Of a stretch of 64,000 bases of DNA, positions 1 through 64,000 are shown piece by piece. The stretch is taken from assembly GCF_013170845.1 (NCBI RefSeq), contig NZ_CP033367.1, positions 992,001 through 1,056,000 of the forward strand. The letters run 5' to 3'. Position 1 is the stretch's first letter. Every line of letters starts with the position of its first letter. The notes under the pieces are model-generated. The model was not told the DNA's origin. It searched no databases and saw only the letters and a program-made list of their open reading frames with translations. Source of the stretch: Mesorhizobium loti R88b. GTDB taxonomy: Bacteria > Pseudomonadota > Alphaproteobacteria > Rhizobiales > Rhizobiaceae. The position numbers and the translations under genes are program-made.

Positions 1-1150
1 CGGCGCGCTCGTCCTCAGGCAAGGTATCGGCCTGGCGCAAGGCAACCTCGTAGTAGCCGGCGGCGTCGCGATGGGCGCCGACACGGGAGGCCTCACGTGC
101 GGCGACCGGTGCGAACGCGCGTACCGCCTCGAAATTGTGCGCTTCCACAGCATGGTGGACGAGGCGCGCGGTGGCGACACTGCTATTCTCAAGCAGTGCC
201 GACAGCGCACGCTGGTTGAACAGTCTCCTGGAACTCGTCGTCAGCATCATTTCGATGGCGCGGCGTGCTATCTCGTGCCGGAAAGCGTAGCCGTCGCCCA
301 GATCGTCCAGCAGCCCATTCGACACACATTCCGCGAGTTGTCCGGCCGCGGCCACGCCGCACAGGCCCTGCAAGGCCCAGGCGTCGGCGCGCCTGGGAAA
401 CACCGATACCGCATCGAGCATCGAGCGGGCGCCGGCCGACAGCCGCTCGGCCCGTGCAACGACGGCGTCGCGCACACTGGCAGGTGGCGTCATCTCATTA
501 TCGGTGCACAATAGCTCGGTGACGAAGAAGGCGTTGCCGGCCGTCGCCCGGTAGATGGCATCGCCATCGCGGCCGGCGGCAATGGCGAGCGAGAGCACCG
601 CGGCTTCGCTCAGCAGCGGCACATCGATCCGCATGATATTGCCGGCGGGAATTTCGCCGAGCGCGCGGCGCACCCGCATCTGCCCTTCGCTGCGGTCGGT
701 GCGCGCCGTCAGAACGAGCAGGATGTGGGTGTTGGCGATGCGACGGCCGAGAAAGCGGACGAAGTCGAGCGTCGCGTCATCGGCCCAGTGCAGGTCCTCG
801 ATGAGCAGAAGCGTTGGCTGCGTCCTTGCCTCGAAGACTTCGAGCGCGTCGGAAAACAACGGCAGCCTCTGTCCCTGCCTTGCATCGATCGCCTGCTGCA
901 TCGCCCATTGCGCCTCGCGGGCGAGATCGTAGAGCGGCCCGAGCGGGTCGGGGATCGAGAGATCCTCGCAGGCGCTGCGCAGAATGCGCGCGTCGTGACC
1001 GGCCGCGCCGACAAAAGCCTCGACAAGCGTCGACTTGCCGGCCCCAGCCTCGCCCGACAGCGCCGCGACGCGCCCGCGCCCGCGGCTGGCTTCCGCCAAA
1101 AGTTCGTCCAGTTGCGCCAACTGCGCCTGCCGTTCCAGAAGCATCGTCAT
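1..1150 (-). CDS. LuxR-family regulator with N-terminal AAA ATPase domain (partial)
   Basis: The reading frame runs off the left edge of the window, so only about 383 N-terminal residues are present. Residues 33-41 (GEAGAGKST) are a Walker A loop and residues near 113-124 (LLLIEDLHWADD) a Walker B strand with the HWAD signature of the AAA_16 domain found in large ATP-binding LuxR regulators of the MalT type. After the ATPase come helical segments typical of the linking region. The expected C-terminal LuxR helix-turn-helix lies outside the window, so the family call rests on the ATPase part; an adenylate-cyclase-type protein with the same AAA domain is the main alternative. The start at 1150 gives M-T-M-L-L-E-R-Q. 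The ligand is unknown. Confidence 0.75.
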   Translation of the reverse strand, partial: MTMLLERQAQLAQLDELLAEASRGRGRVAALSGEAGAGKSTLVEAFVGAAGHDARILRSACEDLSIPDPLGPLYDLAREAQWAMQQAIDARQGQRLPLFSDALEVFEARTQPTLLLIEDLHWADDATLDFVRFLGRRIANTHILLVLTARTDRSEGQMRVRRALGEIPAGNIMRIDVPLLSEAAVLSLAIAAGRDGDAIYRATAGNAFFVTELLCTDNEMTPPASVRDAVVARAERLSAGARSMLDAVSVFPRRADAWALQGLCGVAAAGQLAECVSNGLLDDLGDGYAFRHEIARRAIEMMLTTSSRRLFNQRALSALLENSSVATARLVHHAVEAHNFEAVRAFAPVAAREASRVGAHRDAAGYYEVALRQADTLPEDERA

Positions 1151-1388
1151 CGCTCAAATGGGGTCGGTTTCACCGCTGCGCTGGACATCCGCCACGACTG
1201 TCCACGGCGCTTGCCCGGAAATGTGACCCTCCACACATTCCGGTGCCATTCTCCACATAACGACGCCAACATAGGGAATCTTCCACACAAAATATAGGGA
1301 AAGGTTCCGATGTGCGCCCTTCGCGAGCGTGATCAATGTCCAGCCGCGCTCAAATCGAGCGTGAATCAACACAAAAGGGAAACCCGAT

Positions 1389-1661
1389 ATGCCTCGCTAT
1401 GTAGTTGAACGCACATTTCCAAATGGCCTCAGCGTACCAATGAACGATGCCGGCGCCGATGCGCTGGGCGGCGTCATCATGCGCAACGCCGAAAAAGGCG
1501 TAACCTGGGTGCAGTCCTTCGTCTCGCCCGACAAGAAGCAGAGCTTCTGCATCTATGATGCGCCGTCGCCCGAGGCGATCCGCAGCACGGCGCAGAAGAA
1601 TTCGCTGCCTGTCGACAAGATCACGGAGGTGCGGGTCCTTGACCCTTACTTTTACCGTTGA
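1389..1661 (+). CDS. DUF4242 domain protein (SCO4226-like small ferredoxin-fold protein)
   Basis: A 90-residue protein that covers the whole DUF4242 domain: it starts MPRYVVERTFP, has a central GVTWVQSFVSPDKKQSFCIY segment and ends KITEVRVLDPYFYR. Members are small cytoplasmic alpha/beta proteins; one Streptomyces member (SCO4226) binds nickel, but no metal-site claim can be made from sequence alone here. An A/G-rich stretch (AAAAGGGAAA) lies about 10 bases before the ATG. It is divergent from the ATPase regulator at 1-1150, which may control it; that is inference from position only. Confidence 0.85.
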   Translation: MPRYVVERTFPNGLSVPMNDAGADALGGVIMRNAEKGVTWVQSFVSPDKKQSFCIYDAPSPEAIRSTAQKNSLPVDKITEVRVLDPYFYR

Positions 1662-1704
1662 TCCCGACAATGACCATGCAACTGCCCTTCGCAGCGGTGG
1701 CGGC

Positions 1705-1929
1705 TTGCCTGATATCTCGCTCCGCGAGGTGTTGGCGGGTTCGAGACCAGTCGGACGAGGCCCGCTACTGGGCCGGATTCTCCGGCGGCTTGCCTCGCTG
1801 CTGTTCGCACCATTGCGCTCGAGCCGGCGCCGGTTGCCTCCGCAGGACGATTATCTGAGACGCGATATCGGCCTGCCGGAGCTTGAGGAGCTGCCGCAAT
1901 ACTGGGACTTCACCCGGTCAAACCACTGA
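1705..1929 (+). CDS. small DUF1127-like protein
   Basis: The C-terminal half reads RRRLPPQDDYLRRDIGLPE, close to the DUF1127 (YjiS) signature in which an arginine-rich helix is followed by RDIGL. Rhizobial members are small, abundant, arginine-rich proteins implicated in RNA and phosphate or stress physiology. The start is uncertain. No ATG is in frame after the DUF4242 stop; TTG at 1705 gives 74 residues and GTG at 1729 gives 66. An ATG at 1670 opens a plausible N-terminus (MTMQLPF) but in another frame, so a small frameshift is possible. It lies immediately downstream of the DUF4242 gene in the same direction. Confidence 0.5.
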   Translation: MPDISLREVLAGSRPVGRGPLLGRILRRLASLLFAPLRSSRRRLPPQDDYLRRDIGLPELEELPQYWDFTRSNH

Positions 1930-2000
1930 CACGCGCAGCCATCCGACGTCGCTGCGGGAGCGGCTGCTCCCGCGCGCGCCTTCAACAACGAGGAGAGAAA

Positions 2001-2507
2001 ATGAACATCCATCTGTGGACCAGACACCTCATCAACCTGTCGATCCTGTCGATCGCGGCCACGGCGGCGAATGCCCATGATACGGGCACGCTGGATGAGA
2101 AAGTGCGGGCGGCCGACAGCCGTTTCGAGAATGTGGCGATGGCGACCGCCGAAGGCTACGCGCCAATCCCTTGCGCAAGCGGCATCACAGGGGGCGCCAT
2201 GGGCATCCACTATGTCAATGCGGCCTATTTGAAGGACGATGCGGTCGATCTCGCCAAGCCGGAAGCGGTGATGTACGAGCCGATGGCGGACGGCAAGCTG
2301 AAGCTTGTGGCAGTCGAGTACATCACCTCGAAAGGTCCGGCCTCGCTGGAGGGGCAGCTGTTCAACTTCAACAGCGCGCCCAACCGCTATGGCCTGGGGG
2401 CCTTCTATGAGCTGCATGTCTGGGCCTGGAAGAAGAACCCGACCGGCACCTTCGCCGACATGAACCCTGATGTGTCGTGCGACGCGATGAAGGCCGACGG
2501 CATGTAG
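2001..2507 (+). CDS. secreted hypothetical protein
   Basis: The 168-residue product begins with a clear Sec signal peptide (positive MNIHLWTRH, hydrophobic LINLSILSIAATAANA, likely cleavage before HDTGT). The mature part has two spaced cysteines (in IPCASG and VSCDAM), a stretch MGIHYVN and a run FYELHVWAWKKNPTGTFADMNP. The composition and the HVWAWKxNPxGxFxDMNPxVSC ending look like a family of rhizobial periplasmic hypotheticals; I cannot name a function. A good ribosome site (GAGGAGAG) precedes the ATG by about six bases. It stands alone between the DUF1127-like gene and the convergent msrA. Confidence 0.75.
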   Translation: MNIHLWTRHLINLSILSIAATAANAHDTGTLDEKVRAADSRFENVAMATAEGYAPIPCASGITGGAMGIHYVNAAYLKDDAVDLAKPEAVMYEPMADGKLKLVAVEYITSKGPASLEGQLFNFNSAPNRYGLGAFYELHVWAWKKNPTGTFADMNPDVSCDAMKADGM

Positions 2508-2581
2508 CCGGCCTTCGCCCCGGGACTGGCCGGCATCCATAGCCCATCCCAGGCGGGGGCGGGCGGATGTCGGCAGGTCCC

Positions 2582-2598
2582 GGGGGTCACTCACCCCC
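2582..2598. terminator. possible hairpin between convergent genes
   Basis: GGGGGT-CACTC-ACCCCC forms a short perfect stem between the convergent 2001-2507 gene and msrA. It has no U-tract on either side, so termination here is a weak inference. Confidence 0.3.
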
Positions 2599-2615
2599 CA
2601 GCGAGCCGCGAAAGA

Positions 2616-3344
2616 TCAATTGCTCGCCGACAGCACCAGCACCGGCTTCTCGCTGTACAGCGCCGGAAACAGCTGCTTCAGGTTCGCCACCTTGGGCAGG
2701 TCGTTGTAGACGATGTAGGGATAGGTCGGGTTCAGCGTCAGGAAGTCCTGGTGATAGTTCTCGGCCGGATAGAAGGTCTTGCCGGTTTCGATCGTGGTGA
2801 CGATCGGCGCGCCAAACAGCTTGGTCTTGTCGAGCTGGCCGATATAGCTCTGCGCAATCTTTGCCTGCGCATCGTTTTCGGCAAAGACCGTCGAGCGGTA
2901 CTGGGTGCCGGAGTCCGGTCCCTGGTAGTTCAGCTGCGTCGGATTGTGGGCGACCGAGAAATAGACCTGCAGCAACTGGCCATAGGTCACCTTTGACGGG
3001 TCGTAGGTGATCTCGACGGATTCGGCATGGCCGGTGCGGCCGGTGCCGACAACCTCATAGACGGCGTTTTCAGCGCTGCCGCCGGTGTAGCCGGAGACGG
3101 CCTTGCTGACGCCCTTGACGTGCTGGAACACGCCCTGCACGCCCCAGAAGCAGCCGCCGGCGAAGATTGCCTTTTCGCTGCCGCTGACGGCCTTTTCATC
3201 CATTGCCGGCGGCGGGATGACCACCGCGTCTTCGGCTGAGCGCGCCGGGGTCTGCCAGAAGGCGGCCGCCGCCACCGCTGCAAAACCGAGCACGGCCAGC
3301 GCGCCGCGGGTAAAGAACGGCCGTGTCTTTTCGATACCGGTCAT
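2616..3344 (-). CDS. msrA: peptide-methionine (S)-S-oxide reductase MsrA, exported form
   Basis: MsrA reduces methionine-S-sulfoxide in damaged proteins. The catalytic motif GCFWG is at residues 64-68 with Cys65 as nucleophile, followed by the family features YTGG, GHAESVEITYDP and HNPTQLNYQGPDSGTQYRS, so the enzyme looks complete. The ATG at 3344 is chosen because AGGAG lies eight bases upstream; this gives 242 residues. Residues 8-36 are a hydrophobic export signal ending near PARSAED, so repair probably takes place in the periplasm. No MsrB domain is fused and no msrB gene is adjacent. Confidence 0.93.
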   Translation of the reverse strand: MTGIEKTRPFFTRGALAVLGFAAVAAAAFWQTPARSAEDAVVIPPPAMDEKAVSGSEKAIFAGGCFWGVQGVFQHVKGVSKAVSGYTGGSAENAVYEVVGTGRTGHAESVEITYDPSKVTYGQLLQVYFSVAHNPTQLNYQGPDSGTQYRSTVFAENDAQAKIAQSYIGQLDKTKLFGAPIVTTIETGKTFYPAENYHQDFLTLNPTYPYIVYNDLPKVANLKQLFPALYSEKPVLVLSASN

Positions 3345-3457
3345 GTTCTGATCTCCTGTTGTTGTTCCAATATATACGACGCGAGCCGAGAAACAGTTCT
3401 CAATTTGCCGTGCGGCGCTCCCCCTCATCCGGCTGGGTGAGGGGGAGCCTGCCTGGC

Positions 3458-3781
3458 TTACTGCGCCGGCTTCATCGCATCCGCCGCCGGCTTCATCGCG
3501 TCGGCGGCAGGCTTCATCGCGTCAGCCGCCGGTTTCATCGCATCAGCGGCAGGCTTCATCGCATTGGCGGCTGGCTTCATGGCGTTGGTGGCCATCGGGT
3601 CCGCCGGCTTCATCGCATCGGTTGCCGGTTTCATGGCATCAGCCGCGGGCTTCATCGCGTTGGCGGCTGGTTTCATGGCGTTGGTGGCGTCGTCGGCGCG
3701 GGCGATGCCACCGGCCAGCAGCGCCGTCGAGCACAGAGCAAGGGCAAGTGCGGGCAGCGTCAGGCGGGAAAGAATGGTCAT
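3458..3781 (-). CDS. secreted low-complexity protein with MKPAADA repeats
   Basis: A 107-residue protein: signal peptide of about 29 residues (LTLPALALALCSTALLAGGIARA) and then almost only tandem heptads of the form A-M-K-P-A-A-D/N. About eleven MKP units are visible, interrupted once by DPMATN. It resembles the small bacterial proteins annotated as pentapeptide MXKDX repeat proteins, although the unit here is longer. Regular methionine and lysine spacing suggests an extended or helical periplasmic peptide, possibly binding metals; that is speculation. The DNA repeats number more than ten, so the locus is prone to length change. Its ATG at 3781 follows an AGGAGAC site. Confidence 0.7.
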   Translation of the reverse strand: MTILSRLTLPALALALCSTALLAGGIARADDATNAMKPAANAMKPAADAMKPATDAMKPADPMATNAMKPAANAMKPAADAMKPAADAMKPAADAMKPAADAMKPAQ

Positions 3782-3900
3782 GGTCGTCTCCTTTGGGTTT
3801 GGTCGTTGGGGGTTGGTCGTTGGGGGTGACGGCTCATGCCGTCGGTATTTCGCGGCGCCGCTCGTGCGGCGTTGCGCAAATTCTTGTTGAAGCGAGTTTT

Positions 3901-4599
3901 CTAGTTCGTCGCTGCGGCGAGGATCGCCCCGCCGCCCGGCGATTGCACCAGCACGGCTGTGGTGAGGCCGCTGGGCGCGGCGGGCAGCGCATAGGCGGTG
4001 GCGTCGCCGGTCCAGCTGCCGAGTTTTGTCAGCCCATGCACGACGTTGGCATGCGGCAATGTGCGGCCGGTGTTTTCGCCGCGCGCCACCGGCACCTGCA
4101 CGACGCCCTTGGCATAGCGCACCAGCCAGACATCGGCCTTGCCGCCGGGTGCCGCGCCGGCGCCGATCGAGACCTTGCCGTCGCCAAGCGACAGCGAAGG
4201 ACCGCCGGTCTTGGCCGTCGCCGCGATCAGATGCTCGATTTCGCCCGGTGCGGCGCCGACGACATCGGCATGGCCGTTGACCACGACCTGCGGGGTGAAC
4301 GGCCCGTCATGGCCGAGCGGCGGCTCATAAGACACCTGGCGCTGGGTGAACTCCTGTTTGCCGAACGTGTCCCTCCAGCCGAGATAGTCCCAGTAGGTGA
4401 CGTTGAAGGACAGCGCCAGCACGCCGGGCTGGTCCTTGACCTTGATGAGATTGGCGTTGGCCGGCGGGCAGGACGAGCAGCCCTGGCTGGTGAACAGCTC
4501 GACCACGCTGAGCGGCTGGGCGGCGGCGGCATTGAGGGAGGCCGCGAGCGCGAGGGCTCCCAGGCCGGACAATGCGATCAGCTTGCTGCGTTTGGACAT
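3901..4599 (-). CDS. DUF1223 thioredoxin-fold secreted protein
   Basis: The 232-residue protein has a signal peptide (cleavage near AAAAQPL), then VVELFTSQGCSSCPPAN with a CxxC pair at Cys41 and Cys44, and the DUF1223 landmarks NVTYWDYLGWRDTF, FTQRQ and PFTPQVVVNG. The fold is thioredoxin-like and the protein is periplasmic or lipid-anchored; a dithiol redox role is likely from the CSSC motif but the substrate is not known. It follows msrA and the MKP-repeat gene on the same strand, with a gap of about 120 bp, so a periplasmic redox cluster is possible. Confidence 0.88.
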   Translation of the reverse strand: MSKRSKLIALSGLGALALAASLNAAAAQPLSVVELFTSQGCSSCPPANANLIKVKDQPGVLALSFNVTYWDYLGWRDTFGKQEFTQRQVSYEPPLGHDGPFTPQVVVNGHADVVGAAPGEIEHLIAATAKTGGPSLSLGDGKVSIGAGAAPGGKADVWLVRYAKGVVQVPVARGENTGRTLPHANVVHGLTKLGSWTGDATAYALPAAPSGLTTAVLVQSPGGGAILAAATN

Positions 4600-4708
4600 T
4601 GGCTGGCTCCCGTGGGTGACGGCGCCGATATGCGCCGCTCATGTCCCCACTTCGTTGCCGCCACGGGCTTCGTTACAGCGCTCACCGGTTTGTGATCGGA
4701 GCGCACTT

Positions 4709-4855
4709 CCCTTCTCCCCCTGAGGGAGAAGGTGTCGCCGAAGGCGACGGATGAGGGGTGTTCCAGGGAACACCAACGCCGCACTCCGCTGGAGCACCCC
4801 TCATCCGTCTCGCCGCTGCGCGGCGATCCACCTTCTCCCGCAGGGGGAGAAGGAA
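4709..4855. repeat. large inverted intergenic repeat (RIME-like)
   Basis: The outer arms CCTTCTCCC...GGGAGAAGG and the inner arms GGATGAGGGGTG...CACCCCTCATCC are inverted, so the whole 147-base element can fold into one long hairpin. Short palindromes of this kind with cores CTTCTCCC and CCCTCATCC recur between genes in this window (20203-20262, 13186-13368) and are typical of rhizobial intergenic elements. Confidence 0.7.
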
Positions 4856-4863
4856 GAGCGCTC

Positions 4864-5235
4864 CTATCGCCAAGGCTGCAAACTGGTGTCTCGCACATAG
4901 GCGATGATGGTGTCGCAGACGGCGTCGATGTCTTTCAAGACATCGTCATTCCAGAAACGCAAAACCCGAAAGCCCTTTGCCTCCAACTCGGTCTTGCGGA
5001 TCTGGTCGGTATCCGACGCCGCATGCTGGCTGCCATCGATCTCGATGATCAACCCGGCTTCAGGGCACATGAAATCGGCAATGTATTTTCCGATAGGGGC
5101 CTGGCGCCGGAATTTTATCTGGTCGAGCCTGCGGTCGCGTAGCTCTTGCCAGAGCTTGCCTTCCGCTTCCGTCATGTCGCGCCGGAGCGAACGAGCAAAT
5201 TTGCGCTTGGCGGAGGTGACGGGTTGATGCGGCAT
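4864..5235 (-). CDS. DUF559 domain protein (Vsr-like endonuclease fold)
   Basis: The 123-residue protein shows the DUF559 pattern: N-terminal ARSLRRDMTEAEGKLWQELR, FRRQAPIGKYIADFMCPEAGLIIEIDGSQH in the centre and KGFRVLRFWNDDVL at the end. Asp, Glu and Asp-Gly in ADF...IIEIDGSQH match the restriction-endonuclease-like catalytic core shared with Vsr. Such genes are frequent single-gene cargo in rhizobia; no biological role is established. It lies beside a long inverted repeat and no partner methylase is present. Confidence 0.85.
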   Translation of the reverse strand: MPHQPVTSAKRKFARSLRRDMTEAEGKLWQELRDRRLDQIKFRRQAPIGKYIADFMCPEAGLIIEIDGSQHAASDTDQIRKTELEAKGFRVLRFWNDDVLKDIDAVCDTIIAYVRDTSLQPWR

Positions 5236-5267
5236 GGCGTCAGATTAACCAGACGCAGTGCGTGATC

Positions 5268-5363
5268 CAATACCTCTCGTTCGTCTCGGCGCTGCGCGGC
5301 GATCACCGCCAGGGGCGAGTCACTGGCCTCGCCCGCCCTTCGGCCACCCTCGTGGGGGAGATC
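5268..5363. repeat. degenerate copy of the RIME-like repeat
   Basis: TCGTCTCGGCGCTGCGCGGC matches the inner part of the element at 4709-4855, followed by GCCCTTCGGCCACCCTCGTGGGGGAGATCGG. It fills the 136-base gap between the DUF559 and TadG-like genes. Confidence 0.45.
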
Positions 5364-5371
5364 GGCTGTCC

Positions 5372-6490
5372 TTACTGCGTCAGCGCTGTGTCCGAGGGCC
5401 GCTTGTTGAAGTCGCACTTGCCGGTGACGTTGTAGAAAAAGTCGGCATTTGCGGACGGAGTCGGCACCGTTGTGCCACCGTCTTCCCAGGCTTGATAGCT
5501 GGTGACGCCACAAGGCACGATGGAGAAGATGTCGACCTTCGTCCCGGTCGCGGTCTCGACCAGTGAGTTCGCGTCCACCCCGCTATAGAGTCGGTTGGAG
5601 GTGCTCGTATCGTCCGATTTGAGGTATTGCGGGTTGCCCGATGGCACGTACATCTGCAGAGCGAGGCCACCCATCTGGCTGACATCGACTGCCGCGCCGG
5701 CGCCGTTGGCCGGATACATGGTGTTGACGCAGGTTGTCGAATATTTCCTGGTGCCACTGGTCTGGAGGATCGCATCGGCGGGCAGACCGGTGAAAGTGGC
5801 CACGATGGCGGTGGTGCAAACTTGCGACTGGACGAGCGTCTTGATGTCTGCGCCACCATTGTTGGTGATCGTATACACGTTCGTGGTGCCGTAGCCCTTC
5901 GGATCCCCGAAGTTGTTATAGGCATACTCGATAGACATCAGCGCTTTGGCCGTCGTCGCTCCAAATTGGGTGCCGTAGAGCGTCATCGTCTTGTTCCACC
6001 AGCCAGACACCTTGGTGATCTTGAAGGTCGCATTGACCAGCGCCGGCGGCTTGCTGACCGCCGACGCGACGGTAACGGGCACGGTGTCGATCCTGGCGAT
6101 CTTCATGAAAATGGTCGGCATGGAGAAACTTGCCGAGGCCTGGCCTGTGGCGGCGGCGGTGGTGGTGCCAGCCACAAAACTGTTCAGCGTCGCAGTGCCC
6201 AGGCCACCATTGGCGACGAAGGAATCCTGCAGCGCCGACTGACGCTGCGCCAGCGTCGAGGTGGTGTCCATGGTGGTGATCGACAGCAGCGCGGCATCCA
6301 GCGCCTGCTGCTGGTTGGACCGGGTTTGGATCGCGCTCGTATAGTCGACCGAGAAGCCGATCGCGGATATAATCGGCACCAGCATGAGAAAGAACAATGG
6401 CACTATCGAGCCGCTGCGCGACTCCATGAACCTGACCGCAATCCCCCGCATTCTCAGCCCTTTCAACGCCATATCCGCCAGAGCTAACAT
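5372..6490 (-). CDS. TadE/TadG family pilus-assembly protein
   Basis: The 372-residue protein starts with a short cytoplasmic part containing RFMESRSGSIVPLFFLMLVP, then a single membrane segment (about residues 29-47) and VDYTSAIQTRSNQQQALDAALLS, the hallmark of TadG-like pseudopilin-related proteins. The rest is a periplasmic domain rich in Thr, Ala and Asn with four cysteines. TadG homologues assist the Flp/Tad pilus, but no other tad gene lies nearby, so this is an orphan copy. It is divergent from lepA. A TGGTTAA element at 6520-6526 (TTAACCA on the coding strand) resembles a CtrA half-site and lies 30 bases upstream of the ATG. Confidence 0.82.
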   Translation of the reverse strand: MLALADMALKGLRMRGIAVRFMESRSGSIVPLFFLMLVPIISAIGFSVDYTSAIQTRSNQQQALDAALLSITTMDTTSTLAQRQSALQDSFVANGGLGTATLNSFVAGTTTAAATGQASASFSMPTIFMKIARIDTVPVTVASAVSKPPALVNATFKITKVSGWWNKTMTLYGTQFGATTAKALMSIEYAYNNFGDPKGYGTTNVYTITNNGGADIKTLVQSQVCTTAIVATFTGLPADAILQTSGTRKYSTTCVNTMYPANGAGAAVDVSQMGGLALQMYVPSGNPQYLKSDDTSTSNRLYSGVDANSLVETATGTKVDIFSIVPCGVTSYQAWEDGGTTVPTPSANADFFYNVTGKCDFNKRPSDTALTQ

Positions 6491-6613
6491 ACGATTCTCA
6501 AATTATGCTCTAATGCACTTGGTTAAATTTTATCGATATTCCCGCAATTCGTCCGAAATGATCGGCACAGGCCGCCGCTTGCCGCAGCTTTCGGCCCCTG
6601 CTAAAGCGCGCGG

Positions 6614-8419
6614 ATGAGCACGCCCCTCGACCACATCCGCAATTTCTCCATCGTCGCCCATATCGACCATGGCAAATCCACGCTTGCCGACCGGCTGATC
6701 CAGTCCACCGGCGGGCTGGAGCTGCGCGACATGAAGGAGCAGGTGCTGGACTCGATGGACATCGAGCGCGAGCGCGGCATCACCATCAAGGCGCAGACGG
6801 TGCGGCTGAAGTACCGCGCCAACAATGGCGAGGACTATATCCTCAACCTGATCGACACGCCCGGCCATGTCGACTTCGCCTATGAAGTGTCGCGTTCGCT
6901 GGCCGCCTGCGAGGGTTCGCTGCTGGTCGTCGACGCGTCCCAGGGTGTCGAGGCGCAGACGCTGGCCAATGTCTACCAGGCGATCGACAACAACCACGAG
7001 ATCGTCGTGGTGCTGAACAAGGTCGACCTGCCGGCCGCCGAGCCCGAGCGCATCCGCGAGCAGGTCGAGGAGGTGATCGGCATCGACGCGTCCAACGCCG
7101 TGCTGATCTCGGCCAAGACCGGGCTTGGCATTCCGGATGTCCTGGAAGCCATCGTCCATCAATTGCCGCCGCCGCGCGAGGGCGATGCGACGGCACCCTT
7201 GAAGGCGATGCTGGTCGACAGCTGGTATGACGCGTATCTGGGCGTCATCGTTCTGGTGCGCGTCATCGACGGCGTTTTGAAGAAGGGCCAGACCATCCGC
7301 ATGATGGGCACCGGCGCCAAGCACCTGGTCGAGCGCACCGGTGTGTTCACGCCGGCCCGCATCAATGTCGACGAGCTCGGCCCCGGCGAGTTCGGCTTCT
7401 TCACCGGCTCGATCAAGGAAGTGGCCGACACACGCGTCGGCGACACCATCACCGAGGACAAGCGCCAGACGGCAAAGGCCCTGCCCGGCTTCAAGCCGGC
7501 GCAGCCGGTGGTGTTCTGCGGCCTGTTCCCGGTCGACGCCGCCGATTTCGAGGATCTGCGCGCCGCCGTCGGCAAACTGCGCCTCAACGACGCTTCTTTC
7601 TCTTATGAGATGGAAACCAGTGCCGCGCTCGGCTTCGGCTATCGCTGCGGCTTCCTTGGCTTGCTGCATCTCGAAATCATCCAGGAGCGGCTGGAGCGCG
7701 AGTTCAACCTCGACCTGATCGCCACCGCGCCCTCCGTCGTCTACCGGCTGCAGCTCAATGACGGCACGGAGAAGGAGCTGCACAACCCGGCCGACATGCC
7801 CGACGTGGTGAAGATCGCGTCGATCGAGGAGCCGTGGATCCGCGCCACCATCCTGACCCCCGACGACTATCTCGGCGGCATCCTGAAACTCTGCCAGGAC
7901 CGGCGCGGCATCCAGGCCGACCTGTCCTATGTCGGCAAGCGCGCCATGCTGACCTACGATCTGCCGCTCAACGAAGTGGTGTTCGATTTCTATGATCGCC
8001 TGAAATCGATCTCCAAGGGCTATGCCTCCTTCGACTACCATCTGACCGACTACAAGGAAGGTGACCTGGTGAAGATGTCGATCCTGGTCAATGAGGAGCC
8101 GGTTGACGCGCTTTCCATGCTGGTGCACCGCACCGCGGCGGAAAAGCGCGGAAGGCAGATGGTCGAGAAGCTGAAGGAGCTGATCCCCAACCATCTGTTC
8201 AAGATCCCGGTCCAGGCCGCCATCGGCGGCAAGGTCATCGCGCGTGAAACCATCTCGGCGCTGCGCAAGGACGTGACCGCCAAATGCTATGGCGGCGACG
8301 TCTCACGCAAACGCAAGCTGCTGGACAAGCAGAAGGAAGGCAAGAAGCGGATGCGGCAGTTCGGCAAGGTCGATATTCCGCAGGAGGCGTTTATCCAGGC
8401 GCTGAAGATGGGGGATTGA
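6614..8419 (+). CDS. lepA: elongation factor 4 (LepA)
   Basis: A full-length 601-residue translational GTPase. The G1 motif AHIDHGKST begins at residue 15, the [10 protein letters not shown] switch-I segment and DTPGHVDF (G3) follow, NKVDLPAA is G4, and the C-terminal domain ends with [28 protein letters not shown], which is specific to LepA and absent from EF-G. EF4 acts on stalled or mistranslocated ribosomes. The start is [18 protein letters not shown]. It is divergent from the TadG-like gene and borders the lower-GC NACHT insertion on its 3' side. Confidence 0.98.
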
Positions 8420-8450
8420 GAAATGGCTATGCCAACGCCCGGATAGCACT

Positions 8451-8470
8451 ATTAGCCGACATTAGCCGAC
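8451..8470. repeat. tandem 10-base repeat at the edge of the NACHT insertion
   Basis: ATTAGCCGAC occurs twice in exact tandem 31 bases after the lepA stop, at the point where base composition drops. It may mark an insertion scar, but no matching copy was found at the right end near 11450. Confidence 0.3.
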
Positions 8471-8475
8471 ACATA

Positions 8476-8505
8476 TTGATATTGACCTATTCAACAGTCT
8501 ATCGT
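8476..8505 (+). promoter_or_regulatory. possible sigma-70 promoter for the NACHT gene
   Basis: TTGATA (8476-8481) and TATCGT (8500-8505) are 18 bases apart, 38 bases before the ATG at 8544. Match to the -10 consensus is modest. Confidence 0.3.
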
Positions 8506-8543
8506 GCGCAGGGGATTTGCATCTGTACACGACGGGGGCTGGC

Positions 8544-11445
8544 ATGGTTTGGGTCGGAGACTTTGCGCTATCGCTTATGTCTAATTTTGTAAGCTCGGGA
8601 CTTTCCCGTAGTTTCAGTCGAATAGAACGACGTGTTGCGACCCGCAATAGCATTCAGAAGGCTCTTTCAAAAGATTCTTCAAATCCTAAGGTCAAGCTTG
8701 CAAGAAAGGCACTCGACGTCCTTTCAACCGTTGTTGGCAATGACTACAACGACTCATTAATTTCACTTTTCAATAGGCTAATTATCGAAGGTTTTGCTGA
8801 ACAACTAATTGAGTATGTTCTGTCGCCTGTAACTCAGTACACCGAGATAAAGATCCTCTTCCGAACCCGCTACGAGACGGAACTTAAGAAACTCTCAATC
8901 GACGGAGACGGGTTGTTCGAAGCGCTTGTAAAGGCATCTGAACACGTCGCGCTATCAGCATTCCATGACCCGCATCTCGTGAAGCTTCTTGCAGGCTATG
9001 CCAAGCAAAATAACGAACGGCTAGCGTCAATCAGCAAAAACATCAGCGATTTATTGTCATCAAGCGTCCCGCGGAACTATGATGAGAATGCGATAACGGG
9101 CCGTATAGCGAAGGGAATGATGGCCTCAAATCGCGATATAGCTGTTGAAACCAATAGGCGGCGAAAGCGATTTGCTATCGATAAAGTGTTTGTAAAGTCA
9201 CGCCTCTCGCCGCAATTGAAGACTACTCAAACGGGTCTTATTTACACAGTTAACTTCCAGTGATGAGGATATTACCTACTCCGACTTTATCTCTTCCTTT
9301 AAGCGATCTGTGGTGCTTGGCGATCCCGGTGGCGGAAAGTCAACACTTTGTCAGAGCATTTGCTACGACCTATCCAGGGCACATGGGTTGGCCTCGAAGC
9401 ACTCATCACGAACCGACCTTGCGATCCAGATCGCCAAGGTCCCTCTGAGGGTGGTTCTTCGGGAATTTGAAAAATGGCATGAGCGAGATGGTATTGGCAT
9501 ATTCGATTTTATAGTACGGGATACCTCCCAACGCTCCGGCGATGACATGGTAACTCTCAGTTTCTGGCTGAGAACTCAGCTATCAATCGGACAAGTTGTC
9601 ATCGTCTTCGATGGCATAGATGAAATATTGGATGTATCAAGCCGACGCAAATATGTCCAATTGATAGAGGACTTTTCCCGCAGTTGGGAATCCGTTTCAG
9701 TCGTCTGCACGAGCAGGATAGTCGGATATGGCAAGGCACCCCTTTCCGAGGAATTTGAAATTCTTCAACTTAGTCAATTCGACCGCGATGAGGTTAAGCG
9801 TTACACGAAGTCACTCATCTCTCTTATAGAAAACAAGCACCTTGATCAGTGTGAGGATCAGGCGGAACAGTTCATATTACAGACGGATAGCAACGCTAGC
9901 GATCTGCGTAAAAACCCTCTGATGCTCGGACTTATGGTTTGGCTTTTTGTGGCGCAGGGCCACGTGCCGAGGCACAAGGCGGCGATTTATTCAGAATGTG
10001 CAACGCTGATGTTCGAAAAATGGGACCGGGATAGAGGCATACGGGCCGATATACCGGACGATTTCAATCTGATGCAGCTATTTTCAGAGCTTGCAAGTAA
10101 GGTCTTTGGCAATGTGGAACTCGAGAGCGGTGTAACAACAACATGGCTCGACAAGACGATGTTTGAGTTTTTCTCGCGCTGGTATGACGATAACGCTCGG
10201 GCTGGGAATGCGGCGAGGAGGCTAAGGGAGTTTATAACGGGTCGTTCTTGGGTTATGACCGACGTAGGGCCTGAGAGGTATTCATTTACTCATCGAACTT
10301 TTCTTGAGTATTTTTTTGCGAAGTCTATCAGCGATAAATTCGACACGGTAAAGCGAATTTTGTACGAGTTGCGGTCGAAAGTCAGCACGCGTGAATGGGA
10401 CGTCATTTGTCATCTGGCTGTTCAGAATATTTGCTACCAAAATGCTCGAAAGTCGGAAGAATGCGTTGACGTTCTTATCGTCATGCAGGCGAATAGGGCA
10501 ATCGGTTTTGAAAAGAGGCAGAACATACTGGCTTTCCTAGCCAATGCGATAGAATATTTAGTCCTTTCCGATGGTTACGTCCGCAAGGTGTTTCGATTGC
10601 TGATCGAGGCGGCTGATTTAGAAGTTCCATATATTTCATTCCGGTCGGAATCGCCGGCTTTGGTTGCGGCGAAGCTCCGGCCCGGGAATAGGCAGTTGTT
10701 TCTCGAAGAGATGAGTCGAGCTCTCGATCGGGTTATTCAGGGTAAGGATAACGGAAAGATAGGAAGATTTATAGGGTTCCTGCTGGGGGCAAGGAGGGCT
10801 CCAAGGCTTCCGGGATCTGAGCTAGAGGCTATACTTGGAGCATGTCGACTCCAATCGAAGGACCGGCTCAAAAAGGTAAGTATGCAGGACGTAGTTTTGG
10901 CAAGGCAGCTGTTACTTATTTTCCCGGAAATGTTCGACACATATTCTGAAAAATTTGGGGACGCATTAATAGCTGACACCGGCTTCGGTGAATTAGGCTT
11001 ACATGATAACCTATTAATGATGGCTCTCGAGGGTCCCATGTTAAGGGTCGGGTCAGCGTCTAAGGATGATGACATAGGGCCGAAGATATTGCTGATGTTA
11101 GAGCGCCGATTGGCCGATAATAAGCCGTTCCTGATAGGGGCCACAACCGTATCTTTGCCAGAATTTCATGCTGAAACGATATATCGTGCGAAGAGTATGA
11201 GGCACTCCTTGAGTAAGAGGCATCCGTGGGACGCGAGAATGCGGTTCGAGTACTATGTGATGGTGAGCACCGAACTGGCTATCCTTGCTGTTCAAAAGCG
11301 CAATCAAGGGGAGGTAGATCGCTCTATCACGAAACGTCGGAGGGCGTATCCTATGGTACAGCAAGTTGAGCGAGAGAAAACATCAAAGTTATTTGACGAA
11401 TGGGTGGATGGCCAGCGCTCTATATTTAAAATAGTGGCACGCTAG
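8544..11445 (+). pseudogene. NACHT-domain NTPase, split by a +1 frameshift (candidate defence gene)
   Basis: Two adjoining frames together make one NACHT protein of about 965 residues. The first part (8544-9263) is a 239-residue mostly helical N-terminal region. The second frame is open from 9220 and reads LTSSDEDITYSDFISSFKRS just before the P-loop GDPGGGKST, so the P-loop exon lacks its own start and belongs to the upstream frame. Walker B is VIVFDGIDEIL at about residue 352, followed by VCTSRIVGYG, and FTHRTFLEYFFA at 10280-10320 is the conserved post-NACHT helix motif. About 380 helical residues follow. Bacterial NACHT proteins include antiphage NLR-like genes. Base composition is far more AT-rich than the flanks, indicating transfer. 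A two-gene reading or a sequencing error cannot be excluded. Confidence 0.7.
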
Positions 11446-11641
11446 CCAGCCTGCTTTACTAATGGACTTAATAGGGCGAAATCTTCATCCGACAGGTTGT
11501 GACCTTCGATCTCGAGCTACATCCAGCAACATCGACGATGATAGGCCTGTCTGAAGGTGGGTGTGTAAGTTTGACCCGACGTACGGTGCTACATTCAGGA
11601 ACATCACTGCTTAGCATACCCTCTCCTCGGCTTGCCCGGGG

Positions 11642-11812
11642 ATGCGGCTCACCGCGCTCGTGGCCGCCGTGCTGTTTGTCGTTTCGGCTGGCATGATCCT
11701 CTGGGGCGCGCCCTTGCTGCCGATTTCGGCGCCACTGCCCGCCGTAGGTTATCCGTTCCTGGTGCTGACTTTTGTTGGCTGGATCTGGACGTTGGTGAGG
11801 GCTGGGCGATGA
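11642..11812 (+). CDS. small two-helix membrane protein
   Basis: The 56-residue ORF begins MRLTALVAAVLFVVSAGM and has two hydrophobic segments (about residues 4-24 and 35-50), ending WTLVRAGR. It returns to the high-GC codon usage of the host after the AT-rich NACHT region. A GGGG stretch directly before the ATG is a weak ribosome site. Small membrane ORFs of this type are common in Mesorhizobium; no function can be stated. Confidence 0.55.
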   Translation: MRLTALVAAVLFVVSAGMILWGAPLLPISAPLPAVGYPFLVLTFVGWIWTLVRAGR

Positions 11813-11889
11813 GCGGGGGGCGCCTTGTTTCGCGCGTGGGCGCTGCCCCTCATCTGCCTGCCCACCCTCCGCAGCAGTTGCGGAAGGGG

Positions 11890-11955
11890 CCTTTCCTCTC
11901 CCCCGTCGATCGGGGGAGAGGTGTCGAGCGAAGCTCGACGGAGTGGGGGTCGACC
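11890..11955. repeat. palindromic repeat, family A
   Basis: The core CTCTCCCCC-GTCGATC-GGGGGAGAG is followed by a second hairpin TGTCGAGC-GAA-GCTCGACG and GTGGGGGTCGACC. Further copies are at 15379-15443 and, inverted, at 23565-23630. Confidence 0.75.
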
Positions 11956-12027
11956 CTTGGGCGCAAGGCGAGACAATGCCTGCGCCTGGCGCCCCTCCTA
12001 TGACCGTCGCGCTGGTTGCCAGGTGGT

Positions 12028-12090
12028 TCCCCCACTCCGTCTCGGCTTCGCCGAGCCACCTCTCCCCCCTCCGGAGGGAGAGGAAAGGAG
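12028..12090. repeat. palindromic repeat, family B
   Basis: CCCCCACTCCGTCTCGGC-TTC-GCCGAG then CTCTCCCCCCTCC-GGAGGGAGAG. It faces the family A copy at 11890-11955, and the same A/B pairing in the opposite order occurs at 15295-15443. Confidence 0.75.
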
Positions 12091-12210
12091 CCTGGCCGGG
12101 GCCGCGCTGAGGCGGGCAATTGTACGCGCCCGGTCCGCACGCCCCGCATTGACATCGCGCGAATACCAGCGCCTTTGGACCCCGGCCATTGGGGGCTAAG
12201 GGGACTATCC

Positions 12211-12306
12211 ATGAAAAAGATCTATGCAAAGCCGACTCTGAACAGGCGCGAGAAGCTTTCGGCCGTGACGGCGATAGCCTGTCCGGTATCGCAGCCCTGC
12301 AAATAA
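12211..12306 (+). CDS. putative lasso-type RiPP precursor peptide (orphan)
   Basis: A 31-residue peptide: MKKIYAKPTLNRREKLSA then VTAIACPVSQPCK. The N-terminal part carries the leader pattern of lasso-peptide precursors, Y-x2-P-x-L (Tyr5, Pro8, Leu10) followed eight residues later by a Thr at the expected penultimate leader position (Thr18). The remaining tail would be a short core with two cysteines (CPVSQPC). AAGGGGA precedes the ATG by about eight bases and a strong hairpin follows the stop by eight bases, so it looks like a self-contained transcription unit. No maturase, RRE protein or transporter is nearby. The usual leader glycine is replaced. Rhizobial genomes carry similar orphan peptides annotated as putative RiPP precursors. 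Confidence 0.6.
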   Translation: MKKIYAKPTLNRREKLSAVTAIACPVSQPCK

Positions 12307-12314
12307 CAGGCTCC

Positions 12315-12351
12315 GCTTGAAGGCCCGCCCTGCCGGGGCGGGCCTTCAAGC
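12315..12351 (+). terminator. strong hairpin after the RiPP-like peptide gene
   Basis: GCTTGAAGGCCCGCCC and GGGCGGGCCTTCAAGC form a perfect 16-bp stem with a five-base loop, starting eight bases after the stop codon. There is no U-tract, but the stem is symmetrical and may work in both directions or stabilise the short mRNA. Confidence 0.6.
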
Positions 12352-12630
12352 GCTGTCGCTGGACAGCGCCGTCTTCCACGCTACCGGCCTGTCAGCTTTG
12401 TACGAAACCGTACCAACCATCCCGGCTTGGTTGATCGCGCTGCCATCGCCGGTTACAAAAATCGGGCGGCGGACCTTAATCAGGTCGCCAGTGGCCGGCG
12501 CGGGACTCAGGCAATTGTCTTCACCGGCATGCGCGCCGGCCATTTACCAAACCCATGAGTGGACCACAGGCGCCCGCATCGCCCGGCGCACCCCTCGACA
12601 CCTCTCCCGCTTTGCGCTTCACTTGCGCCC

Positions 12631-13146
12631 ATGTCCGCGCCCGTCGAAATCCGCAACAGCGCCGCCAGCAACAGTTTTGCGATCATCGCGCCGTTCATCG
12701 GTGCAGCGGTGGCCGGGGTGCTGGCGTTTCGGGCGCTTTCATCCGACACCGCGCGCGGGCCGGTGTTGCTGCTGATTGTCTTTGCCGTGGGATGCCTTGG
12801 CTGGGGGCTGATCAAGGCGAGCAGCGGGTTCGACAGCGGGGTTCAGGTGGTGTTGGACAGCCAAGGCTTTCGCGACAAGCGCGCCGGCGATGTGCTGGTT
12901 CCCTGGGAGACGGTGCGCAGCGTAGGACTGGTGCATGGCAACCATGGCGGGCCGACGCTGGTGAATTTCGAGCTGACGGGGGAGATGCCCGAGGCGATCA
13001 AATATTCCAACGCCAATGCGCTCAATTTGATGCTGCCGGGGGGTGGGAACATCGTGCATATGGAGATGTCGTCGCTGGATATTTCGGAAGGCGAGATGAT
13101 GGCGGCGATACGGAGATTGGCGCCTGGGGTGAAGGTGGGACGGTAA
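12631..13146 (+). CDS. membrane protein with C-terminal PH-like region
   Basis: The 171-residue protein starts MSAPVEIRNSAASNSF, has two membrane helices (about residues 16-34 and 46-65) and then a soluble domain with VVLDSQGFRDKRAGDVLVPWETV, the pattern of bacterial PH-like (YdbT/STM3941-type) domains where a membrane hairpin is followed by a strand-rich region. Function is unknown. The ATG at 12631 is preferred to an upstream in-frame start because the extra residues are low-complexity Pro/Arg. Confidence 0.7.
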   Translation: MSAPVEIRNSAASNSFAIIAPFIGAAVAGVLAFRALSSDTARGPVLLLIVFAVGCLGWGLIKASSGFDSGVQVVLDSQGFRDKRAGDVLVPWETVRSVGLVHGNHGGPTLVNFELTGEMPEAIKYSNANALNLMLPGGGNIVHMEMSSLDISEGEMMAAIRRLAPGVKVGR

Positions 13147-13185
13147 GCGGCGCCTTGCGTCGCGGAGCAGGGAAGACGAACGTTG

Positions 13186-13368
13186 GCGCTGCCCCTCACC
13201 TGCCTGCCGGCATCCTCTCCCCGTATAGTGACGGGGAGAGGGGTGCTGTCGTCTTGGCTTTCGCCAATCACAAACGTTGCAGAAAAGGCGCCGGCGTTGC
13301 GGCCAGCGTCTTTCTCCCCGTCACTATACGGGGAGAAATGCCCGGCAGGGCAATGAGGGGCGGCGCCG
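13186..13368. repeat. inverted pair of palindromic repeats (family C)
   Basis: GGCGCTGCCCCTCACCTGCC with CTCTCCCCGTATAGTGACGG is followed after about 60 bases by the reverse arrangement TTTCTCCCCGTCACTATACG and GGCAGGGCAATGAGGGGCGG. The element fills the gap between the membrane protein gene and the ABC binding protein gene; I see no ORF here. Confidence 0.7.
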
Positions 13369-13411
13369 ACCTCGGTTTAGGATGCTTTCAACGCGCCTCG
13401 GTCGACGCCTA

Positions 13412-15052
13412 TCAACTCTCCAACCAAACCTTCTCGAAATGCTGCTCCAGCGCCTGGTGCTGCTCACACCCTTCGACGCCCTTGCGATACGTCCGGAAGA
13501 CCGAGCGCCAGTAGGGTTGGATGATGATGCCTGAATCGCGCAAATTCTTCTCGATGCCGGCCATGATCTCCTTGCGCGCCTTGGCGTCCGGGGTGGCCAG
13601 CGCCTTGTCGAGCAGGTCGTCGAACTCCTTGCTGGCATAGGCGCTTTCGTTCCAGGCGGCGCCGGATTTATACGCCAGCGCCAGCACCTGGACGCCGAGC
13701 GGCCGGCCGAGCCATTCGGTGCACGAGAACGGATATTTGCTCCAGTCGTTCCAGAAGGTGGCGGCGGGCAGCACGGTGCGCTTGATCTTGAGGCCGGCCT
13801 CGCGCATCTGCGCCGAGATGGCATCGGCGGTGCTCTTTTGCCATTCGATGTCGACGGAGATGAGCTCGTATTCATGGTCCGCCTTGCCGGAGGCGGCGAG
13901 CAGTTTTTTCGCCTCGTCCACGTCGCGTTTTGCGGGGCCGATATCGGCATATTCGGGGTGCATGGGGCCGACATGGTGGTTGTCGGCGGGCTTGCCGCGG
14001 CCGTCGAGGCCGAGCTTCAGCACGGCGGAATTGTCGACGGCGAGCTGGGCGGCGCGGCGCAGCTTGACGTCGTCATAGGGCGCGTTGCCGATGTTGAAGC
14101 GGGCGACGATGGTGGAGCCGGTGGCGATCTCGGAGTTCTTGAGCCCCATCTTGTCGGTCTGCGAGACGGCATCGGAGGCGGTTTCGTGGTCGGTGTCGAT
14201 CTCGCCGGATTCGAAGGCCGACAGCATGGCGTTGGGGTCGGAGCCGTAGTCGATCCACTGGATGCCATCCAGGTAGAACTCGCCTTTCCACCATGGCTTG
14301 TCCTTGCGCTTCACCTCGGCGCCGGTCTCGGCGTCCCACTTCACCAGCGCGCAGGGGCCCGTGGTGATGGCAAGCGCCTTCATCGGGTCGCCGTCGCCAT
14401 CATAGGAGCGATGCATGATCAAAGCGGGATAGTCGGCCATGCCGGCGATCAGCGAAATGTCCGGCTTCGGCAGGTTCAGCTTGATGGTGTAGTCGTCGAC
14501 CTTTTCGATGCCGCCATCGACGACCTTCTTGGTGTCGGCATTGACCAGCGCGCCCATGCGCGCGGCGACCGAATTGCCGGCAACGCCGGCCTCGCACCAG
14601 CGGGTGAGATTGTGGATGACATCGTCGGCGTTGAAGGTGTCGCCATTCGACCAGGTGATGCCCTTGCGCACATGCAGCGTCAGGGTTTTGGCGTCGTCGC
14701 TCATCTCCCATTTTTCCAAGAGCCAGGGCTCGAACGAGAAATCGGTGTTCCAGCGCACCAGATATTCGTTGCAGTGGCGGGCGACGTTGGACATTTCGAC
14801 GCCGTCGAAGGTACGCGGATCCTTGAAGCCCTTGACGTTCATGGCGACGCGCAACACGCCGCCCTTTTTGGGCTCGGCGGCGCGGGCCGGGGTGGCGCTC
14901 AGGCCGCCCAGGGCCAGCGCGCCGGCGGCGCTGACGCCGAGGCCGGCCATGAGGGCAAGATATTCGCGGCGGTTGATGGCGCCCTTCCTGAAATCGTCGG
15001 CAACGGGCCTGGCTTGCGGATGCAATTTACGATCGGTCAGCATGAATCTCAT
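13412..15052 (-). CDS. peptide/nickel-type ABC transporter substrate-binding protein
   Basis: The 546-residue product starts [13 protein letters not shown] with AAGGGAACG before the ATG. An internal export signal contains [20 protein letters not shown], a twin-arginine-like pattern, and cleavage is likely near ATPARAAEP. The mature protein is an SBP_bac_5 (DppA/OppA) protein: [22 protein letters not shown], and the C-terminal region ends with an extended [23 protein letters not shown]. Such proteins bind peptides, glutathione or other small solutes in the periplasm. No permease or ATPase gene adjoins it, so its transporter partners must be elsewhere. Confidence 0.9.
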
Positions 15053-15294
15053 CGTCGTTCCCTTATCATTGGGCGCCCCGACTGGTCGCGTACGCGGGGG
15101 CGGTTGCGACCGCCGGGACGCCATTGCCTGAGGGCGCAATGATAGGGCTGGGTGACGTTAGGGAGTGTTCTGGAATCCGCAGGAGTTGTGCGGTGCTCCG
15201 CATGGGCTGCAAATGGGTGGTCCAGAATAGCATCGGTCGGATTGCGAGTACGGGCGCTGCGTTTGCCCTGCGGCTTCGCGTTTCACCAGCGGCT

Positions 15295-15358
15295 TCCCCC
15301 ACTCCGTCTCGGCTTCGCCGAGCCACCTCTCCCCCCTCCGGAGGGAGAGGAAGGGAGC
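15295..15358. repeat. palindromic repeat, family B
   Basis: Nearly identical to 12028-12090 (CCCCCACTCCGTCTCGGCTT then CTCTCCCCCCTCCGGAGGGA). Confidence 0.75.
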
Positions 15359-15378
15359 CAGCTGGCACAAGTTCGCGC

Positions 15379-15443
15379 CTTTCCTCTCCCCCGTCGATCG
15401 GGGGAGAGGTGTCGAGCGAAGCTCGACGGAGTGGGGGTCGACC
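15379..15443. repeat. palindromic repeat, family A
   Basis: Nearly identical to 11890-11955. With the family B copy 21 bases upstream it fills most of the 538-base gap between the ABC binding protein and secB; I see no gene in that gap. Confidence 0.75.
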
Positions 15444-15540
15444 CATGGCTGGATCGACGTATTTCAATCGACCAGAACCCTTAAGGCGGCGCCTATGGGG
15501 GCTGTCCCGCCGGCCTTGCTGGACAAGGTCGAACGCCAAT

Positions 15541-15568
15541 AAAAAACCCGGCGCGAGGCCGGGCTTTT
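15541..15568 (-). terminator. intrinsic terminator after secB
   Basis: Reading on the minus strand, CCCGGC-CTCGC-GCCGGG is followed by TTTTTT (the AAAAAA at 15541-15546). It begins 23 bases after the secB stop. Confidence 0.85.
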
Positions 15569-15590
15569 CAGAAACGCTGAGGAGAAGCGA

Positions 15591-16097
15591 TCAGCTCACC
15601 TGGACCTTGGACGACGCGGCCTGGTCCTCGGCGATCTTCTGCTGGAACATCTGCGCGAAATCGATCGGGTCGAGCATCAGCGGCGGGAAGCCGCCATTGC
15701 GGGTTGCCTCGGCGATGATCTGGCGGGCGAAGGGGAACAGCAGGCGCGGGCATTCGATGAACAGGATCGGCAGCATGTGCTCCTGCGGGAAGCCTGTGAT
15801 GGCGAAGACGCCGCCATAGACCAGTTCGACATTGAACAGCACTTCCTGGTCGAAGGAAGCCTTGGCGTTCAGCGTCAGATTGACGTCGAACTGCTTGTCG
15901 GAGAGCGGGTTGGCATTGACGTTGACATTGATGGCGATGCCGGGGGCCTTGTCGCGGCCGCGCAGCGAGTTCGGCGCGCCGGGGCTTTCGAAGGACAGGT
16001 CCTTCACATACTGGGCGAGGACGTTGAGCGACGGCTGTGCCGCAGCGTTGCCGTTGCCGTTGGCCGCGCCGGTCGGCGCGTCATCATTGCTGGCCAT
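15591..16097 (-). CDS. secB: protein-export chaperone SecB
   Basis: SecB binds unfolded precursor proteins and hands them to SecA. The 168-residue product has an Ala/Gly/Asn-rich N-terminal extension ([20 protein letters not shown]), then [20 protein letters not shown] and CP-containing [21 protein letters not shown], the most conserved SecB segment, and [10 protein letters not shown] near the end. The length is normal for alphaproteobacteria. It is convergent with nothing and is followed by its own terminator; fxsA lies upstream on the same strand after 121 bases. Confidence 0.97.
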
Positions 16098-16218
16098 GAG
16101 CCGTTTCCTTTTCCCCTGGGCAGCTTTGCTGACCGAATTGAAATCGGGCGTTGGCTAGCATGGTCGGCATGACAAGACAAGGTTTGCCGCCTTGCGACGG
16201 GAGGTGACCCAGACTGTC

Positions 16219-16734
16219 TTAATCGTCCTTGAGACGCCGCCACGGCGAGTTGTGGTCGGGGCCGCGCTTCAGATCGTCCTCACGCGAATAGTCGCCGTCT
16301 TCGAGGTCGATGACCTTGTCGCGGCTCCGGCCGCGAAAGCCGCCGGTCGAGAAATTGGTGGCGACGACGATGCGGCCCTTGAACCGGCTCCAGGCAAAGT
16401 CGCGCACCGGCGGCACGAACAGCAGCAGGCCGATAATATCCGTGATGAAGCCGGGGATGATCAGCAGGATCGCGGCGACCACGATCATGGCGCCGTGCGC
16501 AAGGTGGCGGCTGGGGTTCTGGCCGGCTTCCATCTCGGCACGGATGCGGGCCATGACGCCAAAGCCCTGGTAGCGGAGCAAGAGCACGCCGGCGATGCTG
16601 GACGCCAGCACCAGGCCGACCGTTGCCAGCGCCCCGATCTCACGGCCGACGATGACGAAACCGGCGATTTCCAGCAGCGGAAGCGCGAGGAGAAAGAAGG
16701 GAAGCAGCGAAATACGCAAGTCTTTACCGACCAT
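16219..16734 (-). CDS. fxsA: FxsA family membrane protein
   Basis: The 171-residue protein has the FxsA pattern of three to four hydrophobic segments: ISLLPFFLLALPLLEIAGFVIVG, IGALATVGLVLASSIAGVLLLR and VVAAILLIIPGFITDIIGLLLFVPPVR, the last being the family signature (PGFxTDxxGLLLxxPP). The charged C-terminus faces the cytoplasm. In E. coli FxsA overproduction blocks F-plasmid exclusion of phage T7; the native role is not settled. It is divergent from the timA-like gene, as in other Rhizobiales. Confidence 0.93.
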   Translation of the reverse strand: MVGKDLRISLLPFFLLALPLLEIAGFVIVGREIGALATVGLVLASSIAGVLLLRYQGFGVMARIRAEMEAGQNPSRHLAHGAMIVVAAILLIIPGFITDIIGLLLFVPPVRDFAWSRFKGRIVVATNFSTGGFRGRSRDKVIDLEDGDYSREDDLKRGPDHNSPWRRLKDD

Positions 16735-16917
16735 TCGTTTGTTTTGTCCCGCCGGCAGCCAATCGCCGCTGGCACGGAGGCTGTTAGATAGGTATGCCTG
16801 CCTTTGATTTGAATGATTGCACCTTGCGTTCTATATGCTTTGAATGTTGAACGCTATGTGACCGCGGCCTGTTGGCTGGGCGGTCCGGCCTCGGGCAGGG
16901 ATTGATTGGCGGAAGAT

Positions 16918-17625
16918 ATGGGATTCTTCGACTTCGGCACGATTTTCTTCCTGATCGCGGCGGTGGTGATCTTTTTCCAGCTGCGCAATGTGCTGGGCCG
17001 TCGGACCGGTAGCGAGCGGCCGCCCTTCGACCCCTATACGGCCCCGCGCACCGACAAGGACGCCGCCCAGAAGCCCGAGAATGTCGTTTCGCTGCCGCGC
17101 AAGCGGCTGCCGGGCGAGCCGGCACCGGCCGACACCTATACGGCCATCGACGCCTTCGCCAAGCCCGACACCGACCTCAACAAGGGCCTGCGCGCGATCA
17201 AGGACAACGACCCGTCCTTCGAGCCGAAGGGTTTCGTCGACGGCGCGAAGATGGCCTATGAGATGATCGTCATGGCCTATGCCGATGGCGACCGCAAAAC
17301 GCTGAAGAACCTGTTGTCGCGCGAGGTTTTCGACGGTTTCGTCGCCGCGATCGGCGAACGCGAGGCCAAGGCGGAAAAGATCCAGTCCTCCTTCGTCGGC
17401 ATCGACAAGGCCGACATCGTCTCGGCCGAGATGAAGGGTGGCGAGGCGCATGTGACGCTGCGCATCATCAGCGAGCTGATTTCAGCGACGCGCGACAAGG
17501 CGGGTGCGGTCATCGACGGCGATCCCGAAACCGTGGCCGAGGTCAAGGATGTCTGGACCTTCGCCCGCGACACGCGCTCGCGCGACCCGAACTGGAAGCT
17601 CGTCGCCACCGAAGAAGAAGACTGA
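16918..17625 (+). CDS. timA: Tim44-like domain protein (TimA)
   Basis: The start at ATG 16918 is chosen because GGAAG lies four bases upstream; TTG at 16906 would add four residues. Residues 1-24 are one N-terminal membrane anchor (MGFFDFGTIFFLIAAVVIFF). A linker with FDPYTAPRTDKDA follows, then the Tim44/Mba1 domain from about residue 95: AKMAYEMIVMAYADGDRKTLKNLLSREVFDGF and later DVWTFARDTRSRDPNWKLVATEEE. Bacterial TimA proteins are inner-membrane adaptors related to mitochondrial import factor Tim44. It heads a same-strand run with mltA, smr and an HTH gene. Confidence 0.9.
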   Translation: MGFFDFGTIFFLIAAVVIFFQLRNVLGRRTGSERPPFDPYTAPRTDKDAAQKPENVVSLPRKRLPGEPAPADTYTAIDAFAKPDTDLNKGLRAIKDNDPSFEPKGFVDGAKMAYEMIVMAYADGDRKTLKNLLSREVFDGFVAAIGEREAKAEKIQSSFVGIDKADIVSAEMKGGEAHVTLRIISELISATRDKAGAVIDGDPETVAEVKDVWTFARDTRSRDPNWKLVATEEED

Positions 17626-17629
17626 GTCC

Positions 17630-17735
17630 CGATGCATGTCGCCCAAAAGTGCGAAGCGGTTTTGGGACAACGACTTGCGTCAAAACCAAGACTCGAAGCG
17701 CGTCGCATGACTCTCTTCAAACACGACGCGCTTTA
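17630..17735. repeat. dispersed rhizobial intergenic element
   Basis: GATGCATGTCGCCCAAAAGTGCGAAG... AAACCAAGACTCGAAGCGCGTC belongs to a widespread short element of the type seen again at 22641-22700 and 49784-49834 (core ATGATnCCGAAAAgTG...). It fills the timA-mltA gap. Confidence 0.5.
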
Positions 17736-17751
17736 AAGCGGCGGGGCTCCG

Positions 17752-18849
17752 GTGTCGCTATCGCCTCTCTTTTCGGCAAAGTCCTTCGACGATCTCCCCG
17801 GCTGGGGCGAGGATGACCACCTGCCGGCCTTCGAGGCTTTTCGCCGCTCCGCTTTCCATGTGCTGACAAAGCCTTATCGCAGCGGTGCGCTCGGCGTCGA
17901 TTTCGGCGCCTTCGCGGAGGCCTATGCGCAAGCGCGCGCCGTTTCTTCGGTAACAAGAGTGCAAGCCCGCGCCTTCTTCGAGCGCCATTTTGTCCCCATG
18001 CTGGTGCGGCCCGAAACCGGCGCCGGCCTCGTCACCGGCTTCTACGAGCCGCAAGTCGAGGCCTCGCCGGTGCGCGCGGCGCGTTTTGTCGTGCCGCTTT
18101 TGTCGCGCCCGGCCGATCTCGTCGATGTCGACGACGCCAACCGGCCTGACGGGATGGATCCCTATCTCGCCTTCGCGCGCCAAACCCCGAACGGACTGGC
18201 CGAATATCCCGACCGCGGTGCGATCGAGCGCGGCGGGCTTGAGAACCAGGGGCTGGAGATCGCCTGGCTGGCCGACAAGGTCGACGCCTTCTTCATCCAT
18301 GTGCAAGGGGCCGCACGGCTCGCCATGACCGATGGCCGGCTGCGCCGCATCACCTACGCCGCCAAGACAGGCCAGCGCTTTACCGGGCCGGGCAAGGTGC
18401 TGAGCGAGCTGGGCGAAATCCCGCTGGCCGAGGTGACGATGCAGTCGATCCGCGCCTGGTTCAAGGCGCATCCGGACCGCGTCGACGAGATCCTGTGGCG
18501 GAACCGCTCCTACATCTTCTTCCGCGAAGCCGATGTGGAGGATGTGAGCCTTGGCCCGATCGCCGCGGCCAAGGTGCCGCTGACGCCGGGGCGCTCGGTC
18601 GCGGTCGACCGGCTGCTGCACACGTTCGGCACGCCCTTTTATATCGACGCGCCGACGCTGACCGCTTTCGACAAAAAACCGTTCCGGCGGCTGATGATCG
18701 CGCAGGACACCGGCTCGGCCATCACCGGCCCCGCGCGCGGCGACCTGTTCGCCGGTTCGGGCGACGCCGCCGGCGAGATTGCGGGCGTCGTGCGCAATGC
18801 CGCCGATTTCCATGCGCTGGTGCCGCGCTCGCTGCTCGGGGGCGCCTGA
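17752..18849 (+). CDS. mltA: membrane-bound lytic murein transglycosylase A
   Basis: MltA cleaves peptidoglycan between MurNAc and GlcNAc with 1,6-anhydro product. The 365-residue protein has the MltA domain (RAFFERHFVPMLV, GLVTGFYEPQVEASPVR) and the C-terminal 3D domain (FRRLMIAQDTGSAITGPARG, DLFAGSGDAAGEIAG) with its three catalytic-site aspartates. A GTG at 17752 is the only start before the conserved part. No lipoprotein signal is seen at the N-terminus (SLSPLFSAKSFDDLPGWGED), which is common for rhizobial copies. Its stop overlaps the smr start (TGATG). Confidence 0.93.
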   Translation: MSLSPLFSAKSFDDLPGWGEDDHLPAFEAFRRSAFHVLTKPYRSGALGVDFGAFAEAYAQARAVSSVTRVQARAFFERHFVPMLVRPETGAGLVTGFYEPQVEASPVRAARFVVPLLSRPADLVDVDDANRPDGMDPYLAFARQTPNGLAEYPDRGAIERGGLENQGLEIAWLADKVDAFFIHVQGAARLAMTDGRLRRITYAAKTGQRFTGPGKVLSELGEIPLAEVTMQSIRAWFKAHPDRVDEILWRNRSYIFFREADVEDVSLGPIAAAKVPLTPGRSVAVDRLLHTFGTPFYIDAPTLTAFDKKPFRRLMIAQDTGSAITGPARGDLFAGSGDAAGEIAGVVRNAADFHALVPRSLLGGA

Positions 18850-19379
18850 TGATCAAGCGCCCGGATAAGCTCAGCGAGGACGACCGGGTGTTGTGGAACC
18901 TGGTGGCGCGAACGGCCAAGCCGCTGAAGGGCAGGACTGCCGTCGATGTTCCCGACATTGCCGCTGATGCCAGACCAACGACGACGCAGTCGGTCCAGCC
19001 TGCCGCCACTGCCGCGGGTGTGGCAAAGCCGAAGGCCCAGCATGTCACGCACCGGCTCGATGAGCCGACGCTGGACAAATTGTCGAAGGGCCGGCTGCCG
19101 ATCGAAGGCCGCGTCGACCTGCACGGGATGACGCAGGACGAGGCGTATTCGCTGCTGTTCTCGTTCCTGCACCGGGCGCATGCCGGCGGCGTCCGCTATG
19201 TCCTGGTCATCACCGGCAAGGGTTCGTCCTCCGGCGGCGACGGCGTGCTGCGGCGCGCCGTGCCCGCCTGGCTGTCGACGCCGGCGTTCCGGCCGCTGGT
19301 TTCCAGCCACGACCATGCCGCCCGCAACCATGGCGGCGCCGGCGCGCTCTATATCAGGCTGCGGCGGGTGCGTCCGTGA
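18849..19379 (+). CDS. Smr/MutS family DNA- or RNA-binding endonuclease
   Basis: A 176-residue protein with a charged, proline-rich N-terminus and the Smr domain from about residue 88: GRVDLHGMTQDEAYSLLFSF (the DLHG signature), then ITGKGSSSGGDGVLRRAVPAWL and HGGAGALYIRLRRVR. Smr domains nick DNA or cleave RNA, including mRNA on collided ribosomes in some bacteria. The ATG at 18849 overlaps the mltA stop by one base, so the two are translationally coupled. The pairing mltA-smr is conserved in Rhizobiales. Confidence 0.93.
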   Translation: MIKRPDKLSEDDRVLWNLVARTAKPLKGRTAVDVPDIAADARPTTTQSVQPAATAAGVAKPKAQHVTHRLDEPTLDKLSKGRLPIEGRVDLHGMTQDEAYSLLFSFLHRAHAGGVRYVLVITGKGSSSGGDGVLRRAVPAWLSTPAFRPLVSSHDHAARNHGGAGALYIRLRRVRP

Positions 19380-19398
19380 GGGTCGGGGAGCAGCCCGC

Positions 19399-19767
19399 AT
19401 GACGCCGTTCGGCGAAAAACTGCGGGCACTTCGCGCCGAGCGCGGCGTCAGCCAGAAGGACATGGCGGCCGCAATCGGCGTCAGCGCCGCCTATCTCTCG
19501 GCGCTCGAGCATGGCCGGCGCGGTGCGCCGACCTGGACGCTGATCCAGAAGATCATCGGCTATTTCAACATCATCTGGGACGATGCCGAGGAGCTGGCGC
19601 GGCTGGCCGAAGCCTCGCACCCGCGTGTCAGGCTCGACACGTCGGGTCTCAACCCCGCCGCCACGGAGCTCGCAAACCTTCTGGCCGAGAACATCGAAAA
19701 GCTCGACGAGACGGAACTGCGCCGCATCACAGCCTCGATCCGCGCGGCGCTGGGTCGGCTGAAGTAG
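19399..19767 (+). CDS. HTH-type (XRE) transcriptional regulator
   Basis: The 122-residue protein opens with an XRE helix-turn-helix: GEKLRALRAERGVSQKDMAA then GVSAAYLSALEHGRRGAPTW. The remainder (ARLAEASHPRVRLDTSGLNP, ATELANLLAENIEKLDETEL) is a helical tail seen in rhizobial homologues that follow smr. It is cytoplasmic and dimeric by analogy. It begins 20 bases after the smr stop, so it is probably the last gene of the timA-mltA-smr run. The target genes are unknown. Confidence 0.9.
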   Translation: MTPFGEKLRALRAERGVSQKDMAAAIGVSAAYLSALEHGRRGAPTWTLIQKIIGYFNIIWDDAEELARLAEASHPRVRLDTSGLNPAATELANLLAENIEKLDETELRRITASIRAALGRLK

Positions 19768-19836
19768 TCGCACCGGCCGGGCGTTCACCGCAAGACAGTG
19801 CCCGCCGGCGTCAGCCAGCGGGCAGCTGTAGCGGGA

Positions 19837-20079
19837 TCAGGGCTTGCCGGCTGCGCCGCCATTGCTATTGGTGCCGCGGCCACCATTGTCGCCGTGATCG
19901 CGGCCACCGTTTCCGCCGCCCAGGCAGTCCGATGCACCGGCAGTGCCACAACAACGGCCAGCCCACAGATCGTTGAGGTTGGTCTTGGCACAGCTTTTGG
20001 TCTCATCGGCCATAGCGGTACCGGCAAGGCTCGACATGGCGATGGCGGCGAGAAGGGTATTACGCAGGAAAGCAGTCAT
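19837..20079 (-). CDS. small secreted glycine-rich protein
   Basis: The 80-residue product has a 25-residue signal peptide (FLRNTLLAAIAMSSLAGTAMA) and a mature part with four cysteines (SCAKTNLNDLWAGRCCGTAG, ASDCLGG) and then a Gly/Asn/Asp tail (GGGNGGRDHGDNGGRGTNSN). It lacks recognisable domains. An ATG at 20079 follows GGAGACTTCAAA. It stands alone between the HTH gene and the transglutaminase-like gene. Confidence 0.6.
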   Translation of the reverse strand: MTAFLRNTLLAAIAMSSLAGTAMADETKSCAKTNLNDLWAGRCCGTAGASDCLGGGNGGRDHGDNGGRGTNSNGGAAGKP

Positions 20080-20202
20080 TTGAAGTCTCCATGGTTGGGT
20101 TTCGTCGTTCACAGCTGTGTGTCGCCGGGTGGGACGAAATGGTTCATGGAGGGTATGGAAAAATTTTGAGGTGGCGTGAGGAGCGCTGCTGGAGACGGCG
20201 GC

Positions 20203-20262
20203 GCCGCCCCTCATCCGCCTGCCGGCACCTTCTCCCCGTAGAGAGACGGGGAGAAGGGAACG
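20203..20262. repeat. palindromic repeat, family C
   Basis: GCGCCGCCCCTCATCCGCCT and CTTCTCCCCGTAGAGAGACG..GGGGAGAAGG match the halves of the element at 13186-13368. Confidence 0.6.
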
Positions 20263-20263
20263 C

Positions 20264-20878
20264 CTACTGAACCGAGCCCACCAGGATCTGCTGGCCGCCG
20301 CGGATCGAGACCCAGCGGCCGGTGTTGTCGATCGCCTGCCGCTTGAGGAAGCGGTAGCCGGTCTGGTCCCAGGCCTTGACCTTGTTGGTCAGATTGTCGA
20401 GCACATAGTCGCCCTTGTCGGTGCGCACCGTCAGCACGGAGTGGCCTTCGCCGTCGGGCTTGCGCACCACGGTGATGAGAAGATCGGACAGCGAGATGCC
20501 CATGTGGGACAGCCGGCGGCGCTTTTCCAGCACATAGTCCTCGCAATCGCCAACGCCCTTGTCGGGATAGGCCCAGACCTCATCCTTGCCGTAAATGTCC
20601 ATGTCGCTCATCGGCTTGACGGCCGCGTTGACCCTGGCTGTAACGCCGGCGAGCTTGCTCATCAGCCCACTGGTCATTTTCGCCGGCGCCAGATTGCTCG
20701 GACGGATGGAGCATTCGCCTGGATGCAGCTTGCAGAAATCATAGTGGCCGATCGGCTGCGAGGTCATCCCCCCGGTCGCCATGGCTCCGGCAGCCATTGC
20801 CGGCCAGCTTCCCGTGACTGCCAATCCAGCTGCCACCGCGCAAAAACGCAGCCTTTTCGCGATTGTTGAGGAATTCAT
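20264..20878 (-). CDS. bacterial transglutaminase-like cysteine proteinase (BTLCP)
   Basis: A 204-residue exported protein: signal peptide to about residue 30 (GSWPAMAAGA), Cys-containing region (YDFCKLHPGECSIRPSNL), then the papain-like triad of the family, Cys112 in GVGDCEDYV, His146 in GEGHSVLTV and Asp161 in YVLDNL. Family members often pair with LapD/LapG-type biofilm control, but no LapA or LapD is nearby. It is preceded by a perfect CtrA-type site 21 bases upstream of the ATG (20899-20913). Confidence 0.9.
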   Translation of the reverse strand: MNSSTIAKRLRFCAVAAGLAVTGSWPAMAAGAMATGGMTSQPIGHYDFCKLHPGECSIRPSNLAPAKMTSGLMSKLAGVTARVNAAVKPMSDMDIYGKDEVWAYPDKGVGDCEDYVLEKRRRLSHMGISLSDLLITVVRKPDGEGHSVLTVRTDKGDYVLDNLTNKVKAWDQTGYRFLKRQAIDNTGRWVSIRGGQQILVGSVQ

Positions 20879-20898
20879 TGTCCCCGTCCACCCTGTTG

Positions 20899-20913
20899 TT
20901 AACGAAACGTTAA
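20899..20913. promoter_or_regulatory. full CtrA binding site TTAA-N7-TTAA
   Basis: TTAACGAAACGTTAA is a palindromic match to the CtrA consensus, 21 bases upstream of the transglutaminase-like gene start on the minus strand. It suggests cell-cycle control of that gene. Confidence 0.6.
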
Positions 20914-21139
20914 GGGGGATTTACAGCCCGTGTCAATCGCGACGACCACAGGACTGGGGACATGGTTACCCACAGGGAAGGACAGCGGCACATGTGCAAC
21001 AGAATCTTCCGGCCGCTGCTTTTGCCCGGGGAATATTGCGCGCGTTGCCGCTATACTTTTGTTTTACGCAAGGTCGTTGTCACAAGACCGTCGCGCACCC
21101 TCGGGCCAGGCCCGTGGGCGTGGTTTGGGTGACACGCAC

Positions 21140-22417
21140 CTACCGCTTGGCGGTGCGGACCAGCTTCGGTCTCACAGCGACGCGGTTCTGGCGGCCATAG
21201 CTGGTGATGAAGTCTACGATGCGCGGCACGATCTCGGAGCGGAAGCGCGAGCCGTTGAAGACGCCGTAATGGCCGACCGCCGGCTGCATGTAGTGCGCCT
21301 TCTTGTCAGCCGGGATGTTGACGCACAGATCCTGCGCCGCTTTGGTCTGGCCAAGGCCCGAAATGTCGTCATTCTCGCCCTCGACCGTGAACAGGGCGAC
21401 GTTGCGAATGACGGACGGATCGATCTTCGTGCCGCGATGCGTCATCTCGCCCTTGGGCAAGGCCTGGCGCACGAACACGGTGTCGACGGTCTGCAGGTAG
21501 AACTCCGCCGTCAGGTCCATGACGGCCAGATATTCGTCATAGAAGTCGCGGTGTTTTTCGGCATTGTCGCCGTCATGCTTCACAAGGTGCATGAAGAAGT
21601 CCTTGTGGGCGATGATGTGGCGGTCGAGATTCATGCTCATGAAGCCGGACAGCTGCAGGAAGCCGGGATAGACCTCGCGGCCGAAGCCCGGCACCGGCCA
21701 GGGCGCGTGCATGACGACATTGTCGCGGAACCAGTCGATGCCCTTTTCCTCGGCCAGGAGATTGACCGCGGTCGGGTTGCGGCGGGTGTCGATCGGCCCG
21801 CCCATCAGGGTCATCGTCGACGGCACGAAGGGGTCGCCCTTGGTCTCCATCAGCGCCACCGCCGCCAGCACGGGCACGGAAGGCTGGCACACCGCCATCA
21901 CATGGGTGTCGGGGCCGAGCGCGTGGAACATCTCGATGATGTAGTCGATATAGTCGTCGAGATCGAAGCTGCCGTCGGCCAGCGGCACCATGCGGGCGTC
22001 GACCCAGTCGGTGATGTGGACATCGGCATAGGGCAGCATGGCTTCCACCGTGCCGCGCAGCAGCGTCGCATAGTGGCCCGACATCGGCGCCACGATCAGA
22101 AGCTTCGGATCCGGCTTGCGACCGGCGGGGAGACCGCGCTCGAAGCGGACGAGGTTGCAGAACGGCTTCGACCAGACGGTTTTCTCGGTGACCGCGACGC
22201 TCTTCCAGTCGACGACGGTCTTGACGAGGCCGAAGGCCGGTTTGCCGTAGCGGCGCGTGGTGCGTTCGAACAGTTCGGCGCCCGCCGCGATCGAACGGCC
22301 CCAGGGGGTGTGCGAGATCGGATTGAGCGGGTTGGAGTAGAACATCCGCACCGCATCGGCGTAGAGGCGCGCAGGCTGCAAGGCGGCGTGGTTCATTTCG
22401 TAGAGCTGGTAGAACAT
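21140..22417 (-). CDS. phaZ: intracellular polyhydroxyalkanoate depolymerase
   Basis: PhaZ releases 3-hydroxybutyrate from storage PHB granules. The 425-residue protein begins MFYQLYEMNHAALQPARLYA, the conserved start of type-1 intracellular depolymerases; ATG 22417 is used, since the TTG at 22420 adds one residue only. Cys177 in AVCQPSVP replaces the serine of a lipase box and is the known nucleophile of this family. APMSGHYATLLRGTVEAMLP and the C-terminal GHYGVFNGSRFR (with the His) are also diagnostic. It is cytoplasmic and stands alone. Confidence 0.95.
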   Translation of the reverse strand: MFYQLYEMNHAALQPARLYADAVRMFYSNPLNPISHTPWGRSIAAGAELFERTTRRYGKPAFGLVKTVVDWKSVAVTEKTVWSKPFCNLVRFERGLPAGRKPDPKLLIVAPMSGHYATLLRGTVEAMLPYADVHITDWVDARMVPLADGSFDLDDYIDYIIEMFHALGPDTHVMAVCQPSVPVLAAVALMETKGDPFVPSTMTLMGGPIDTRRNPTAVNLLAEEKGIDWFRDNVVMHAPWPVPGFGREVYPGFLQLSGFMSMNLDRHIIAHKDFFMHLVKHDGDNAEKHRDFYDEYLAVMDLTAEFYLQTVDTVFVRQALPKGEMTHRGTKIDPSVIRNVALFTVEGENDDISGLGQTKAAQDLCVNIPADKKAHYMQPAVGHYGVFNGSRFRSEIVPRIVDFITSYGRQNRVAVRPKLVRTAKR

Positions 22418-22640
22418 CAAGAACCCCGCTGCTGCCTCGACCGAAGGGACGACGAGCAGCGCCGAGCCTTAAATGTCTCGCGGCGAAGTTAACAACTAAT
22501 TGCTGCGACGCAATACGTCACGTTGCGTGACCAATAGTTCTTTCGTCCAAACCGTTGCAAATCCGCCTGGAATGGCCGAGCCGGCTCAATGTGCAGTGCC
22601 GAAATGTGTAGGAAATGTGTCTGGCGATGCCGACACCGGA

Positions 22641-22700
22641 CCATGATCCCGAAAAGTGGGCTGCGGTCTTCGGTAGAGATTCATGGTCCAGGGAAATCGG
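22641..22700. repeat. dispersed rhizobial intergenic element
   Basis: ATGATCCCGAAAAGTGGGCT...TTCATGGTCC is a partly palindromic copy of the element also found at 49784-49834. It lies just downstream of the rlpA-like gene within the 280-base gap before phaZ. Confidence 0.5.
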
Positions 22701-22701
22701 A

Positions 22702-23070
22702 TCAGATGCGCGCCATGCAAACGGCTGTCTGGCCGGAGCCAATGAAGCCGAGCTGGCCGGCGGCGCCTTTCGACAGGTCGAGCACGCGTCCCCTGATGAA
22801 TGGACCCCGATCGTTGATGCGCACGATGACGCTTTTGCCATTGTTCTGGTTGGTGACCCGCAATTTGGTGCCGAAAGGCAGCGTGCGGTGGGCGGCGGTC
22901 ATCGCCGAAGGGTTCATGCGCTCGCCCGATGCGGTCTTCGAGTGCAGCGCGTACCACGATGCACGGCCGCACTGGCCGGCGGCGGCGGTTGCCGAAGTGG
23001 CGGAAGCGCCGACCATCAGGCCAGCAGCGATCGTTACCGCGACAAGCGCGGTCTGGTTTAGGTTCTTCAT
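22702..23070 (-). CDS. RlpA-like septal-ring lytic transglycosylase (short)
   Basis: The 122-residue protein has a signal peptide ([23 protein letters not shown]) and one double-psi beta-barrel: [37 protein letters not shown] and [20 protein letters not shown] with the conserved Asp and His. RlpA proteins cleave denuded peptidoglycan glycans at the septum. The C-terminal SPOR domain of full RlpA is absent, so septal targeting may be different. It has its own upstream region and no close operon partner. Confidence 0.92.
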
Positions 23071-23379
23071 CTGTAAGGGGTGGCTCCGTTTTTGACAGAC
23101 CCCAGCCGTTAGGTGGCGAATAAGGCAGGAAATGCGGCAAGCATCTGTCAGTTCCGTGGCAAGAGCACACGTTTGGAGTCACAGGGTAACAGTCTGTCAG
23201 GGATTTTCCGAAGCGCCGTGACCAATTCTTGATGGTCATCATGGCTATATCCGGGACTTATTTGACAAGATCGAGCGTTGATATTCAAGTAGAAATGAGT
23301 GCGGTCGAGCCAGATCCTTTGGCTCTTTCATCGCGGCCACGGTGCCGCAATCGATCGACTGGGAAAGCGAGATCCGTCA

Positions 23380-23556
23380 ATGAGACTGACCAAAAATCTG
23401 CTGGCCTTGATTGTGCTGGCCGTAGGCGCGCTGTGGTCGCTGCAAGGCATCGGCGTGGTCGGCGGCAGCTTCATGACCGGCCAGTCGCAATGGCTCTATA
23501 TCGGCCTCGTGGCCATGCTGGTGGGGCTGATCGGGTTGGTGTGGGCGAACCGATAG
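23380..23556 (+). CDS. small two-helix membrane protein
   Basis: The 58-residue ORF has two hydrophobic segments (NLLALIVLAVGALWSLQGIG and LYIGLVAMLVGLIGLVWA) separated by VVGGSFMTGQSQW. The pattern LWSLQGxGxxxGSFMTG is typical of a small membrane-protein family annotated as hypothetical in many bacteria. The ATG at 23380 lies nine bases after GAGATCCG. No partner gene is evident and the palindromic repeat at 23565 follows directly. Confidence 0.7.
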   Translation: MRLTKNLLALIVLAVGALWSLQGIGVVGGSFMTGQSQWLYIGLVAMLVGLIGLVWANR

Positions 23557-23564
23557 GCTTCGAA

Positions 23565-23630
23565 GGTCGACCCCCACTCCGTCGAGCTTCGCTCGACACC
23601 TCTCCCCCGATCGACGGGGGAGAGGAAGGG
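23565..23630. repeat. palindromic repeat, family A (inverted)
   Basis: GGTCGACCCCCACTCCGTCG and CTCTCCCCCGATCGACGGGG are the reverse complement of 11890-11955. Confidence 0.75.
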
Positions 23631-23720
23631 CGCTGTCCTACCGATAGATCGGTAACAGTTTGAACCGGATACATGGGTAACAGTTCTCCCCTATGCGTCC
23701 GCCGCCGCAGCCCTGGCGCC

Positions 23721-24518
23721 CTAACCGAACAGCCGATCCAGTATCATGCCTTCGAGCCGGGCAAGCTCGGCGGAACCGCGCCGGCGTGGCCGGGCCACCG
23801 GCACGTCGAGATCAAGCGCGATCTTGCCTTCGCTGATCACCACGACCCGGTCGGCGAGCGCCACCGCCTCGGCGACATCATGCGTCACCAGCACCGCGGT
23901 GAACTTCTGCGCGAGCCAGATGCGTTCCAGCAATTGCTGCATCTCGATGCGGGTCAGCGCGTCGAGCGCGCCGAGCGGCTCGTCGAGCGCCAGGATCTGC
24001 GGGTGGCCGACCAGCGCGCGGGCGAGCGCGACGCGCTGCTTCTGGCCGCCGGACAGCACCGAAGGCCATTCATCGGCGCGATCGGCAAGGCCAACCTCGC
24101 CAAGGATATCGAGGGCGCGTTGCCTTGCGTCCGTGCCGGACGCGATGCCGGTCAGCCCGACCTCGACATTCCTGACCACGCTGGCCCAAGGCAGCAGGCG
24201 CGGCTCCTGGAACATGAAGCGGGTACAGCTGTGGCCTTGTTCCTCGGCGCCGAGCGTCAGCGATCCCGATGTCGGCCGGTCGAGCCCAGCCAGCAGCCTG
24301 AGCAAGGTGCTCTTGCCGCAGCCGCTCTTGCCGATGACGGCAACGAACTGTCCGGCCGGCACGTCAAGGTCGATGCCGTCGAGCACGATCTTGTCGCCGA
24401 AGCGTTTTCCCACGCCCTTGAAGGCGAAGGCGCGCCGTCCTTCGACCGATATCGCCGGGCGCACCGGCACTGGTGCGGCGACAAAGGAGCGGACGGAGGT
24501 CAGGCTGGCAGCAGGCAT
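23721..24518 (-). CDS. ssuB: aliphatic sulfonate ABC transporter ATP-binding protein
   Basis: The 265-residue cytoplasmic ATPase has Walker [10 protein letters not shown] at residues 63-71, the Q-loop [10 protein letters not shown], signature LSGGQKQRV, Walker [13 protein letters not shown] and switch VTHDVAEAV. This LPW and DEPLGALD combination is typical of the SsuB/TauB (nitrate-sulfonate-taurine) subfamily. It is the last gene of the ssuADCB group, starting five bases after the ssuC stop. Substrate assignment comes from the linked ssuD and ssuA. Confidence 0.93.
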
Positions 24519-24523
24519 GGGCG

Positions 24524-25300
24524 TTATCCGTTCTGGAAAGCCGGATGCCAGCCGAGCGATAGCCGCTCGAGCAGGCGGGCGAGGCTGTCGGCGAGCTTGC
24601 CGAGCAGCGCATAGATCAGGATCGACAGCACGACGACATCGATCAGCAGGAATTCACGCGCCTGCATGGCCATGTAGCCGAGGCCGGAGCTGGCCGAGAT
24701 GGTCTCGGCGACAATCAGCGTCAGCCACATGATGCCCAAGGCGTAGCGCAGGCCGACGAAGATCGCCGGCAGCGCGCCGGGCAGGATCACCCTGAAGAAC
24801 AGTGCGCGTCGGTCCATGCCGTAGACGCGGCCCATCTCGACCAGTTGCGGATCGACGCTCTGGATGCCGAGCAGGGTGTTGACGTAGATCGGGAAGAACA
24901 CGCCAAGCGCCACCAGGAACAGCTTTGCTTCCTCGTCGATGCCGAACCACAGGATGACGAGCGGGATCAGCGCCAGATGCGGGATGTTGCGGATCATCTG
25001 CAGCGTGGTGTCGGTCAGGCCGCGGCTGAGCCGCGACAGCCCGTTGGCAAGGCCGAGCGCGAAGCCGATCGAGCCGCCGACGGCAAAGCCGGCAAGCGCG
25101 CGCGCCGTGGACACGCCGATGTTGCGGATCAATTCGCCCGACAGCGTCAGCCGCCAGAAGGCCTCGGCGACAGCGCTTGGCGCTGGCAACACATTGGCCG
25201 GCATGACGCCCGCGCGGCTGGCAGCCTCCCAGCCGGCGATGACCAGCACCGGCAACACCCAGCCGATAGCATTTGCCTGGAGGCGAGAAAGAAAGCTCAT
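24524..25300 (-). CDS. ssuC: aliphatic sulfonate ABC transporter permease
   Basis: The 258-residue protein has about six membrane helices starting [19 protein letters not shown] and the EAA loop near [20 protein letters not shown], which contacts the ATPase. The motif [20 protein letters not shown] is the SsuC signature. It overlaps the ssuD stop by four bases (ATGA), indicating coupled translation. Confidence 0.95.
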
Positions 25301-26478
25301 GAGGAGGCCTGCAGGCGGGCCGCGCCATGGAAGCCGACCGAGAACTCATTGGCGATGTTCTGATGCGCCCGCTGCCGGCTGGTGCCGAGCCCGAGCTTCG
25401 GAAACAACAGCTCAGCGACGCGGTAGGCTTCCTCGAGATGCGGATAGCCGGAGCCGATGATGGTATCGATGCCGATCGCCTGGTACTCGCGGATGCGCTC
25501 GGTGATCTGCTCCGGTGTGCCGACCAGCGCGGTGCCGGCGCCGCCGCGCACCAGGCCGACACCAGCCCACAGATTGGGCGACACGACGAGCCTGTCGCGG
25601 CGGCCGCCATGCAGCTCGGCCATGCGGCGCTGGCCGACCGAGTCCATCTGGTTGAGGAAGCGCGCCTGGGCATTTTCGATCTGGGCTGACGTGACATGGC
25701 TGATCAGCCGGTCGGCGGCGCGCCAGGCTTCGTCCTCGGTTTCGCGAACGATGAAATGCAGCCGGATGCCGAAACGCAGCTTCCGGCCGCGCAGCGCTGC
25801 TTTCTCGCGCGCCGAGGCCAGTTTCTCGGCGACCTGTGCCGGCGGCTCGCCCCAGGTCAGGTACATGTCGACGAGGTCGGCGGCGAGGTCCTGCCCGGCG
25901 TCCGACGAGCCGCCGAAATAGAGAGGCGGCCGTTCCTGGCTTGGCAGCAGGTCAAGGCGGCCATTCTCGACGCGATAATATTTGCCGTCGAAATTGACGC
26001 GCTCGCCCGAGACCAGGCCGCGCCAGATGGTCAGGAATTCATGCGCCTGGGCATAGCGTTCGTCATGCGGCAGGAAGACGCCGTCACCGGCAAGCTCGGT
26101 CGGGTTGCCGCCGACCACGACATTGAGCAGCAGGCGGCCATTGCTCAGCCGGTCAAGCGCCGCCGTCTGGCGCGCGGCGAAGGTGGGCAACGTCACGCCG
26201 GGCCTGAGTGCCACCAGGAATTTGAGTTTTTCGGTGAGCGTCGCAAGCCCCGTCGCGGTGATCCAGGAATCCTCGCAATTCTGCCCGGTCGGCAACAGCA
26301 CGCCGGGAAAGCCGAGCCGGTCGACCGCCTGGGCGATCTCCTTGAAGTAGCCGAATTCCGGCGGCCGCTGCTGCTGTTCGGAGCCGAGATAGGAGCCGTC
26401 GCCATGCGTGGGGATGAACCAGAAGAAATCGAGCTGCCCCTCTGGCGTGATCTTGGCTGGAGCGTCTGGCGCAGTCAC
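25297..26478 (-). CDS. ssuD: FMNH2-dependent alkanesulfonate monooxygenase
   Basis: SsuD splits alkanesulfonates into sulfite and an aldehyde using FMNH2 and O2. The 393-residue protein has the luciferase-like fold; [42 protein letters not shown] and YFGGSSDAG are well conserved, and Cys in NCEDSW corresponds to the active-site cysteine of SsuD. The start is GTG 26478 with AGGAG eight bases upstream. The reductase partner SsuE is not in the block, so FMNH2 must come from another enzyme. Confidence 0.95.
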
Positions 26479-26548
26479 GGGCGGATCTCCTGGAGATTAC
26501 AAACGGCAAAGGCGCCGGACGTTTCCGCCCGGCGCCGCCCGAGAAAAA

Positions 26549-27502
26549 TCAGTTACCCGGCGCAGTCCACACCGCGTCGGAAATACGGACCGCCTTCGGG
26601 ATCAGGCCGAGCTTGTAGAAGCGGTCGGCGGTCGCCTGCTGGCTGGCGACAATCTCGTCGCTGAGCGGGAAAATGCCAAATTTGCTGCGGTTGGCGGCGA
26701 TGATCTGGGCGTCGAGCGGCACACCGGTCACCTCATGCAGCGCCTCGGCGACCTTGTCGCGGTTCTGGTCTGCCCATTTCGCGGCCTCGCCCAGAGCAGC
26801 GATGGTCGTGGTCACGACCTCCGGATGCGCCTTGGCGAAATCCTTGTTGGCGAGAATATAGCTGTTGACCTTGAGCACGTCGCTGGAACGGGCCAGCACA
26901 CGCGGCTGGTAACGTGTCTCGGCGATGGCGAAGAACGGATCCCAGACCGCCCAGGCATCGATCTGGTCGCTGGCGAAGGCGGCGGCGGCGTCCGCAGGGC
27001 TGAGATAGATCGGTGTGATCTGATCGTAGGGAAGGCCGGCCTTCTCCAGCGTCGCCACAAGAAGATTGTGCGCGGAAGTGCCCTTGCCGACGCCAACGCG
27101 TTTGCCCTTGAGATCGGCGACCGACTGGATGGGAGAGGCCGGTTTGACGAAGACTGCCTCGCCATCACCATTGGGCGGCATCGCAGCGACATAGACAATG
27201 TTGGCCCCAGCCGATTGTCCAAAAATCGGCGGCGCGTCACCCGTGTAACCGACATCGACGGCGCCGACATTCAAGGCCTCGACCAGCGGCGGACCGGCGG
27301 TGAATTCGACCCACTTCACCACGACGCCCTTGTCGCTCAGCGCCTTCTCGATCACCTGCTGCTGCCTGGCGACGACCGGCAGGCCGGTTTTCTGGTAGCC
27401 GATAGAGAGCTGCCTCAGCTCCTGCGCGGAGGCGCCAAACGACAGGGCAACACCCGCCGCCAGTAGGCCGATGCCGAAAACGCGTCTCGTCAGACTGAAC
27501 AT
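26549..27502 (-). CDS. ssuA: sulfonate ABC transporter substrate-binding protein
   Basis: The 317-residue protein has a signal peptide (GIGLLAAGVALSFGASAQE) and the SsuA core: LSIGYQKTGLPVVARQQQVI, VDVGYTGDAPPIFGQSAGAN and WAVWDPFFAIAETRYQPRVL. It delivers aliphatic sulfonates to SsuBC. GAGAGGGACC precedes the ATG. It heads the ssuA-D-C-B unit, and a TCTA-N9-TAGA dyad lies 76-92 bases upstream (27578-27594). Confidence 0.94.
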   Translation of the reverse strand: MFSLTRRVFGIGLLAAGVALSFGASAQELRQLSIGYQKTGLPVVARQQQVIEKALSDKGVVVKWVEFTAGPPLVEALNVGAVDVGYTGDAPPIFGQSAGANIVYVAAMPPNGDGEAVFVKPASPIQSVADLKGKRVGVGKGTSAHNLLVATLEKAGLPYDQITPIYLSPADAAAAFASDQIDAWAVWDPFFAIAETRYQPRVLARSSDVLKVNSYILANKDFAKAHPEVVTTTIAALGEAAKWADQNRDKVAEALHEVTGVPLDAQIIAANRSKFGIFPLSDEIVASQQATADRFYKLGLIPKAVRISDAVWTAPGN

Positions 27503-27577
27503 GGTCCCTCTCCTTCGCTGCGGATCGGCGTCGGGAAAATGTCCTCGCCGGTTGGAAGATGGATTAGGCTAGGTAGT

Positions 27578-27594
27578 TCTATAAAGTTAGTAGA
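27578..27594. promoter_or_regulatory. TCTA-N9-TAGA dyad upstream of ssuA
   Basis: A 4-9-4 inverted repeat, identical in arms and spacing to the one upstream of tauA (30702-30718). The form fits a LysR-type operator such as CysB, Cbl or SsuR. Confidence 0.5.
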
Positions 27595-27663
27595 GGAATG
27601 ATTTTGCGAGTTGTCCATATAACGTGGAAAGATTTTCTGCGGCAACGTGTGGGTTGCGCCCCC

Positions 27664-27852
27664 TCACTGCGACCAGTATTGCCAGGCCCAGTAAAAACTC
27701 TCGTCGCGTGGCGGCAGGCGGTCGCGGCCGGCCTGGAATTGGACCGGCGCCGGCGAGCGCTGGCTTTCCTGCCTCGCCGCTTTGTCATCGGAAGCAAGGC
27801 CCAGCAGCCAGGCGCCGAAATGGGCGAACAGCACGGCGGTGGAATGGGTCAT
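27664..27852 (-). CDS. small conserved-looking ORF inside the sulfonate cluster
   Basis: The start ATG at 27852 lies seven bases after AGGAG, giving 62 residues: MTHSTAVLFAHFGAWLLGLA, a charged middle, and an aromatic tail ESFYWAWQYWSQ. The frame continues upstream to a GTG at 27882 that overlaps the permease stop. It lies between the tauC-like permease and ssuA on the same strand and looks translated because of its ribosome site. I do not recognise a family. The hydrophobic start and aromatic end suggest a membrane-associated peptide. Confidence 0.5.
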   Translation of the reverse strand: MTHSTAVLFAHFGAWLLGLASDDKAARQESQRSPAPVQFQAGRDRLPPRDESFYWAWQYWSQ

Positions 27853-27878
27853 CGTCATTCTCCTGCGCTTGCGGTTGA

Positions 27879-28739
27879 TCACTCGCGTCCCGCCCAGGGG
27901 ACGAGCACGCGCTCGATCCGGCGGATAATGAATTCGAGCACGAAGGCGATGGCCGCGATCACCAGAATGCCCATGATCACCACGTCGGTGACCAGGAACT
28001 GGGCGGCGGACTGGATCATGAAGCCAAGCCCGCGCGTGGCCGCCACCAGTTCGGCTGCGACCAGCGTCGACCAGCCGGCGCCGAGCGCGATGCGCAGCCC
28101 GGTCAGGATCGAGGGCAGCGCGCTGGGCAGGATGACGTGGCGAACCACCTGGCGCTTCGTCGCGCCGAGCGAACGCGCAGCGTTGATGCGCTCCTGCGAG
28201 ACGCCGCGAACGCCTGACGCGGTCGACAGCGCCACCGGCGCCAGCATGGCAATGGCAATCACCAGGATTTTTGACGGCTCGCCGATGCCGAACCAGATGA
28301 TGACCAGCGGCAGATAGGCGAGCGGCGGGATCGGCCGCAGGAATTCCAAGAGCGGATCGAAGATGCCGCGACCGATGGTGCTGATGCCGATGGCGAGACC
28401 CACCGGCACGCCGACGAGTAGGGCCGCGACCAGGGCGGCAAACACGCGGCCGAGGCTGGCGATGGCGTGCTGCAGCAGGGTTGCATCGACGAAGCCGTCA
28501 TTGGCGACAACGAAGAATTTGTTCCAGACGGCGGCAGGCGAGGGCAGGAAGACCGGCGATACCAGTTGCAGGCGGGCCGACAGCGCCCAGACCGCCAGCA
28601 CCACCAGGATGGTGACCGCGCTGATCATGCGCGCCGAAACGCCTTTGCGCTTCGGGGCGGCCGGCGACCATGGCACCGACAGACCATCGACCTCGTCGAT
28701 CTTCTGGCTCGGTCGCTCCGCGTAGGGCGTTACAGTCAT
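27879..28739 (-). CDS. tauC: taurine/sulfonate ABC transporter permease
   Basis: The 286-residue inner-membrane protein has a cytoplasmic N-terminal tail, about six helices and the EAA loop near SLGATKRQVVRHVILPSALP. WFGIGEPSKILVIAIAMLAP and LGAGWSTLVAAELVAATRGL place it in the TauC/SsuC group. Its start overlaps the upstream ATPase stop by four bases. It is about 30% different in motif wording from SsuC at 24524, so the cluster has two separate permeases and likely two substrate ranges. Confidence 0.9.
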   Translation of the reverse strand: MTVTPYAERPSQKIDEVDGLSVPWSPAAPKRKGVSARMISAVTILVVLAVWALSARLQLVSPVFLPSPAAVWNKFFVVANDGFVDATLLQHAIASLGRVFAALVAALLVGVPVGLAIGISTIGRGIFDPLLEFLRPIPPLAYLPLVIIWFGIGEPSKILVIAIAMLAPVALSTASGVRGVSQERINAARSLGATKRQVVRHVILPSALPSILTGLRIALGAGWSTLVAAELVAATRGLGFMIQSAAQFLVTDVVIMGILVIAAIAFVLEFIIRRIERVLVPWAGRE

Positions 28740-29509
28740 GCCGCCTCTCCTTCGAAGATGGCGTCGGTCAGTTCGCCGCGCGCCGAGGCGAAGGCCGAGT
28801 CGGCCTTGATCGTGCGGATGGCCTCGCCCGCCGCGTAGCGCCTGGAGAAACCGGGCTCGAAGGTCCGCACCACGCGGCCGGGGCCTGGCGCCAAAACGAC
28901 GATGCGGGTGGCGAGCACCAGCGCCTCCTCGATGCCGTGCGTCACCATCAGCACGCCGACATGACTGGCCGTCCAGAGGTCAAGCAGCGTCGTCTGCATG
29001 CGCTCGCGCGTCAGCGCGTCGAGCGCACCGAGCGGTTCGTCGAGCAGCAGGAATTCAGGTTCTGCGGCAAGCGCGCGGGCAAGGCCGACGCGCTGGCGCA
29101 TGCCACCGGAAAGCTCCCAGATACGCTTGTCACCGGCGTCGGTCAGCTTGACCAGCGCCAGCAGTTCATCGGCGCGGCGCGCCCGCTCGGCCGTCCTGAC
29201 ACCGCGCAGCCGAAGCGCGAAGGCGACGTTTTCGCGCGCGGTGAGCCAGGGAAACAGCGCATCGTTCTGGAACACCACGGCGCGATCCGAGCCCGGTGCG
29301 ATGATCGGCTTGCCGTTGGTCATGGCGGTGCCGCGCGACGGCGTGACCAGGCCGGCGGCAACATTGAGCAGCGAGGTCTTGCCGCAGCCGGAACGGCCGA
29401 CCAGCACGACAAAGTCGCCCTTGGCGACACCGATCGACACACGCTCGACGGCGGGTGCCGACTGGCCCTCATAGTGGATCGAGATTTTATCGAGCACGAG
29501 ATGCGGCAT
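28736..29509 (-). CDS. tauB: taurine/sulfonate ABC transporter ATP-binding protein
   Basis: The 257-residue ATPase has Walker A GRSGCGKTS (residues 38-46), FQNDALFPWLT in the Q-loop region, signature LSGGMRQRVG, Walker [12 protein letters not shown] and VTHGIEEAL. The RQRVGLARALAAEPEFLLLD segment is TauB-like. It works with the permease at 27879 and the binding protein at 29633. The gap to the binding protein gene is 123 bases; a separate promoter there is possible but not visible. Confidence 0.93.
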   Translation of the reverse strand: MPHLVLDKISIHYEGQSAPAVERVSIGVAKGDFVVLVGRSGCGKTSLLNVAAGLVTPSRGTAMTNGKPIIAPGSDRAVVFQNDALFPWLTARENVAFALRLRGVRTAERARRADELLALVKLTDAGDKRIWELSGGMRQRVGLARALAAEPEFLLLDEPLGALDALTRERMQTTLLDLWTASHVGVLMVTHGIEEALVLATRIVVLAPGPGRVVRTFEPGFSRRYAAGEAIRTIKADSAFASARGELTDAIFEGEAA

Positions 29510-29632
29510 GGGGCCTCGCAGAAGGTCTGTTGAAATCCGACTGCCCCGAAACCGCTCCTCGTCAGCGGTTCCAGGGCAGGCAGCACGCGGCGTCAGGGAA
29601 GGAGATCCGCGCGTTCAGGTGGCGTCAGGCGC

Positions 29633-30646
29633 TCAGTTGGAGGCCAGCGCCTCGGTGACGTATTTCGATGTCACGTATTTCGAATAGTCGGGCAGCACGG
29701 CGTCGACCTTGCCTTGCTCCTTGAGGAAGGCGGAGGCCGCCGCGACCGCCTTGACCGTGCCGCCGCCGAGGAACTTGTCGGAGGCCTGCTCCTCCAGCGT
29801 CGGGAAGACATAGCCCTTCAGCAGCTCCGGCACCTCTTCCAGCTTGGCGCCGGTGAGCTTGGCGATCTTGCCGGCCTGCGGCGAGGACACCGACCAGGCA
29901 CCGGGCTTGGCCAGGTACTCGGCATAGGCAGCACCCGTCACCTTGACGAAGTCGCGCACCGCTTCCGGGTTCTTCTCGGCGAAATCGGTGCGCACGATCC
30001 AGGCGTCGAAGGTCGGTGCGCCCCAGGCGGCGACCTGCGAAGAATCCAGCACCACCTTGCCTTTCGTCTTGATCTGGCCGAGCGCCGGATCCCAGACATA
30101 GGCCGCATCGATGTCGCCGCGCGCGAAGGCGGCGGCGATTTCCGGCGGCCGCAGGTTGAGGATCTCAACCGACTTCGGATCGACATTCTCGTGCTTGAGC
30201 GCGGCAAGCAGGCTGTAATGCGTCGTCGAGACGAAGGGCACGGCGACCTTCTTGCCGGCGAGGTCGGCGACTTTCTCGATGCCGGCGCCGTTGCGGGCGA
30301 CCAACGCCTCGGACGGCCCGATCAGGCCGACGACGAAGATGGTCTGGATCGGCAGTTCGCGGCTCGCCGCCGCTGCCAGCGGGCTCGAACCGACATAGCC
30401 GATATCGACCGAGCCGGAAGCGACCGCGGCAATGACATCGGCGCCGGAATCGAATTTGCGCCAGTCGATGCTGGCCTTGGTCGCCTTTTCATAGGTGCCG
30501 TCGGCCTGCGGCACTTTGGAAGGCTCGACCACCGTCTGGTAGCCGATGGTGATCTTCAAATCTTCGGCCAAGGCCGGGCTGAGGATGGCGGCACCAGCAA
30601 GGGCGGCGGACGACAGAAGAAGGATGCGTCGCGAAATGGTGGACAT
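29633..30646 (-). CDS. tauA: taurine ABC transporter substrate-binding protein
   Basis: The 337-residue protein is TauA-like: signal peptide (ILLLSSAALAGAAILSPALA), ITIGYQTVVEPSKVPQADGT, the SVDIGYVGSSPLAAAASREL segment and AAYVWDPALGQIKTKGKVVL. The ATG at 30646 has GGAG eight bases before it; longer in-frame starts would add 44 non-signal residues. It is first in the tauABC order. No taurine dioxygenase (tauD) or Tpa/Xsc gene adjoins, so taurine catabolism may rely on SsuD or distant enzymes. Confidence 0.93.
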   Translation of the reverse strand: MSTISRRILLLSSAALAGAAILSPALAEDLKITIGYQTVVEPSKVPQADGTYEKATKASIDWRKFDSGADVIAAVASGSVDIGYVGSSPLAAAASRELPIQTIFVVGLIGPSEALVARNGAGIEKVADLAGKKVAVPFVSTTHYSLLAALKHENVDPKSVEILNLRPPEIAAAFARGDIDAAYVWDPALGQIKTKGKVVLDSSQVAAWGAPTFDAWIVRTDFAEKNPEAVRDFVKVTGAAYAEYLAKPGAWSVSSPQAGKIAKLTGAKLEEVPELLKGYVFPTLEEQASDKFLGGGTVKAVAAASAFLKEQGKVDAVLPDYSKYVTSKYVTEALASN

Positions 30647-30701
30647 CAAAGGGCTCCATGAAAACAGAGAAAACCGGATTGCCCTATGATAGTCCGCTAA
30701 T

Positions 30702-30718
30702 TCTATGGTTCTTGTAGA
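30702..30718. promoter_or_regulatory. TCTA-N9-TAGA dyad upstream of tauA
   Basis: The same 4-9-4 dyad as at 27578-27594, here 56-72 bases before the tauA start. The coding-strand sequences share CTCTAC and ATAGAAnTA at fixed distance. Confidence 0.5.
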
Positions 30719-30862
30719 GTTAAATCCTTCCAACAAACCCGCCTTCGTTGGAAAAAACCCACCGATGACGCGCGCCAAGGCGGATAGGGCGGCTGTGGCA
30801 GGCCCGGCCTCACATCACCGCGCGGCCTCGGGGGCGAAATCGTCGGGCTGGAACCGTCGCTG

Positions 30863-30878
30863 TCCACCGAACGGTGGA
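30863..30878. promoter_or_regulatory. palindrome TCCACC-N4-GGTGGA upstream of the Cys-cluster gene
   Basis: TCCACCGAACGGTGGA is a perfect 6-4-6 inverted repeat inside a 34-base block (30854-30887) that recurs with about four changes at 34032-34065 upstream of the yadA-type gene. The interval 30647-31108 between tauA and the Cys-cluster gene otherwise holds no supported gene. Confidence 0.6.
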
Positions 30879-31108
30879 TGACGCGAAATCCTTTTCATGG
30901 TGGTCTGCGGTCTGCATCTGCCCCGATTCAATGGGGACCCGACAGGCTCGACGGAGTTCTACGGATCTCTGGAGGGATGAAAAATGGCCATTGGCTGCTA
31001 ACGCCTCACTGGGCGGCCAACATTGTCGGCATCGTGGTTATGTTTCGTTTCTGCCGTGGAATCTTTACCATCGGATAAGGCATAAATAGCTTGTGTATGG
31101 AGGATGCG

Positions 31109-31447
31109 ATGACAGTCGAGGATGATTGCGATTGCAATACAATTTGCCCACAATACCAGCACTGTATTTGTATTTATCACTATGATGAAGGATATTGTGA
31201 CTGCACTTGCGGCCCTCTGCAGATTTTATCCGAGCGAGTCGCAAAGCGGCCGTCGGACAGCATCATAAACATTTGCGTCAAGGGTGCCGAATTGTCGGCG
31301 GTGGCGGAGTTCCTGAGCAGATACAGCGAGGAAGAATTGTTCATCCCGGCCGCACGCGCGAAGACAAAAATCTCCCTGGAGATCAAGAAGGTGTCGCTGG
31401 CCAGCGTGATCGAGCAGGTTGGCTTGCGGGTCGGCCTGCCCGGTTGA
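31109..31447 (+). CDS. small cysteine-cluster protein with STN-like C-terminal segment
   Basis: The ATG at 31109 is preferred because GGAGG lies five bases upstream; the product has 112 residues. Eight of the first 34 residues are cysteine, at positions 7, 9, 13, 19, 21, 30, 32 and 34, forming CDC, CIC and CDCTC motifs, with His18 and His24 between them. There is no signal peptide. Residues 57-108 (ELSAVAEFLSRYSEEELFIP, ISLEIKKVSLASVIEQVGLR) resemble the secretin/TonB short N-terminal (STN) fold. A metal- or Fe-S-binding head is plausible, but I do not recognise this architecture. AT-richer than its neighbours. It converges with a LuxR-type gene. Confidence 0.65.
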   Translation: MTVEDDCDCNTICPQYQHCICIYHYDEGYCDCTCGPLQILSERVAKRPSDSIINICVKGAELSAVAEFLSRYSEEELFIPAARAKTKISLEIKKVSLASVIEQVGLRVGLPG

Positions 31448-31525
31448 AACGACCCCACGCGCCGGACCGCTTGAGGTGTTCGCCGATTCGAGATCGCCGG
31501 CGCTGCCATTGGCAATCGGCTTTGC

Positions 31526-32674
31526 CTATGAAGCCATACCAGCCAGGGGCGACGCGAGCGACGCGGCAAGCTGCACCAGTTCGGCCTGCCGCCGCGTGCC
31601 GGTCTTATCGAACAGCCGTAGCAGATGCGTCCTGACCGTGCTGCGGCCGATGTCGAGAGCATCGGACGTCTCCTCCACCGTGCGGCCCGCCGCGATCTGC
31701 TCGAAGACGCGCGCTTCGGCCGGCGTCAGGCCGAACAGCGCCGCGACGAGTGCTGTCGGCGCGACAAAGGGCGTATCCGCGCGTGCGACAAACACCGCCG
31801 CGACCACGCTGGCATCGAACGCCCCGCGCCCCGGGCGCAGCGGCAGGACGTGCAAGGCTCCGGCCGAGCCGTCCCGCCAACGTATCGGAACCCCCAGCCC
31901 TTTGCGGTCGATGGCGCTCTCGTCCTGCGCCGCCTGCGACACGGCCACGGCCAGCGCGCTGGACACGGCGGCGACGCTGGCGCTGAGAACCCCGTTGCGG
32001 ATGTTCAGCAGCTCTGCCGTGGCGACGATGTCCTGGGCAGCTGGATTGGCATGCACGACATGCAGATCGGCGGTGGTGAGAAAGATCGGCGCCGTCAGCG
32101 TGTCGAGCACCGTCTGGAAGGTCGACCGGGCAATCGCCGCCATGTCCAGCAGCCGGTTGATCGTCGCGGCGCGCTGGAGATGCGGGATCAACAATCGGGC
32201 GGCCTCGATCTCATATTCACCGATCGGCTCCGCGCTCTCGTGACGGCCAAGGCCCAGCGACCCGAAACCACGCTCGTCGCGAGCGAGCCCCAGCCCCATG
32301 ACATCGACCAACCCCCGCGGTTTGGCCCACTCCAGCGAGTAGCGGTTGGTCGTACTCGCTTCTGGATTGACGCGGCTCATCACCGCGGGCTGATCCAACG
32401 GCAGCGCCAGCAGCACCGCCAGCCCACCCCACTGGTCGATAACATCAACGGCGTAGTCCGCGATCCTGTCGACGTAGTCCTGCGGCATGTTGCTGGTCAC
32501 GTTGAGCAGCACTTCGCCCGACGGCAACGCTTGCAGGTTGAGGGCTGCGTTCTCGAAATCGAGCGCGATGCGGATCTCTTCAATGGCGACGGCCCAGCGC
32601 GAGGGATCGATCGCGGCGTCGTAGATCAGTCCGATCAGTTCGGACAACTGAGCCATCGAGAGAGCAGAACGCAT
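31526..32674 (-). CDS. LuxR-type HTH regulator (paralogue 1)
   Basis: A 382-residue protein: an N-terminal region (SELIGLIYDAAIDPSRWAVA... SGEVLLNVTSNMPQDYVDRI) that may be a sensor, a PAS-like middle (TAPIFLTTADLHVVHANPAA) and a C-terminal LuxR helix-turn-helix (FGLTPAEARVFEQIAAGRTV, DALDIGRSTVRTHLLRLFDK). It lacks a receiver domain, so control is likely by ligand. The ATG at 32674 is chosen because MRSALSM matches the start of the neighbour paralogue. The C-terminal half is almost identical to that of 32772-33920, with 195 identical bases (32017-32211). Confidence 0.85.
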   Translation of the reverse strand: MRSALSMAQLSELIGLIYDAAIDPSRWAVAIEEIRIALDFENAALNLQALPSGEVLLNVTSNMPQDYVDRIADYAVDVIDQWGGLAVLLALPLDQPAVMSRVNPEASTTNRYSLEWAKPRGLVDVMGLGLARDERGFGSLGLGRHESAEPIGEYEIEAARLLIPHLQRAATINRLLDMAAIARSTFQTVLDTLTAPIFLTTADLHVVHANPAAQDIVATAELLNIRNGVLSASVAAVSSALAVAVSQAAQDESAIDRKGLGVPIRWRDGSAGALHVLPLRPGRGAFDASVVAAVFVARADTPFVAPTALVAALFGLTPAEARVFEQIAAGRTVEETSDALDIGRSTVRTHLLRLFDKTGTRRQAELVQLAASLASPLAGMAS

Positions 32675-32685
32675 CGCCACCACCC

Positions 32686-32702
32686 TTGCTGAACTGCAAC
32701 AA
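32686..32702. promoter_or_regulatory. operator-like palindrome upstream of LuxR paralogue 1
   Basis: TTGCTGAACTGCAACAA is a variant of the TTGCTGC-N3-GCAGCAA site found twice upstream of paralogue 2. It ends 12 bases before the start codon. Confidence 0.45.
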
Positions 32703-32734
32703 AATGAACGCATGATCCGAATTGGGTAAGTCTC

Positions 32735-32753
32735 CAATCTCCGACGGAGATTG
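32735..32753. promoter_or_regulatory. perfect 9-1-9 palindrome between the two LuxR genes
   Basis: CAATCTCCGACGGAGATTG lies 18 bases downstream of the paralogue 2 stop and about 60 bases upstream of the paralogue 1 start. It has no U-tract on the coding strand, so an operator is as likely as a terminator. Confidence 0.45.
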
Positions 32754-32771
32754 TCGCCCGCCCAAAGCCGG

Positions 32772-33920
32772 TCAGACGCCGGTGGCTACGGGCGACGCGA
32801 GCGACGCCGCAAGCTGAACCAGCTCGGCCTGTCGCCGCACGCCGGTCTTCTCGAACAGCCGCAGCAGATGCGTCCTGACCGTGCTGCGGCCGATGTCGAG
32901 AGCATCGGACGTCTCCTCCACCGTGCGGCCCGCCGCGATCTGCTCGAAGACGCGTGCCTCGGCCGGCGTCAGGCCGAACAATGCCGCGACGAGTGCTGTC
33001 GGCGCGACAAAGGGCGTATCCGCGCGTGCGACAAACACCGCCGCGACCACGCTGGCATCGAACGCCCCGCGCCCCGGACGCAGCGGCAGGACGTGCAACG
33101 CTCCCGCCGAGCCATCCTTCCAGCGTATCGGAACCCCCAGCCCCTTGCGGTCGATGGCGCTCTCGTCCTGCGCTGCCTGGGACACCGCGACGGCCAGTGC
33201 GCTGGATACGGCGGAAACGCTGGCGGTGAGAACCCCGTTGCGGATGTTCAGCAACTCGCCCGTGGCGACGATGTCCTGGGCAGCTGGATTGGCATGCACG
33301 ACATGCAGATCGGCGGTGGTGAGAAAGATCGGCGCCGTCAGCGTGTCGAGCACCGTCTGGAAGGTCGACCGGGCAATCGCCGCCATGTCCAGCAGCCGGT
33401 TGATCGTCGCGGCGCGCTGGAGATGCGGGATCAACAATCGGGCGGCCTCGATCTGCAGATCGCTGATGGGAGGGGCATCGACATGGCGGCTGAAGGACAG
33501 CGAGCCGAGGCCACGCCCATCCCGCGCGAGCGGCAGTGCCAGGGAATCGACCATGCCTTGCGGTTTGCCGCACTCCACAAAATAGCGGTTCGTCGTGGTG
33601 TCGAGGTTGGGATTGAGCTGGCTCAACACCGCCGGCCGATCCATCGGCAGCGAGCCTACCACCGCCATGCCACCCCATAGCTCGACAATTTCAGCGCCGT
33701 AGCTGACCATCTGGTCGACATAGGGCTGCGGGATGTTGCTGGTCACGTTGAGCAGCACTTCGCCCGACGGCAACGATTGCAGGCGGATGGCGGCGGTCCC
33801 GAAGCCAAGCGCGATGCGAATCTCATCGATCGCGACGGGCCAGCGCGCGGGATCGATCGCGGCGTCGTAGATCAGTCCGATCAGGTCGGACAACTGAGCC
33901 ATCGAGAAGGCAGAGCGCAT
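32772..33920 (-). CDS. LuxR-type HTH regulator (paralogue 2)
   Basis: A 382-residue tandem paralogue of 31526-32674. The N-terminal half differs widely (SDLIGLIYDAAIDPARWPVA, NIPQPYVDQMVSYGAEIVEL, LSFSRHVDAPPISDLQ), but from the PAS-like domain (FLTTADLHVVHANPAAQDIV) to the HTH (RSTVRTHLLRLFEKTGVRRQ) it is nearly the same, including identical DNA at 33260-33454. Different sensors would therefore read out through the same DNA-binding domain. ATG 33920 is chosen by alignment to MRSALSM. Two palindromes, 33931-33969, sit just upstream. Confidence 0.85.
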   Translation of the reverse strand: MRSAFSMAQLSDLIGLIYDAAIDPARWPVAIDEIRIALGFGTAAIRLQSLPSGEVLLNVTSNIPQPYVDQMVSYGAEIVELWGGMAVVGSLPMDRPAVLSQLNPNLDTTTNRYFVECGKPQGMVDSLALPLARDGRGLGSLSFSRHVDAPPISDLQIEAARLLIPHLQRAATINRLLDMAAIARSTFQTVLDTLTAPIFLTTADLHVVHANPAAQDIVATGELLNIRNGVLTASVSAVSSALAVAVSQAAQDESAIDRKGLGVPIRWKDGSAGALHVLPLRPGRGAFDASVVAAVFVARADTPFVAPTALVAALFGLTPAEARVFEQIAAGRTVEETSDALDIGRSTVRTHLLRLFEKTGVRRQAELVQLAASLASPVATGV

Positions 33921-33930
33921 CGCAACATCC

Positions 33931-33969
33931 TTGCTGCACGGCAACAAAATCTTTGCTGCACGGCAGCAA
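33931..33969. promoter_or_regulatory. two tandem operator-like palindromes upstream of LuxR paralogue 2
   Basis: TTGCTGCACGGCAACAA (33931-33947) and TTGCTGCACGGCAGCAA (33953-33969) are 22 bases apart, about two helical turns; the second is a perfect 7-3-7 inverted repeat. They begin 11 bases before the start codon, a position suited to autorepression. Confidence 0.55.
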
Positions 33970-34040
33970 AATGAACGCATGATCCGGATCGGGCAAGCCC
34001 CATCATCTTGGGCGCTACCATCGAACTGTGGCCGTCGCTA

Positions 34041-34056
34041 TCCACCGAATGGTGGA
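34041..34056. promoter_or_regulatory. palindrome TCCACC-N4-GGTGGA upstream of the YadA-type gene
   Basis: TCCACCGAATGGTGGA, second copy of the 30863-30878 palindrome, within a 34-base block that also shares CCGTCGCT before and GACGCGA after the palindrome. It is 254 bases before the adhesin start and 120 bases from the divergent LuxR paralogue 2. Confidence 0.6.
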
Positions 34057-34309
34057 AGACGCGACATTTCCTTTGTGTTCGTTTGCGTCCGTCGGGTGCT
34101 GCGGTCCTGCGCGGAATTCGGGGGCATCGGTGTTTGCAAGGCGAGTGCTGTTCGGGGACGGCGGCACAACCGTCGAGTGCGCAACTGCTTGATTGTCAGC
34201 CCAGCCATGGCCGGAGCACCTCCCGCCCGGCCCGGCCAACGTGCGGGACCGACAGCCGCCGGCAGTACGACTTGGTCGATTGTCTGGCAATGAAGCGAGG
34301 GCTTTGAGC

Positions 34310-35692
34310 GTGATTGCAGAAACGAGCGAACGGATGGGCGTGAGCGGATCGGAAGACGCTGCGACTGGCACAATAAGCAGAACAATCGCGATTGGGCGCC
34401 AAGTGCTAAAAAGCATAGAATCGGCCGCGGCGGCGGTTTTCGGTGGGCTGGCATCCTCCCAAGTGCCCACCCTCGGGACCGCAGCCATCATGGTGGTCGC
34501 GGCCGCCGGCTTTGTCGCCTTCGCGCCGGGCACAGCACGCGGCGGCGGGTTCATCTGCCAGGATTTCAATGGGTTGAATGGTGGAGCGGCTTACGCCGGG
34601 GGGTCGGCCAATTCTGTGGCATGCGGAGTGTCCGCCAATAGCAATGGCTTTGTGTCGACAGCCGTCGGCTGGGCCGCAGGTGCTATTGCCGACTACAGCG
34701 TGGCCCTCGGCTACCTCGCAAACGCCGGTTGACATTATGACTTGATCTCGACGACTAATTACAACAATTCCAACACAACGGCCATCGGCACCGAAGCTCA
34801 GGCCGGCGCCAGCGCGACCGGCCAGGCCAACGCCACGGCCCTTGGCGCTTCCGCCCAAGCGAATGCCTTGAACGCCACCGCGCTCGGCGCCGGCGCGACG
34901 GCCAATTTTTCCAACTCCACCGCCATCGGCCAGGGCGTGCAAACGACGCGTGACAATCAGGTCATGCTTGGCACGGCCAGCAACACCTACACGCTGGCCG
35001 GCATCACTTCGCAGGCGAGCACGGCGGCCCAGGCTGGCCCGACCTATCTGGTGACGACGGACGCCGCCGGCAATCTGGCGGCGTCGACATTCGATATGGC
35101 AACCCTGCAAAACCTGCCGGCCGAGGTCGCTCAGAACAGCACCGACATCAGCAATCTGAACACCACGGTGAGCAATCACACGACGCAAATCGCCGCCAAC
35201 ACCCAAGAACTCGCCGGCCACGAGACGCGCATCACCAACAATACGACGCAGATCGCCGCCAACACCACCGAGCTCGCCAATCATGAGACGCGTATCACCA
35301 ACAACACCAACGCGATTGCGGTGCACACCACCGAGATCGCGGACCTCGACACCAGGGTGACCACCAACACCAGCAACATCACCCAGCTCGACGGCCGCGT
35401 CGGCGCGCTCGAAGCCGGCGTTCCGGATCTCGGCAACCAGATCAGCGAAACCCGCACCGAGGCGCGTGCCGGCACGGCGCTGGCATTGGCCACGGCGGGG
35501 CTGCGTTACGACGACAGGCCCGAAAAGCTGTCGCTCGCCGGCGGCTTCGGCCACTTCAAGGGTCAATCCGGCCTGGCGCTCGGCCTTGGTTACAACACCA
35601 GCGAGGATTTCCGCCTCAACGCCGCTGTCTCTGCCACCACCAACCACGGCGATGTCGGCGTCAGCGTCGGCGCATCATGGACGCTGAATTGA
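34310..35692 (+). pseudogene. YadA-type trimeric autotransporter adhesin interrupted by in-frame TGA
   Basis: One 461-codon frame holds a complete trimeric autotransporter except for a TGA at 34730-34732. It has a long N-terminal extension with a hydrophobic export segment (AAIMVVAAAGFVAFAPGTARG), head repeats of YadA type (DYSVALGYLANAG, NSTAIGQGV, NATALGASAQA), a coiled-coil stalk of 15-residue units (TTQIAANTTELANHETRITN) and a C-terminal YadA anchor (RAGTALALATAGLRYDDRPE to SVGASWTLN). The stop falls inside a head repeat; after it the frame continues as HYDLISTTNYNNSN with no good start. The start is GTG 34310 (GAGGG upstream) or ATG 34334. Either a nonsense mutation, a sequencing error or readthrough. 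Confidence 0.8.
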
Positions 35693-35804
35693 GGCGGCCA
35701 GCGTGATCCGGAGTGCGAGGGGGCTGGCTTGAAAAAGCCGCCGGCGGCCGCGTTCCCACAGACGCGGTCGCCTGTCTCCCCTGCCCGAGGCGCGATTCCG
35801 ATCA

Positions 35805-36449
35805 ATGCTCAGAGGCCACATGAAGCACCCGCGATTCTTATCAATAGGGCGGATGACCCATACCGCCGTGACAGGCCTGCTGCTGGCCGGTCTGTTGGCA
35901 GCATCCGGGGGTGTTGCGGAGGCGCAGACCAAAAAAACCGAGAAGAGCGACAAGGTCCGCGCGGCTCATCCGGCCAGCATCGACCGCAACGGCGTGCTGA
36001 TCCTGATCCGCGGCACGCTGCTGGCGCTCGATCAGGCCAACAAGACCGGTAACTACACGGTGCTGCGCGATCTCGGCTCGCCGAATTTTCAGGCCAACAG
36101 CGCGGCAGGGCTCGGCGACATCTTTGCCAACCAGCGCAAGCAGGCGCTCGACTTCGGCGCCGTCGCGGTGCTCGATCCGCAACTGACCCTGCTGCCGCAG
36201 ATCGAGCCGAACGGCATGCTGCATATGGCTGGCTTTTTCCCGTCGGTGCCAATGCAGGTCAATTTCGAGCTTCTGTTCGAGCCGGTGAACCGGCAGTGGA
36301 AGATTTATGGCGTATCGGTCAACCTCACCTCGGGAGCACCGCAGGCGCCCGACACACCTGTCGCCGAGCAATCCAAGCCTGACGATACGGCCCCGCCGCC
36401 TGACGCGCCCTCGATGGCCGTGCAGCCGAAGAAGGCAGCAAAACCTTAA
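35805..36449 (+). CDS. secreted hypothetical protein with Pro/Ala-rich tail
   Basis: The 214-residue product has an N-terminal export signal (THTAVTGLLLAGLLAASGGV, cleavage near AEAQT), a central domain (ILIRGTLLALDQANKTGNYT, LRDLGSPNFQANSAAGLGDI, FFPSVPMQVNFELLFEPVNR, QWKIYGVSVNL) that resembles a cystatin/NTF2-like fold, and a proline-, alanine- and lysine-rich tail (PKKAAKP). I do not recognise a named family. It begins 112 bases after the adhesin stop in the same direction and may be cotranscribed. Confidence 0.7.
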   Translation: MLRGHMKHPRFLSIGRMTHTAVTGLLLAGLLAASGGVAEAQTKKTEKSDKVRAAHPASIDRNGVLILIRGTLLALDQANKTGNYTVLRDLGSPNFQANSAAGLGDIFANQRKQALDFGAVAVLDPQLTLLPQIEPNGMLHMAGFFPSVPMQVNFELLFEPVNRQWKIYGVSVNLTSGAPQAPDTPVAEQSKPDDTAPPPDAPSMAVQPKKAAKP

Positions 36450-36473
36450 AGCGGCATGCGCATTCAGCCGCCC

Positions 36474-37118
36474 CTACGACAGCAACTCCAGGCGCAGGGC
36501 GCTGGCCAGCAGCGACAGCGCGAAGACGAACAGGCCCGAACTGAAGACAAGATTGACGGTGCGCAGCCCGCGCGCGCTCAGCCGCTTGCGCAGGAGGTTG
36601 GTGACCAGTGTCAGCGTTGTCCACCAGGTGGCCGAGCCGAGCAGCACGCCGGCCGAGACAAGCGCCAATGTTTGCCAGGACGGCATGGCCGCGCCCAGGA
36701 TTCCCGGCGTCAGCGTGAAGAAGCCAAGCAGAGTCATCGGGTTGCCCAACGTCCAGATCAGCCCGGTGACATAGGCCCGACCCGAGGGCATGCGCCGCTG
36801 CAACGCGGTGTCCAGCGACGGCGTCAGCCGCGCCGCCGTCACCGCCATGTAGAGCAGGAATATGCCGGCGCAGAGCTGCAGCAGCATGTGCCAGCCGATG
36901 AGCACATGCGCCACCGCGCCCAGCCCCGCGGCGGCAACGGAGGCGTAGACCGAATGCGTGGTCGCCGCGCCATAGCCGGTCGCCAGACCTGGCCCGATGC
37001 CGCCGGCGATCGTGCGCTGCACGCATAAGAGCCCGGTGGGACCGATGGGAGCCGCGACCGCGAACCCCAGCAAGGCCCCACGCATCACACTGAGGAAAAG
37101 GTCTGCTGTACCCGACAT
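36474..37118 (-). CDS. LysE family translocator
   Basis: The 214-residue protein has six predicted membrane helices and LysE/RhtB landmarks: LLGFAVAAPIGPTGLLCVQR near the N-terminus with the GPxxxL motif, GYGAATTHSVYASVAAAGLG, and TLGNPMTLLGFFTLTPGILG with the NP motif. Members export amino acids or derivatives. ATG 37118 gives MSGTADLFLSVMRGALLGF; the longer in-frame start adds Arg-rich residues. It is convergent with the 35805-36449 gene and its substrate is unknown. Confidence 0.88.
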   Translation of the reverse strand: MSGTADLFLSVMRGALLGFAVAAPIGPTGLLCVQRTIAGGIGPGLATGYGAATTHSVYASVAAAGLGAVAHVLIGWHMLLQLCAGIFLLYMAVTAARLTPSLDTALQRRMPSGRAYVTGLIWTLGNPMTLLGFFTLTPGILGAAMPSWQTLALVSAGVLLGSATWWTTLTLVTNLLRKRLSARGLRTVNLVFSSGLFVFALSLLASALRLELLS

Positions 37119-37644
37119 GCGAACAGATCTTCCGTTGGCCGCACGTCGTCGGGGTTCCCGGCCAGGCAATACCTGGGCCAGATGCTGGCCAAGGCCAGCA
37201 ACGGTCGCCCCGCTTTCGTGAGCTGCTTCGACATTCTTGCGGCAAGACGGCCGTTGGCGGGGCTGACGAGCACGTCGTCTTGAAGTTTCTCTCCAAGTAT
37301 TAGCTAGATGTAATGTGTCTACGCGTATAGACGCCGTTCAGTTCGGTGAGCTTTAGACCCGACTAATGTGTCGACGCATTACTGGCGGCGGAAAATCTGC
37401 AATTCTCCTGATGCGCGTCACGTGCCTTGAACTCAGTCCAACCTCAAGCCGATGCACCCAATCACAAATGAACGATCGCGGCGTCCACCATTTGGATTAG
37501 GCTTGACTCCCAGCTTCTATTTTTTTCTACTGACTTTCAGTTGGCTTTCGGTGCGCCCCACCTCCATGTCGACTCCAGACAGACAAGTCGCGAAGTCGAA
37601 CGAGGATTGATCCCGTTGAAGCGATATCGGCGCAGCAGCACGCG
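37119..37644. other. intergenic region without supported gene
   Basis: The 526 bases between the LysE-type gene and LuxR paralogue 3 are divergent upstream DNA. GTGTCTACGCGTATAGACGC (37317-37336) is a near palindrome, and TTTTTTTCTACTGAC-like AT-rich stretches occur near 37520. I see no coding region. Confidence 0.4.
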
Positions 37645-38835
37645 ATGTCTGACCGGGGCCGCCAGCCCATGTTGGTCAGCATGACTGACCGATCCTATCC
37701 GGCGGAGCGCATTTCAGAACTCATCGGCACCATTTACGACTGCGTCCTCGATCCGGACCGATGGCCATCGGTCGTCGACAACATTCGACGGGAGCTGGAG
37801 TTCTGTTATGCGGTTCTGGGGGTGTATCCGCTTCCGGGCGGCGAAGTTACGCTCGGCGTCGCGACAGGCATCGATTCGGTGAAGCTCGGCGAGCTTCCCG
37901 CCTATGGCCAGGATCTGGTGGACCTCTGGGGTGGCGACATCAGGGTCAAACAATATCCGCTCGAGGAGCCGATCGCGCAGTCCCGGGCCGTGCCGGATTC
38001 GGCACTTGTCGCCAGCCGCTATTTTCTCGAATGGGCCCAGCCGCAAGGGGTGGTCGACGCGGTTGCGATCGGGCTGGAGCGCAATGCGCGCATGGTCTCC
38101 ACGCTTTCGTTCGGCCGGCACGAGACGGTCGGCATTGTTGGCAACGGGGAACTTGACGCCTTGCGTCTTCTGGCGCCGCACTTCCGGCGCGCCATCGCCA
38201 TTGGCCAGATGCTCGAATTGCAATCGATTGCCGCCGCCAACGTGACATCCGTGCTGGAAAGCCTCTCTGTCGGCGTCGTACTGGTCGATGAATTGATGGC
38301 CTTGATCCATGCCAATCCGGTCGCCGAGTCCATGCTGGCCCGCAAGGAACCGATCAAGGTCAGCAATGGCCGCGTTGTCGTCTCGGATGCCTCGCCCGCT
38401 ATCTCGTCGGCGATAGAGGATGCGGTCGCCCAGGCGGCCCGCGACGAGGCAGCGCTCGGACGGCGCGGCGGCACCGGGTTTCCGACGCGCGGCCTCTCGG
38501 GCGAGCCTCGCATCATTCATGTCCTGCCGCTGAAAAGGCGAGAGAGCCGTCCCGGCCTGTTCCGGCGGGCGACAGCGGCTCTTTTCATCGCCCCGGTCGA
38601 CAGACCGATAAGCCTGCCATTCGATGCTTTCGCCGCCCTCTACGGCCTGACGCCCGCCGAGGTTCGGATCGTGGAACTGATCGTCGCCGGCCAGACCCAG
38701 CGCGAGATCGCGAAATCGCTTGGCCTGGCCAGCGCCACTGTGAAGACGCACCTTCTGCATGTTTTCGAGAAGACCGACGTCCGGCGCCAGGTCGATCTCG
38801 TCCGGCTTGTCGCATCCCTGGCATCACCGCTCTGA
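37645..38835 (+). CDS. LuxR-type HTH regulator (paralogue 3)
   Basis: A 396-residue homologue of the tandem regulators at 31526-33920: RISELIGTIYDCVLDPDRWP at the start, a PAS-like middle (LVDELMALIHANPVAESMLA) and a C-terminal HTH (YGLTPAEVRIVELIVAGQTQ, SLGLASATVKTHLLHVFEKT). It is clearly more diverged and on the other strand. ATG 37645 is used; ATG 37681 aligns better with the paralogue starts and is an alternative. No TTGCTGC palindrome is seen upstream. It lies between the adhesin and the autotransporter, so regulation of either is plausible. Confidence 0.85.
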   Translation: MSDRGRQPMLVSMTDRSYPAERISELIGTIYDCVLDPDRWPSVVDNIRRELEFCYAVLGVYPLPGGEVTLGVATGIDSVKLGELPAYGQDLVDLWGGDIRVKQYPLEEPIAQSRAVPDSALVASRYFLEWAQPQGVVDAVAIGLERNARMVSTLSFGRHETVGIVGNGELDALRLLAPHFRRAIAIGQMLELQSIAAANVTSVLESLSVGVVLVDELMALIHANPVAESMLARKEPIKVSNGRVVVSDASPAISSAIEDAVAQAARDEAALGRRGGTGFPTRGLSGEPRIIHVLPLKRRESRPGLFRRATAALFIAPVDRPISLPFDAFAALYGLTPAEVRIVELIVAGQTQREIAKSLGLASATVKTHLLHVFEKTDVRRQVDLVRLVASLASPL

Positions 38836-38957
38836 CAGGACAGCCGTTTCGGCGCTGCGCCGATGAACCATGTCCGGCTTCGAACCGGCCGTCGATCCTT
38901 CGTCGATGATTTGGCGACACATTGTCGCAGCTATCGCCGAGCGGCGTCGATAGCCGC

Positions 38958-38993
38958 CGCCCAGGCCCGGTATCCCGGATCCGGGCCTGGGCG
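38958..38993. terminator. long GC-rich hairpin after LuxR paralogue 3
   Basis: CGCCCAGGCCCGG and CCGGGCCTGGGCG form a perfect 13-bp stem with a ten-base loop, 122 bases after the LuxR stop. No U-tract follows. Confidence 0.45.
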
Positions 38994-39119
38994 CGGTATC
39001 GCGAACCCGAATGAGCGCGCCCTCAAGGCTTCCGGCCGTTCCGGCGTCCTGAATTGCCCGCCGGCGTCGCGGTCAACGCGCGCCGGCAGTGCCGGGCTGC
39101 TCCGTCAGGAGCGGCTAAT

Positions 39120-39515
39120 ATGAACTGCCTCCACCAAACGGCTGACGTCGAGCGCCCGCGCATCGCCTACCCCGTTCATGGAAGTGTTTTTGCACTGCGT
39201 TCCGGTCGTCATTGTCGTGGCCCGTTTCGGCCACCCAGTCGATGGCGTCGCCGGATGACTAGGGGGCTTGGAATTGTCGCATCGCCGGGATTTGAACGGA
39301 CGCTCCACCGCGTCGCGCATATTCAGCAGAAAAGCGCGGCGGCGGCGCTGATGGCCTCGACGGCTGTCTGGGTCGCCGGACCGGCCTATGCCCAATGCAC
39401 CGTCACCGCGCCGCCGGACACCTGTGTGTGCGCCGGCGCAAACGGCTTCGGAATTGGCCACGACGCCCTGAAAGGCATCGGCTTAAAACATAGTTTGGAT
39501 GGGGATCCGCAATGA
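39120..39515 (+). CDS. small exported ORF preceding and overlapping the autotransporter
   Basis: A 131-residue ORF with a strong ribosome site (AGGAG eight bases before the ATG). A long positively charged N-terminus (residues 1-75) is followed by a hydrophobic segment with a signal cleavage pattern (AAALMASTAVWVAGPAYAQ) and a short tail CTVTAPPDTCVCAGANGFGI. It looks like the start of an autotransporter passenger that is cut short. The stop overlaps the ATG of the large autotransporter (ATGA). It may be a remnant of an older autotransporter 5' end or a coupled leader protein. Confidence 0.45.
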   Translation: MNCLHQTADVERPRIAYPVHGSVFALRSGRHCRGPFRPPSRWRRRMTRGLGIVASPGFERTLHRVAHIQQKSAAAALMASTAVWVAGPAYAQCTVTAPPDTCVCAGANGFGIGHDALKGIGLKHSLDGDPQ

Positions 39516-42500
39516 CACCAGCTATTGGCTTGCGCGCAGGGCCGCGCGGAAAGTTTCGTCTCTCCAGGCTTCTGGCAACCACCGCGCTGGTCGCCTGCCT
39601 CGCCACGCCCGCCTTCGCGACGAACTATCTGGTTGGCACCGAGCAGGAGCTGCGATCGGCGCTGAGCAGCCACGCCAATGGCGACACCATCACGTTGAGC
39701 AACGACATCACCCTGACGGCGGGCGGCGGCGGCAATCTGCCGGAGGTGCACAGCGATGTGACGATTTCCGGCGGCGGCCACACGCTTTCGGGCGGCGGCG
39801 CCTATCGCGGGCTCTTCGTGACGGCGGGCACGGTGCGCGTCGAGGACCTGAAGATCACCGATACACTGGCACAAGGTGGCACCAGCAACGGTGGTGGGGC
39901 TGGCGCGGGGCTTGGCGGAGCGCTGTTCGTCAATGAGGGCGCAACGGTTACCGTCAGCAATGTCGATCTTTCCGGCAACCAGGCCAAAGGTGGCGCGGCC
40001 AGCACGAACACCTCGTTCGGCTACGGCGCGGGCGGCGCGGGGATGCTTGGAGATGGTGGCAATACCTCGGCAAGCCAGGGCGGCGTTGGCGGCTCGCCCA
40101 ATGGCGGCACCGGCGGGACGACGCCCGCAGGGGGCGACATAACCAGCAATGGCCCGATTGCCGAGACCGCCCAGGATGGGTCGGCCGGGGCCGCCGGCGG
40201 AACAGGGGGCGGTGGGGGTGGCGGCGCGGCAGGGCCACACCTGCAGGTGGCCACGACAAGCGGCGACGCCACGGTGGACGGTGGCACGGGCGGTGCCGGG
40301 GGTGTCGGAGGGTTCGGTGGGGGTGGCGGTCAAGGCGGCTCCGGCAGCTGGAACACCGCAACCGCGCACGATCCGGGAACCGCATCAGCCAGCGGAGGCG
40401 ACGGTGGCGACGGTGGTGCGGGCGGGTTCGGTGGCGGTGGTGGCGCCGGCGGCGTTGGCGGATTGAAGGGGACGACTCAGTATAATGGCAACTTTTTTGT
40501 CTCGCAAATCACCTCGGGCAATGGCGGCGACGGTGGACAGGCAGGCTTCGGCGGCAGCGGTGGCCTGCGCGGCAACAGCAGCAGCCTGGCCCCCGGCGGG
40601 CTCGGTGGCGTCGCCCTTGGCGATGGCAGCGGCGCCGGCATGGGCGGCGCGCTGTTCGTGCGCCAGGGTGGCCAGCTGATCGTCGAGGGAAACCTTGCCC
40701 TGAACGGCAATTCGGTGGCGGCGGGCGGTGCCGGCAGCCAGGCCTTCGGTTCCGGCATCTTCCTGCAAGGCGGCGGCAACCTCTCGTTCAAGCCCGGCGC
40801 GGGCGAAACCCAGACGATATCGGACGATATCGACGACATGGTCGGCGTGGTCGCGCAGGGCTATGTCCCGCCCGCCGGCACCTACACCGGCAATGAACGC
40901 TGGGGCGTGACAGTCGATGGCGACGGCACGCTCGTGCTCTCCGGCACCAACAGTTTTTCGGGCGGTGTCCTGGTGTCCAAAGGCACGCTGTCGGTCGGCG
41001 CCGACGCCAGTCTCGGCAATCCGGATGGCGGCATTACGCTCGCAACCGGCACGCTGATGACGACCGCGAGCTTTGCCACGGACCGCGACATTACGCTGTC
41101 GCTTGGCGGAACGGTTTCGCAGGCCGCCGGCACGATCTTCACGGTGAACGGCATCGTCTCGGGTGGCGGCGGCCTGACCAAGGCCGGCGCCGGCACTGTG
41201 GTGCTGGCCGGCGACAACAGCTATGGCGGCGGCACCAGCCTGGAAGCCGGCACGTTGCGGCTCGATCACGACCATGCGCTCGGCACCGGTTCGCTGAACG
41301 CCCGCGATGGAACGACGATCCAGTACGGCCTCGACGACCTCAGCGTCGCCAACGCCATAGCGATCGAGGGCGACGTCAAGTTCGACTACGAGCAGCCTGG
41401 CCCCATCATCATCGCGGTTCCCGAACAGGCCGGCGCGATATCCGGCACGGGCCGGCTCATCCGCACCGGCACCGGCGGCCTCACCCTCTCGCATGCCAAC
41501 AGCTATGAAGGCGGCACGATCGTCGAGGGCGGCAGGCTGATCGCGAGCGTGACGGGCGCGCTCGGCACCGGTGATGCGGACGTCAGGGGTGGAGCGGTGC
41601 TTGCCTTCACCGGCAGCCAGGCGACACCCACCGACGCGGGCTCGCGCACGATCACGGTCGAGAATGACGGCCAGCTTCAGTTCTCCGACCATTCGAATGC
41701 CACGACGACCACCGTGCTGAACGAGGCGGGCGGCCTCGTCGCGTTGAAGGGCAACGCCGCACCGGTCGAAGTCGGCTCGCTCTCGGGCGCCGGCGACGTC
41801 GATCTCGACTTCGGGACCATGATTGTCGGCGGCCTCGGCAGCGACGACACGATCTCCGGGGCGATCCGCGACGGCAATGTGCCGCCAGTATTGCTGCCTG
41901 CGGCACAGGCGGGATCGCTGGTGAAGACCGGCGCCGGTACACTGACCCTGTCTGGGACCAACAGCTATTTCGGCACGACGACTGTCGAGGAGGGCAAGCT
42001 TGTCGTGAATGGCTCGATCGCCGCCTCCTCGCTGACCACGGTCGGTTCGGGCGCGGTGCTGGGCGGCGGCGGCACGATCGGTGCGACGCGGGTCGAGGGG
42101 ACGATCGCACCGGGAAACTCGATCGGCACGCTTAACGTAAAAGGGGCTTTTACCCAGGTCGCGGGCTCGACCTACGCGGTGCAACTGGATGCCACGACCA
42201 GCGACCGCATCGCGGTGACCGGCACCGCCGATCTGCAGGGTGGCACGCTCGATGTCGAGGCCGCGCCCGGCGGCTACAGTCTCGGCGCGCGCTACACCAT
42301 CCTCACTACCACCGGCGGGCTGACGGGAACGTATGCCGCCCTCACCGGCGATGCCGGGCCGCTCTCGGCATTCGTCAGCGTCATCGATAGCTACGACACC
42401 AACAACGCCTATCTCGACGTGGCGAAGGTGCGCGATTTCGCCGATGCCGGGCTGACGCCGAACCAGATCGCAACGGGCGAAGGGCTCGATAGCATTGCGG

Positions 42501-43567
42501 AATCCGGGGCCTTGTTCAGCGCCGTCGCCGGTCTGGCCACCGATGCCGCTGCCCGCGGCGCCTTCGACCAGCTGTCGGGCGAGATCCACGCCTCGGCCAA
42601 GGGTATGCTGGTCGGGGACAGCCGCTTCGTCCGCGATGCCGCGACCAATCGCATCGCTGCCGCCTTTGACGATGGCGGCACCACGGCTGCTATTCCTGTG
42701 ATGGCTTATGGCGAGGGTGGACCCGAAATGGTCGCTGCCGACACCGATCGCTTCGCCGTCTGGGGTCAGGCCTTCGGCTCCTGGGGCAATACCGACAGCG
42801 ACGGCAATGCCGCCGCCTTCGATCGTTCGACCGGCGGGGTGCTGGCGGGCGCCGACACGCTGGTGGGCGGCTGGCGTGTCGGCGTTCTCGGCGGCTACAG
42901 CCATTCCTCCTTCGATGCCGACGATCGCAACTCGTCCGGATCCAGCGACAACTATCATCTCGGCCTCTATGGCGGCACCAATTGGGGCGCTATCGCCTTC
43001 CGTACTGGCGCCGCCTACTCCTGGAGCAGCATCTCGACCAAACGCTCCGTCGCCTTCGACGGGTTCACGGATGGGTTCTCGGCCGACTATGATGCCGGCA
43101 CCGCGCAGATGTTCGGCGAACTCGCCTACAAGGCCGATTCCGGGCAATTCAAGCTCGAGCCGTTCGCCAATCTCGCCTATGTCAGCGTGCACACCGACGG
43201 CTTCAGCGAAACCGGCGGTGCTGCGGCACTGACCAGCGCCGGTTCGACCACCGACGCCACCTTCACCACGCTTGGCCTGCGCGCCTCGACCGACTTCGCG
43301 CCGGGCGGCATGAACGCCACCGCGCGCGGCATGCTCGGCTGGCGTCACGCTTTCGGCGACACCACGCCGCTGTCAACGCTCGCCTTCGCCAGCGGCGATG
43401 CCTTCACCATCGCCGGCGTGCCGATCGCCAGGGACGCCGCCGTGATCGAGGCCGGTCTCGATTTCAACATGACGGCCAATGCCACGCTCGGCCTGTCCTA
43501 CTCCGGCCAGTTCGGCGGCTGCGCGGTCGACAATGGCGCCAAGGTCGATCTCAACGTGAAATTCTGA
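39512..43567 (+). CDS. autotransporter (type Va) with glycine-rich passenger
   Basis: The 1351-residue protein has a signal peptide (LSRLLATTALVACLATPAFA), then a passenger that starts with a right-handed-helix region (NGDTITLSNDITLTAGGGGN). Residues about 170-380 are a glycine-rich block of GGAGG/GGDGG repeats like PE_PGRS sequence. Several autotransporter-associated repeats follow (GAGTLTLSGTNSYFGTTTVE, TKAGAGTVVLAGDNSYGGGT). From about residue 1065 a 12-stranded barrel (FAVWGQAFGSWGNTDSDGNA) ends in VDLNVKF with the terminal Phe needed for outer-membrane insertion. A surface adhesion or biofilm role is likely. The barrel carries one Cys (GGCAVDNG). Confidence 0.93.
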   Translation: MTPAIGLRAGPRGKFRLSRLLATTALVACLATPAFATNYLVGTEQELRSALSSHANGDTITLSNDITLTAGGGGNLPEVHSDVTISGGGHTLSGGGAYRGLFVTAGTVRVEDLKITDTLAQGGTSNGGGAGAGLGGALFVNEGATVTVSNVDLSGNQAKGGAASTNTSFGYGAGGAGMLGDGGNTSASQGGVGGSPNGGTGGTTPAGGDITSNGPIAETAQDGSAGAAGGTGGGGGGGAAGPHLQVATTSGDATVDGGTGGAGGVGGFGGGGGQGGSGSWNTATAHDPGTASASGGDGGDGGAGGFGGGGGAGGVGGLKGTTQYNGNFFVSQITSGNGGDGGQAGFGGSGGLRGNSSSLAPGGLGGVALGDGSGAGMGGALFVRQGGQLIVEGNLALNGNSVAAGGAGSQAFGSGIFLQGGGNLSFKPGAGETQTISDDIDDMVGVVAQGYVPPAGTYTGNERWGVTVDGDGTLVLSGTNSFSGGVLVSKGTLSVGADASLGNPDGGITLATGTLMTTASFATDRDITLSLGGTVSQAAGTIFTVNGIVSGGGGLTKAGAGTVVLAGDNSYGGGTSLEAGTLRLDHDHALGTGSLNARDGTTIQYGLDDLSVANAIAIEGDVKFDYEQPGPIIIAVPEQAGAISGTGRLIRTGTGGLTLSHANSYEGGTIVEGGRLIASVTGALGTGDADVRGGAVLAFTGSQATPTDAGSRTITVENDGQLQFSDHSNATTTTVLNEAGGLVALKGNAAPVEVGSLSGAGDVDLDFGTMIVGGLGSDDTISGAIRDGNVPPVLLPAAQAGSLVKTGAGTLTLSGTNSYFGTTTVEEGKLVVNGSIAASSLTTVGSGAVLGGGGTIGATRVEGTIAPGNSIGTLNVKGAFTQVAGSTYAVQLDATTSDRIAVTGTADLQGGTLDVEAAPGGYSLGARYTILTTTGGLTGTYAALTGDAGPLSAFVSVIDSYDTNNAYLDVAKVRDFADAGLTPNQIATGEGLDSIAESGALFSAVAGLATDAAARGAFDQLSGEIHASAKGMLVGDSRFVRDAATNRIAAAFDDGGTTAAIPVMAYGEGGPEMVAADTDRFAVWGQAFGSWGNTDSDGNAAAFDRSTGGVLAGADTLVGGWRVGVLGGYSHSSFDADDRNSSGSSDNYHLGLYGGTNWGAIAFRTGAAYSWSSISTKRSVAFDGFTDGFSADYDAGTAQMFGELAYKADSGQFKLEPFANLAYVSVHTDGFSETGGAAALTSAGSTTDATFTTLGLRASTDFAPGGMNATARGMLGWRHAFGDTTPLSTLAFASGDAFTIAGVPIARDAAVIEAGLDFNMTANATLGLSYSGQFGGCAVDNGAKVDLNVKF

Positions 43568-43875
43568 GGGCCGAGGAATCTGACGAAGGGGCGCATGACG
43601 GATCCCGCCTCGCCTGGCCTAGGGAAGTGATCTGGCAAATGGTGACGCCTGCGAAGTAATTCAGCCGTCACGATCGACCCGCTAGTCGAAACGGGCTCCG
43701 CGATGCTAGCCTCGACGGCTGGCGGCGCCCGCGCTTGCGACAGGAACAGGAATTCCCTGTTGGCCTTATCTTTCGGCAAATCCATGCCTCAGACAGCTGC
43801 GGAATTGACAAGCCGTTCCGCGTGGTCGAGGGTAAGTATAGTATCCTTATCGACATGAGGGAATTGGAGGCGACG

Positions 43876-44052
43876 ATGAGCGAACACCCTATCACCATGA
43901 TCGCTCGCGGCATGCATCCGCTCCAGACGTCGCATGAGTCGGCGCGCAACACGGCTACCCCATGGGAATCATTTGTCGCCTTTTTGCCGTCGAAGCGCAT
44001 TTCTGTGCTCTTAATGGCTCAAAGGCCTGATAAAATTGCCACAACGGCTTGA
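43876..44052 (+). CDS. possible small ORF of 58 residues
   Basis: A GGAGG site lies five bases before the ATG (GGAGGCGACGATG), which is good support for translation. The product (MSEHPITMIARGMHPLQTSH then SFVAFLPSKRISVLLMAQRP) has no recognisable domain and no signal peptide. It occupies the 632-base gap between the autotransporter and the Rrf2 gene; the rest of that gap holds nothing I can support. Confidence 0.3.
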   Translation: MSEHPITMIARGMHPLQTSHESARNTATPWESFVAFLPSKRISVLLMAQRPDKIATTA

Positions 44053-44199
44053 AAACGAAGCAAAATCAACGATTCTCGGCTTGTATATCATGTCACTAGA
44101 ATTTATGTGTCATGGATGCTTGGGCGCGGCGGGGAAGCTCACCAGGCGTTTCGCAACGGATGGTCTCAAGCCATCGCATGACAGAGAAACGTTGGGTCT

Positions 44200-44649
44200 A
44201 TGCTCACCAAAAAAGGCAAGTACGGCCTCAAGGCACTCGTCCACCTCGCGCAGCTGCCAGCCGGGCAGTTGGCTTTCGTTGGCGATATCGCGACCGGCAA
44301 CACCATCCCGAAGAAATTTCTCGACGCCATCCTGGGTGAACTGCGCAATGCTGGTTTCGTGCAGAGCCGCAAGGGCAAGGATGGCGGCTACCGCTTGGCG
44401 CGGCCTGCCGATGAGATCAAGGTCGGTCATGTCGTGCGCGTCCTCGACGGGCCGCTGGCCCCAATTCCCTGCGCCAGCCGCACCCAGTATCAGCGCTGTG
44501 AAGACTGCAACGAGGCGACATGCCAAGTCCGACATCTGATGCTGGAAGTCCGGCAGGCGATCGCCGAGGTGCTCGATCAGCGCAGCCTCGCCGAAATGCG
44601 CGATATCGGTCTCGACGACCTTCCCGTCACGGTGAAGGTCCAGGCCTGA
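44200..44649 (+). CDS. Rrf2 family transcriptional regulator
   Basis: The 149-residue protein has the Rrf2 winged helix: MLTKKGKYGLKALVHLAQLP, ATGNTIPKKFLDAILGELRN and GFVQSRKGKDGGYRLARPAD. Four cysteines follow in the C-terminal part (PCASR, QRCEDC, ATCQV), spaced C-x8-C-x2-C-x4-C, which could hold an Fe-S cluster as in IscR or NsrR, though the spacing is not that of either. It is 10 bases upstream of the FAD/NAD(P)-binding protein gene and probably cotranscribed with it. Confidence 0.9.
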   Translation: MLTKKGKYGLKALVHLAQLPAGQLAFVGDIATGNTIPKKFLDAILGELRNAGFVQSRKGKDGGYRLARPADEIKVGHVVRVLDGPLAPIPCASRTQYQRCEDCNEATCQVRHLMLEVRQAIAEVLDQRSLAEMRDIGLDDLPVTVKVQA

Positions 44650-44659
44650 CGCTTCACGC

Positions 44660-46018
44660 ATGGCGGCAACACGCATGAGCGGGCGCGCCAATTCGATCAT
44701 CATTGTCGGCGGCGGCGCCAGCGGCGTCGTGCTGGCCGCGCATCTCTTGAAATCGTCCAATCCCGATCTGCGCGTCACGCTGATCGAAAGGCGCCCGCAT
44801 TTCGGACAAGGCGTCGCCTATTCGACGCTGCTGTCGGCGCATGTGCTGAATGTCAGCGCCGCCGGTATGAGTGCCTATGCCGACGACTCCAGCAATTTCT
44901 GGCGCTGGCTGCAAGGGCATGGCCTGGTGAGCCCGGAGCAAACGCCACAGACGCCCTTCTACGCGCCGCGCAGCATCTATGCCCGTTATCTCGGGGAGCT
45001 GCTCGACGAACTCGAAGCGCAGGAGCAGCCGACCGGGCGCCTGCGCCTGATCCATGAGGAGAGCCGGTCGATCACGCCGACCCCGTCCGGCGTCGAGGTG
45101 GCGCTCGCCAACGGCACCAGCGTCGTCGCGCATCTGGCCATATTGGCCACCGGCCATGACGAGCAGCCGGCGCAGGGCCATGCGATCCGGATGGGTTCGG
45201 AAGCCGACACGGAGCTTGTCCCCGACAGAAGGGTGATGGTGCTGGGCACCGGCCTCAGCATGGTCGATGCGTTCCTGGCGCTGGAACAGCGCGGCCACAC
45301 GGGCGAGATCGTCGCCGTTTCCCGGCGTGGCCTGCTGCCGTCGCCACACCGCAAGGGCAACCCGATCAAGCTCGATGTAGCCGACATCCCGCTCGGCACC
45401 CAGCTTTCCTATTTCGTCGGCTGGTTCCGCGACCTGATCAAGGAGAACCAGAAGGCCGGCGTCGACTGGCGCGACGTGGTCGACGGTCTCAGGCCATTCA
45501 ATCAGAAGATCTGGCAGAACTGGCCGGCCTCGGCCAAGCGCCGTTTCGTCGAGCACACCAAGGCCTGGTGGGACATCCACCGCCATCGCATGCCGCCCGA
45601 AGTCTATGCGCGCGTGACCGAGGCGGTGAAAACGGGCCGCATCCGCCTGGTCGCCGGCCGCGTCGTCGACATCGCCAGGGGTGGTGACTTCACCGTCCAG
45701 GTCCAGTCGCGCCACACGCAGCGCCTCGAGACCTTCGACGTCGCCCGCATCTATGATTGCTCGGGCATCGTGCGCGACATCTCGACCTCGTCGAACAGCG
45801 TGGTGCGCTCGCTGGTCGACCGCGGGCTGGCGCGGCCGGACCCGCTGCGCATCGGCCTCGACGTGTCGGCCAATTGCGAGATCATCGCCGGCGACGGGAC
45901 GGTTTCGGCCAAGATCCTGGCGGTCGGCCCGCTGACGCGCGGCACCTTCTTCGAGATCGACGCCATACCCGATATCCGCGTCCAGTGCGCACGGCTGAGC
46001 AAGCGGCTGCTGGGTTGA
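44660..46018 (+). CDS. FAD/NAD(P)-binding oxidoreductase (NAD_binding_9 family)
   Basis: The 452-residue protein begins with a Rossmann FAD site (IIIVGGGASGVVLAAHLLKS) and then PHFGQGVAYSTLLSAHVLNV and NFWRWLQGHG, features of the YdhS/HcrB-like FAD-dependent family. MVLGTGLSMVDAFLALEQRG is a second Rossmann (NAD(P)) motif, and IYDCSGIVRDI is near the end. The substrate is unknown. The start at 44660 yields an eight-residue N-terminal tail; MSGRANS (44675) is an alternative start. Close linkage to the Rrf2 gene suggests redox or sulfur regulation, by inference. Confidence 0.85.
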   Translation: MAATRMSGRANSIIIVGGGASGVVLAAHLLKSSNPDLRVTLIERRPHFGQGVAYSTLLSAHVLNVSAAGMSAYADDSSNFWRWLQGHGLVSPEQTPQTPFYAPRSIYARYLGELLDELEAQEQPTGRLRLIHEESRSITPTPSGVEVALANGTSVVAHLAILATGHDEQPAQGHAIRMGSEADTELVPDRRVMVLGTGLSMVDAFLALEQRGHTGEIVAVSRRGLLPSPHRKGNPIKLDVADIPLGTQLSYFVGWFRDLIKENQKAGVDWRDVVDGLRPFNQKIWQNWPASAKRRFVEHTKAWWDIHRHRMPPEVYARVTEAVKTGRIRLVAGRVVDIARGGDFTVQVQSRHTQRLETFDVARIYDCSGIVRDISTSSNSVVRSLVDRGLARPDPLRIGLDVSANCEIIAGDGTVSAKILAVGPLTRGTFFEIDAIPDIRVQCARLSKRLLG

Positions 46019-46174
46019 AGAGCGCCTTCCGCGATCGCACCATATTCGGCTGAGCGCAGTCTGCTATTGATCCGGGGCGGCCCTAAGTCGGCCCGAGCAA
46101 CTTCCGTTCTTAGCAATAAGACGGCAGGACTAAAGTCTTGTGCCCTAGTAGGCCTTGGTCTGAGGGGCCCTCGA

Positions 46175-46209
46175 ACGTTCCGTACTTGTCCATTGGACGT
46201 TCCGTACTT
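46175..46209. repeat. two direct repeats ACGTTCCGTACTT
   Basis: Exact 13-base direct repeats at 46175-46187 and 46197-46209, 22 bases apart. The spacing of two helical turns fits a regulator site, but no adjacent gene start fits clearly; the 326 bases of 46019-46344 hold no other feature. Confidence 0.3.
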
Positions 46210-46344
46210 TAGTCAATCGATATATACCTAAATTCAGCATGTCTCATATAATGGCGATGCAAATCGGCTTGCCAAAAGAGGGGTAATCCTCCCGCTTTCG
46301 GTGTTCCCGATTGTCTCTCAAGCCCGGTTTCGGGCCAGGCTCTC

Positions 46345-46545
46345 TTAGCTCTCAGGGACCAATTTCGACCGGATCTCTTTGACGGCGTTCGCGATGGCGT
46401 CAAGGGTCGTGAGGTCGAGGGCCAAGTCTAAAATGCCCTCCGTTGTCTGGATGGAAAGGATGCCCAGAGAACCCTTCTCATCCTCGACCGTGCTGACATG
46501 AATCTCGGTCGGGACGAAAGGCAGAGCCTTTGTGGTACGGCGCAT
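46345..46545 (-). CDS. small hypothetical protein
   Basis: A 66-residue protein, MRRTTKALPFVPTEIHVSTV then ILSIQTTEGILDLALDLTTL and AIANAVKEIRSKLVPES. The alternation of strand- and helix-like parts is compact and protein-like, and similar short ORFs occur in rhizobia, but no function is known. It has a GGTGATCG sequence before the ATG. It is isolated between the oxidoreductase gene and the DJ-1-like gene. Confidence 0.6.
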   Translation of the reverse strand: MRRTTKALPFVPTEIHVSTVEDEKGSLGILSIQTTEGILDLALDLTTLDAIANAVKEIRSKLVPES

Positions 46546-46850
46546 CGATCACCTGTCTCCCCCGGGGCGCGACAATCGCGCACTCGGGTTGGGATTTCAA
46601 GCTGGCCATGAGCCCAACGGCAGGGAGAGGATGGCCGGTGCAGGGGATGCTTGGGTTGGAAGCGGGCCGCACCGGCCATCGCGGGACAGGCTTCGATTTG
46701 GGATCGTCCCCCGCATCGACCAAGCTACACATACATTAGCTATTACTCAACTAAGACTGAAGTCCCAGCCGTCGGGGAACGCCTGAAAATCCGGGGAAAA
46801 GCGCGTGGCGCTATCCAAGGGAATTGCATAAAAGCCAACGAGAAGGGCGC

Positions 46851-47621
46851 TCAGCCGCCCAACGCCTCGCACACCAGGCGTGCGGTCTCGGCGCCGGAAA
46901 AATTCTGCTGGCCGGTGATCAGATTGCCGTCACGTATGGCAAAGCCGCGCCATAAGCCTGCCTGGACATAATTGGCGCCGCTTGCCTTCAGCTCATCCTC
47001 GATGCGCCACGGCATCAGGTGGCTGCCAGGCTGGAGCGCGCCTATCTCCCAGGTTGCCTTGTCGGCGAAATCCTCCTCGGCATTGGCGAAACCGGTCACC
47101 GTCTTGCCGGCAACGAGCAGCCAGCCGTCAGCGCGCCTGGCGTAACGCAGCAGCGCGGTGCCGTGGCAGAGCGCTGCCGCCACCTTGCCCGCTTCATGGA
47201 AGGCGACGAATATTCTTTGCAGCGTTTCCGCGCGATCATAGCTGAACATCGGCGCCTGGCCGCCGGCGACGACGATGGCGTCGAAGCTGTCGACGTCGAT
47301 CTCCGCCACCGGCCGCGTGGTTTCCACCAGAGCCGCCAGTTTCGGGCTCGACAGGAAGCCGAGCGAGATCAGATCGGTTTCGGAATAGCCTGAAGCGTCA
47401 CGCGGATCGCTCAGCGCGTCGGCCTCGCATCTGCCGCCTTCAGGCGAAAAGATCTCCACCGCATAGCCGCGTTCGGTGAAGGCGAACCACGGATGCGTCA
47501 GCTCGCTCCACCAGAAGCCGACCGGCCATCCGGTCGTGGTGGAGACGGCCGGATTGGCGATGACGATCGCCAGACGCTTCGGCCTCAGCGCATCGACCGG
47601 ATTGGCATCCCTGACACTCAT
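46851..47621 (-). CDS. DJ-1/PfpI (class I glutamine amidotransferase-like) protein
   Basis: The 256-residue protein has the Hsp31-like layout: RLAIVIANPAVSTTTGWPVG, WWSELTHPWFAFTERGYAVE, DAIVVAGGQAPMFSY and the nucleophile elbow AAALCHGTALLRYA with the cysteine and adjacent histidine. Family members act as glyoxalase III or chaperone/deglycase. The N-terminal extension is small. The HxlR regulator 123 bases away on the other strand is the probable regulator of this gene. Confidence 0.9.
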   Translation of the reverse strand: MSVRDANPVDALRPKRLAIVIANPAVSTTTGWPVGFWWSELTHPWFAFTERGYAVEIFSPEGGRCEADALSDPRDASGYSETDLISLGFLSSPKLAALVETTRPVAEIDVDSFDAIVVAGGQAPMFSYDRAETLQRIFVAFHEAGKVAAALCHGTALLRYARRADGWLLVAGKTVTGFANAEEDFADKATWEIGALQPGSHLMPWRIEDELKASGANYVQAGLWRGFAIRDGNLITGQQNFSGAETARLVCEALGG

Positions 47622-47744
47622 CTTGGCTCTCCCTTATGAAGCTTTCGCCGACAATGCTGGACCTTGGGCCGGACCATGCAATCTGGCCATATGGCGGGGC
47701 AAAATCCGCTTCCGTCGCGGCGGCGCCATGCCTAGGATCGGGGC

Positions 47745-48098
47745 ATGACCCAACGCGGAAGACTCTATGGCTGCCCGGTCGAGTTCGCGCTCGATGCGCT
47801 CGGCGGCAAGTGGAAAACAGTGATCATCGCGCGGATCAAGCAGAACCCGCTGCGCTATTCCGAATTGCGCCGGCTGATCCCGTCGCTGTCCGACAAGATG
47901 CTGACGCAGCGCCTGGCCGATCTGGTCGAGATCGGCTTCGTCGTGCTGGAGACCTCGCCCGACGGCAAGGCGCGCTATGCTCTGACCGGTCGCGGCCACG
48001 ATCTCGCAGCAGCACTCCAGGCGCTTTACGACTGGGGCAGCGAGCACGGCCGTGCGGAGGGTGTGCGCTTCCGCACCGACATTGATGTCGCCGCCTGA
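47745..48098 (+). CDS. HxlR family transcriptional regulator
   Basis: The 117-residue protein shows the HxlR winged helix: CPVEFALDALGGKWKTVIIA, NPLRYSELRRLIPSLSDKML and TQRLADLVEIGFVVLETSPD. Cys10 in YGCPVE matches the redox-sensing cysteine position of HypR/YodB/QorR-type members that respond to quinones or electrophiles. Divergent orientation to the DJ-1-like gene suggests control of it in response to reactive carbonyls; that is an inference. Confidence 0.92.
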   Translation: MTQRGRLYGCPVEFALDALGGKWKTVIIARIKQNPLRYSELRRLIPSLSDKMLTQRLADLVEIGFVVLETSPDGKARYALTGRGHDLAAALQALYDWGSEHGRAEGVRFRTDIDVAA

Positions 48099-48106
48099 CA
48101 AAGCGT

Positions 48107-48757
48107 CTATCTCCCGCCTGCGGCCAGCGCGCCGCAAAAGCCGGCGACATCTGACATGACGGCTTCGCCGAGATAACGCAGCGTCGCCATCGAGCGATCG
48201 CGCGCTTCGCGATTACCGAAGCCGCAGGCGTCCTCGATCACCACGGCCACAAAACCGTTGTCGCTCGCCTGGCGGACGGTCGGCTCGATGCCGATCTCCA
48301 TGGCGATGCCGGCAAGGGCAATGGCGCGCACGCCGCAATCGCGCAGCGCAAAACCGAGCGCCGTGGACTCGAAGGCCGACATGGTCAGCTTGTCGAAGAC
48401 GGCTTCGTTGGCGCGGGGCGCGAGTTCGGGGACGATCCCGGTCGCATCCGTGTCGCGCAAAAACCAGGGATCGACCATGTCGGGGCTGTCGCGCCGCTGC
48501 CAGGCCATGGCGGTGCGCAGCTGGGTGGCGCCCATCCATTTGCGCGGCAAGGACAGATGGCGCGTGAACGCCACCCGCATGCCGGCCGAGCGCGCGGCTT
48601 CGAGCACGATGCCGGTGCGTTCGACAATCTCAGCGGCGCCGGCAAGCTGGCGGCAAATGCCGACCTGCATGTCGTAGACCACCAGCGCCATGCGGTGCGG
48701 TTCGCACCATTCGACCAGGCTGGTCGGGATCTCGATGCCTTCGCTGGACCGGATCAT
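48107..48757 (-). CDS. isochorismatase-family cysteine hydrolase
   Basis: A 216-residue protein: MALVVYDMQVGICRQLA with the catalytic Asp, FTRHLSLPRKWMG, VFDKLTMSAFESTALGFALR with the Lys, and the expected Cys replaced in GIAMEIGIEPTVRQASDNGF, where family members have a Cys two or three residues before E-x-x. The catalytic cysteine therefore seems absent, so activity as a true hydrolase is doubtful. ATG 48757 overlaps the stop of the upstream gene by four bases; the two form an operon. Confidence 0.82.
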   Translation of the reverse strand: MIRSSEGIEIPTSLVEWCEPHRMALVVYDMQVGICRQLAGAAEIVERTGIVLEAARSAGMRVAFTRHLSLPRKWMGATQLRTAMAWQRRDSPDMVDPWFLRDTDATGIVPELAPRANEAVFDKLTMSAFESTALGFALRDCGVRAIALAGIAMEIGIEPTVRQASDNGFVAVVIEDACGFGNREARDRSMATLRYLGEAVMSDVAGFCGALAAGGR

Positions 48758-49086
48758 GCCGCGGTCCGGTCCCAGGGCTTGGCGATGTCGACGCTGGGAT
48801 CGAACAGATATTCGAGCGGCAAGGGTGCTGAGTCGAAGGCGAGGAACTGCCACTCCAGCAGCCCGGCCTTCGACAGCGGAAAGTCGTCGGTGTAGCGCCT
48901 GGCTTGCTCGACGCTGTCGAGTTCGAAGACGATGATGACGCCGCCGACATCGGCGCGCGCATAGTTCTCGCGCACGATGCCTGCCTTCCACAGCCGCCAG
49001 ACATTCGATACCTCATCGCGCAGATAGGGTTTCAGATCGTCGAGGGTGACGCCGGGCTTGAAGTTGTCATAGGCAATGATCTTCAT
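48754..49086 (-). CDS. small ferredoxin-like (muconolactone-isomerase-like) protein
   Basis: The 110-residue protein (MKIIAYDNFKPGVTLDDLKP, GIVRENYARADVGGVIIVFE, DFPLSKAGLLEWQFLAF) has the alternating pattern of a dimeric alpha/beta-barrel such as muconolactone isomerase or superoxide-responsive small proteins of that type. It lies upstream of the isochorismatase-like gene, with overlapping stop and start. I cannot identify a substrate. Confidence 0.65.
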   Translation of the reverse strand: MKIIAYDNFKPGVTLDDLKPYLRDEVSNVWRLWKAGIVRENYARADVGGVIIVFELDSVEQARRYTDDFPLSKAGLLEWQFLAFDSAPLPLEYLFDPSVDIAKPWDRTAA

Positions 49087-49251
49087 CGGCTGTCTCCTCT
49101 TGGGGTGTCAGGATCGCGCGGTCCGCCTGTTTCGGCTGGCATCCCGTTCGGCTAGCATGTTGAAAATGGCGGCTTCAACGAACGAGATGGTTCGTTGAAG
49201 CGGTGGGCCGAATGCCCTTTCGTGGCGCGGCATCCGGTGGGAGACAAGAGA

Positions 49252-49653
49252 ATGGCTATCGAGCGGCTGAACCCGAAGGGGATGCACAGCAACCCGGCCT
49301 ATTCGCAGGGCGTGGCGCTGCCGGCCTCGGCGCGCATCGTGCTGATCGGCGGCCAGAACGGCGTTGATGCCGATGGCCAGATCGTCGGCAAGGGCGACAT
49401 CGCGGCACAGACCAGGCAGGCGCTCGCCAATCTGGCGATGGTGCTCGAAGCCGGCGGCGCCAGGCCGGAAAACCTCGTGCGGCTATCGATCTACATTGTC
49501 GGCGACGCCGACATCAGGCCGGCCTTCGGCGTCTGGATGGCGTTCTGGGCAGATCGAGGACCACCGCCGGTGGTGACGGGCATCCGCGTGCTCGGCCTCG
49601 CCAATCCGGATTTCCTGATCGAGATCGAAGGCCAGGCCGCGGTTGAGGCATAA
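49252..49653 (+). CDS. RidA family protein (Rid deaminase superfamily)
   Basis: RidA-type proteins hydrolyse reactive enamine/imine intermediates such as 2-aminoacrylate. The 133-residue protein carries AIERLNPKGMHSNPAYSQGV, IGGQNGVDADGQIVGKGDIA, TRQALANLAMVLEAGGARPE and RVLGLANPDFLIEIEGQAAV. The usual active-site Arg (in the R-x-C-V-E... region of RidA) appears changed: the C-terminal region reads VTGIRVLGLANPDFLIEIEG, so this may be a Rid subfamily without full deaminase activity. ATG 49252 follows GAGACAAGAGA. It is divergent from the hydrolase pair at 48107-49086. Confidence 0.88.
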   Translation: MAIERLNPKGMHSNPAYSQGVALPASARIVLIGGQNGVDADGQIVGKGDIAAQTRQALANLAMVLEAGGARPENLVRLSIYIVGDADIRPAFGVWMAFWADRGPPPVVTGIRVLGLANPDFLIEIEGQAAVEA

Positions 49654-49783
49654 TAGATCAGGCACCTCTTGGAATTTCATTCCCCGTCTGGCCGGCTGAT
49701 TGGCACGTTCTATCTTCTTTCCCGCGACAAACGGCTGGAAAAGGAGCTACGCTGCCGCTCCGCCGGCTCAATCAAAAAGTAGA

Positions 49784-49834
49784 GCATGATGTCGTCCGAA
49801 AACCGCTTCACACTTTTCGGCATCATGCTCTGGA
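49784..49834. repeat. dispersed rhizobial intergenic element
   Basis: AGAGCATGATGTCGTCCGAA and TTTTCGGCATCATGCTCT are complementary ends of a 50-base palindrome, a type found widely in rhizobial intergenic DNA. It lies 26 bases before the cystathionine beta-synthase start. Confidence 0.75.
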
Positions 49835-49860
49835 CGGTCGCTTGATCAGGGAGCTTCGAT

Positions 49861-51300
49861 ATGAGCGAGCACGGAAAAGCTGCGCCAGGCAGCACCCCCT
49901 CGGACGGTCCATCGTCCCGGCTGCGCCCACCCTATGCGTCGGTTCTCGACCTCATCGGCCAGACGCCAGTGGTCGAGCTGACCAAGTTCGACACCGGCAA
50001 ATGCCGGCTGTTCATCAAACTTGAAAGCCAGAATCCGGGCGGCTCGATCAAGGACCGCATCGCGCTGTCGATGATTGCCGCCGCCGAGAAAGAGGGCAAG
50101 CTGAAGCGTGGCGGCACCATTGTCGAGGCGACGGCCGGCAATACCGGCCTCGGCCTTGCCCAGGTCGGCATCCCCAAGGGCTACCGCATCGTGCTGGTCG
50201 TGCCCGACAAGATGTCGCGCGAAAAGATCCAGCATCTGCGCGCGCTGGGCGCGGAAGTGCGCATGACGCGCTCCGATGTCGGCAAGGGCCATGCCGAATA
50301 TTACCAGGACATGGCCGAGAAGATCGCGGCGGAGGTGCCCGGCGCCTTCTACGCCAACCAGTTCGCCAATCCGGCCAACCCGCTGGCGCATGAGACGGCC
50401 ACCGGCCCGGAGATCTTTTCCCAGCTCGATGGCGACGTCGACGCGGTGGTCGTCGGCGTCGGCTCGGGCGGCACGCTGACCGGGCTTGGCCGCTACTTTG
50501 CGAAAGTGTCGCCGAAGACCGAGATGGTGCTCGCCGACCCGGTCGGCTCGGTGCTGGCGCCATTGATCAAGACCGGCAAGATGGAAGAGGCCGGCAGCTG
50601 GACAGTGGAAGGCATCGGCGAGGATTTCGTGCCACCCAATGCCGATCTGTCCTTGGTCAAGAAGGCCTATTCGATCACGGACAAGCAAAGCATGCTGGCA
50701 GTGCGCGACCTGCTGTCCCGCGAAGGCATCCTGGCCGGTTCGTCGTCGGGCACGCTGCTGTCGGCCGCCTTGCGCTATTGCCGCGAGCAGACCTCGCCCA
50801 AGCGCGTCGTCACCTTCGTCTGCGACAGCGGCAACAAGTACCTGTCAAAAGTGTTCGACGATTTCTGGCTGGCCGAGCAAGGATTGGCCGAGCAGGAACA
50901 TCATGGCGATCTGCGCGACCTGGTGATGCGTTCGCATCGCACCGGTGACACGGTCTCTGTCGGCCCGGACGAAAGCCTGCTCAACGCCTATGGCCGCATG
51001 CGCCGCTCGGATGTGTCGCAGCTGCCGGTGCTCGACAATGGCAAGCTCGTTGGCATCGTCGACGAAAGCGACATACTGGCCAAGGTCGAGGGTCCGCATG
51101 ACGGCCGCTGGGAACGCTTCAACGGCCCGGTGCGCACGGCGATGACCTCCAATCTGCACACGCTGCAGGCCAGCCAGACGCTGGATGCGCTGCTGCCGGT
51201 GTTCGACCGCAATGAGGTCGCCATCATCTTCGACGGCGACGAGTTCGTCGGCCTGATAACCCGCATCGACCTGATCAACCATTTGAGGCGCGCCCGATGA
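49861..51300 (+). CDS. cystathionine beta-synthase with C-terminal CBS domain pair
   Basis: Condenses homocysteine and serine to cystathionine (PLP). The 479-residue protein has a cysteine-synthase-like PLP domain: NPGGSIKDRIALSM with Lys64 as Schiff-base lysine, EATAGNTGLGLAQVGIP and VGVGSGGTLTGLGRYF for the phosphate loop. Two CBS domains occupy about residues 345-475 (VGPDESLLNAYGRMRRSDVS, DNGKLVGIVDESD, NEVAIIFDGDEFVGLITRID). It lacks the heme domain of animal CBS. ATGA overlap with the next gene makes a tight two-gene operon for reverse transsulfuration. A cysteine synthase is a less likely reading. Confidence 0.92.
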   Translation: MSEHGKAAPGSTPSDGPSSRLRPPYASVLDLIGQTPVVELTKFDTGKCRLFIKLESQNPGGSIKDRIALSMIAAAEKEGKLKRGGTIVEATAGNTGLGLAQVGIPKGYRIVLVVPDKMSREKIQHLRALGAEVRMTRSDVGKGHAEYYQDMAEKIAAEVPGAFYANQFANPANPLAHETATGPEIFSQLDGDVDAVVVGVGSGGTLTGLGRYFAKVSPKTEMVLADPVGSVLAPLIKTGKMEEAGSWTVEGIGEDFVPPNADLSLVKKAYSITDKQSMLAVRDLLSREGILAGSSSGTLLSAALRYCREQTSPKRVVTFVCDSGNKYLSKVFDDFWLAEQGLAEQEHHGDLRDLVMRSHRTGDTVSVGPDESLLNAYGRMRRSDVSQLPVLDNGKLVGIVDESDILAKVEGPHDGRWERFNGPVRTAMTSNLHTLQASQTLDALLPVFDRNEVAIIFDGDEFVGLITRIDLINHLRRAR

Positions 51301-52478
51301 CCAAACATACCCCGCCAGTCGGCAAAAACCGCCTGGCCTTCTCGACGCGCACCATCCATGGCGGCCAGAGCCACGATCCGCTGACCGGTGCCGTGATGGT
51401 GCCGATCTACGCCACCTCGACCTTTGCCCAGCAATCGCCCGGCGTGCACAAGGGTTTTGAATATGCCCGCAGCCAGAACCCGACGCGCTTTGCCTTCGAG
51501 CGCGCGGTGGCCGATCTGGAAAGCGGCTCGGCAGCCTTCGCCTTTGCCTCCGGCCTGGCGGCGATCTCGACGGTGCTGGAACTGCTCGATAGCGGCGCCC
51601 ATATCGTCGCCACCGACGACATCTATGGCGGTTCCTTCCGGCTGATGGAGCGGGTGCGCAAGCGCTCTGCCAATCTGCAGGTCTCCTTCGTCGACTTCAC
51701 CGACCTTGCGGCGGTGGAAGCCGCGATCCGGCCGGACACGAAACTGCTGTGGGTCGAGACGCCGACCAATCCGCTGCTGCGCATCGTCGACCTCGAAGGC
51801 GTCGCCGCGCTCGCCAAGCGCAAGGGCATCCTGTCGGTTGCCGACAACACGTTCTGCAGCCCCTATATCCAGCGGCCGCTGGAACTCGGCATCGATATAA
51901 CAGTCCACTCGACGACCAAATATCTCAATGGCCATTCCGACATGGTCGGCGGCGTCGCCGTGGTCGGCGACAACAAGGATCTCGCCGCCCAGCTGAAATT
52001 CCTGCAGAACGCCATCGGCGCCATTTCAGGCCCGTTCGACAGTTTTCTCGCGCTGCGCGGCCTGAAGACGCTGGCGCTCAGGATGGAGCGGCATTCCGAC
52101 AACGGCCTGAAAATCGCGCAGTGGCTGGAAGCCCGCAAGGACGTGCGCCGGGTCCTCTATCCCGGCCTCGCCAGCCACCCGCAGCACGCCATCGCCGTGC
52201 AGCAGATGCACGCCTTCGGCGGCATGATCACGGTTGTGCTCGACCGCGACCTTGCCGGGACAAAGCGCTTCCTCGAACGCACGCAATTGTTCACGCTGGC
52301 CGAGAGCCTCGGCGGCGTGGAGAGCCTGATCGAGCACCCGGCGCTGATGACGCATGGGTCCATTCCCGCCGAGAAGCGGGCGGAGATCGGGATTTCGGAT
52401 TCGCTGGTGAGGTTGTCGGCGGGGATCGAGGATGGCGATGATCTGATTGCGGATCTGGAGCAGGCGCTGGGGGGATGA
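51297..52478 (+). CDS. cystathionine gamma-lyase/gamma-synthase (Cys/Met metabolism PLP enzyme)
   Basis: The 393-residue PLP enzyme has Lys208 in VHSTTKYLNGHSD, which forms the Schiff base, plus TRTIHGGQSHDPLTGAVMVP, YSRSQNPTR-like EYARSQNPTRFAFERAVADL and ESLGGVESLIEHPALMTHGS. Coupled directly behind cystathionine beta-synthase, it most likely acts as cystathionine gamma-lyase giving cysteine, 2-oxobutyrate and ammonia; gamma-synthase activity cannot be excluded by sequence. Confidence 0.93.
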   Translation: MTKHTPPVGKNRLAFSTRTIHGGQSHDPLTGAVMVPIYATSTFAQQSPGVHKGFEYARSQNPTRFAFERAVADLESGSAAFAFASGLAAISTVLELLDSGAHIVATDDIYGGSFRLMERVRKRSANLQVSFVDFTDLAAVEAAIRPDTKLLWVETPTNPLLRIVDLEGVAALAKRKGILSVADNTFCSPYIQRPLELGIDITVHSTTKYLNGHSDMVGGVAVVGDNKDLAAQLKFLQNAIGAISGPFDSFLALRGLKTLALRMERHSDNGLKIAQWLEARKDVRRVLYPGLASHPQHAIAVQQMHAFGGMITVVLDRDLAGTKRFLERTQLFTLAESLGGVESLIEHPALMTHGSIPAEKRAEIGISDSLVRLSAGIEDGDDLIADLEQALGG

Positions 52479-52542
52479 AGGCGCTATGATTGGCTATCGG
52501 CCCGGTTGACCCCTAAGGCGATTGGCCCGAAATGTAGCGCCC

Positions 52543-53511
52543 ATGGCCACGCGCGAACCCGAAAAACCCACCGAACCCCTGACCTTCGCGGTGCTGGTGT
52601 TTCCCGGCTTTCCGATGATGGCGTTCAGTTCCGTCATCGAGCCGCTGCGCGCCGCCAATGTGCTGGCGAAGCGGCAGTGCTACCGCTGGATCATAGTCGG
52701 CGGCACGAAAGGTTCGGTCGAGGCCTCGAACGGCGTCGTCATCCAGCCGGGCTTTTATGCCGAGGATGCGCCGAAGGTCGACCGCATCGTCGTCTGCTCC
52801 GGTGGCGATGCCGATCACCTCGTCGCCGAGGACGCAGCGAGCTGGATCCGCCGCAGCCTGCGCAATGGCGCCCATATCGGCGCGGTGGCGGATGCGGCGT
52901 TCTTCCTCGCCCGCGCCGGCCTGCTCGACGGCCATGCCTGCACCTTGCACTGGACCAGCCAGGCTGCCTTCACCGAGGCGTTCCCCAACATCGAGCTGCG
53001 GCGCGACCTCTATGTCATCGACCGCAAGCGTTTTACCTCGGCCGGCGGCGTCGGCAGCCTCGACATGATGCTGGAGATCATCACCCGGGATTACGGCGCC
53101 GAGCTTGCCGCCGGTGTTGCCGAATGGTTCGTGCACAGCCAGTTGCGCTCCAGCGTCGACCGCAAGCTGATGCCGCTGCGCCTGCGCACCGGGGTGCAGA
53201 ACGAGCTGGTGCTGTCGGCGATCGCCATCATGGAGGACGCAGTGGAGGAAAGGCTCGGCATGGCCGAGCTGACAGCGCGGCTCGGCGTGTCGTCCGACAA
53301 GCTGGAGCGCTCCTTCCGTTCCGAACTCGACATCTCGCCCAATGGTTACTATCGGAGGCTCAGGCTGAAACGCGCCGCCGATCTCCTGGCGCATTCGACG
53401 CTCGCCGTACGCGACGTGGCGCTGGCCTGCGGCTTTGCCTCGATGTCGAGCTTTGCCCGGGCGTTTCGCGAGGAGCATGGGCATCCGCCGAAGCTGGCGC
53501 GGCGGCATTAG
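52543..53511 (+). CDS. GlxA-type transcriptional regulator (DJ-1-like + AraC HTH)
   Basis: The 322-residue protein has an N-terminal DJ-1/PfpI-like domain (FAVLVFPGFPMMAFSSVIEP, DRIVVCSGGDADHLVAEDAA, GAVADAAFFLARAGLLDGHA) without the catalytic cysteine, and a C-terminal AraC HTH (MAELTARLGVSSDKLERSFR, ALACGFASMSSFARAFREEH). Such regulators often sense betaine, arginine or carnitine-type compounds. The ATG 52543 start is used; TTG 52522 gives seven more residues. It lies 64 bases after the transsulfuration pair. Confidence 0.92.
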   Translation: MATREPEKPTEPLTFAVLVFPGFPMMAFSSVIEPLRAANVLAKRQCYRWIIVGGTKGSVEASNGVVIQPGFYAEDAPKVDRIVVCSGGDADHLVAEDAASWIRRSLRNGAHIGAVADAAFFLARAGLLDGHACTLHWTSQAAFTEAFPNIELRRDLYVIDRKRFTSAGGVGSLDMMLEIITRDYGAELAAGVAEWFVHSQLRSSVDRKLMPLRLRTGVQNELVLSAIAIMEDAVEERLGMAELTARLGVSSDKLERSFRSELDISPNGYYRRLRLKRAADLLAHSTLAVRDVALACGFASMSSFARAFREEHGHPPKLARRH

Positions 53512-53975
53512 GCGTTCAGGTGGCCGACGACGCGCAAACCTTGTTCGGTAACTTCGATGGGAAAGCGTTTGCCGGTGGCATCGATCACTGCGCGAATAGC
53601 GTCTACGTCTTGTGAGAGGAGCGCCGGGGGCACATTGTTTGGTCTTTTCTCGACCACAGTTCGCCGGAATTCAATCCACTCTATCTCGACCAATGGATGG
53701 ACATTCAAGGGCCATAGATCCACGTAGGCATGGGGTGGGTATAAACCGGGAAACACTGGTGACCACTCTTGACTATCGCCGACAAACTTGACTGCGATTC
53801 CCTTGATATCGACGCCAGAAGCTTCCAATGCCTTGAACAGAATGCGCCATTTTGTATTGGACATGAGCGAAGCCGAATAATTCCGCGCCACCTCTTTCCT
53901 GGCGCTGAGCCGTAGCGCATTCATGTCTATCGCTGGTTCTCTTCTTTTTGGCACGATTTGAGCTCCAATAGTCAT
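53508..53975 (-). CDS. DUF6678-like small protein
   Basis: The product (155 residues from ATG 53975; 166 from 54008) has MSNTKWRILFKALEASGVDI and VEIEWIEFRRTVVEKRPNNV, resembling the DUF6678 family in which a KWxxL...E/IEWIE pattern recurs. The start is uncertain; MNALRLS is another candidate. Lower GC and slightly different codon use than neighbours suggest a recent arrival. Its stop overlaps the GlxA gene end by four bases on the opposite strand. Confidence 0.6.
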   Translation of the reverse strand: MTIGAQIVPKRREPAIDMNALRLSARKEVARNYSASLMSNTKWRILFKALEASGVDIKGIAVKFVGDSQEWSPVFPGLYPPHAYVDLWPLNVHPLVEIEWIEFRRTVVEKRPNNVPPALLSQDVDAIRAVIDATGKRFPIEVTEQGLRVVGHLNA

Positions 53976-54247
53976 GGATATATTCGCTGAGTTGGAATGC
54001 CTCCACAATACCGGTGAATGGCCCGATCACCTTTTGATCATATGGGGAGACTGACGGGGGGTTTGCTCAGGTCACGCGACACTCGCGACTGACGGACTGC
54101 AAAGGGTCGAGCTCGATCGTTCGTGTCTGTCGGTTCTAACCGAGGTTGTGGCGGCATCCCGCACAACAAACGCGGTTTTCCGCACAATGGCTTCGCCCCA
54201 CCTGCGCCATGGTCTGACCTTGCAAACCACCCAAGGCCAGGCACCCC

Positions 54248-55552
54248 ATGAGCATCGTCGTATTCGAACCTGACAGCACCGACGACGTCGACTTCAAGGA
54301 TCGCATGCGTCACCCCGCGGCGGCCGATCCTGCCGGCGGCATGTGGCTGTCGGACACCGAGCCGTCCTTCATCGATGCAGACGCCTTGCGCAAAGGCCGG
54401 CTGGCAAAACTGCGCGGCTGGATGCGCGACGCCGGCTATGGCGGCGTGGTTCTGTTCGACCCCTACAATCAGCGCTACGCCACTGGCTCGCGCAACATGT
54501 TCGGCTATTTCCTGCGCAACTCGACCCGCTATTTCTTTATCCCAACCGAAGGGCCGATCGTGCTGTTCGAGTATCCACAGAGCTACCATGTCTCCATGGT
54601 GCTCGACACGATCGACGAGGCGCGTCCGTCCAAGCTGGTGTGGTCGTCGGTCTCCGGCCGCGACGACGAAACCGCCGGCCCCTTCGCCGACGAGATCACC
54701 GAACTTTTGAAGAAGCATGGCGGTGGCTCGATAAAGCTCGGCCTCGACCGCTGCAGCCATTTGCAGGCGCTGGCGCTGGAAAAGCGCGGCTGCGAGGTGC
54801 GAGATTGCCAGGGCGAGATCCTGGCGGTGCGCGCGGTGAAGACGCCGGAGGAAGTCAAATGCCTGCAGGTGTCGATGGCCGGCGCCGAGGCCGCCGTCTA
54901 TGCCGTTCGCGAGGCGATCAAGCCCGGCGTTTCGGAAAACGATCTGTTCGCCATCATGTATGGCGAGGTGATCCGCCAGGGCGGCGAGTTCATCGAGACG
55001 CGGCTGTTGACCTCCGGCCAGCGCACCAATCCGTGGTTCAACGAGGCGAGCGGCCGCAAGATCCGGCCCGGCGAACTCTTGGCGCTCGATACTGACACGA
55101 TCGGCTGCTACGGCTATTATTCGGATTTTTCGCGCACCTTCCGCTGCGGGCCGGGCAAGCCGACGCCCTACCAGAAGTCGCTCTACCGCATGGCGCACGA
55201 CCAGGTTCAGCACAACATTGGCATCGTCAAACCCGGCATGGCGTTCCGCGAGATCGCCGAGAAGGCCTGGACGATCCCGGACCGCTTCGTCGACCAGCGC
55301 TACACCTCGGTGATGCACGGTGTCGGCATGCATGGCGAGACACCGTTCATCGCGCATGCCATGGATTACGAGACCTATGGCCGTGACGGCCATATCGTGC
55401 CAGGCATGGTGGTGAGCGTGGAAAGCTATATCGGCGAGAAGGGCGGCCGCGAGGGCGTCAAGCTGGAGGACGAGATCCTGATCACCGAGACCGGGACAGA
55501 GCTTCTGTCGCGCTTTCCCTATGAGGACGAGTTTCTGGAGACGCAGGTTTGA
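54248..55552 (+). CDS. M24 family metallopeptidase, DddP-related
   Basis: A 434-residue protein with an N-terminal creatinase-type domain (VVLFDPYNQRYATGSRNMFG) and a C-terminal pita-bread fold. Metal ligands are visible: Asp281 and Asp283 in ALDTDTIG, Asp in YYSDFSRTF, His357 in MHGVGMHGE, Glu in VSVESYIGEKGG and Glu in KLEDEILIT. ETRLLTSGQRTNPWFNEASG closely matches DMSP lyase DddP. Where DddP, from memory, has a catalytic Asp six residues after the His, this protein has Gly, so a DMSP-lyase call is not supported; Xaa-Pro dipeptidase-like activity is more likely. Confidence 0.85.
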   Translation: MSIVVFEPDSTDDVDFKDRMRHPAAADPAGGMWLSDTEPSFIDADALRKGRLAKLRGWMRDAGYGGVVLFDPYNQRYATGSRNMFGYFLRNSTRYFFIPTEGPIVLFEYPQSYHVSMVLDTIDEARPSKLVWSSVSGRDDETAGPFADEITELLKKHGGGSIKLGLDRCSHLQALALEKRGCEVRDCQGEILAVRAVKTPEEVKCLQVSMAGAEAAVYAVREAIKPGVSENDLFAIMYGEVIRQGGEFIETRLLTSGQRTNPWFNEASGRKIRPGELLALDTDTIGCYGYYSDFSRTFRCGPGKPTPYQKSLYRMAHDQVQHNIGIVKPGMAFREIAEKAWTIPDRFVDQRYTSVMHGVGMHGETPFIAHAMDYETYGRDGHIVPGMVVSVESYIGEKGGREGVKLEDEILITETGTELLSRFPYEDEFLETQV

Positions 55553-55610
55553 TGCCTACTGCCCACCTCGGTGACGTGGCCTTCGCGACCGGCGCAGCCT
55601 CCTCCCATCG

Positions 55611-55674
55611 CTTCGTCATCCTAGGGCGGAGCAAGGAGCGCAGCGACGCGGCGCAGACCCTAGGATCCATGCCG
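55611..55674. repeat. palindromic repeat, family D
   Basis: CTTCGTCATCCTAGGGCGGA... and GACCCTAGGATCCATGCCG are the ends of a dispersed element. An inverted copy lies at 55735-55795, and a second inverted pair occurs at 60334-60396 and 60450-60513. Confidence 0.75.
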
Positions 55675-55734
55675 GGACTTCGAAGCGTCGCAACGGTCCA
55701 GAATTCTGCACCGCCGCACCCGTCAGCAGCGTCA

Positions 55735-55795
55735 CGGCATGGATCCTCGGGTCTGCGCGTCCGCTTCGCTCCCGCTCCGCCCGTGGATGACGAAG
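55735..55795. repeat. palindromic repeat, family D (inverted)
   Basis: CGGCATGGATCCTCGGGTCT to GGATGACGAAG, inverted relative to 55611-55674. It ends five bases before the ATG of the following hydrolase gene, so the element overlaps the translation start region. Confidence 0.75.
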
Positions 55796-55799
55796 TCGC

Positions 55800-56480
55800 A
55801 TGAAAGCCCCCATCACCATCAAGCGCGGCACCGTGGCCGCAATCTTCATCGACCTGCAAGAGGAGCACCGGCAGGATCCGCGCTATCTGGTCGAGGGCTA
55901 TGGCGACATCCTCGCCAACGTCCAACGCCTGCAGGCGGCGGCGCGCCAAAACCATGTGCCGCTTTATCATTGGGCCTACATCGTCGATCTCGACAAGCAA
56001 GATCGCCCCTTCCATCCGCTCGATGCCGACGGCAAGTCGGCCTTTTCCGACAAGAGCGATCCGCTGACCGAGATCTGCCATGAGGTGGCGCCGGCCAAGG
56101 GCGAGGCGCTGCTGATCAAGGCCGAGGCCAGCGCCTTCCGGTCAGGGCCGGCCGCCGATCAGCTCAAGGCTTCCGGCGTTGAATGGCTGGTTGTTGCCGG
56201 TGTCTGGACCGAGGCCTGCATCGACGCCACCGTGAAAGACGCGGTGGCCAGGGGATTTCGCGTGCTTCTGGTGAAAGATGCCTGCGGCAGCGGCAGCGCG
56301 GCCATGCATCAGACCGGCATCCTCAACTTGGCCAACCGGCTCTATGGCGGCGCGGTCACCGACACGGACGGCGCCTGCCGGCTGCTGGCGGGCGAGACGG
56401 TCACCGTCTGGCAGGTCGAAGGCTCGGTGCCGCTGCGCTTCGGTTTCGACAATGCCGCGCAGCTTTACGCGGATCTATGA
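55800..56480 (+). CDS. isochorismatase-family cysteine hydrolase
   Basis: The 226-residue protein has TVAAIFIDLQEEHRQDP with the catalytic Asp, LLIKAEASAFRSGPAADQLK with the Lys, and WLVVAGVWTEACIDATVKDA with the nucleophile Cys in the expected place. The catalytic triad is therefore complete, unlike the homologue at 48107. It may cleave an amide or imide of a small metabolite. ATG 55800 lies directly after a family D repeat and has only a weak ribosome site. Its stop overlaps the start of the esterase gene (ATGA). Confidence 0.88.
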   Translation: MKAPITIKRGTVAAIFIDLQEEHRQDPRYLVEGYGDILANVQRLQAAARQNHVPLYHWAYIVDLDKQDRPFHPLDADGKSAFSDKSDPLTEICHEVAPAKGEALLIKAEASAFRSGPAADQLKASGVEWLVVAGVWTEACIDATVKDAVARGFRVLLVKDACGSGSAAMHQTGILNLANRLYGGAVTDTDGACRLLAGETVTVWQVEGSVPLRFGFDNAAQLYADL

Positions 56481-57424
56481 CGGGGCGGCGCGGCAAATAC
56501 GAGACCCGGCTCGATCCTGGCGTCTGGGCCTATATCGATGCGGTGAATGCCTGGTATCCGCCCGAAATCATCGGCCTGCCGATCGACAAGCAGCGCGAAA
56601 TCTATGACCGGATGTGCCGCGCCTTCCACCAGGGCCGCCCTTCCGGGGTCAAGGCCAGCGACGGCCTGATCGCCGCTTCCGGCCACGGCGTCCCGATCCG
56701 GCACTACCAGCTTGCCGGCAAAGCCGGGCGGGCCATGGTGCTCTATTTCCATGGCGGCGGTTTTATCCTGGGCGGGCTCGACGGCCATGACGACATCTGC
56801 GCCGAGCTCTGCGCCGGCACCGGCTTCGACGTCGTGTCCGTCGACTACCGGCTGGCGCCGGAGCACGTCCATCCCGCCGCCTTCGACGATGCGCTGATCG
56901 CTTTCGAATGGGCGGCGGCGGCGTCAGGTCTGCCGCTCGTGCTATGCGGCGAGAGCGCCGGCGGCAATCTGGCCGCGGCGGTGGCGCAGGCTGCGCGCCG
57001 GCGTGCTGCGATCGGCCAGGTGCTGATCTATCCCGGTCTCGGCGGCGACGAGAGCAAGGGTTCTTATGTCGAACATGCCGAGGCGCCGCTGCTGTCCCTC
57101 AGTGATATCGCCTTCTACCGCGATGTCCGCTCGGCCAAGCGGCAATCGCCTGATGATCCGACATTTTCGCCACTGCGCGACAGCGACTTTTCCGGCCTGC
57201 CGCCGACGGTGATCTTCACGGCCGAATGCGACCCGCTGTCATCCGATGGCGAGACCTATCGCGACCGCATCGTTTCGGCCGGCGGCCGAGCGTGGTGGTA
57301 CGAGGAGCCGCGCCTGGTGCACAGTTTCCTGCGCGCCCGCAACACGGTGCCCACCGCAGCGGAAGCTTTTGCGCGCATCATCGCGGCGGTGGCAGCGCTG
57401 GGGCGGGGCGAGTGGCCGTATTGA
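56477..57424 (+). CDS. alpha/beta hydrolase, hormone-sensitive-lipase type
   Basis: The 315-residue protein has the HSL oxyanion motif HGGGFILGGLDGHDD, the nucleophile Ser160 in CGESAGGNL, the acid ECDPLSSDGE and the His in RLVHSFLRAR, with VVSVDYRLAPEHVHPAAFDD between them. Such enzymes hydrolyse small acyl esters or amides. The N-terminal 75 residues form the cap. The start ATG 56477 overlaps the upstream stop, so it shares an operon with the hydrolase. Confidence 0.92.
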   Translation: MTGRRGKYETRLDPGVWAYIDAVNAWYPPEIIGLPIDKQREIYDRMCRAFHQGRPSGVKASDGLIAASGHGVPIRHYQLAGKAGRAMVLYFHGGGFILGGLDGHDDICAELCAGTGFDVVSVDYRLAPEHVHPAAFDDALIAFEWAAAASGLPLVLCGESAGGNLAAAVAQAARRRAAIGQVLIYPGLGGDESKGSYVEHAEAPLLSLSDIAFYRDVRSAKRQSPDDPTFSPLRDSDFSGLPPTVIFTAECDPLSSDGETYRDRIVSAGGRAWWYEEPRLVHSFLRARNTVPTAAEAFARIIAAVAALGRGEWPY

Positions 57425-57451
57425 GGGCCGCGCCCTACGACGAGCTTCGGA

Positions 57452-58147
57452 TCAACCGGCTTTCAGCCACAGCGCCTTTTCGCCGAGCGTGGCGACCATG
57501 GCGGCATGCGCGGCCCGTTCGGCCTCGCTCAGGCGCGGTGCCAGTGGCGCCGGGCGCTGGGCGACGATGATCTCGATATGGCGGACATTCTCGCCCTGCG
57601 CCGGCGCGGTGGCGCTGTCGAGGATGAGCGCCGCCTGCTTGCCGCCGATCAGCTCGATATAGACCTCGGCCAGCAGTTCGGAATCGAGCAGGGCGCCGTG
57701 CTTGGTGCGCTTGGTGTTGTCGATGCCGTAGCGCCGGCAGAGCGCGTCGAGCGAATTGGGACCCATCGGATGCTTGCGCCGCGCCAGCGCCAGCGTGTCG
57801 ACAATAAGGCCGGGGTCGACATTGGGATGACCGAGCCGACCGAACTCGACATTGAGGAAGCCGATATCGAAGGTCGCGTTATGCGCGACCAGCTTGGCGC
57901 CGTCGGTGAAGTCGAGCCACGCCTGCGCGATGTCAGCAAAGCTTGGCTTGCCCTCAAGATCCGCCGCGCTGATGCCGTGCACCGCCTGCGCCTCGGCGTG
58001 GATCGCGCGGCCTTGCGGATTGATATAATGGTGGAAGGTCCTGCCGGTCGGGAAACGATTGACCAGCTCGACGCCGCCCAGCTCGATCACGCGGTCGTCG
58101 CGCGAATCAAGGCCGGTGGTTTCGGTATCGAAGATGATCTCACGCAT
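57452..58147 (-). CDS. dnaQ: DNA polymerase III epsilon subunit (proofreading exonuclease)
   Basis: The 231-residue 3'-5' exonuclease has ExoI FDTETTGLDS (Asp7, Glu9), ExoII LVAHNATFDIGFLNVEF and ExoIII RTKHGALLDSELLAEVYIEL. The start MREIIFDTETT at 58147 is the family norm. A short C-terminal stretch is the clamp/alpha-binding tail. It follows coaE on the same strand after 96 bases, an order conserved in Rhizobiales near the chromosomal origin. Confidence 0.96.
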   Translation of the reverse strand: MREIIFDTETTGLDSRDDRVIELGGVELVNRFPTGRTFHHYINPQGRAIHAEAQAVHGISAADLEGKPSFADIAQAWLDFTDGAKLVAHNATFDIGFLNVEFGRLGHPNVDPGLIVDTLALARRKHPMGPNSLDALCRRYGIDNTKRTKHGALLDSELLAEVYIELIGGKQAALILDSATAPAQGENVRHIEIIVAQRPAPLAPRLSEAERAAHAAMVATLGEKALWLKAG

Positions 58148-58243
58148 CGAATCAGGTGCTCCTGGGGGCAGAATCACGAGACCGGAACAAAATGGCAATG
58201 GGCAATGCTGACACGGTGGCGTCAGTAACCGGCTTCGCCGGAC

Positions 58244-58825
58244 TTATCCCCGGAGTTCCGCAATGATCGCATCAACGGCAGCACGCGCAACATCCAGCCC
58301 CTGGCCCGTATCGATGACGAAATCCGCCAGCCTGCGCTTCTCCTCATCCGGCACCTGCTTGGCCAGGATCGCCGCCAGTTTTTCCTCGGTCATGCCAGGC
58401 CGGGCCAGCACGCGCTGGCGCTGGATATCGGCCGGAGCGGTGACGACGACGACCTTGTGAACCCGGCCGCGCCCACCGGTTTCGAACAGCAAGGGTATGT
58501 CGAGCACGGCGATCGATTCGCTGGCGTTACGATGCTTGGTCAGAAAGGCATCCGCGTCGGCACGCACCAGCGGATGGATGATGGCTTCCAATGCCTTCAA
58601 CGCGGCGGTATCGCCGAGCACACGCGCGCCGAGTTTTGCCCGATCGACCACGCCGGCAACAGTCGTTCCGGGAAACGCCGCCTCGACCAGAGGTGCCGCC
58701 ACGCCGGAATAAAGGCGATGCACGGTCTCGTCGGAATCGTGGACCGGCACGCCGGCCTCGGCAAACATCTTTGCCGTGGTCGACTTGCCCATGCCGATCG
58801 AGCCGGTGAGACCGAGCACGATCAT
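58244..58825 (-). CDS. coaE: dephospho-CoA kinase
   Basis: Catalyses the last step of CoA synthesis. The 193-residue protein has a P-loop GSIGMGKST (residues 8-16), [12 protein letters not shown] with the substrate-binding Asp, [20 protein letters not shown] and a C-terminal helix pair. Its ATG overlaps the aroE stop by four bases, so coaE is coupled to aroE. Confidence 0.96.
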
Positions 58826-59664
58826 GGTTTCGGCACCAGATCCGCCTCGATCAGGGCGCGCAGTTCGGGCGTGACCTGCGGCCTGACGCCGAACCAGTGT
58901 TCGAAGCCAGGCACGGCCTGGTTGAGCAGCATGCCGAGTCCGTCGACCGTCTTCAGCTTTCTTGCCCGCGCAGCAGTGAGCAAAGGTGTTTCAAGCGGCA
59001 CATAGACAAGGTCGGTGACGACAGCGTGGTCCGGCAGCAGGGCCGGATCGGCCGGAAGGCCTTCATTGCCAACCATGCCGAGCGCGGTGGTGTTGACCAG
59101 CAGCCCGGCGTCAGTCAGCAGCTCGCTGGTCGCCGCCGTGCCATGTGCCGAGACACCGGCGCCGAAACGATCCCGCAATTCCTGTGCCCGGGCGAGCGTG
59201 CGGTTGACGATGCGGATGTCAGCGACACCGCGTTGCTTCAGCGCCTGGATGACGGCACGCGACGCGCCGCCGGCACCGAGCACGACTGCCGGGCCCGTAT
59301 TCGCCCAGCCCGGCGCATAGTCATCGAGGTTGGCGGCAAAGCCGTGGCCATCAGTGTTGCCGCCCCACAGCACGCCATCCTCGAGCCACAGTGTGTTGAC
59401 GGCGCCGATCTCATCCGCCGCCCGGTCGCGGCGTTGGACAAGAGCGAAGGCGGCTTCCTTGTGCGGGATGGTGACATTGCCACCCCGAAAACCGTTGGCC
59501 TGCAACGTGCCGATGAATTCGGCAAAATCCTGCGGCGCCACGTCGATCGCCTCGTAGCTGCCGTCGATGCCATGTTTGGCCAGCCAATGGCCATGGATCT
59601 TCGGCGAGCGCGAATGCTTGATCGGATGGCCCGTGACAAAGGCCTTGTTTGCTGCCTCAGCCAT
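58822..59664 (-). CDS. aroE: shikimate dehydrogenase
   Basis: Reduces 3-dehydroshikimate with NADPH. The 280-residue protein has [20 protein letters not shown] with shikimate-binding serines, [12 protein letters not shown] with catalytic Lys, [20 protein letters not shown] (NADP Rossmann) and NTTALGM. ATG 59664 is chosen because the upstream in-frame extension is overlapped by maf and lacks conserved motifs. It overlaps maf by eight bases. Confidence 0.96.
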
Positions 59665-60250
59665 CGATCGCTCCAAGTGTGCGAAGTTCGGCCAGCAGCG
59701 GCAAAAGCGGCAGGCCGACAATGGTAAAATGGTCGCCTTCAATCTTGTCGAAAAGCTGGATGCCTTCGCCCTCGATCTGGTAGGCGCCGACACTGGCCAG
59801 CACCTTGGCGCCGACACGGGCAAGATGACGGCCGATAAAGCCGGGGTCGAGCTTGCGCATGGTCATGGAAGCGATGCCGACATGGCGCCACAGCACCTCG
59901 CCGTCCCGCATGAGCACCGCAGCGCTGTTGAGCTGGTGGGTCTTGCCGGACAAAGCCAGCAGATGGCGGCGCGCGCCTTCCATGTCGGCCGGCTTGTGGA
60001 AGACTTCGTCGCCGAGCGACAGCGTCTGGTCGCAGCCGAGCACCAGGGCGCCAGGCTTGCGCTCGCTGACCTCGGTGGCTTTGGCTTCGGCCAGGATCGC
60101 GGCAACGTCTTCGGGCGAGACGCCTTGCAAAGGCGCTTCGAGCGCGCGCTCATCGACATCGGCGGGGACGGCTTCGATGGCGACGCCGGCATGGATGAGC
60201 ATCGCCTTGCGGAAGGGGCTGCCGGAAGCGAGGATGATGGTTTCGGTCAT
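59657..60250 (-). CDS. maf: Maf-like nucleoside triphosphate pyrophosphatase
   Basis: Maf proteins remove modified or canonical NTPs. The 197-residue protein starts with [20 protein letters not shown], the Maf P-loop-like signature, and has [20 protein letters not shown] (catalytic Asp/Gln) and the ending [20 protein letters not shown]. It heads the maf-aroE-coaE-dnaQ group. The 315-base gap upstream is filled mainly by family D repeats. Confidence 0.94.
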
Positions 60251-60333
60251 GGACTGTGCGCCTGATTACCCGTCTGGTTGCCGTCGAGATGTTTACCCAA
60301 GTAGAAAACCGTTGTGCCCGTCGGCCACTGTAA

Positions 60334-60396
60334 CGGCATGGATCCTAGGGTCTCCGCGACGGAGCTTCGCTCCTGCTCCGCCCTAGGATGACGAAG
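60334..60396. repeat. palindromic repeat, family D (inverted)
   Basis: CGGCATGGATCCTAGGGTCT to CCTAGGATGACGAAG. It pairs with 60450-60513 in the same arrangement as 55611/55735, but with arms in the opposite order. Confidence 0.75.
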
Positions 60397-60449
60397 GCGC
60401 GATGGTTCATGGCCAATCACCAACGTTGGAGATCAGCAGACGACCCTCT

Positions 60450-60513
60450 CTTCGTCATCCTAGGGCGAAGCAAGGAGCGCAGCGACGCGGCGCAGACCCT
60501 AGGATCCATGCCG
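60450..60513. repeat. palindromic repeat, family D
   Basis: CTTCGTCATCCTAGGGCGAA to CCCTAGGATCCATGCCG; only a few bases differ from 55611-55674. The two copies 60334-60513 fill the maf-ppsR gap. Confidence 0.75.
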
Positions 60514-60565
60514 CGACCTTCGAGCTGTGCGGCGGTGGGCATTGGCGACGCGCAGCCCGGCTCCA

Positions 60566-61387
60566 TTACCTATTCTTCCCTCTCAGGGCAACGATGGCCG
60601 CCGCCGTTTCCTCGATCGAGCGGCGGCTGACGTCGATCATCGGCCAGCCGTGGCGGGTGCAGATCTGGCGGGCGTAGGCGAGCTCCTCGGTGATGGAAGC
60701 GCGGTCGACATAGTCGGTCGCTTCATAAGAACTGCTGTTGCCAAGAATGCGGTTCTGCCGGACATGCGAGATGCGCTCGGCGGTGGCGATCAGCCCGACG
60801 ATCAGCGGCGTCTTGGCGGCGACAAGGCTCTCCGGCACCGGCACGCCGAGCACGATCGGGATGTTGGCGGTCTTGATGCCGCGGTTGGCTAGGTAGATGC
60901 TGGTCGGCGTCTTCGATGTCCGCGAGATGCCGATCAGCACGACATCGGCATCGTCCATGTTGAGCGGCAGCTGGCCGTCATCATGGTCCATGGTGAAATT
61001 GAGCGCATCGATGCGGCGGAAATATTCGGCGTCGAGGACGTGCTGGGCGCCGACGCGCCGGCCGGCCGGCGTGCCGAGATAGGACTGGAACACGGTCAGC
61101 ACCGGCTCCAGCACCGACACGCAGGGCAGGCCCATTGTGGCGCAGCGCTCGTCTATGCCGCGCGCAAGCTTCTGGTCGACGACCGTGTAGAGGATAATGC
61201 CCGGCTCCTCCTCGATGTCCTCGAACACCTTGGCCACCTGCTTTTCGGTGCGGATGAGCGGGTAGATGTGTTCGATGGCGCGCGCGTCCTTGTATTGCGC
61301 CGAAGCCGCGCGGCCGGCGGCGAGCAGCGTTTCGCCGGTCGCGTCGGAAATCAGATGCAGGTGAAAGAAGCTCTGGGGTTTGTTCAC
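60566..61387 (-). CDS. ppsR: pyruvate, phosphate dikinase regulatory protein (PpsR/DUF299)
   Basis: A bifunctional serine/threonine kinase and phosphorylase that switches pyruvate phosphate dikinase. The 273-residue protein has [20 protein letters not shown] at the start, [18 protein letters not shown] (P-loop-like motif) and [16 protein letters not shown] at the C-terminus. GTG 61387 is used because AGGTGA lies upstream and the product then begins [12 protein letters not shown] as in the family. It is divergent from hemE; the gap between them is the likely replication origin. Confidence 0.93.
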
Positions 61388-61790
61388 AGGGTTCACCTGG
61401 GGCTGTGGGCGGATGTGGATAAACCGGGACAGAAAGAGGGGCCGGTCGGAGGCGACTGTATCAGATGGCAGTTTGTCCACAATTCGCTGTGCTGTCAGCT
61501 TCGTCGGGCGGCTGGGGACAAGTCCGGGGACCGGTTTCTTTGCCCTGCTTCTGTCCACAAGGCCGACTTTTGCCGGGGCGTCCTAACGCGTTGACTCTGG
61601 TAGCGGATTCCAAACTATCCCCAGAACCCTACATCCGGGAGAAAGAAACGCGCGACAATATGCTTGCTGGTGTTTTTCGGGGCAAAGCGGGACAGGTGAC
61701 AACCACCACAACCAACAGACTCTTAGAATCAGAAGAATCTTAGATATAAGAATCTTTAAGATTATAGGGAGGCTGGGAGAGGCGAGATCG
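61380..61790. other. probable chromosomal replication origin (ppsR-hemE intergenic)
   Basis: The 403-base gap between ppsR (the RP001/DUF299 homologue) and hemE is the location of the chromosomal origin in Caulobacter and Rickettsia. It contains a perfect DnaA box TGTGGATAA at 61414-61422 (TTATCCACA on the other strand), near matches TTGTCCACA at 61473-61481, CTGTCCACA at 61551-61559, TTGTTCACA at 61380-61388 and CTATCCCCA at 61615-61623, and an AT-rich stretch 61715-61770 (AGAATCTTA, AAGAATCTT repeats) suited to duplex opening, directly before hemE. Genes leave it in both directions. Strand-composition skew would be decisive and was not computed. Confidence 0.65.
61414..61422 (-). promoter_or_regulatory. 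perfect DnaA box
   Basis: TGTGGATAA on the plus strand is an exact TTATCCACA on the minus strand, 27 bases upstream of the ppsR start. Confidence 0.7.
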
Positions 61791-62822
61791 ATGCCCAAAA
61801 GCCGGATCATGCTGGACGTCCTGAAAGGCGAAGCGGTGTTTCCGCCTCCGCTCTGGATGATGCGTCAGGCCGGACGTTATCTGCCGGAGTATCGTGAGAC
61901 GCGCAGGCGCGCCGGTTCGTTCCTCGACCTCTGCTATGATCCCGACCTTGCCGTCGAAGTGACATTGCAACCGATCGAGCGCTTTGGCTTCGACGCATCG
62001 ATCCTGTTCTCCGACATCCTTGTCGTTCCGCATGCGCTTGGCCGCGATGTGCGCTTCGAAGAAGGACGGGGCCCGCTTTTGACACCGATCTCCGCGCCGG
62101 AGATTCTGGCTCTGGAAAGCGATGTGTTTCACGTGAATCTCGAACCGGTCTACGAGACGGTTCGCCGGCTGCGCTCCAAACTGCCTGAGGAGACGACCCT
62201 GATCGGCTTCTGCGGCGCCCCGTGGACGGTGGCGACCTATATGATAGCGGGCCATGGAACGCCCGACCAGGCGCCGGCACGGTTGTTCGCCTATCGCGAG
62301 CCGGTGGTGTTTCAACATCTGCTGAAAGTGCTTGCCGACAATTCCGCTGCCTATCTGATCCGCCAGATCGAAGCGGGCGCAGATGTGGTGCAGATTTTCG
62401 ATTCCTGGTCCGGGGTGCTTGATGATGCCTCGTTCGAGCAGTTTTGCGTTTGGCCGGTGGCCGAGATCGTCAGGCAGGTTCGGGCCGTCCATCCCGATGT
62501 TCCGATCATCGGCTTTCCCAAGGGCGCCGGCGCTCGCTACCGCACCTATCGCCAGAAGACCGGCGTAACGGGTCTGGGGATCGACTGGACGGTGCCGCTG
62601 GTAGCAGCGAAGGACTTGCAGCGCTCTGGTGCCGTCCAGGGCAATCTCGATCCCTTGCGCCTCGTGGCTGGCGGCAAGGCGCTGTCGGATGGTGTCGAGA
62701 CGATCCTTAAAGCGTTGGGAGACGGGCCGCTGATCTTCAATCTTGGCCACGGCATCACGCCGGAGACGCCGATCGCGCATGTCGAAGCAATGGTGAAACA
62801 GGTTCGGAGCGCGACACGCTGA
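61791..62822 (+). CDS. hemE: uroporphyrinogen decarboxylase
   Basis: Decarboxylates uroporphyrinogen III to coproporphyrinogen III. The 343-residue protein contains [20 protein letters not shown] (substrate carboxylate binding Arg and the RQAGRYLPE signature), [20 protein letters not shown] with the catalytic Asp, and [18 protein letters not shown]. The stop overlaps the hemJ start by one base (TGATG), so hemE-hemJ are coupled. It starts at the edge of the AT-rich part of the probable origin, as in Caulobacter where hemE promoters overlap the origin. Confidence 0.97.
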
Positions 62823-63370
62823 TGGCTCAGTCAAACAACACGGGCAACGCCGGCAACAGCACCGGCCAAGCGATGATGCGGATGACCGTCGGTATCGGCG
62901 TGCTGGTCGTTCTCACCGCGCTTTTGTTTTTCTTCGCCCCGGAGAGTTTCTATCCCTGGGCGAAGGCGATCCATATCCTCGCCGTCATCTCCTGGATGGC
63001 CGGCATGCTCTATCTGCCGCGCCTGTTCGTCTATCATGTCGATGCCGAGAAGGGTTCGGTGCAGTCGGAGACTTTCAAGGTGATGGAGCGGCGCCTGCTG
63101 CGCGGCATCATCAATCCGGCGATGATCGTGACCTGGGTGTTCGGCCTGTGGCTCGCCTGGAAAGTGTTTGGATTCCAAGGCGGGTGGCTGCACGCCAAGA
63201 TCGGCTTGGTGCTTCTGTTGTCCGGCGTTCATGGCTATCTGGCTGGCGCGGTGCGCAAATTCGCCGAGGACCGCAATGAAAAACCGGCAAGGCACTGGCG
63301 GATCGTCAACGAGATCCCCACATTGCTGATGATCGCAATCGTGATCCTGGTTGTCGTCAAGCCGTTCTGA
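62822..63370 (+). CDS. hemJ: protoporphyrinogen oxidase HemJ
   Basis: HemJ oxidises protoporphyrinogen IX to protoporphyrin IX in the inner membrane. The 182-residue protein has four helices after a Ser/Asn/Gly-rich tail; [20 protein letters not shown] has the conserved His and the LPRLFVYH segment follows, then [20 protein letters not shown] and [20 protein letters not shown]. It is typical in size and it follows hemE without a gap, which links two steps of heme synthesis. Confidence 0.95.
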
Positions 63371-63545
63371 GCCTTTATCGGTCTCACAAAACGCGGCTTG
63401 CTCTTTCACCCGACCGACGATAAAAGACGGTCTTCCTTCCCGTCATGCGCCGCCCCTCATTGCTTTCGGCCGCGCCCGGCATTTGTCGCATCCCGTCGAT
63501 ATCCTCCCAAAGCCTGCCCAGACTCCATCTATTCAAGGTCCGTTT

Positions 63546-64000
63546 ATGCAAGAAATGAAACTCGCCGAGTTCAAGAACAAGAAACCGCCAGAGCTGATCG
63601 CTTATGCCGAATCGCTCGAGGTCGAGAACGCCAGCGTCATGCGCAAGCAGGAGCTGATGTTCGCGATCCTGAAGAAACTGGCCGCCCAGGACGTCGAGAT
63701 CATCGGCGACGGTGTGGTCGAAGTGCTCCAGGACGGGTTCGGCTTCCTGCGCTCGGCCAATGCCAACTATCTGCCAGGTCCCGACGACATCTATATCTCG
63801 CCGTCGCAGATCCGGCGCTTTTCGCTGAAGACCGGCGATACGGTCGAAGGACCGATCCGCAGCCCGAAAGAGGGCGAGCGCTATTTCGCACTGCTCAAGG
63901 TCAACACGATCAATTTCGACGATCCCGAAAAGATCCGTCACAAGATCCACTTCGACAATCTGACGCCGCTTTACCCGACCTCGAGGCTGAAGATGGAGAT
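63546..64000 (+). CDS. rho: transcription termination factor Rho (partial, N-terminal part)
   Basis: The frame is open to the right edge, so about 151 residues are present. It begins [20 protein letters not shown] (Rho N-terminal helix bundle) and continues with the cold-shock-like RNA-binding domain: [40 protein letters not shown] and [20 protein letters not shown]. The ATPase domain lies beyond the window. The first AUG is followed by another at residue 4. The 175 bases after hemJ have no gene. Order hemE-hemJ-rho is conserved in alphaproteobacteria. Confidence 0.93.

What the first reader, a model, noticed from the sequence alone, without database searches (positions are those of the whole stretch)
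30854..34065. Shared 34-base block with a TCCACC-N4-GGTGGA palindrome upstream of two unrelated surface-cluster genes
Seen directly: the block CCGTCGCT[G/A] + TCCACCGAA[C/T]GGTGGA + [T/A]GACGCGA occurs at 30854-30887 and 34032-34065 with about four differences over 34 bases, much more alike than the DNA on either side. It lies about 230 bp before the Cys-cluster gene (31109) and 254 bp before the YadA-type gene (34310). This suggests one operator for a small regulon. The natural candidates for its binding protein are the two LuxR-type proteins encoded between the two sites, whose DNA-binding halves are nearly identical. That link is inference.
Basis: partly seen in the sequence, partly recalled or inferred. 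Interest (0 to 1): 0.72.

Follow-up and report, generated by a model that had tools for sequence, protein, structure and literature searches.

The report
LuxR operator beside surface-protein genes
Two near-identical DNA palindromes in a Mesorhizobium genome are very probably docking sites for the LuxR-type switch proteins encoded between them, and the same site lies beside related switches and exported-protein genes in other Hyphomicrobiales bacteria.

Summary
In detail: two 34-base blocks (30854-30887, 34032-34065) differ at 4 of 34 bases and share TCCACC-GAAY-GGTGGA; they hold the only two exact copies in the 7.2-Mb genome. The palindrome follows the LuxR gene rather than its partner genes: it lies upstream of LuxR relatives only 31-55% identical, in another genus and another family, mostly beside exported-protein genes (YadA, OmpA-domain, lectin, other secreted-looking proteins). 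In a held-out search the two best LuxR hits outside this genome carried it at the same distance; 17 weaker rows did not. Toward the partner gene the palindrome is followed by a conserved N-G-(A/C)-C, plausibly a -35 box, which would put a LuxR dimer at a class-II activator position. The two LuxR paralogues keep different sensor halves, while in the window and strongly in one relative (not in a third genome) their DNA-binding halves look homogenised, as if two signals met at one operator. No binding or expression data exist here; the signal and the sign of regulation are inferred. The bare palindrome is at chance level genus-wide. In this strain YadA is interrupted by an in-frame stop, and the Cys-cluster protein is not shown to be a surface protein.

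The parts
30863..30878 (+). Site 1: TCCACCGAACGGTGGA, proposed LuxR operator of the Cys gene (block 30854-30887)
   Evidence: 19 bases CTG+palindrome invariant in 5 of 5 genomes
30879..30883 (+). TGACG, oriented flank of site 1 toward the Cys gene, proposed -35 element
   Evidence: the -35 role is inference
31109..31447 (+). Cys gene: 112-aa protein with a Cys-rich N-terminal part, function unknown
   Evidence: no Pfam or NCBIfam match; found in 5 of 146 genus genomes, the same five that have two sites; no signal peptide by eye; model poor, pLDDT 59.8
31526..32671 (-). LuxR1, second gene of the tandem LuxR pair; start codon uncertain
   Evidence: GerE PF00196; no exact palindrome in the 400 bp upstream
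32772..33917 (-). LuxR2; start codon uncertain (an upstream in-frame ATG lies at 33980)
   Evidence: GerE PF00196; palindrome 123 bp upstream; model pLDDT 82.6
34041..34056 (+). Site 2: TCCACCGAATGGTGGA, proposed operator shared by LuxR2 and YadA (block 34032-34065)
   Evidence: 29 bases invariant in 6 of 6 genomes
34057..34061 (+). AGACG, oriented flank of site 2 toward YadA, proposed -35 element
   Evidence: the -35 role is inference
34310..35692 (+). YadA-type (trimeric autotransporter) gene, interrupted in this genome by an in-frame TGA at 34730-34732
   Evidence: YadA_anchor and YadA_head in the downstream piece 34742-35692; open in five orthologues; pieces searched apart
35820..36449 (+). 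Exported-looking protein that follows YadA at most related loci
   Evidence: no Pfam or NCBIfam match; export judged by eye
37484..37499 (+). TCCACCATTTGGATTA upstream of LuxR3: left half intact, right half degenerate, followed by TTGAC at 37503-37507
   Evidence: inside a 31-base stretch invariant in 5 of 5 genomes; LuxR3-like genes in G499 and G689 have the exact palindrome
37645..38835 (+). LuxR3, about 41% identical to LuxR2
   Evidence: GerE PF00196

Best explanation
The palindrome TCCACCR-N2-YGGTGGA is the operator of a subfamily of LuxR-type regulators without autoinducer-binding or receiver domain (PAS/GAF-like sensor half plus GerE-type HTH), encoded here by LuxR2, its tandem paralogue LuxR1 and, more distantly, LuxR3. 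A dimer is proposed to bind two 7-bp half-sites with a 2-bp gap, as NarL does. Site 2 would control the divergent LuxR2-LuxR1 genes (autoregulation) and YadA; site 1 would control the Cys gene. On the target side the palindrome abuts an NG(A/C)C element best read as part of the -35 box; the palindrome is then centred near -43, a class-II activator position, so activation of the target is the likelier output. Shown: conservation of the site, its link to this LuxR subfamily, the oriented flank, and two conserved sensor types. Inferred: binding, autoregulation, the -35 role, the sign of regulation, and an unknown ligand or stress signal.
For: Only two exact sites in the genome. Site invariant in 5-6 relatives. 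Exact palindrome in 8 of 20 distant regions examined, plus one with 1 mismatch, and in 9 of 30 non-redundant LuxR upstream regions, no dyad occurring more than once in any of 100 shuffles. Held-out test: the two best non-own hits of an order-wide profile search carry it 120-121 bp upstream, 17 weaker rows do not. Another genus: G414. Partner gene exported-looking, by eye, at 12 of 13 distant loci. Oriented flank: +2 G in 19 of 19 rows, +3 A or C in 19, +4 C in 18; flank on one side at 6 of 7 LuxR-linked places against 5 of 22 others. A sister LuxR group with a changed recognition helix has a changed dyad, TCCCC-N6-GGGGA. Geometry equals NarL 7-2-7 sites (PMC4549865, passages).
Against: No binding or expression data. 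The bare palindrome is not enriched genus-wide (49 places against 65 for the control). G207 LuxR (45% identical, nearer than several carriers) has no site. LuxR1 and the downstream G107 copy have none (both are second in a tandem). LuxR3 has only half a site. Site 2 itself and the second G029 site are not complementary at the innermost pair. Identity alone does not separate carriers from non-carriers: G029 and G065 C10 carry it at 31-32%. G037 keeps site 1 although its Cys gene and LuxR1 are broken. YadA is interrupted in this strain. Many rows are orthologues and not independent.
Confidence: 0.77

Rival explanations
1. Same operator and regulator, but LuxR represses: it covers the -35 region of the target and of its own gene until a signal releases it.
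For: The palindrome abuts the proposed -35 and lies between divergent genes; NarL is described as repressor at one promoter and activator at another (PMC4549865, passages).
Against: A centre near -43 fits an activator better than a blocker; this is inference, since no start site is mapped.
Confidence: 0.25
2. Another transcription factor binds the palindrome, and the LuxR genes are merely among its targets.
For: No binding data; the palindrome marks promoters of LuxR genes and of exported-protein genes, which would fit a separate regulator.
Against: It follows the LuxR subfamily across genera and one other family with changing neighbours, and the dyad changes together with the LuxR recognition helix in a sister group. 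No other regulator gene was found shared by these loci, though no systematic search for one was made.
Confidence: 0.08
3. The two blocks are a duplicated promoter stretch from the same event that duplicated LuxR, without regulatory meaning for the Cys gene.
For: Similarity runs over 78 nt at 72%; LuxR1 and LuxR2 are a tandem duplication.
Against: G024 has a single LuxR but both sites, and G013 a duplicate-free LuxR with only site 2. Both sites are kept, each with its own centre (GAAC or GAAT), in five genomes. Distant loci carry only the palindrome and NGMC, not the outer block.
Confidence: 0.07
4. The palindrome acts as an RNA hairpin (leader element or attenuator).
For: A 6-bp stem with a 4-base loop could form.
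Against: The innermost pair is complementary in 8 of 8 distant exact sites found without requiring it, which a 2-base RNA loop could not use; no Rfam match at E up to 0.1 in 30600-37700; no terminator-like hit at either site.
Confidence: 0.03

Closest known systems
NarL-type 7-2-7 operators bound by GerE-type HTH dimers (PMC4549865, passages seen)
   Same: 16-bp inverted repeat of two heptamers 2 bp apart; a GerE-type HTH; the engineered NarL site quoted there, TACCCCTAAAGGGGTA, has the same geometry
   Different: Half-site TCCACCR instead of TACCCCT-like; no receiver domain in the LuxR proteins; partner genes are exported proteins, not respiratory genes
Quorum-sensing LuxR proteins (TraR, CviR) with lux-type boxes
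   Same: GerE HTH; weak fold similarity over the model (TM-scores at most 0.50 in the 50 rows listed)
   Different: No Autoind_bind domain match; longer proteins (about 380 aa); operator differs from lux-type boxes (recalled)
Mesorhizobium alhagi yadA under salt stress (PMC4302635, abstract and passages seen)
   Same: A Mesorhizobium YadA-domain gene, strongly salt-induced (log2 fold change 4.57), with delayed growth in salt when knocked out
   Different: Whether that locus has this LuxR or palindrome was not tested; the word LuxR does not occur in its main text

Membership tests
LuxR/GerE (NarL-FixJ-type HTH) regulators | GerE HTH domain above the Pfam cut-off | tested here: met
   LuxR1 32.8, LuxR2 35.3, LuxR3 42.4 bits, cut-off 23.5
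Acyl-homoserine-lactone quorum-sensing LuxR | Autoinducer-binding domain | tested here: not met
   No such Pfam family at E up to 0.001 in LuxR1, LuxR2, LuxR3; TraR model matches mainly the HTH side, far below its cut-off
NarL/FixJ two-component response regulators | Receiver domain | tested here: not met
   No receiver domain in the Pfam scan
NarL-type 7-2-7 operator | Inverted heptamers separated by 2 bp | tested here: met
   Innermost pair complementary in 8 of 8 distant exact sites and at site 1; site 2 and the second G029 site are 6-4-6 only
NarL-type 7-2-7 operator | Bound by the regulator as a dimer | not testable with these tools
   Needs gel shift or footprint
Autoregulated LuxR divergon | Operator between the regulator gene and a divergent target | tested here: met
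   Site 2 in the window and YadA loci; G414, G499, G689 and the secreted-protein loci; not so for site 1, which is beyond LuxR1
Surface-protein regulon | Target genes encode exported proteins | tested here: inconclusive
   YadA, OmpA-domain and lectin domains by Pfam; other partners judged by eye; the Cys protein shows no export signal by eye and no family match
Repetitive extragenic palindrome or mobile element | Many dispersed copies | tested here: not met
   Two exact copies in 7.2 Mb

The most novel reading that the evidence does not exclude
A two-sensors-one-operator device: paralogous LuxR proteins keep two different sensor halves, each conserved across species, while gene conversion keeps their DNA-binding halves alike, so that two signals are read out at one operator type that controls changeable surface proteins across the Hyphomicrobiales; and the operator is a legible code (TCCACC, TACACC or TCCCC half-sites according to the recognition helix). 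The homogenisation is clear in G107, weak in the window and absent in G037, which is why the probability stays low.
Probability: 0.35. Interest if true: 0.68.

Novelty: new variant of a known kind. Interest (0 to 1): 0.56.

Why it matters
It gives a concrete binding site for a group of LuxR-type regulators that have neither an autoinducer-binding nor a receiver domain, and links them to adhesin and other exported-protein genes that may shape how rhizobia and relatives meet plants, soil and salt. The natural variation in dyads and recognition helices makes a DNA-recognition code testable, and the paralogue pair makes a signal-convergence hypothesis testable.

Tried and rejected
Dispersed repeat: rejected, only two exact copies in 7.2 Mb. 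RNA element: no Rfam match at E up to 0.1, geometry against it. The consensus promoter scan gave one hit in the region (at 31290-31262), not at the sites, and at shuffle level.

More regulon members in this genome with 1 mismatch: chance level (12 against 13). Palindromes away from LuxR genes in the genus: of 29 such places in 26 genomes, 22 were held as loci; none has a LuxR homologue on the stretch held (at most 1.5 kb on each side; E up to 1e-4) and 5 have the oriented flank; 7 were not looked at. For G001 and G048 the ORF lists showed no evident exported partner.

The Cys protein could not be placed: no family match and a low-confidence model. A first dyad scan on 16 hand-picked upstream regions (12 of 16) was partly guided by known hits and was replaced by the scan.

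Literature: searches (regulator, operator, adhesin; Mesorhizobium adhesins; LuxR gene conversion) listed no paper that describes this operator as far as the listings show; only open-licence papers are held, one search listed 10 of 19, and apart from passages of PMC4302635 and PMC4549865 only listings were seen.
Full report
WHAT IS THERE. The window is bases 992001-1056000 of a single-contig 7.2-Mb genome. Gene order: tauA (taurine-binding protein, TIGR01729) on the minus strand; site 1; the Cys gene (31109); LuxR1 and LuxR2 in tandem on the minus strand; site 2; a YadA-type gene; an exported-looking gene (35820); a membrane-protein-like gene not searched in families (36474-37169); LuxR3 (37645); a large autotransporter (39512). 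The two blocks differ at 4 of 34 bases; the best 34-nt match is 30/34 against at most 23 in 60 shuffles.

CLOSE RELATIVES. A 32-base pattern with up to 3 mismatches is found in 6 of 146 genus genomes, 11 places, none for the reversed control. The Cys gene is found in 5 of 146, exactly the five with two sites; G013 has site 2 only. In alignments, 19 bases at site 1 are invariant in 5 of 5, 29 at site 2 in 6 of 6, and 31 upstream of LuxR3 (with TCCACCATTTGGATTA and TTGAC) in 5 of 5. Site 1 always has GAAC in the middle and site 2 always GAAT. G024 has one LuxR gene between the two sites.

DISTANT RELATIVES. LuxR2 matches 86 of 146 genus genomes at E up to 1e-20. Of 20 distant LuxR or YadA regions examined, 8 contain an exact TCCACC-N4-GGTGGA, one has 1 mismatch, and 11 have none; the 11 have LuxR homologues of about 25-36% identity, but carriers G065 C10 and G029 are also only 31-32% identical. 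An open scan of 6-bp dyads in 250 bp upstream of 30 non-redundant homologues gives TCCACC-N4 in 9 of 30; in 100 shuffles no dyad occurs more than once. In the family search (15 of 297 genomes at E up to 1e-40), G414 in another genus has the exact palindrome 64 bp upstream, G176 has TACACCACGTGGTGTA, and G207 (45% identical) has none. Held-out test: a profile of 12 members was run on 297 order-wide genomes (17 with a match at E up to 1e-60). The two best non-own hits, G499 and G689 in another family and closest to LuxR3, both carry exact TCCACCGTTTGGTGGA 120-121 bp upstream; 17 weaker rows (one of them from the window's own genome) do not carry it within 300 bp.

PARTNERS. Across the palindrome from LuxR lies a YadA-type gene in the window and its orthologues and in G121 C88, G126, G108, G010 C8 and G065 C10; a secreted-looking Cys-containing protein in G010 C55, G121 C259 and G065 C26 (1 mismatch); an OmpA-domain protein in G414; an exported-looking protein without Pfam match in G499 and G689. 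G029 has one site just upstream of LuxR and a second between an OmpA-domain gene and a ricin-B-type lectin gene. G065 C1 shows no evident exported partner. That is 12 of 13 distant loci, with export signals judged by eye.

ORIENTED FLANK. In 19 rows read toward the partner gene (three orthologue sets shown by two or three members each; G013, G037, G093, G065 C1, the first G029 site and the LuxR3 sites were not put in) the base after the palindrome is followed by G in 19 of 19, A or C in 19, C in 18 and G in 14; on the LuxR-facing side no position from -1 to -12 exceeds 12 of 19. The palindrome with NGMC occurs at 28 places in 20 of 146 genomes against 3 for the control; 20 of the 28 are the LuxR loci from which the form was derived, 8 are elsewhere. 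The flank is present on one side at 6 of 7 LuxR-linked places and at 5 of 22 others. I read it as part of a TTGAC-like -35 box, which puts the palindrome centre near -43; that is inference.

REGULATORS. LuxR1, LuxR2 and LuxR3 have a GerE HTH and no autoinducer-binding or receiver domain. The LuxR2 model (pLDDT 82.6, pTM 0.54) resembles phytochrome PAS/GAF regions and LuxR-type quorum receptors only weakly (TM-scores at most 0.50 in 50 listed rows); I take it as a PAS/GAF-like sensor with unknown ligand. In a tree of 30 proteins the palindrome carriers fall into four groups of 100/100 support whose mutual order is unresolved, while a 15-protein group without it is separate at 91/87; the carrier label needs 5 changes, as few as in 3 of 500 shuffles. 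A sister set at about 36% identity has TCCCCTGTTTGGGGGA upstream in 12 of 14 loci and a one-base variant in a thirteenth; the six of these whose helix was printed have THLDN where the TCCACC group mostly has THLL(R/H/K).

TWO SENSORS. As DNA, LuxR1 and LuxR2 of the window are 80.3% identical in the sensor half and 94.3% in the DNA-binding half; orthologues (LuxR1 with G024; LuxR2 with G013, G037, G093) are 95.2-96.2% in the sensor half and 90.8-93.4% in the DNA-binding half. In G107 the two copies are 77.5% and 95.4%, against 83.5-86.0% to the window's copies in the DNA-binding half. In G037 the pattern is not seen (89.5% within, 88.1-90.8% between; one copy is broken). So two sensor types are kept apart across species, and homogenisation of the DNA-binding half is strong in G107, slight in the window, absent in G037.

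LIMITS. Nothing here shows binding or expression. The bare palindrome is at chance level genus-wide (49 places in 38 of 146 genomes against 65 for the control). LuxR1 and the downstream G107 copy lack a site, LuxR3 has half a site, G207 has none. YadA is interrupted in this strain; in G037 the Cys gene and LuxR1 are broken although site 1 is exact.

KNOWN WORK. NarL binds 7-2-7 sites as a dimer and both represses and activates (PMC4549865, passages). A Mesorhizobium alhagi yadA gene is strongly salt-induced and its loss delays growth in salt (PMC4302635, abstract and passages); its link to this LuxR type is untested. Searches listed no description of this operator; the library holds only open-licence papers.

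VERDICT. A real, conserved operator of a LuxR subfamily, with site 1 a less usual target. The kind of system (regulator, operator, divergent exported gene) is known; the operator, its spread over changing surface genes and the sensor pair make it a new variant.

Noticed in passing
33930-33972: Two tandem copies of a TTGCTG-N5-CARCAA dyad between LuxR2 and site 2; one copy in G037 and G107, two in the others aligned. A second possible regulator site for the LuxR genes.
   Followed up: no
30728-30753: TTCCAAC-N12-GTTGGAA dyad upstream of tauA, arms invariant in 5 of 5 genomes: a likely separate operator of the taurine transporter genes.
   Followed up: no
34310-35692: YadA-type frame interrupted by an in-frame TGA only in the window's genome among six orthologues.
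   Followed up: partly
L101:3429 and L107:4842: Other LuxR-YadA pairs (LuxR about 27% identical) have a different, longer dyad, GAACAGTCG...CGACTGTTC, in the same place.
   Followed up: no
L108:3933 and 3339-3698: In G143 the TCCCC-type dyad lies between LuxR and a small divergent exported-looking protein.
   Followed up: partly
35820-36449: A 209-aa exported-looking protein without family match follows YadA at most related loci and is conserved where YadA is.
   Followed up: no
L026:7272-8020: In G037 an insertion has removed most of the Cys gene, yet site 1 keeps an exact palindrome.
   Followed up: partly
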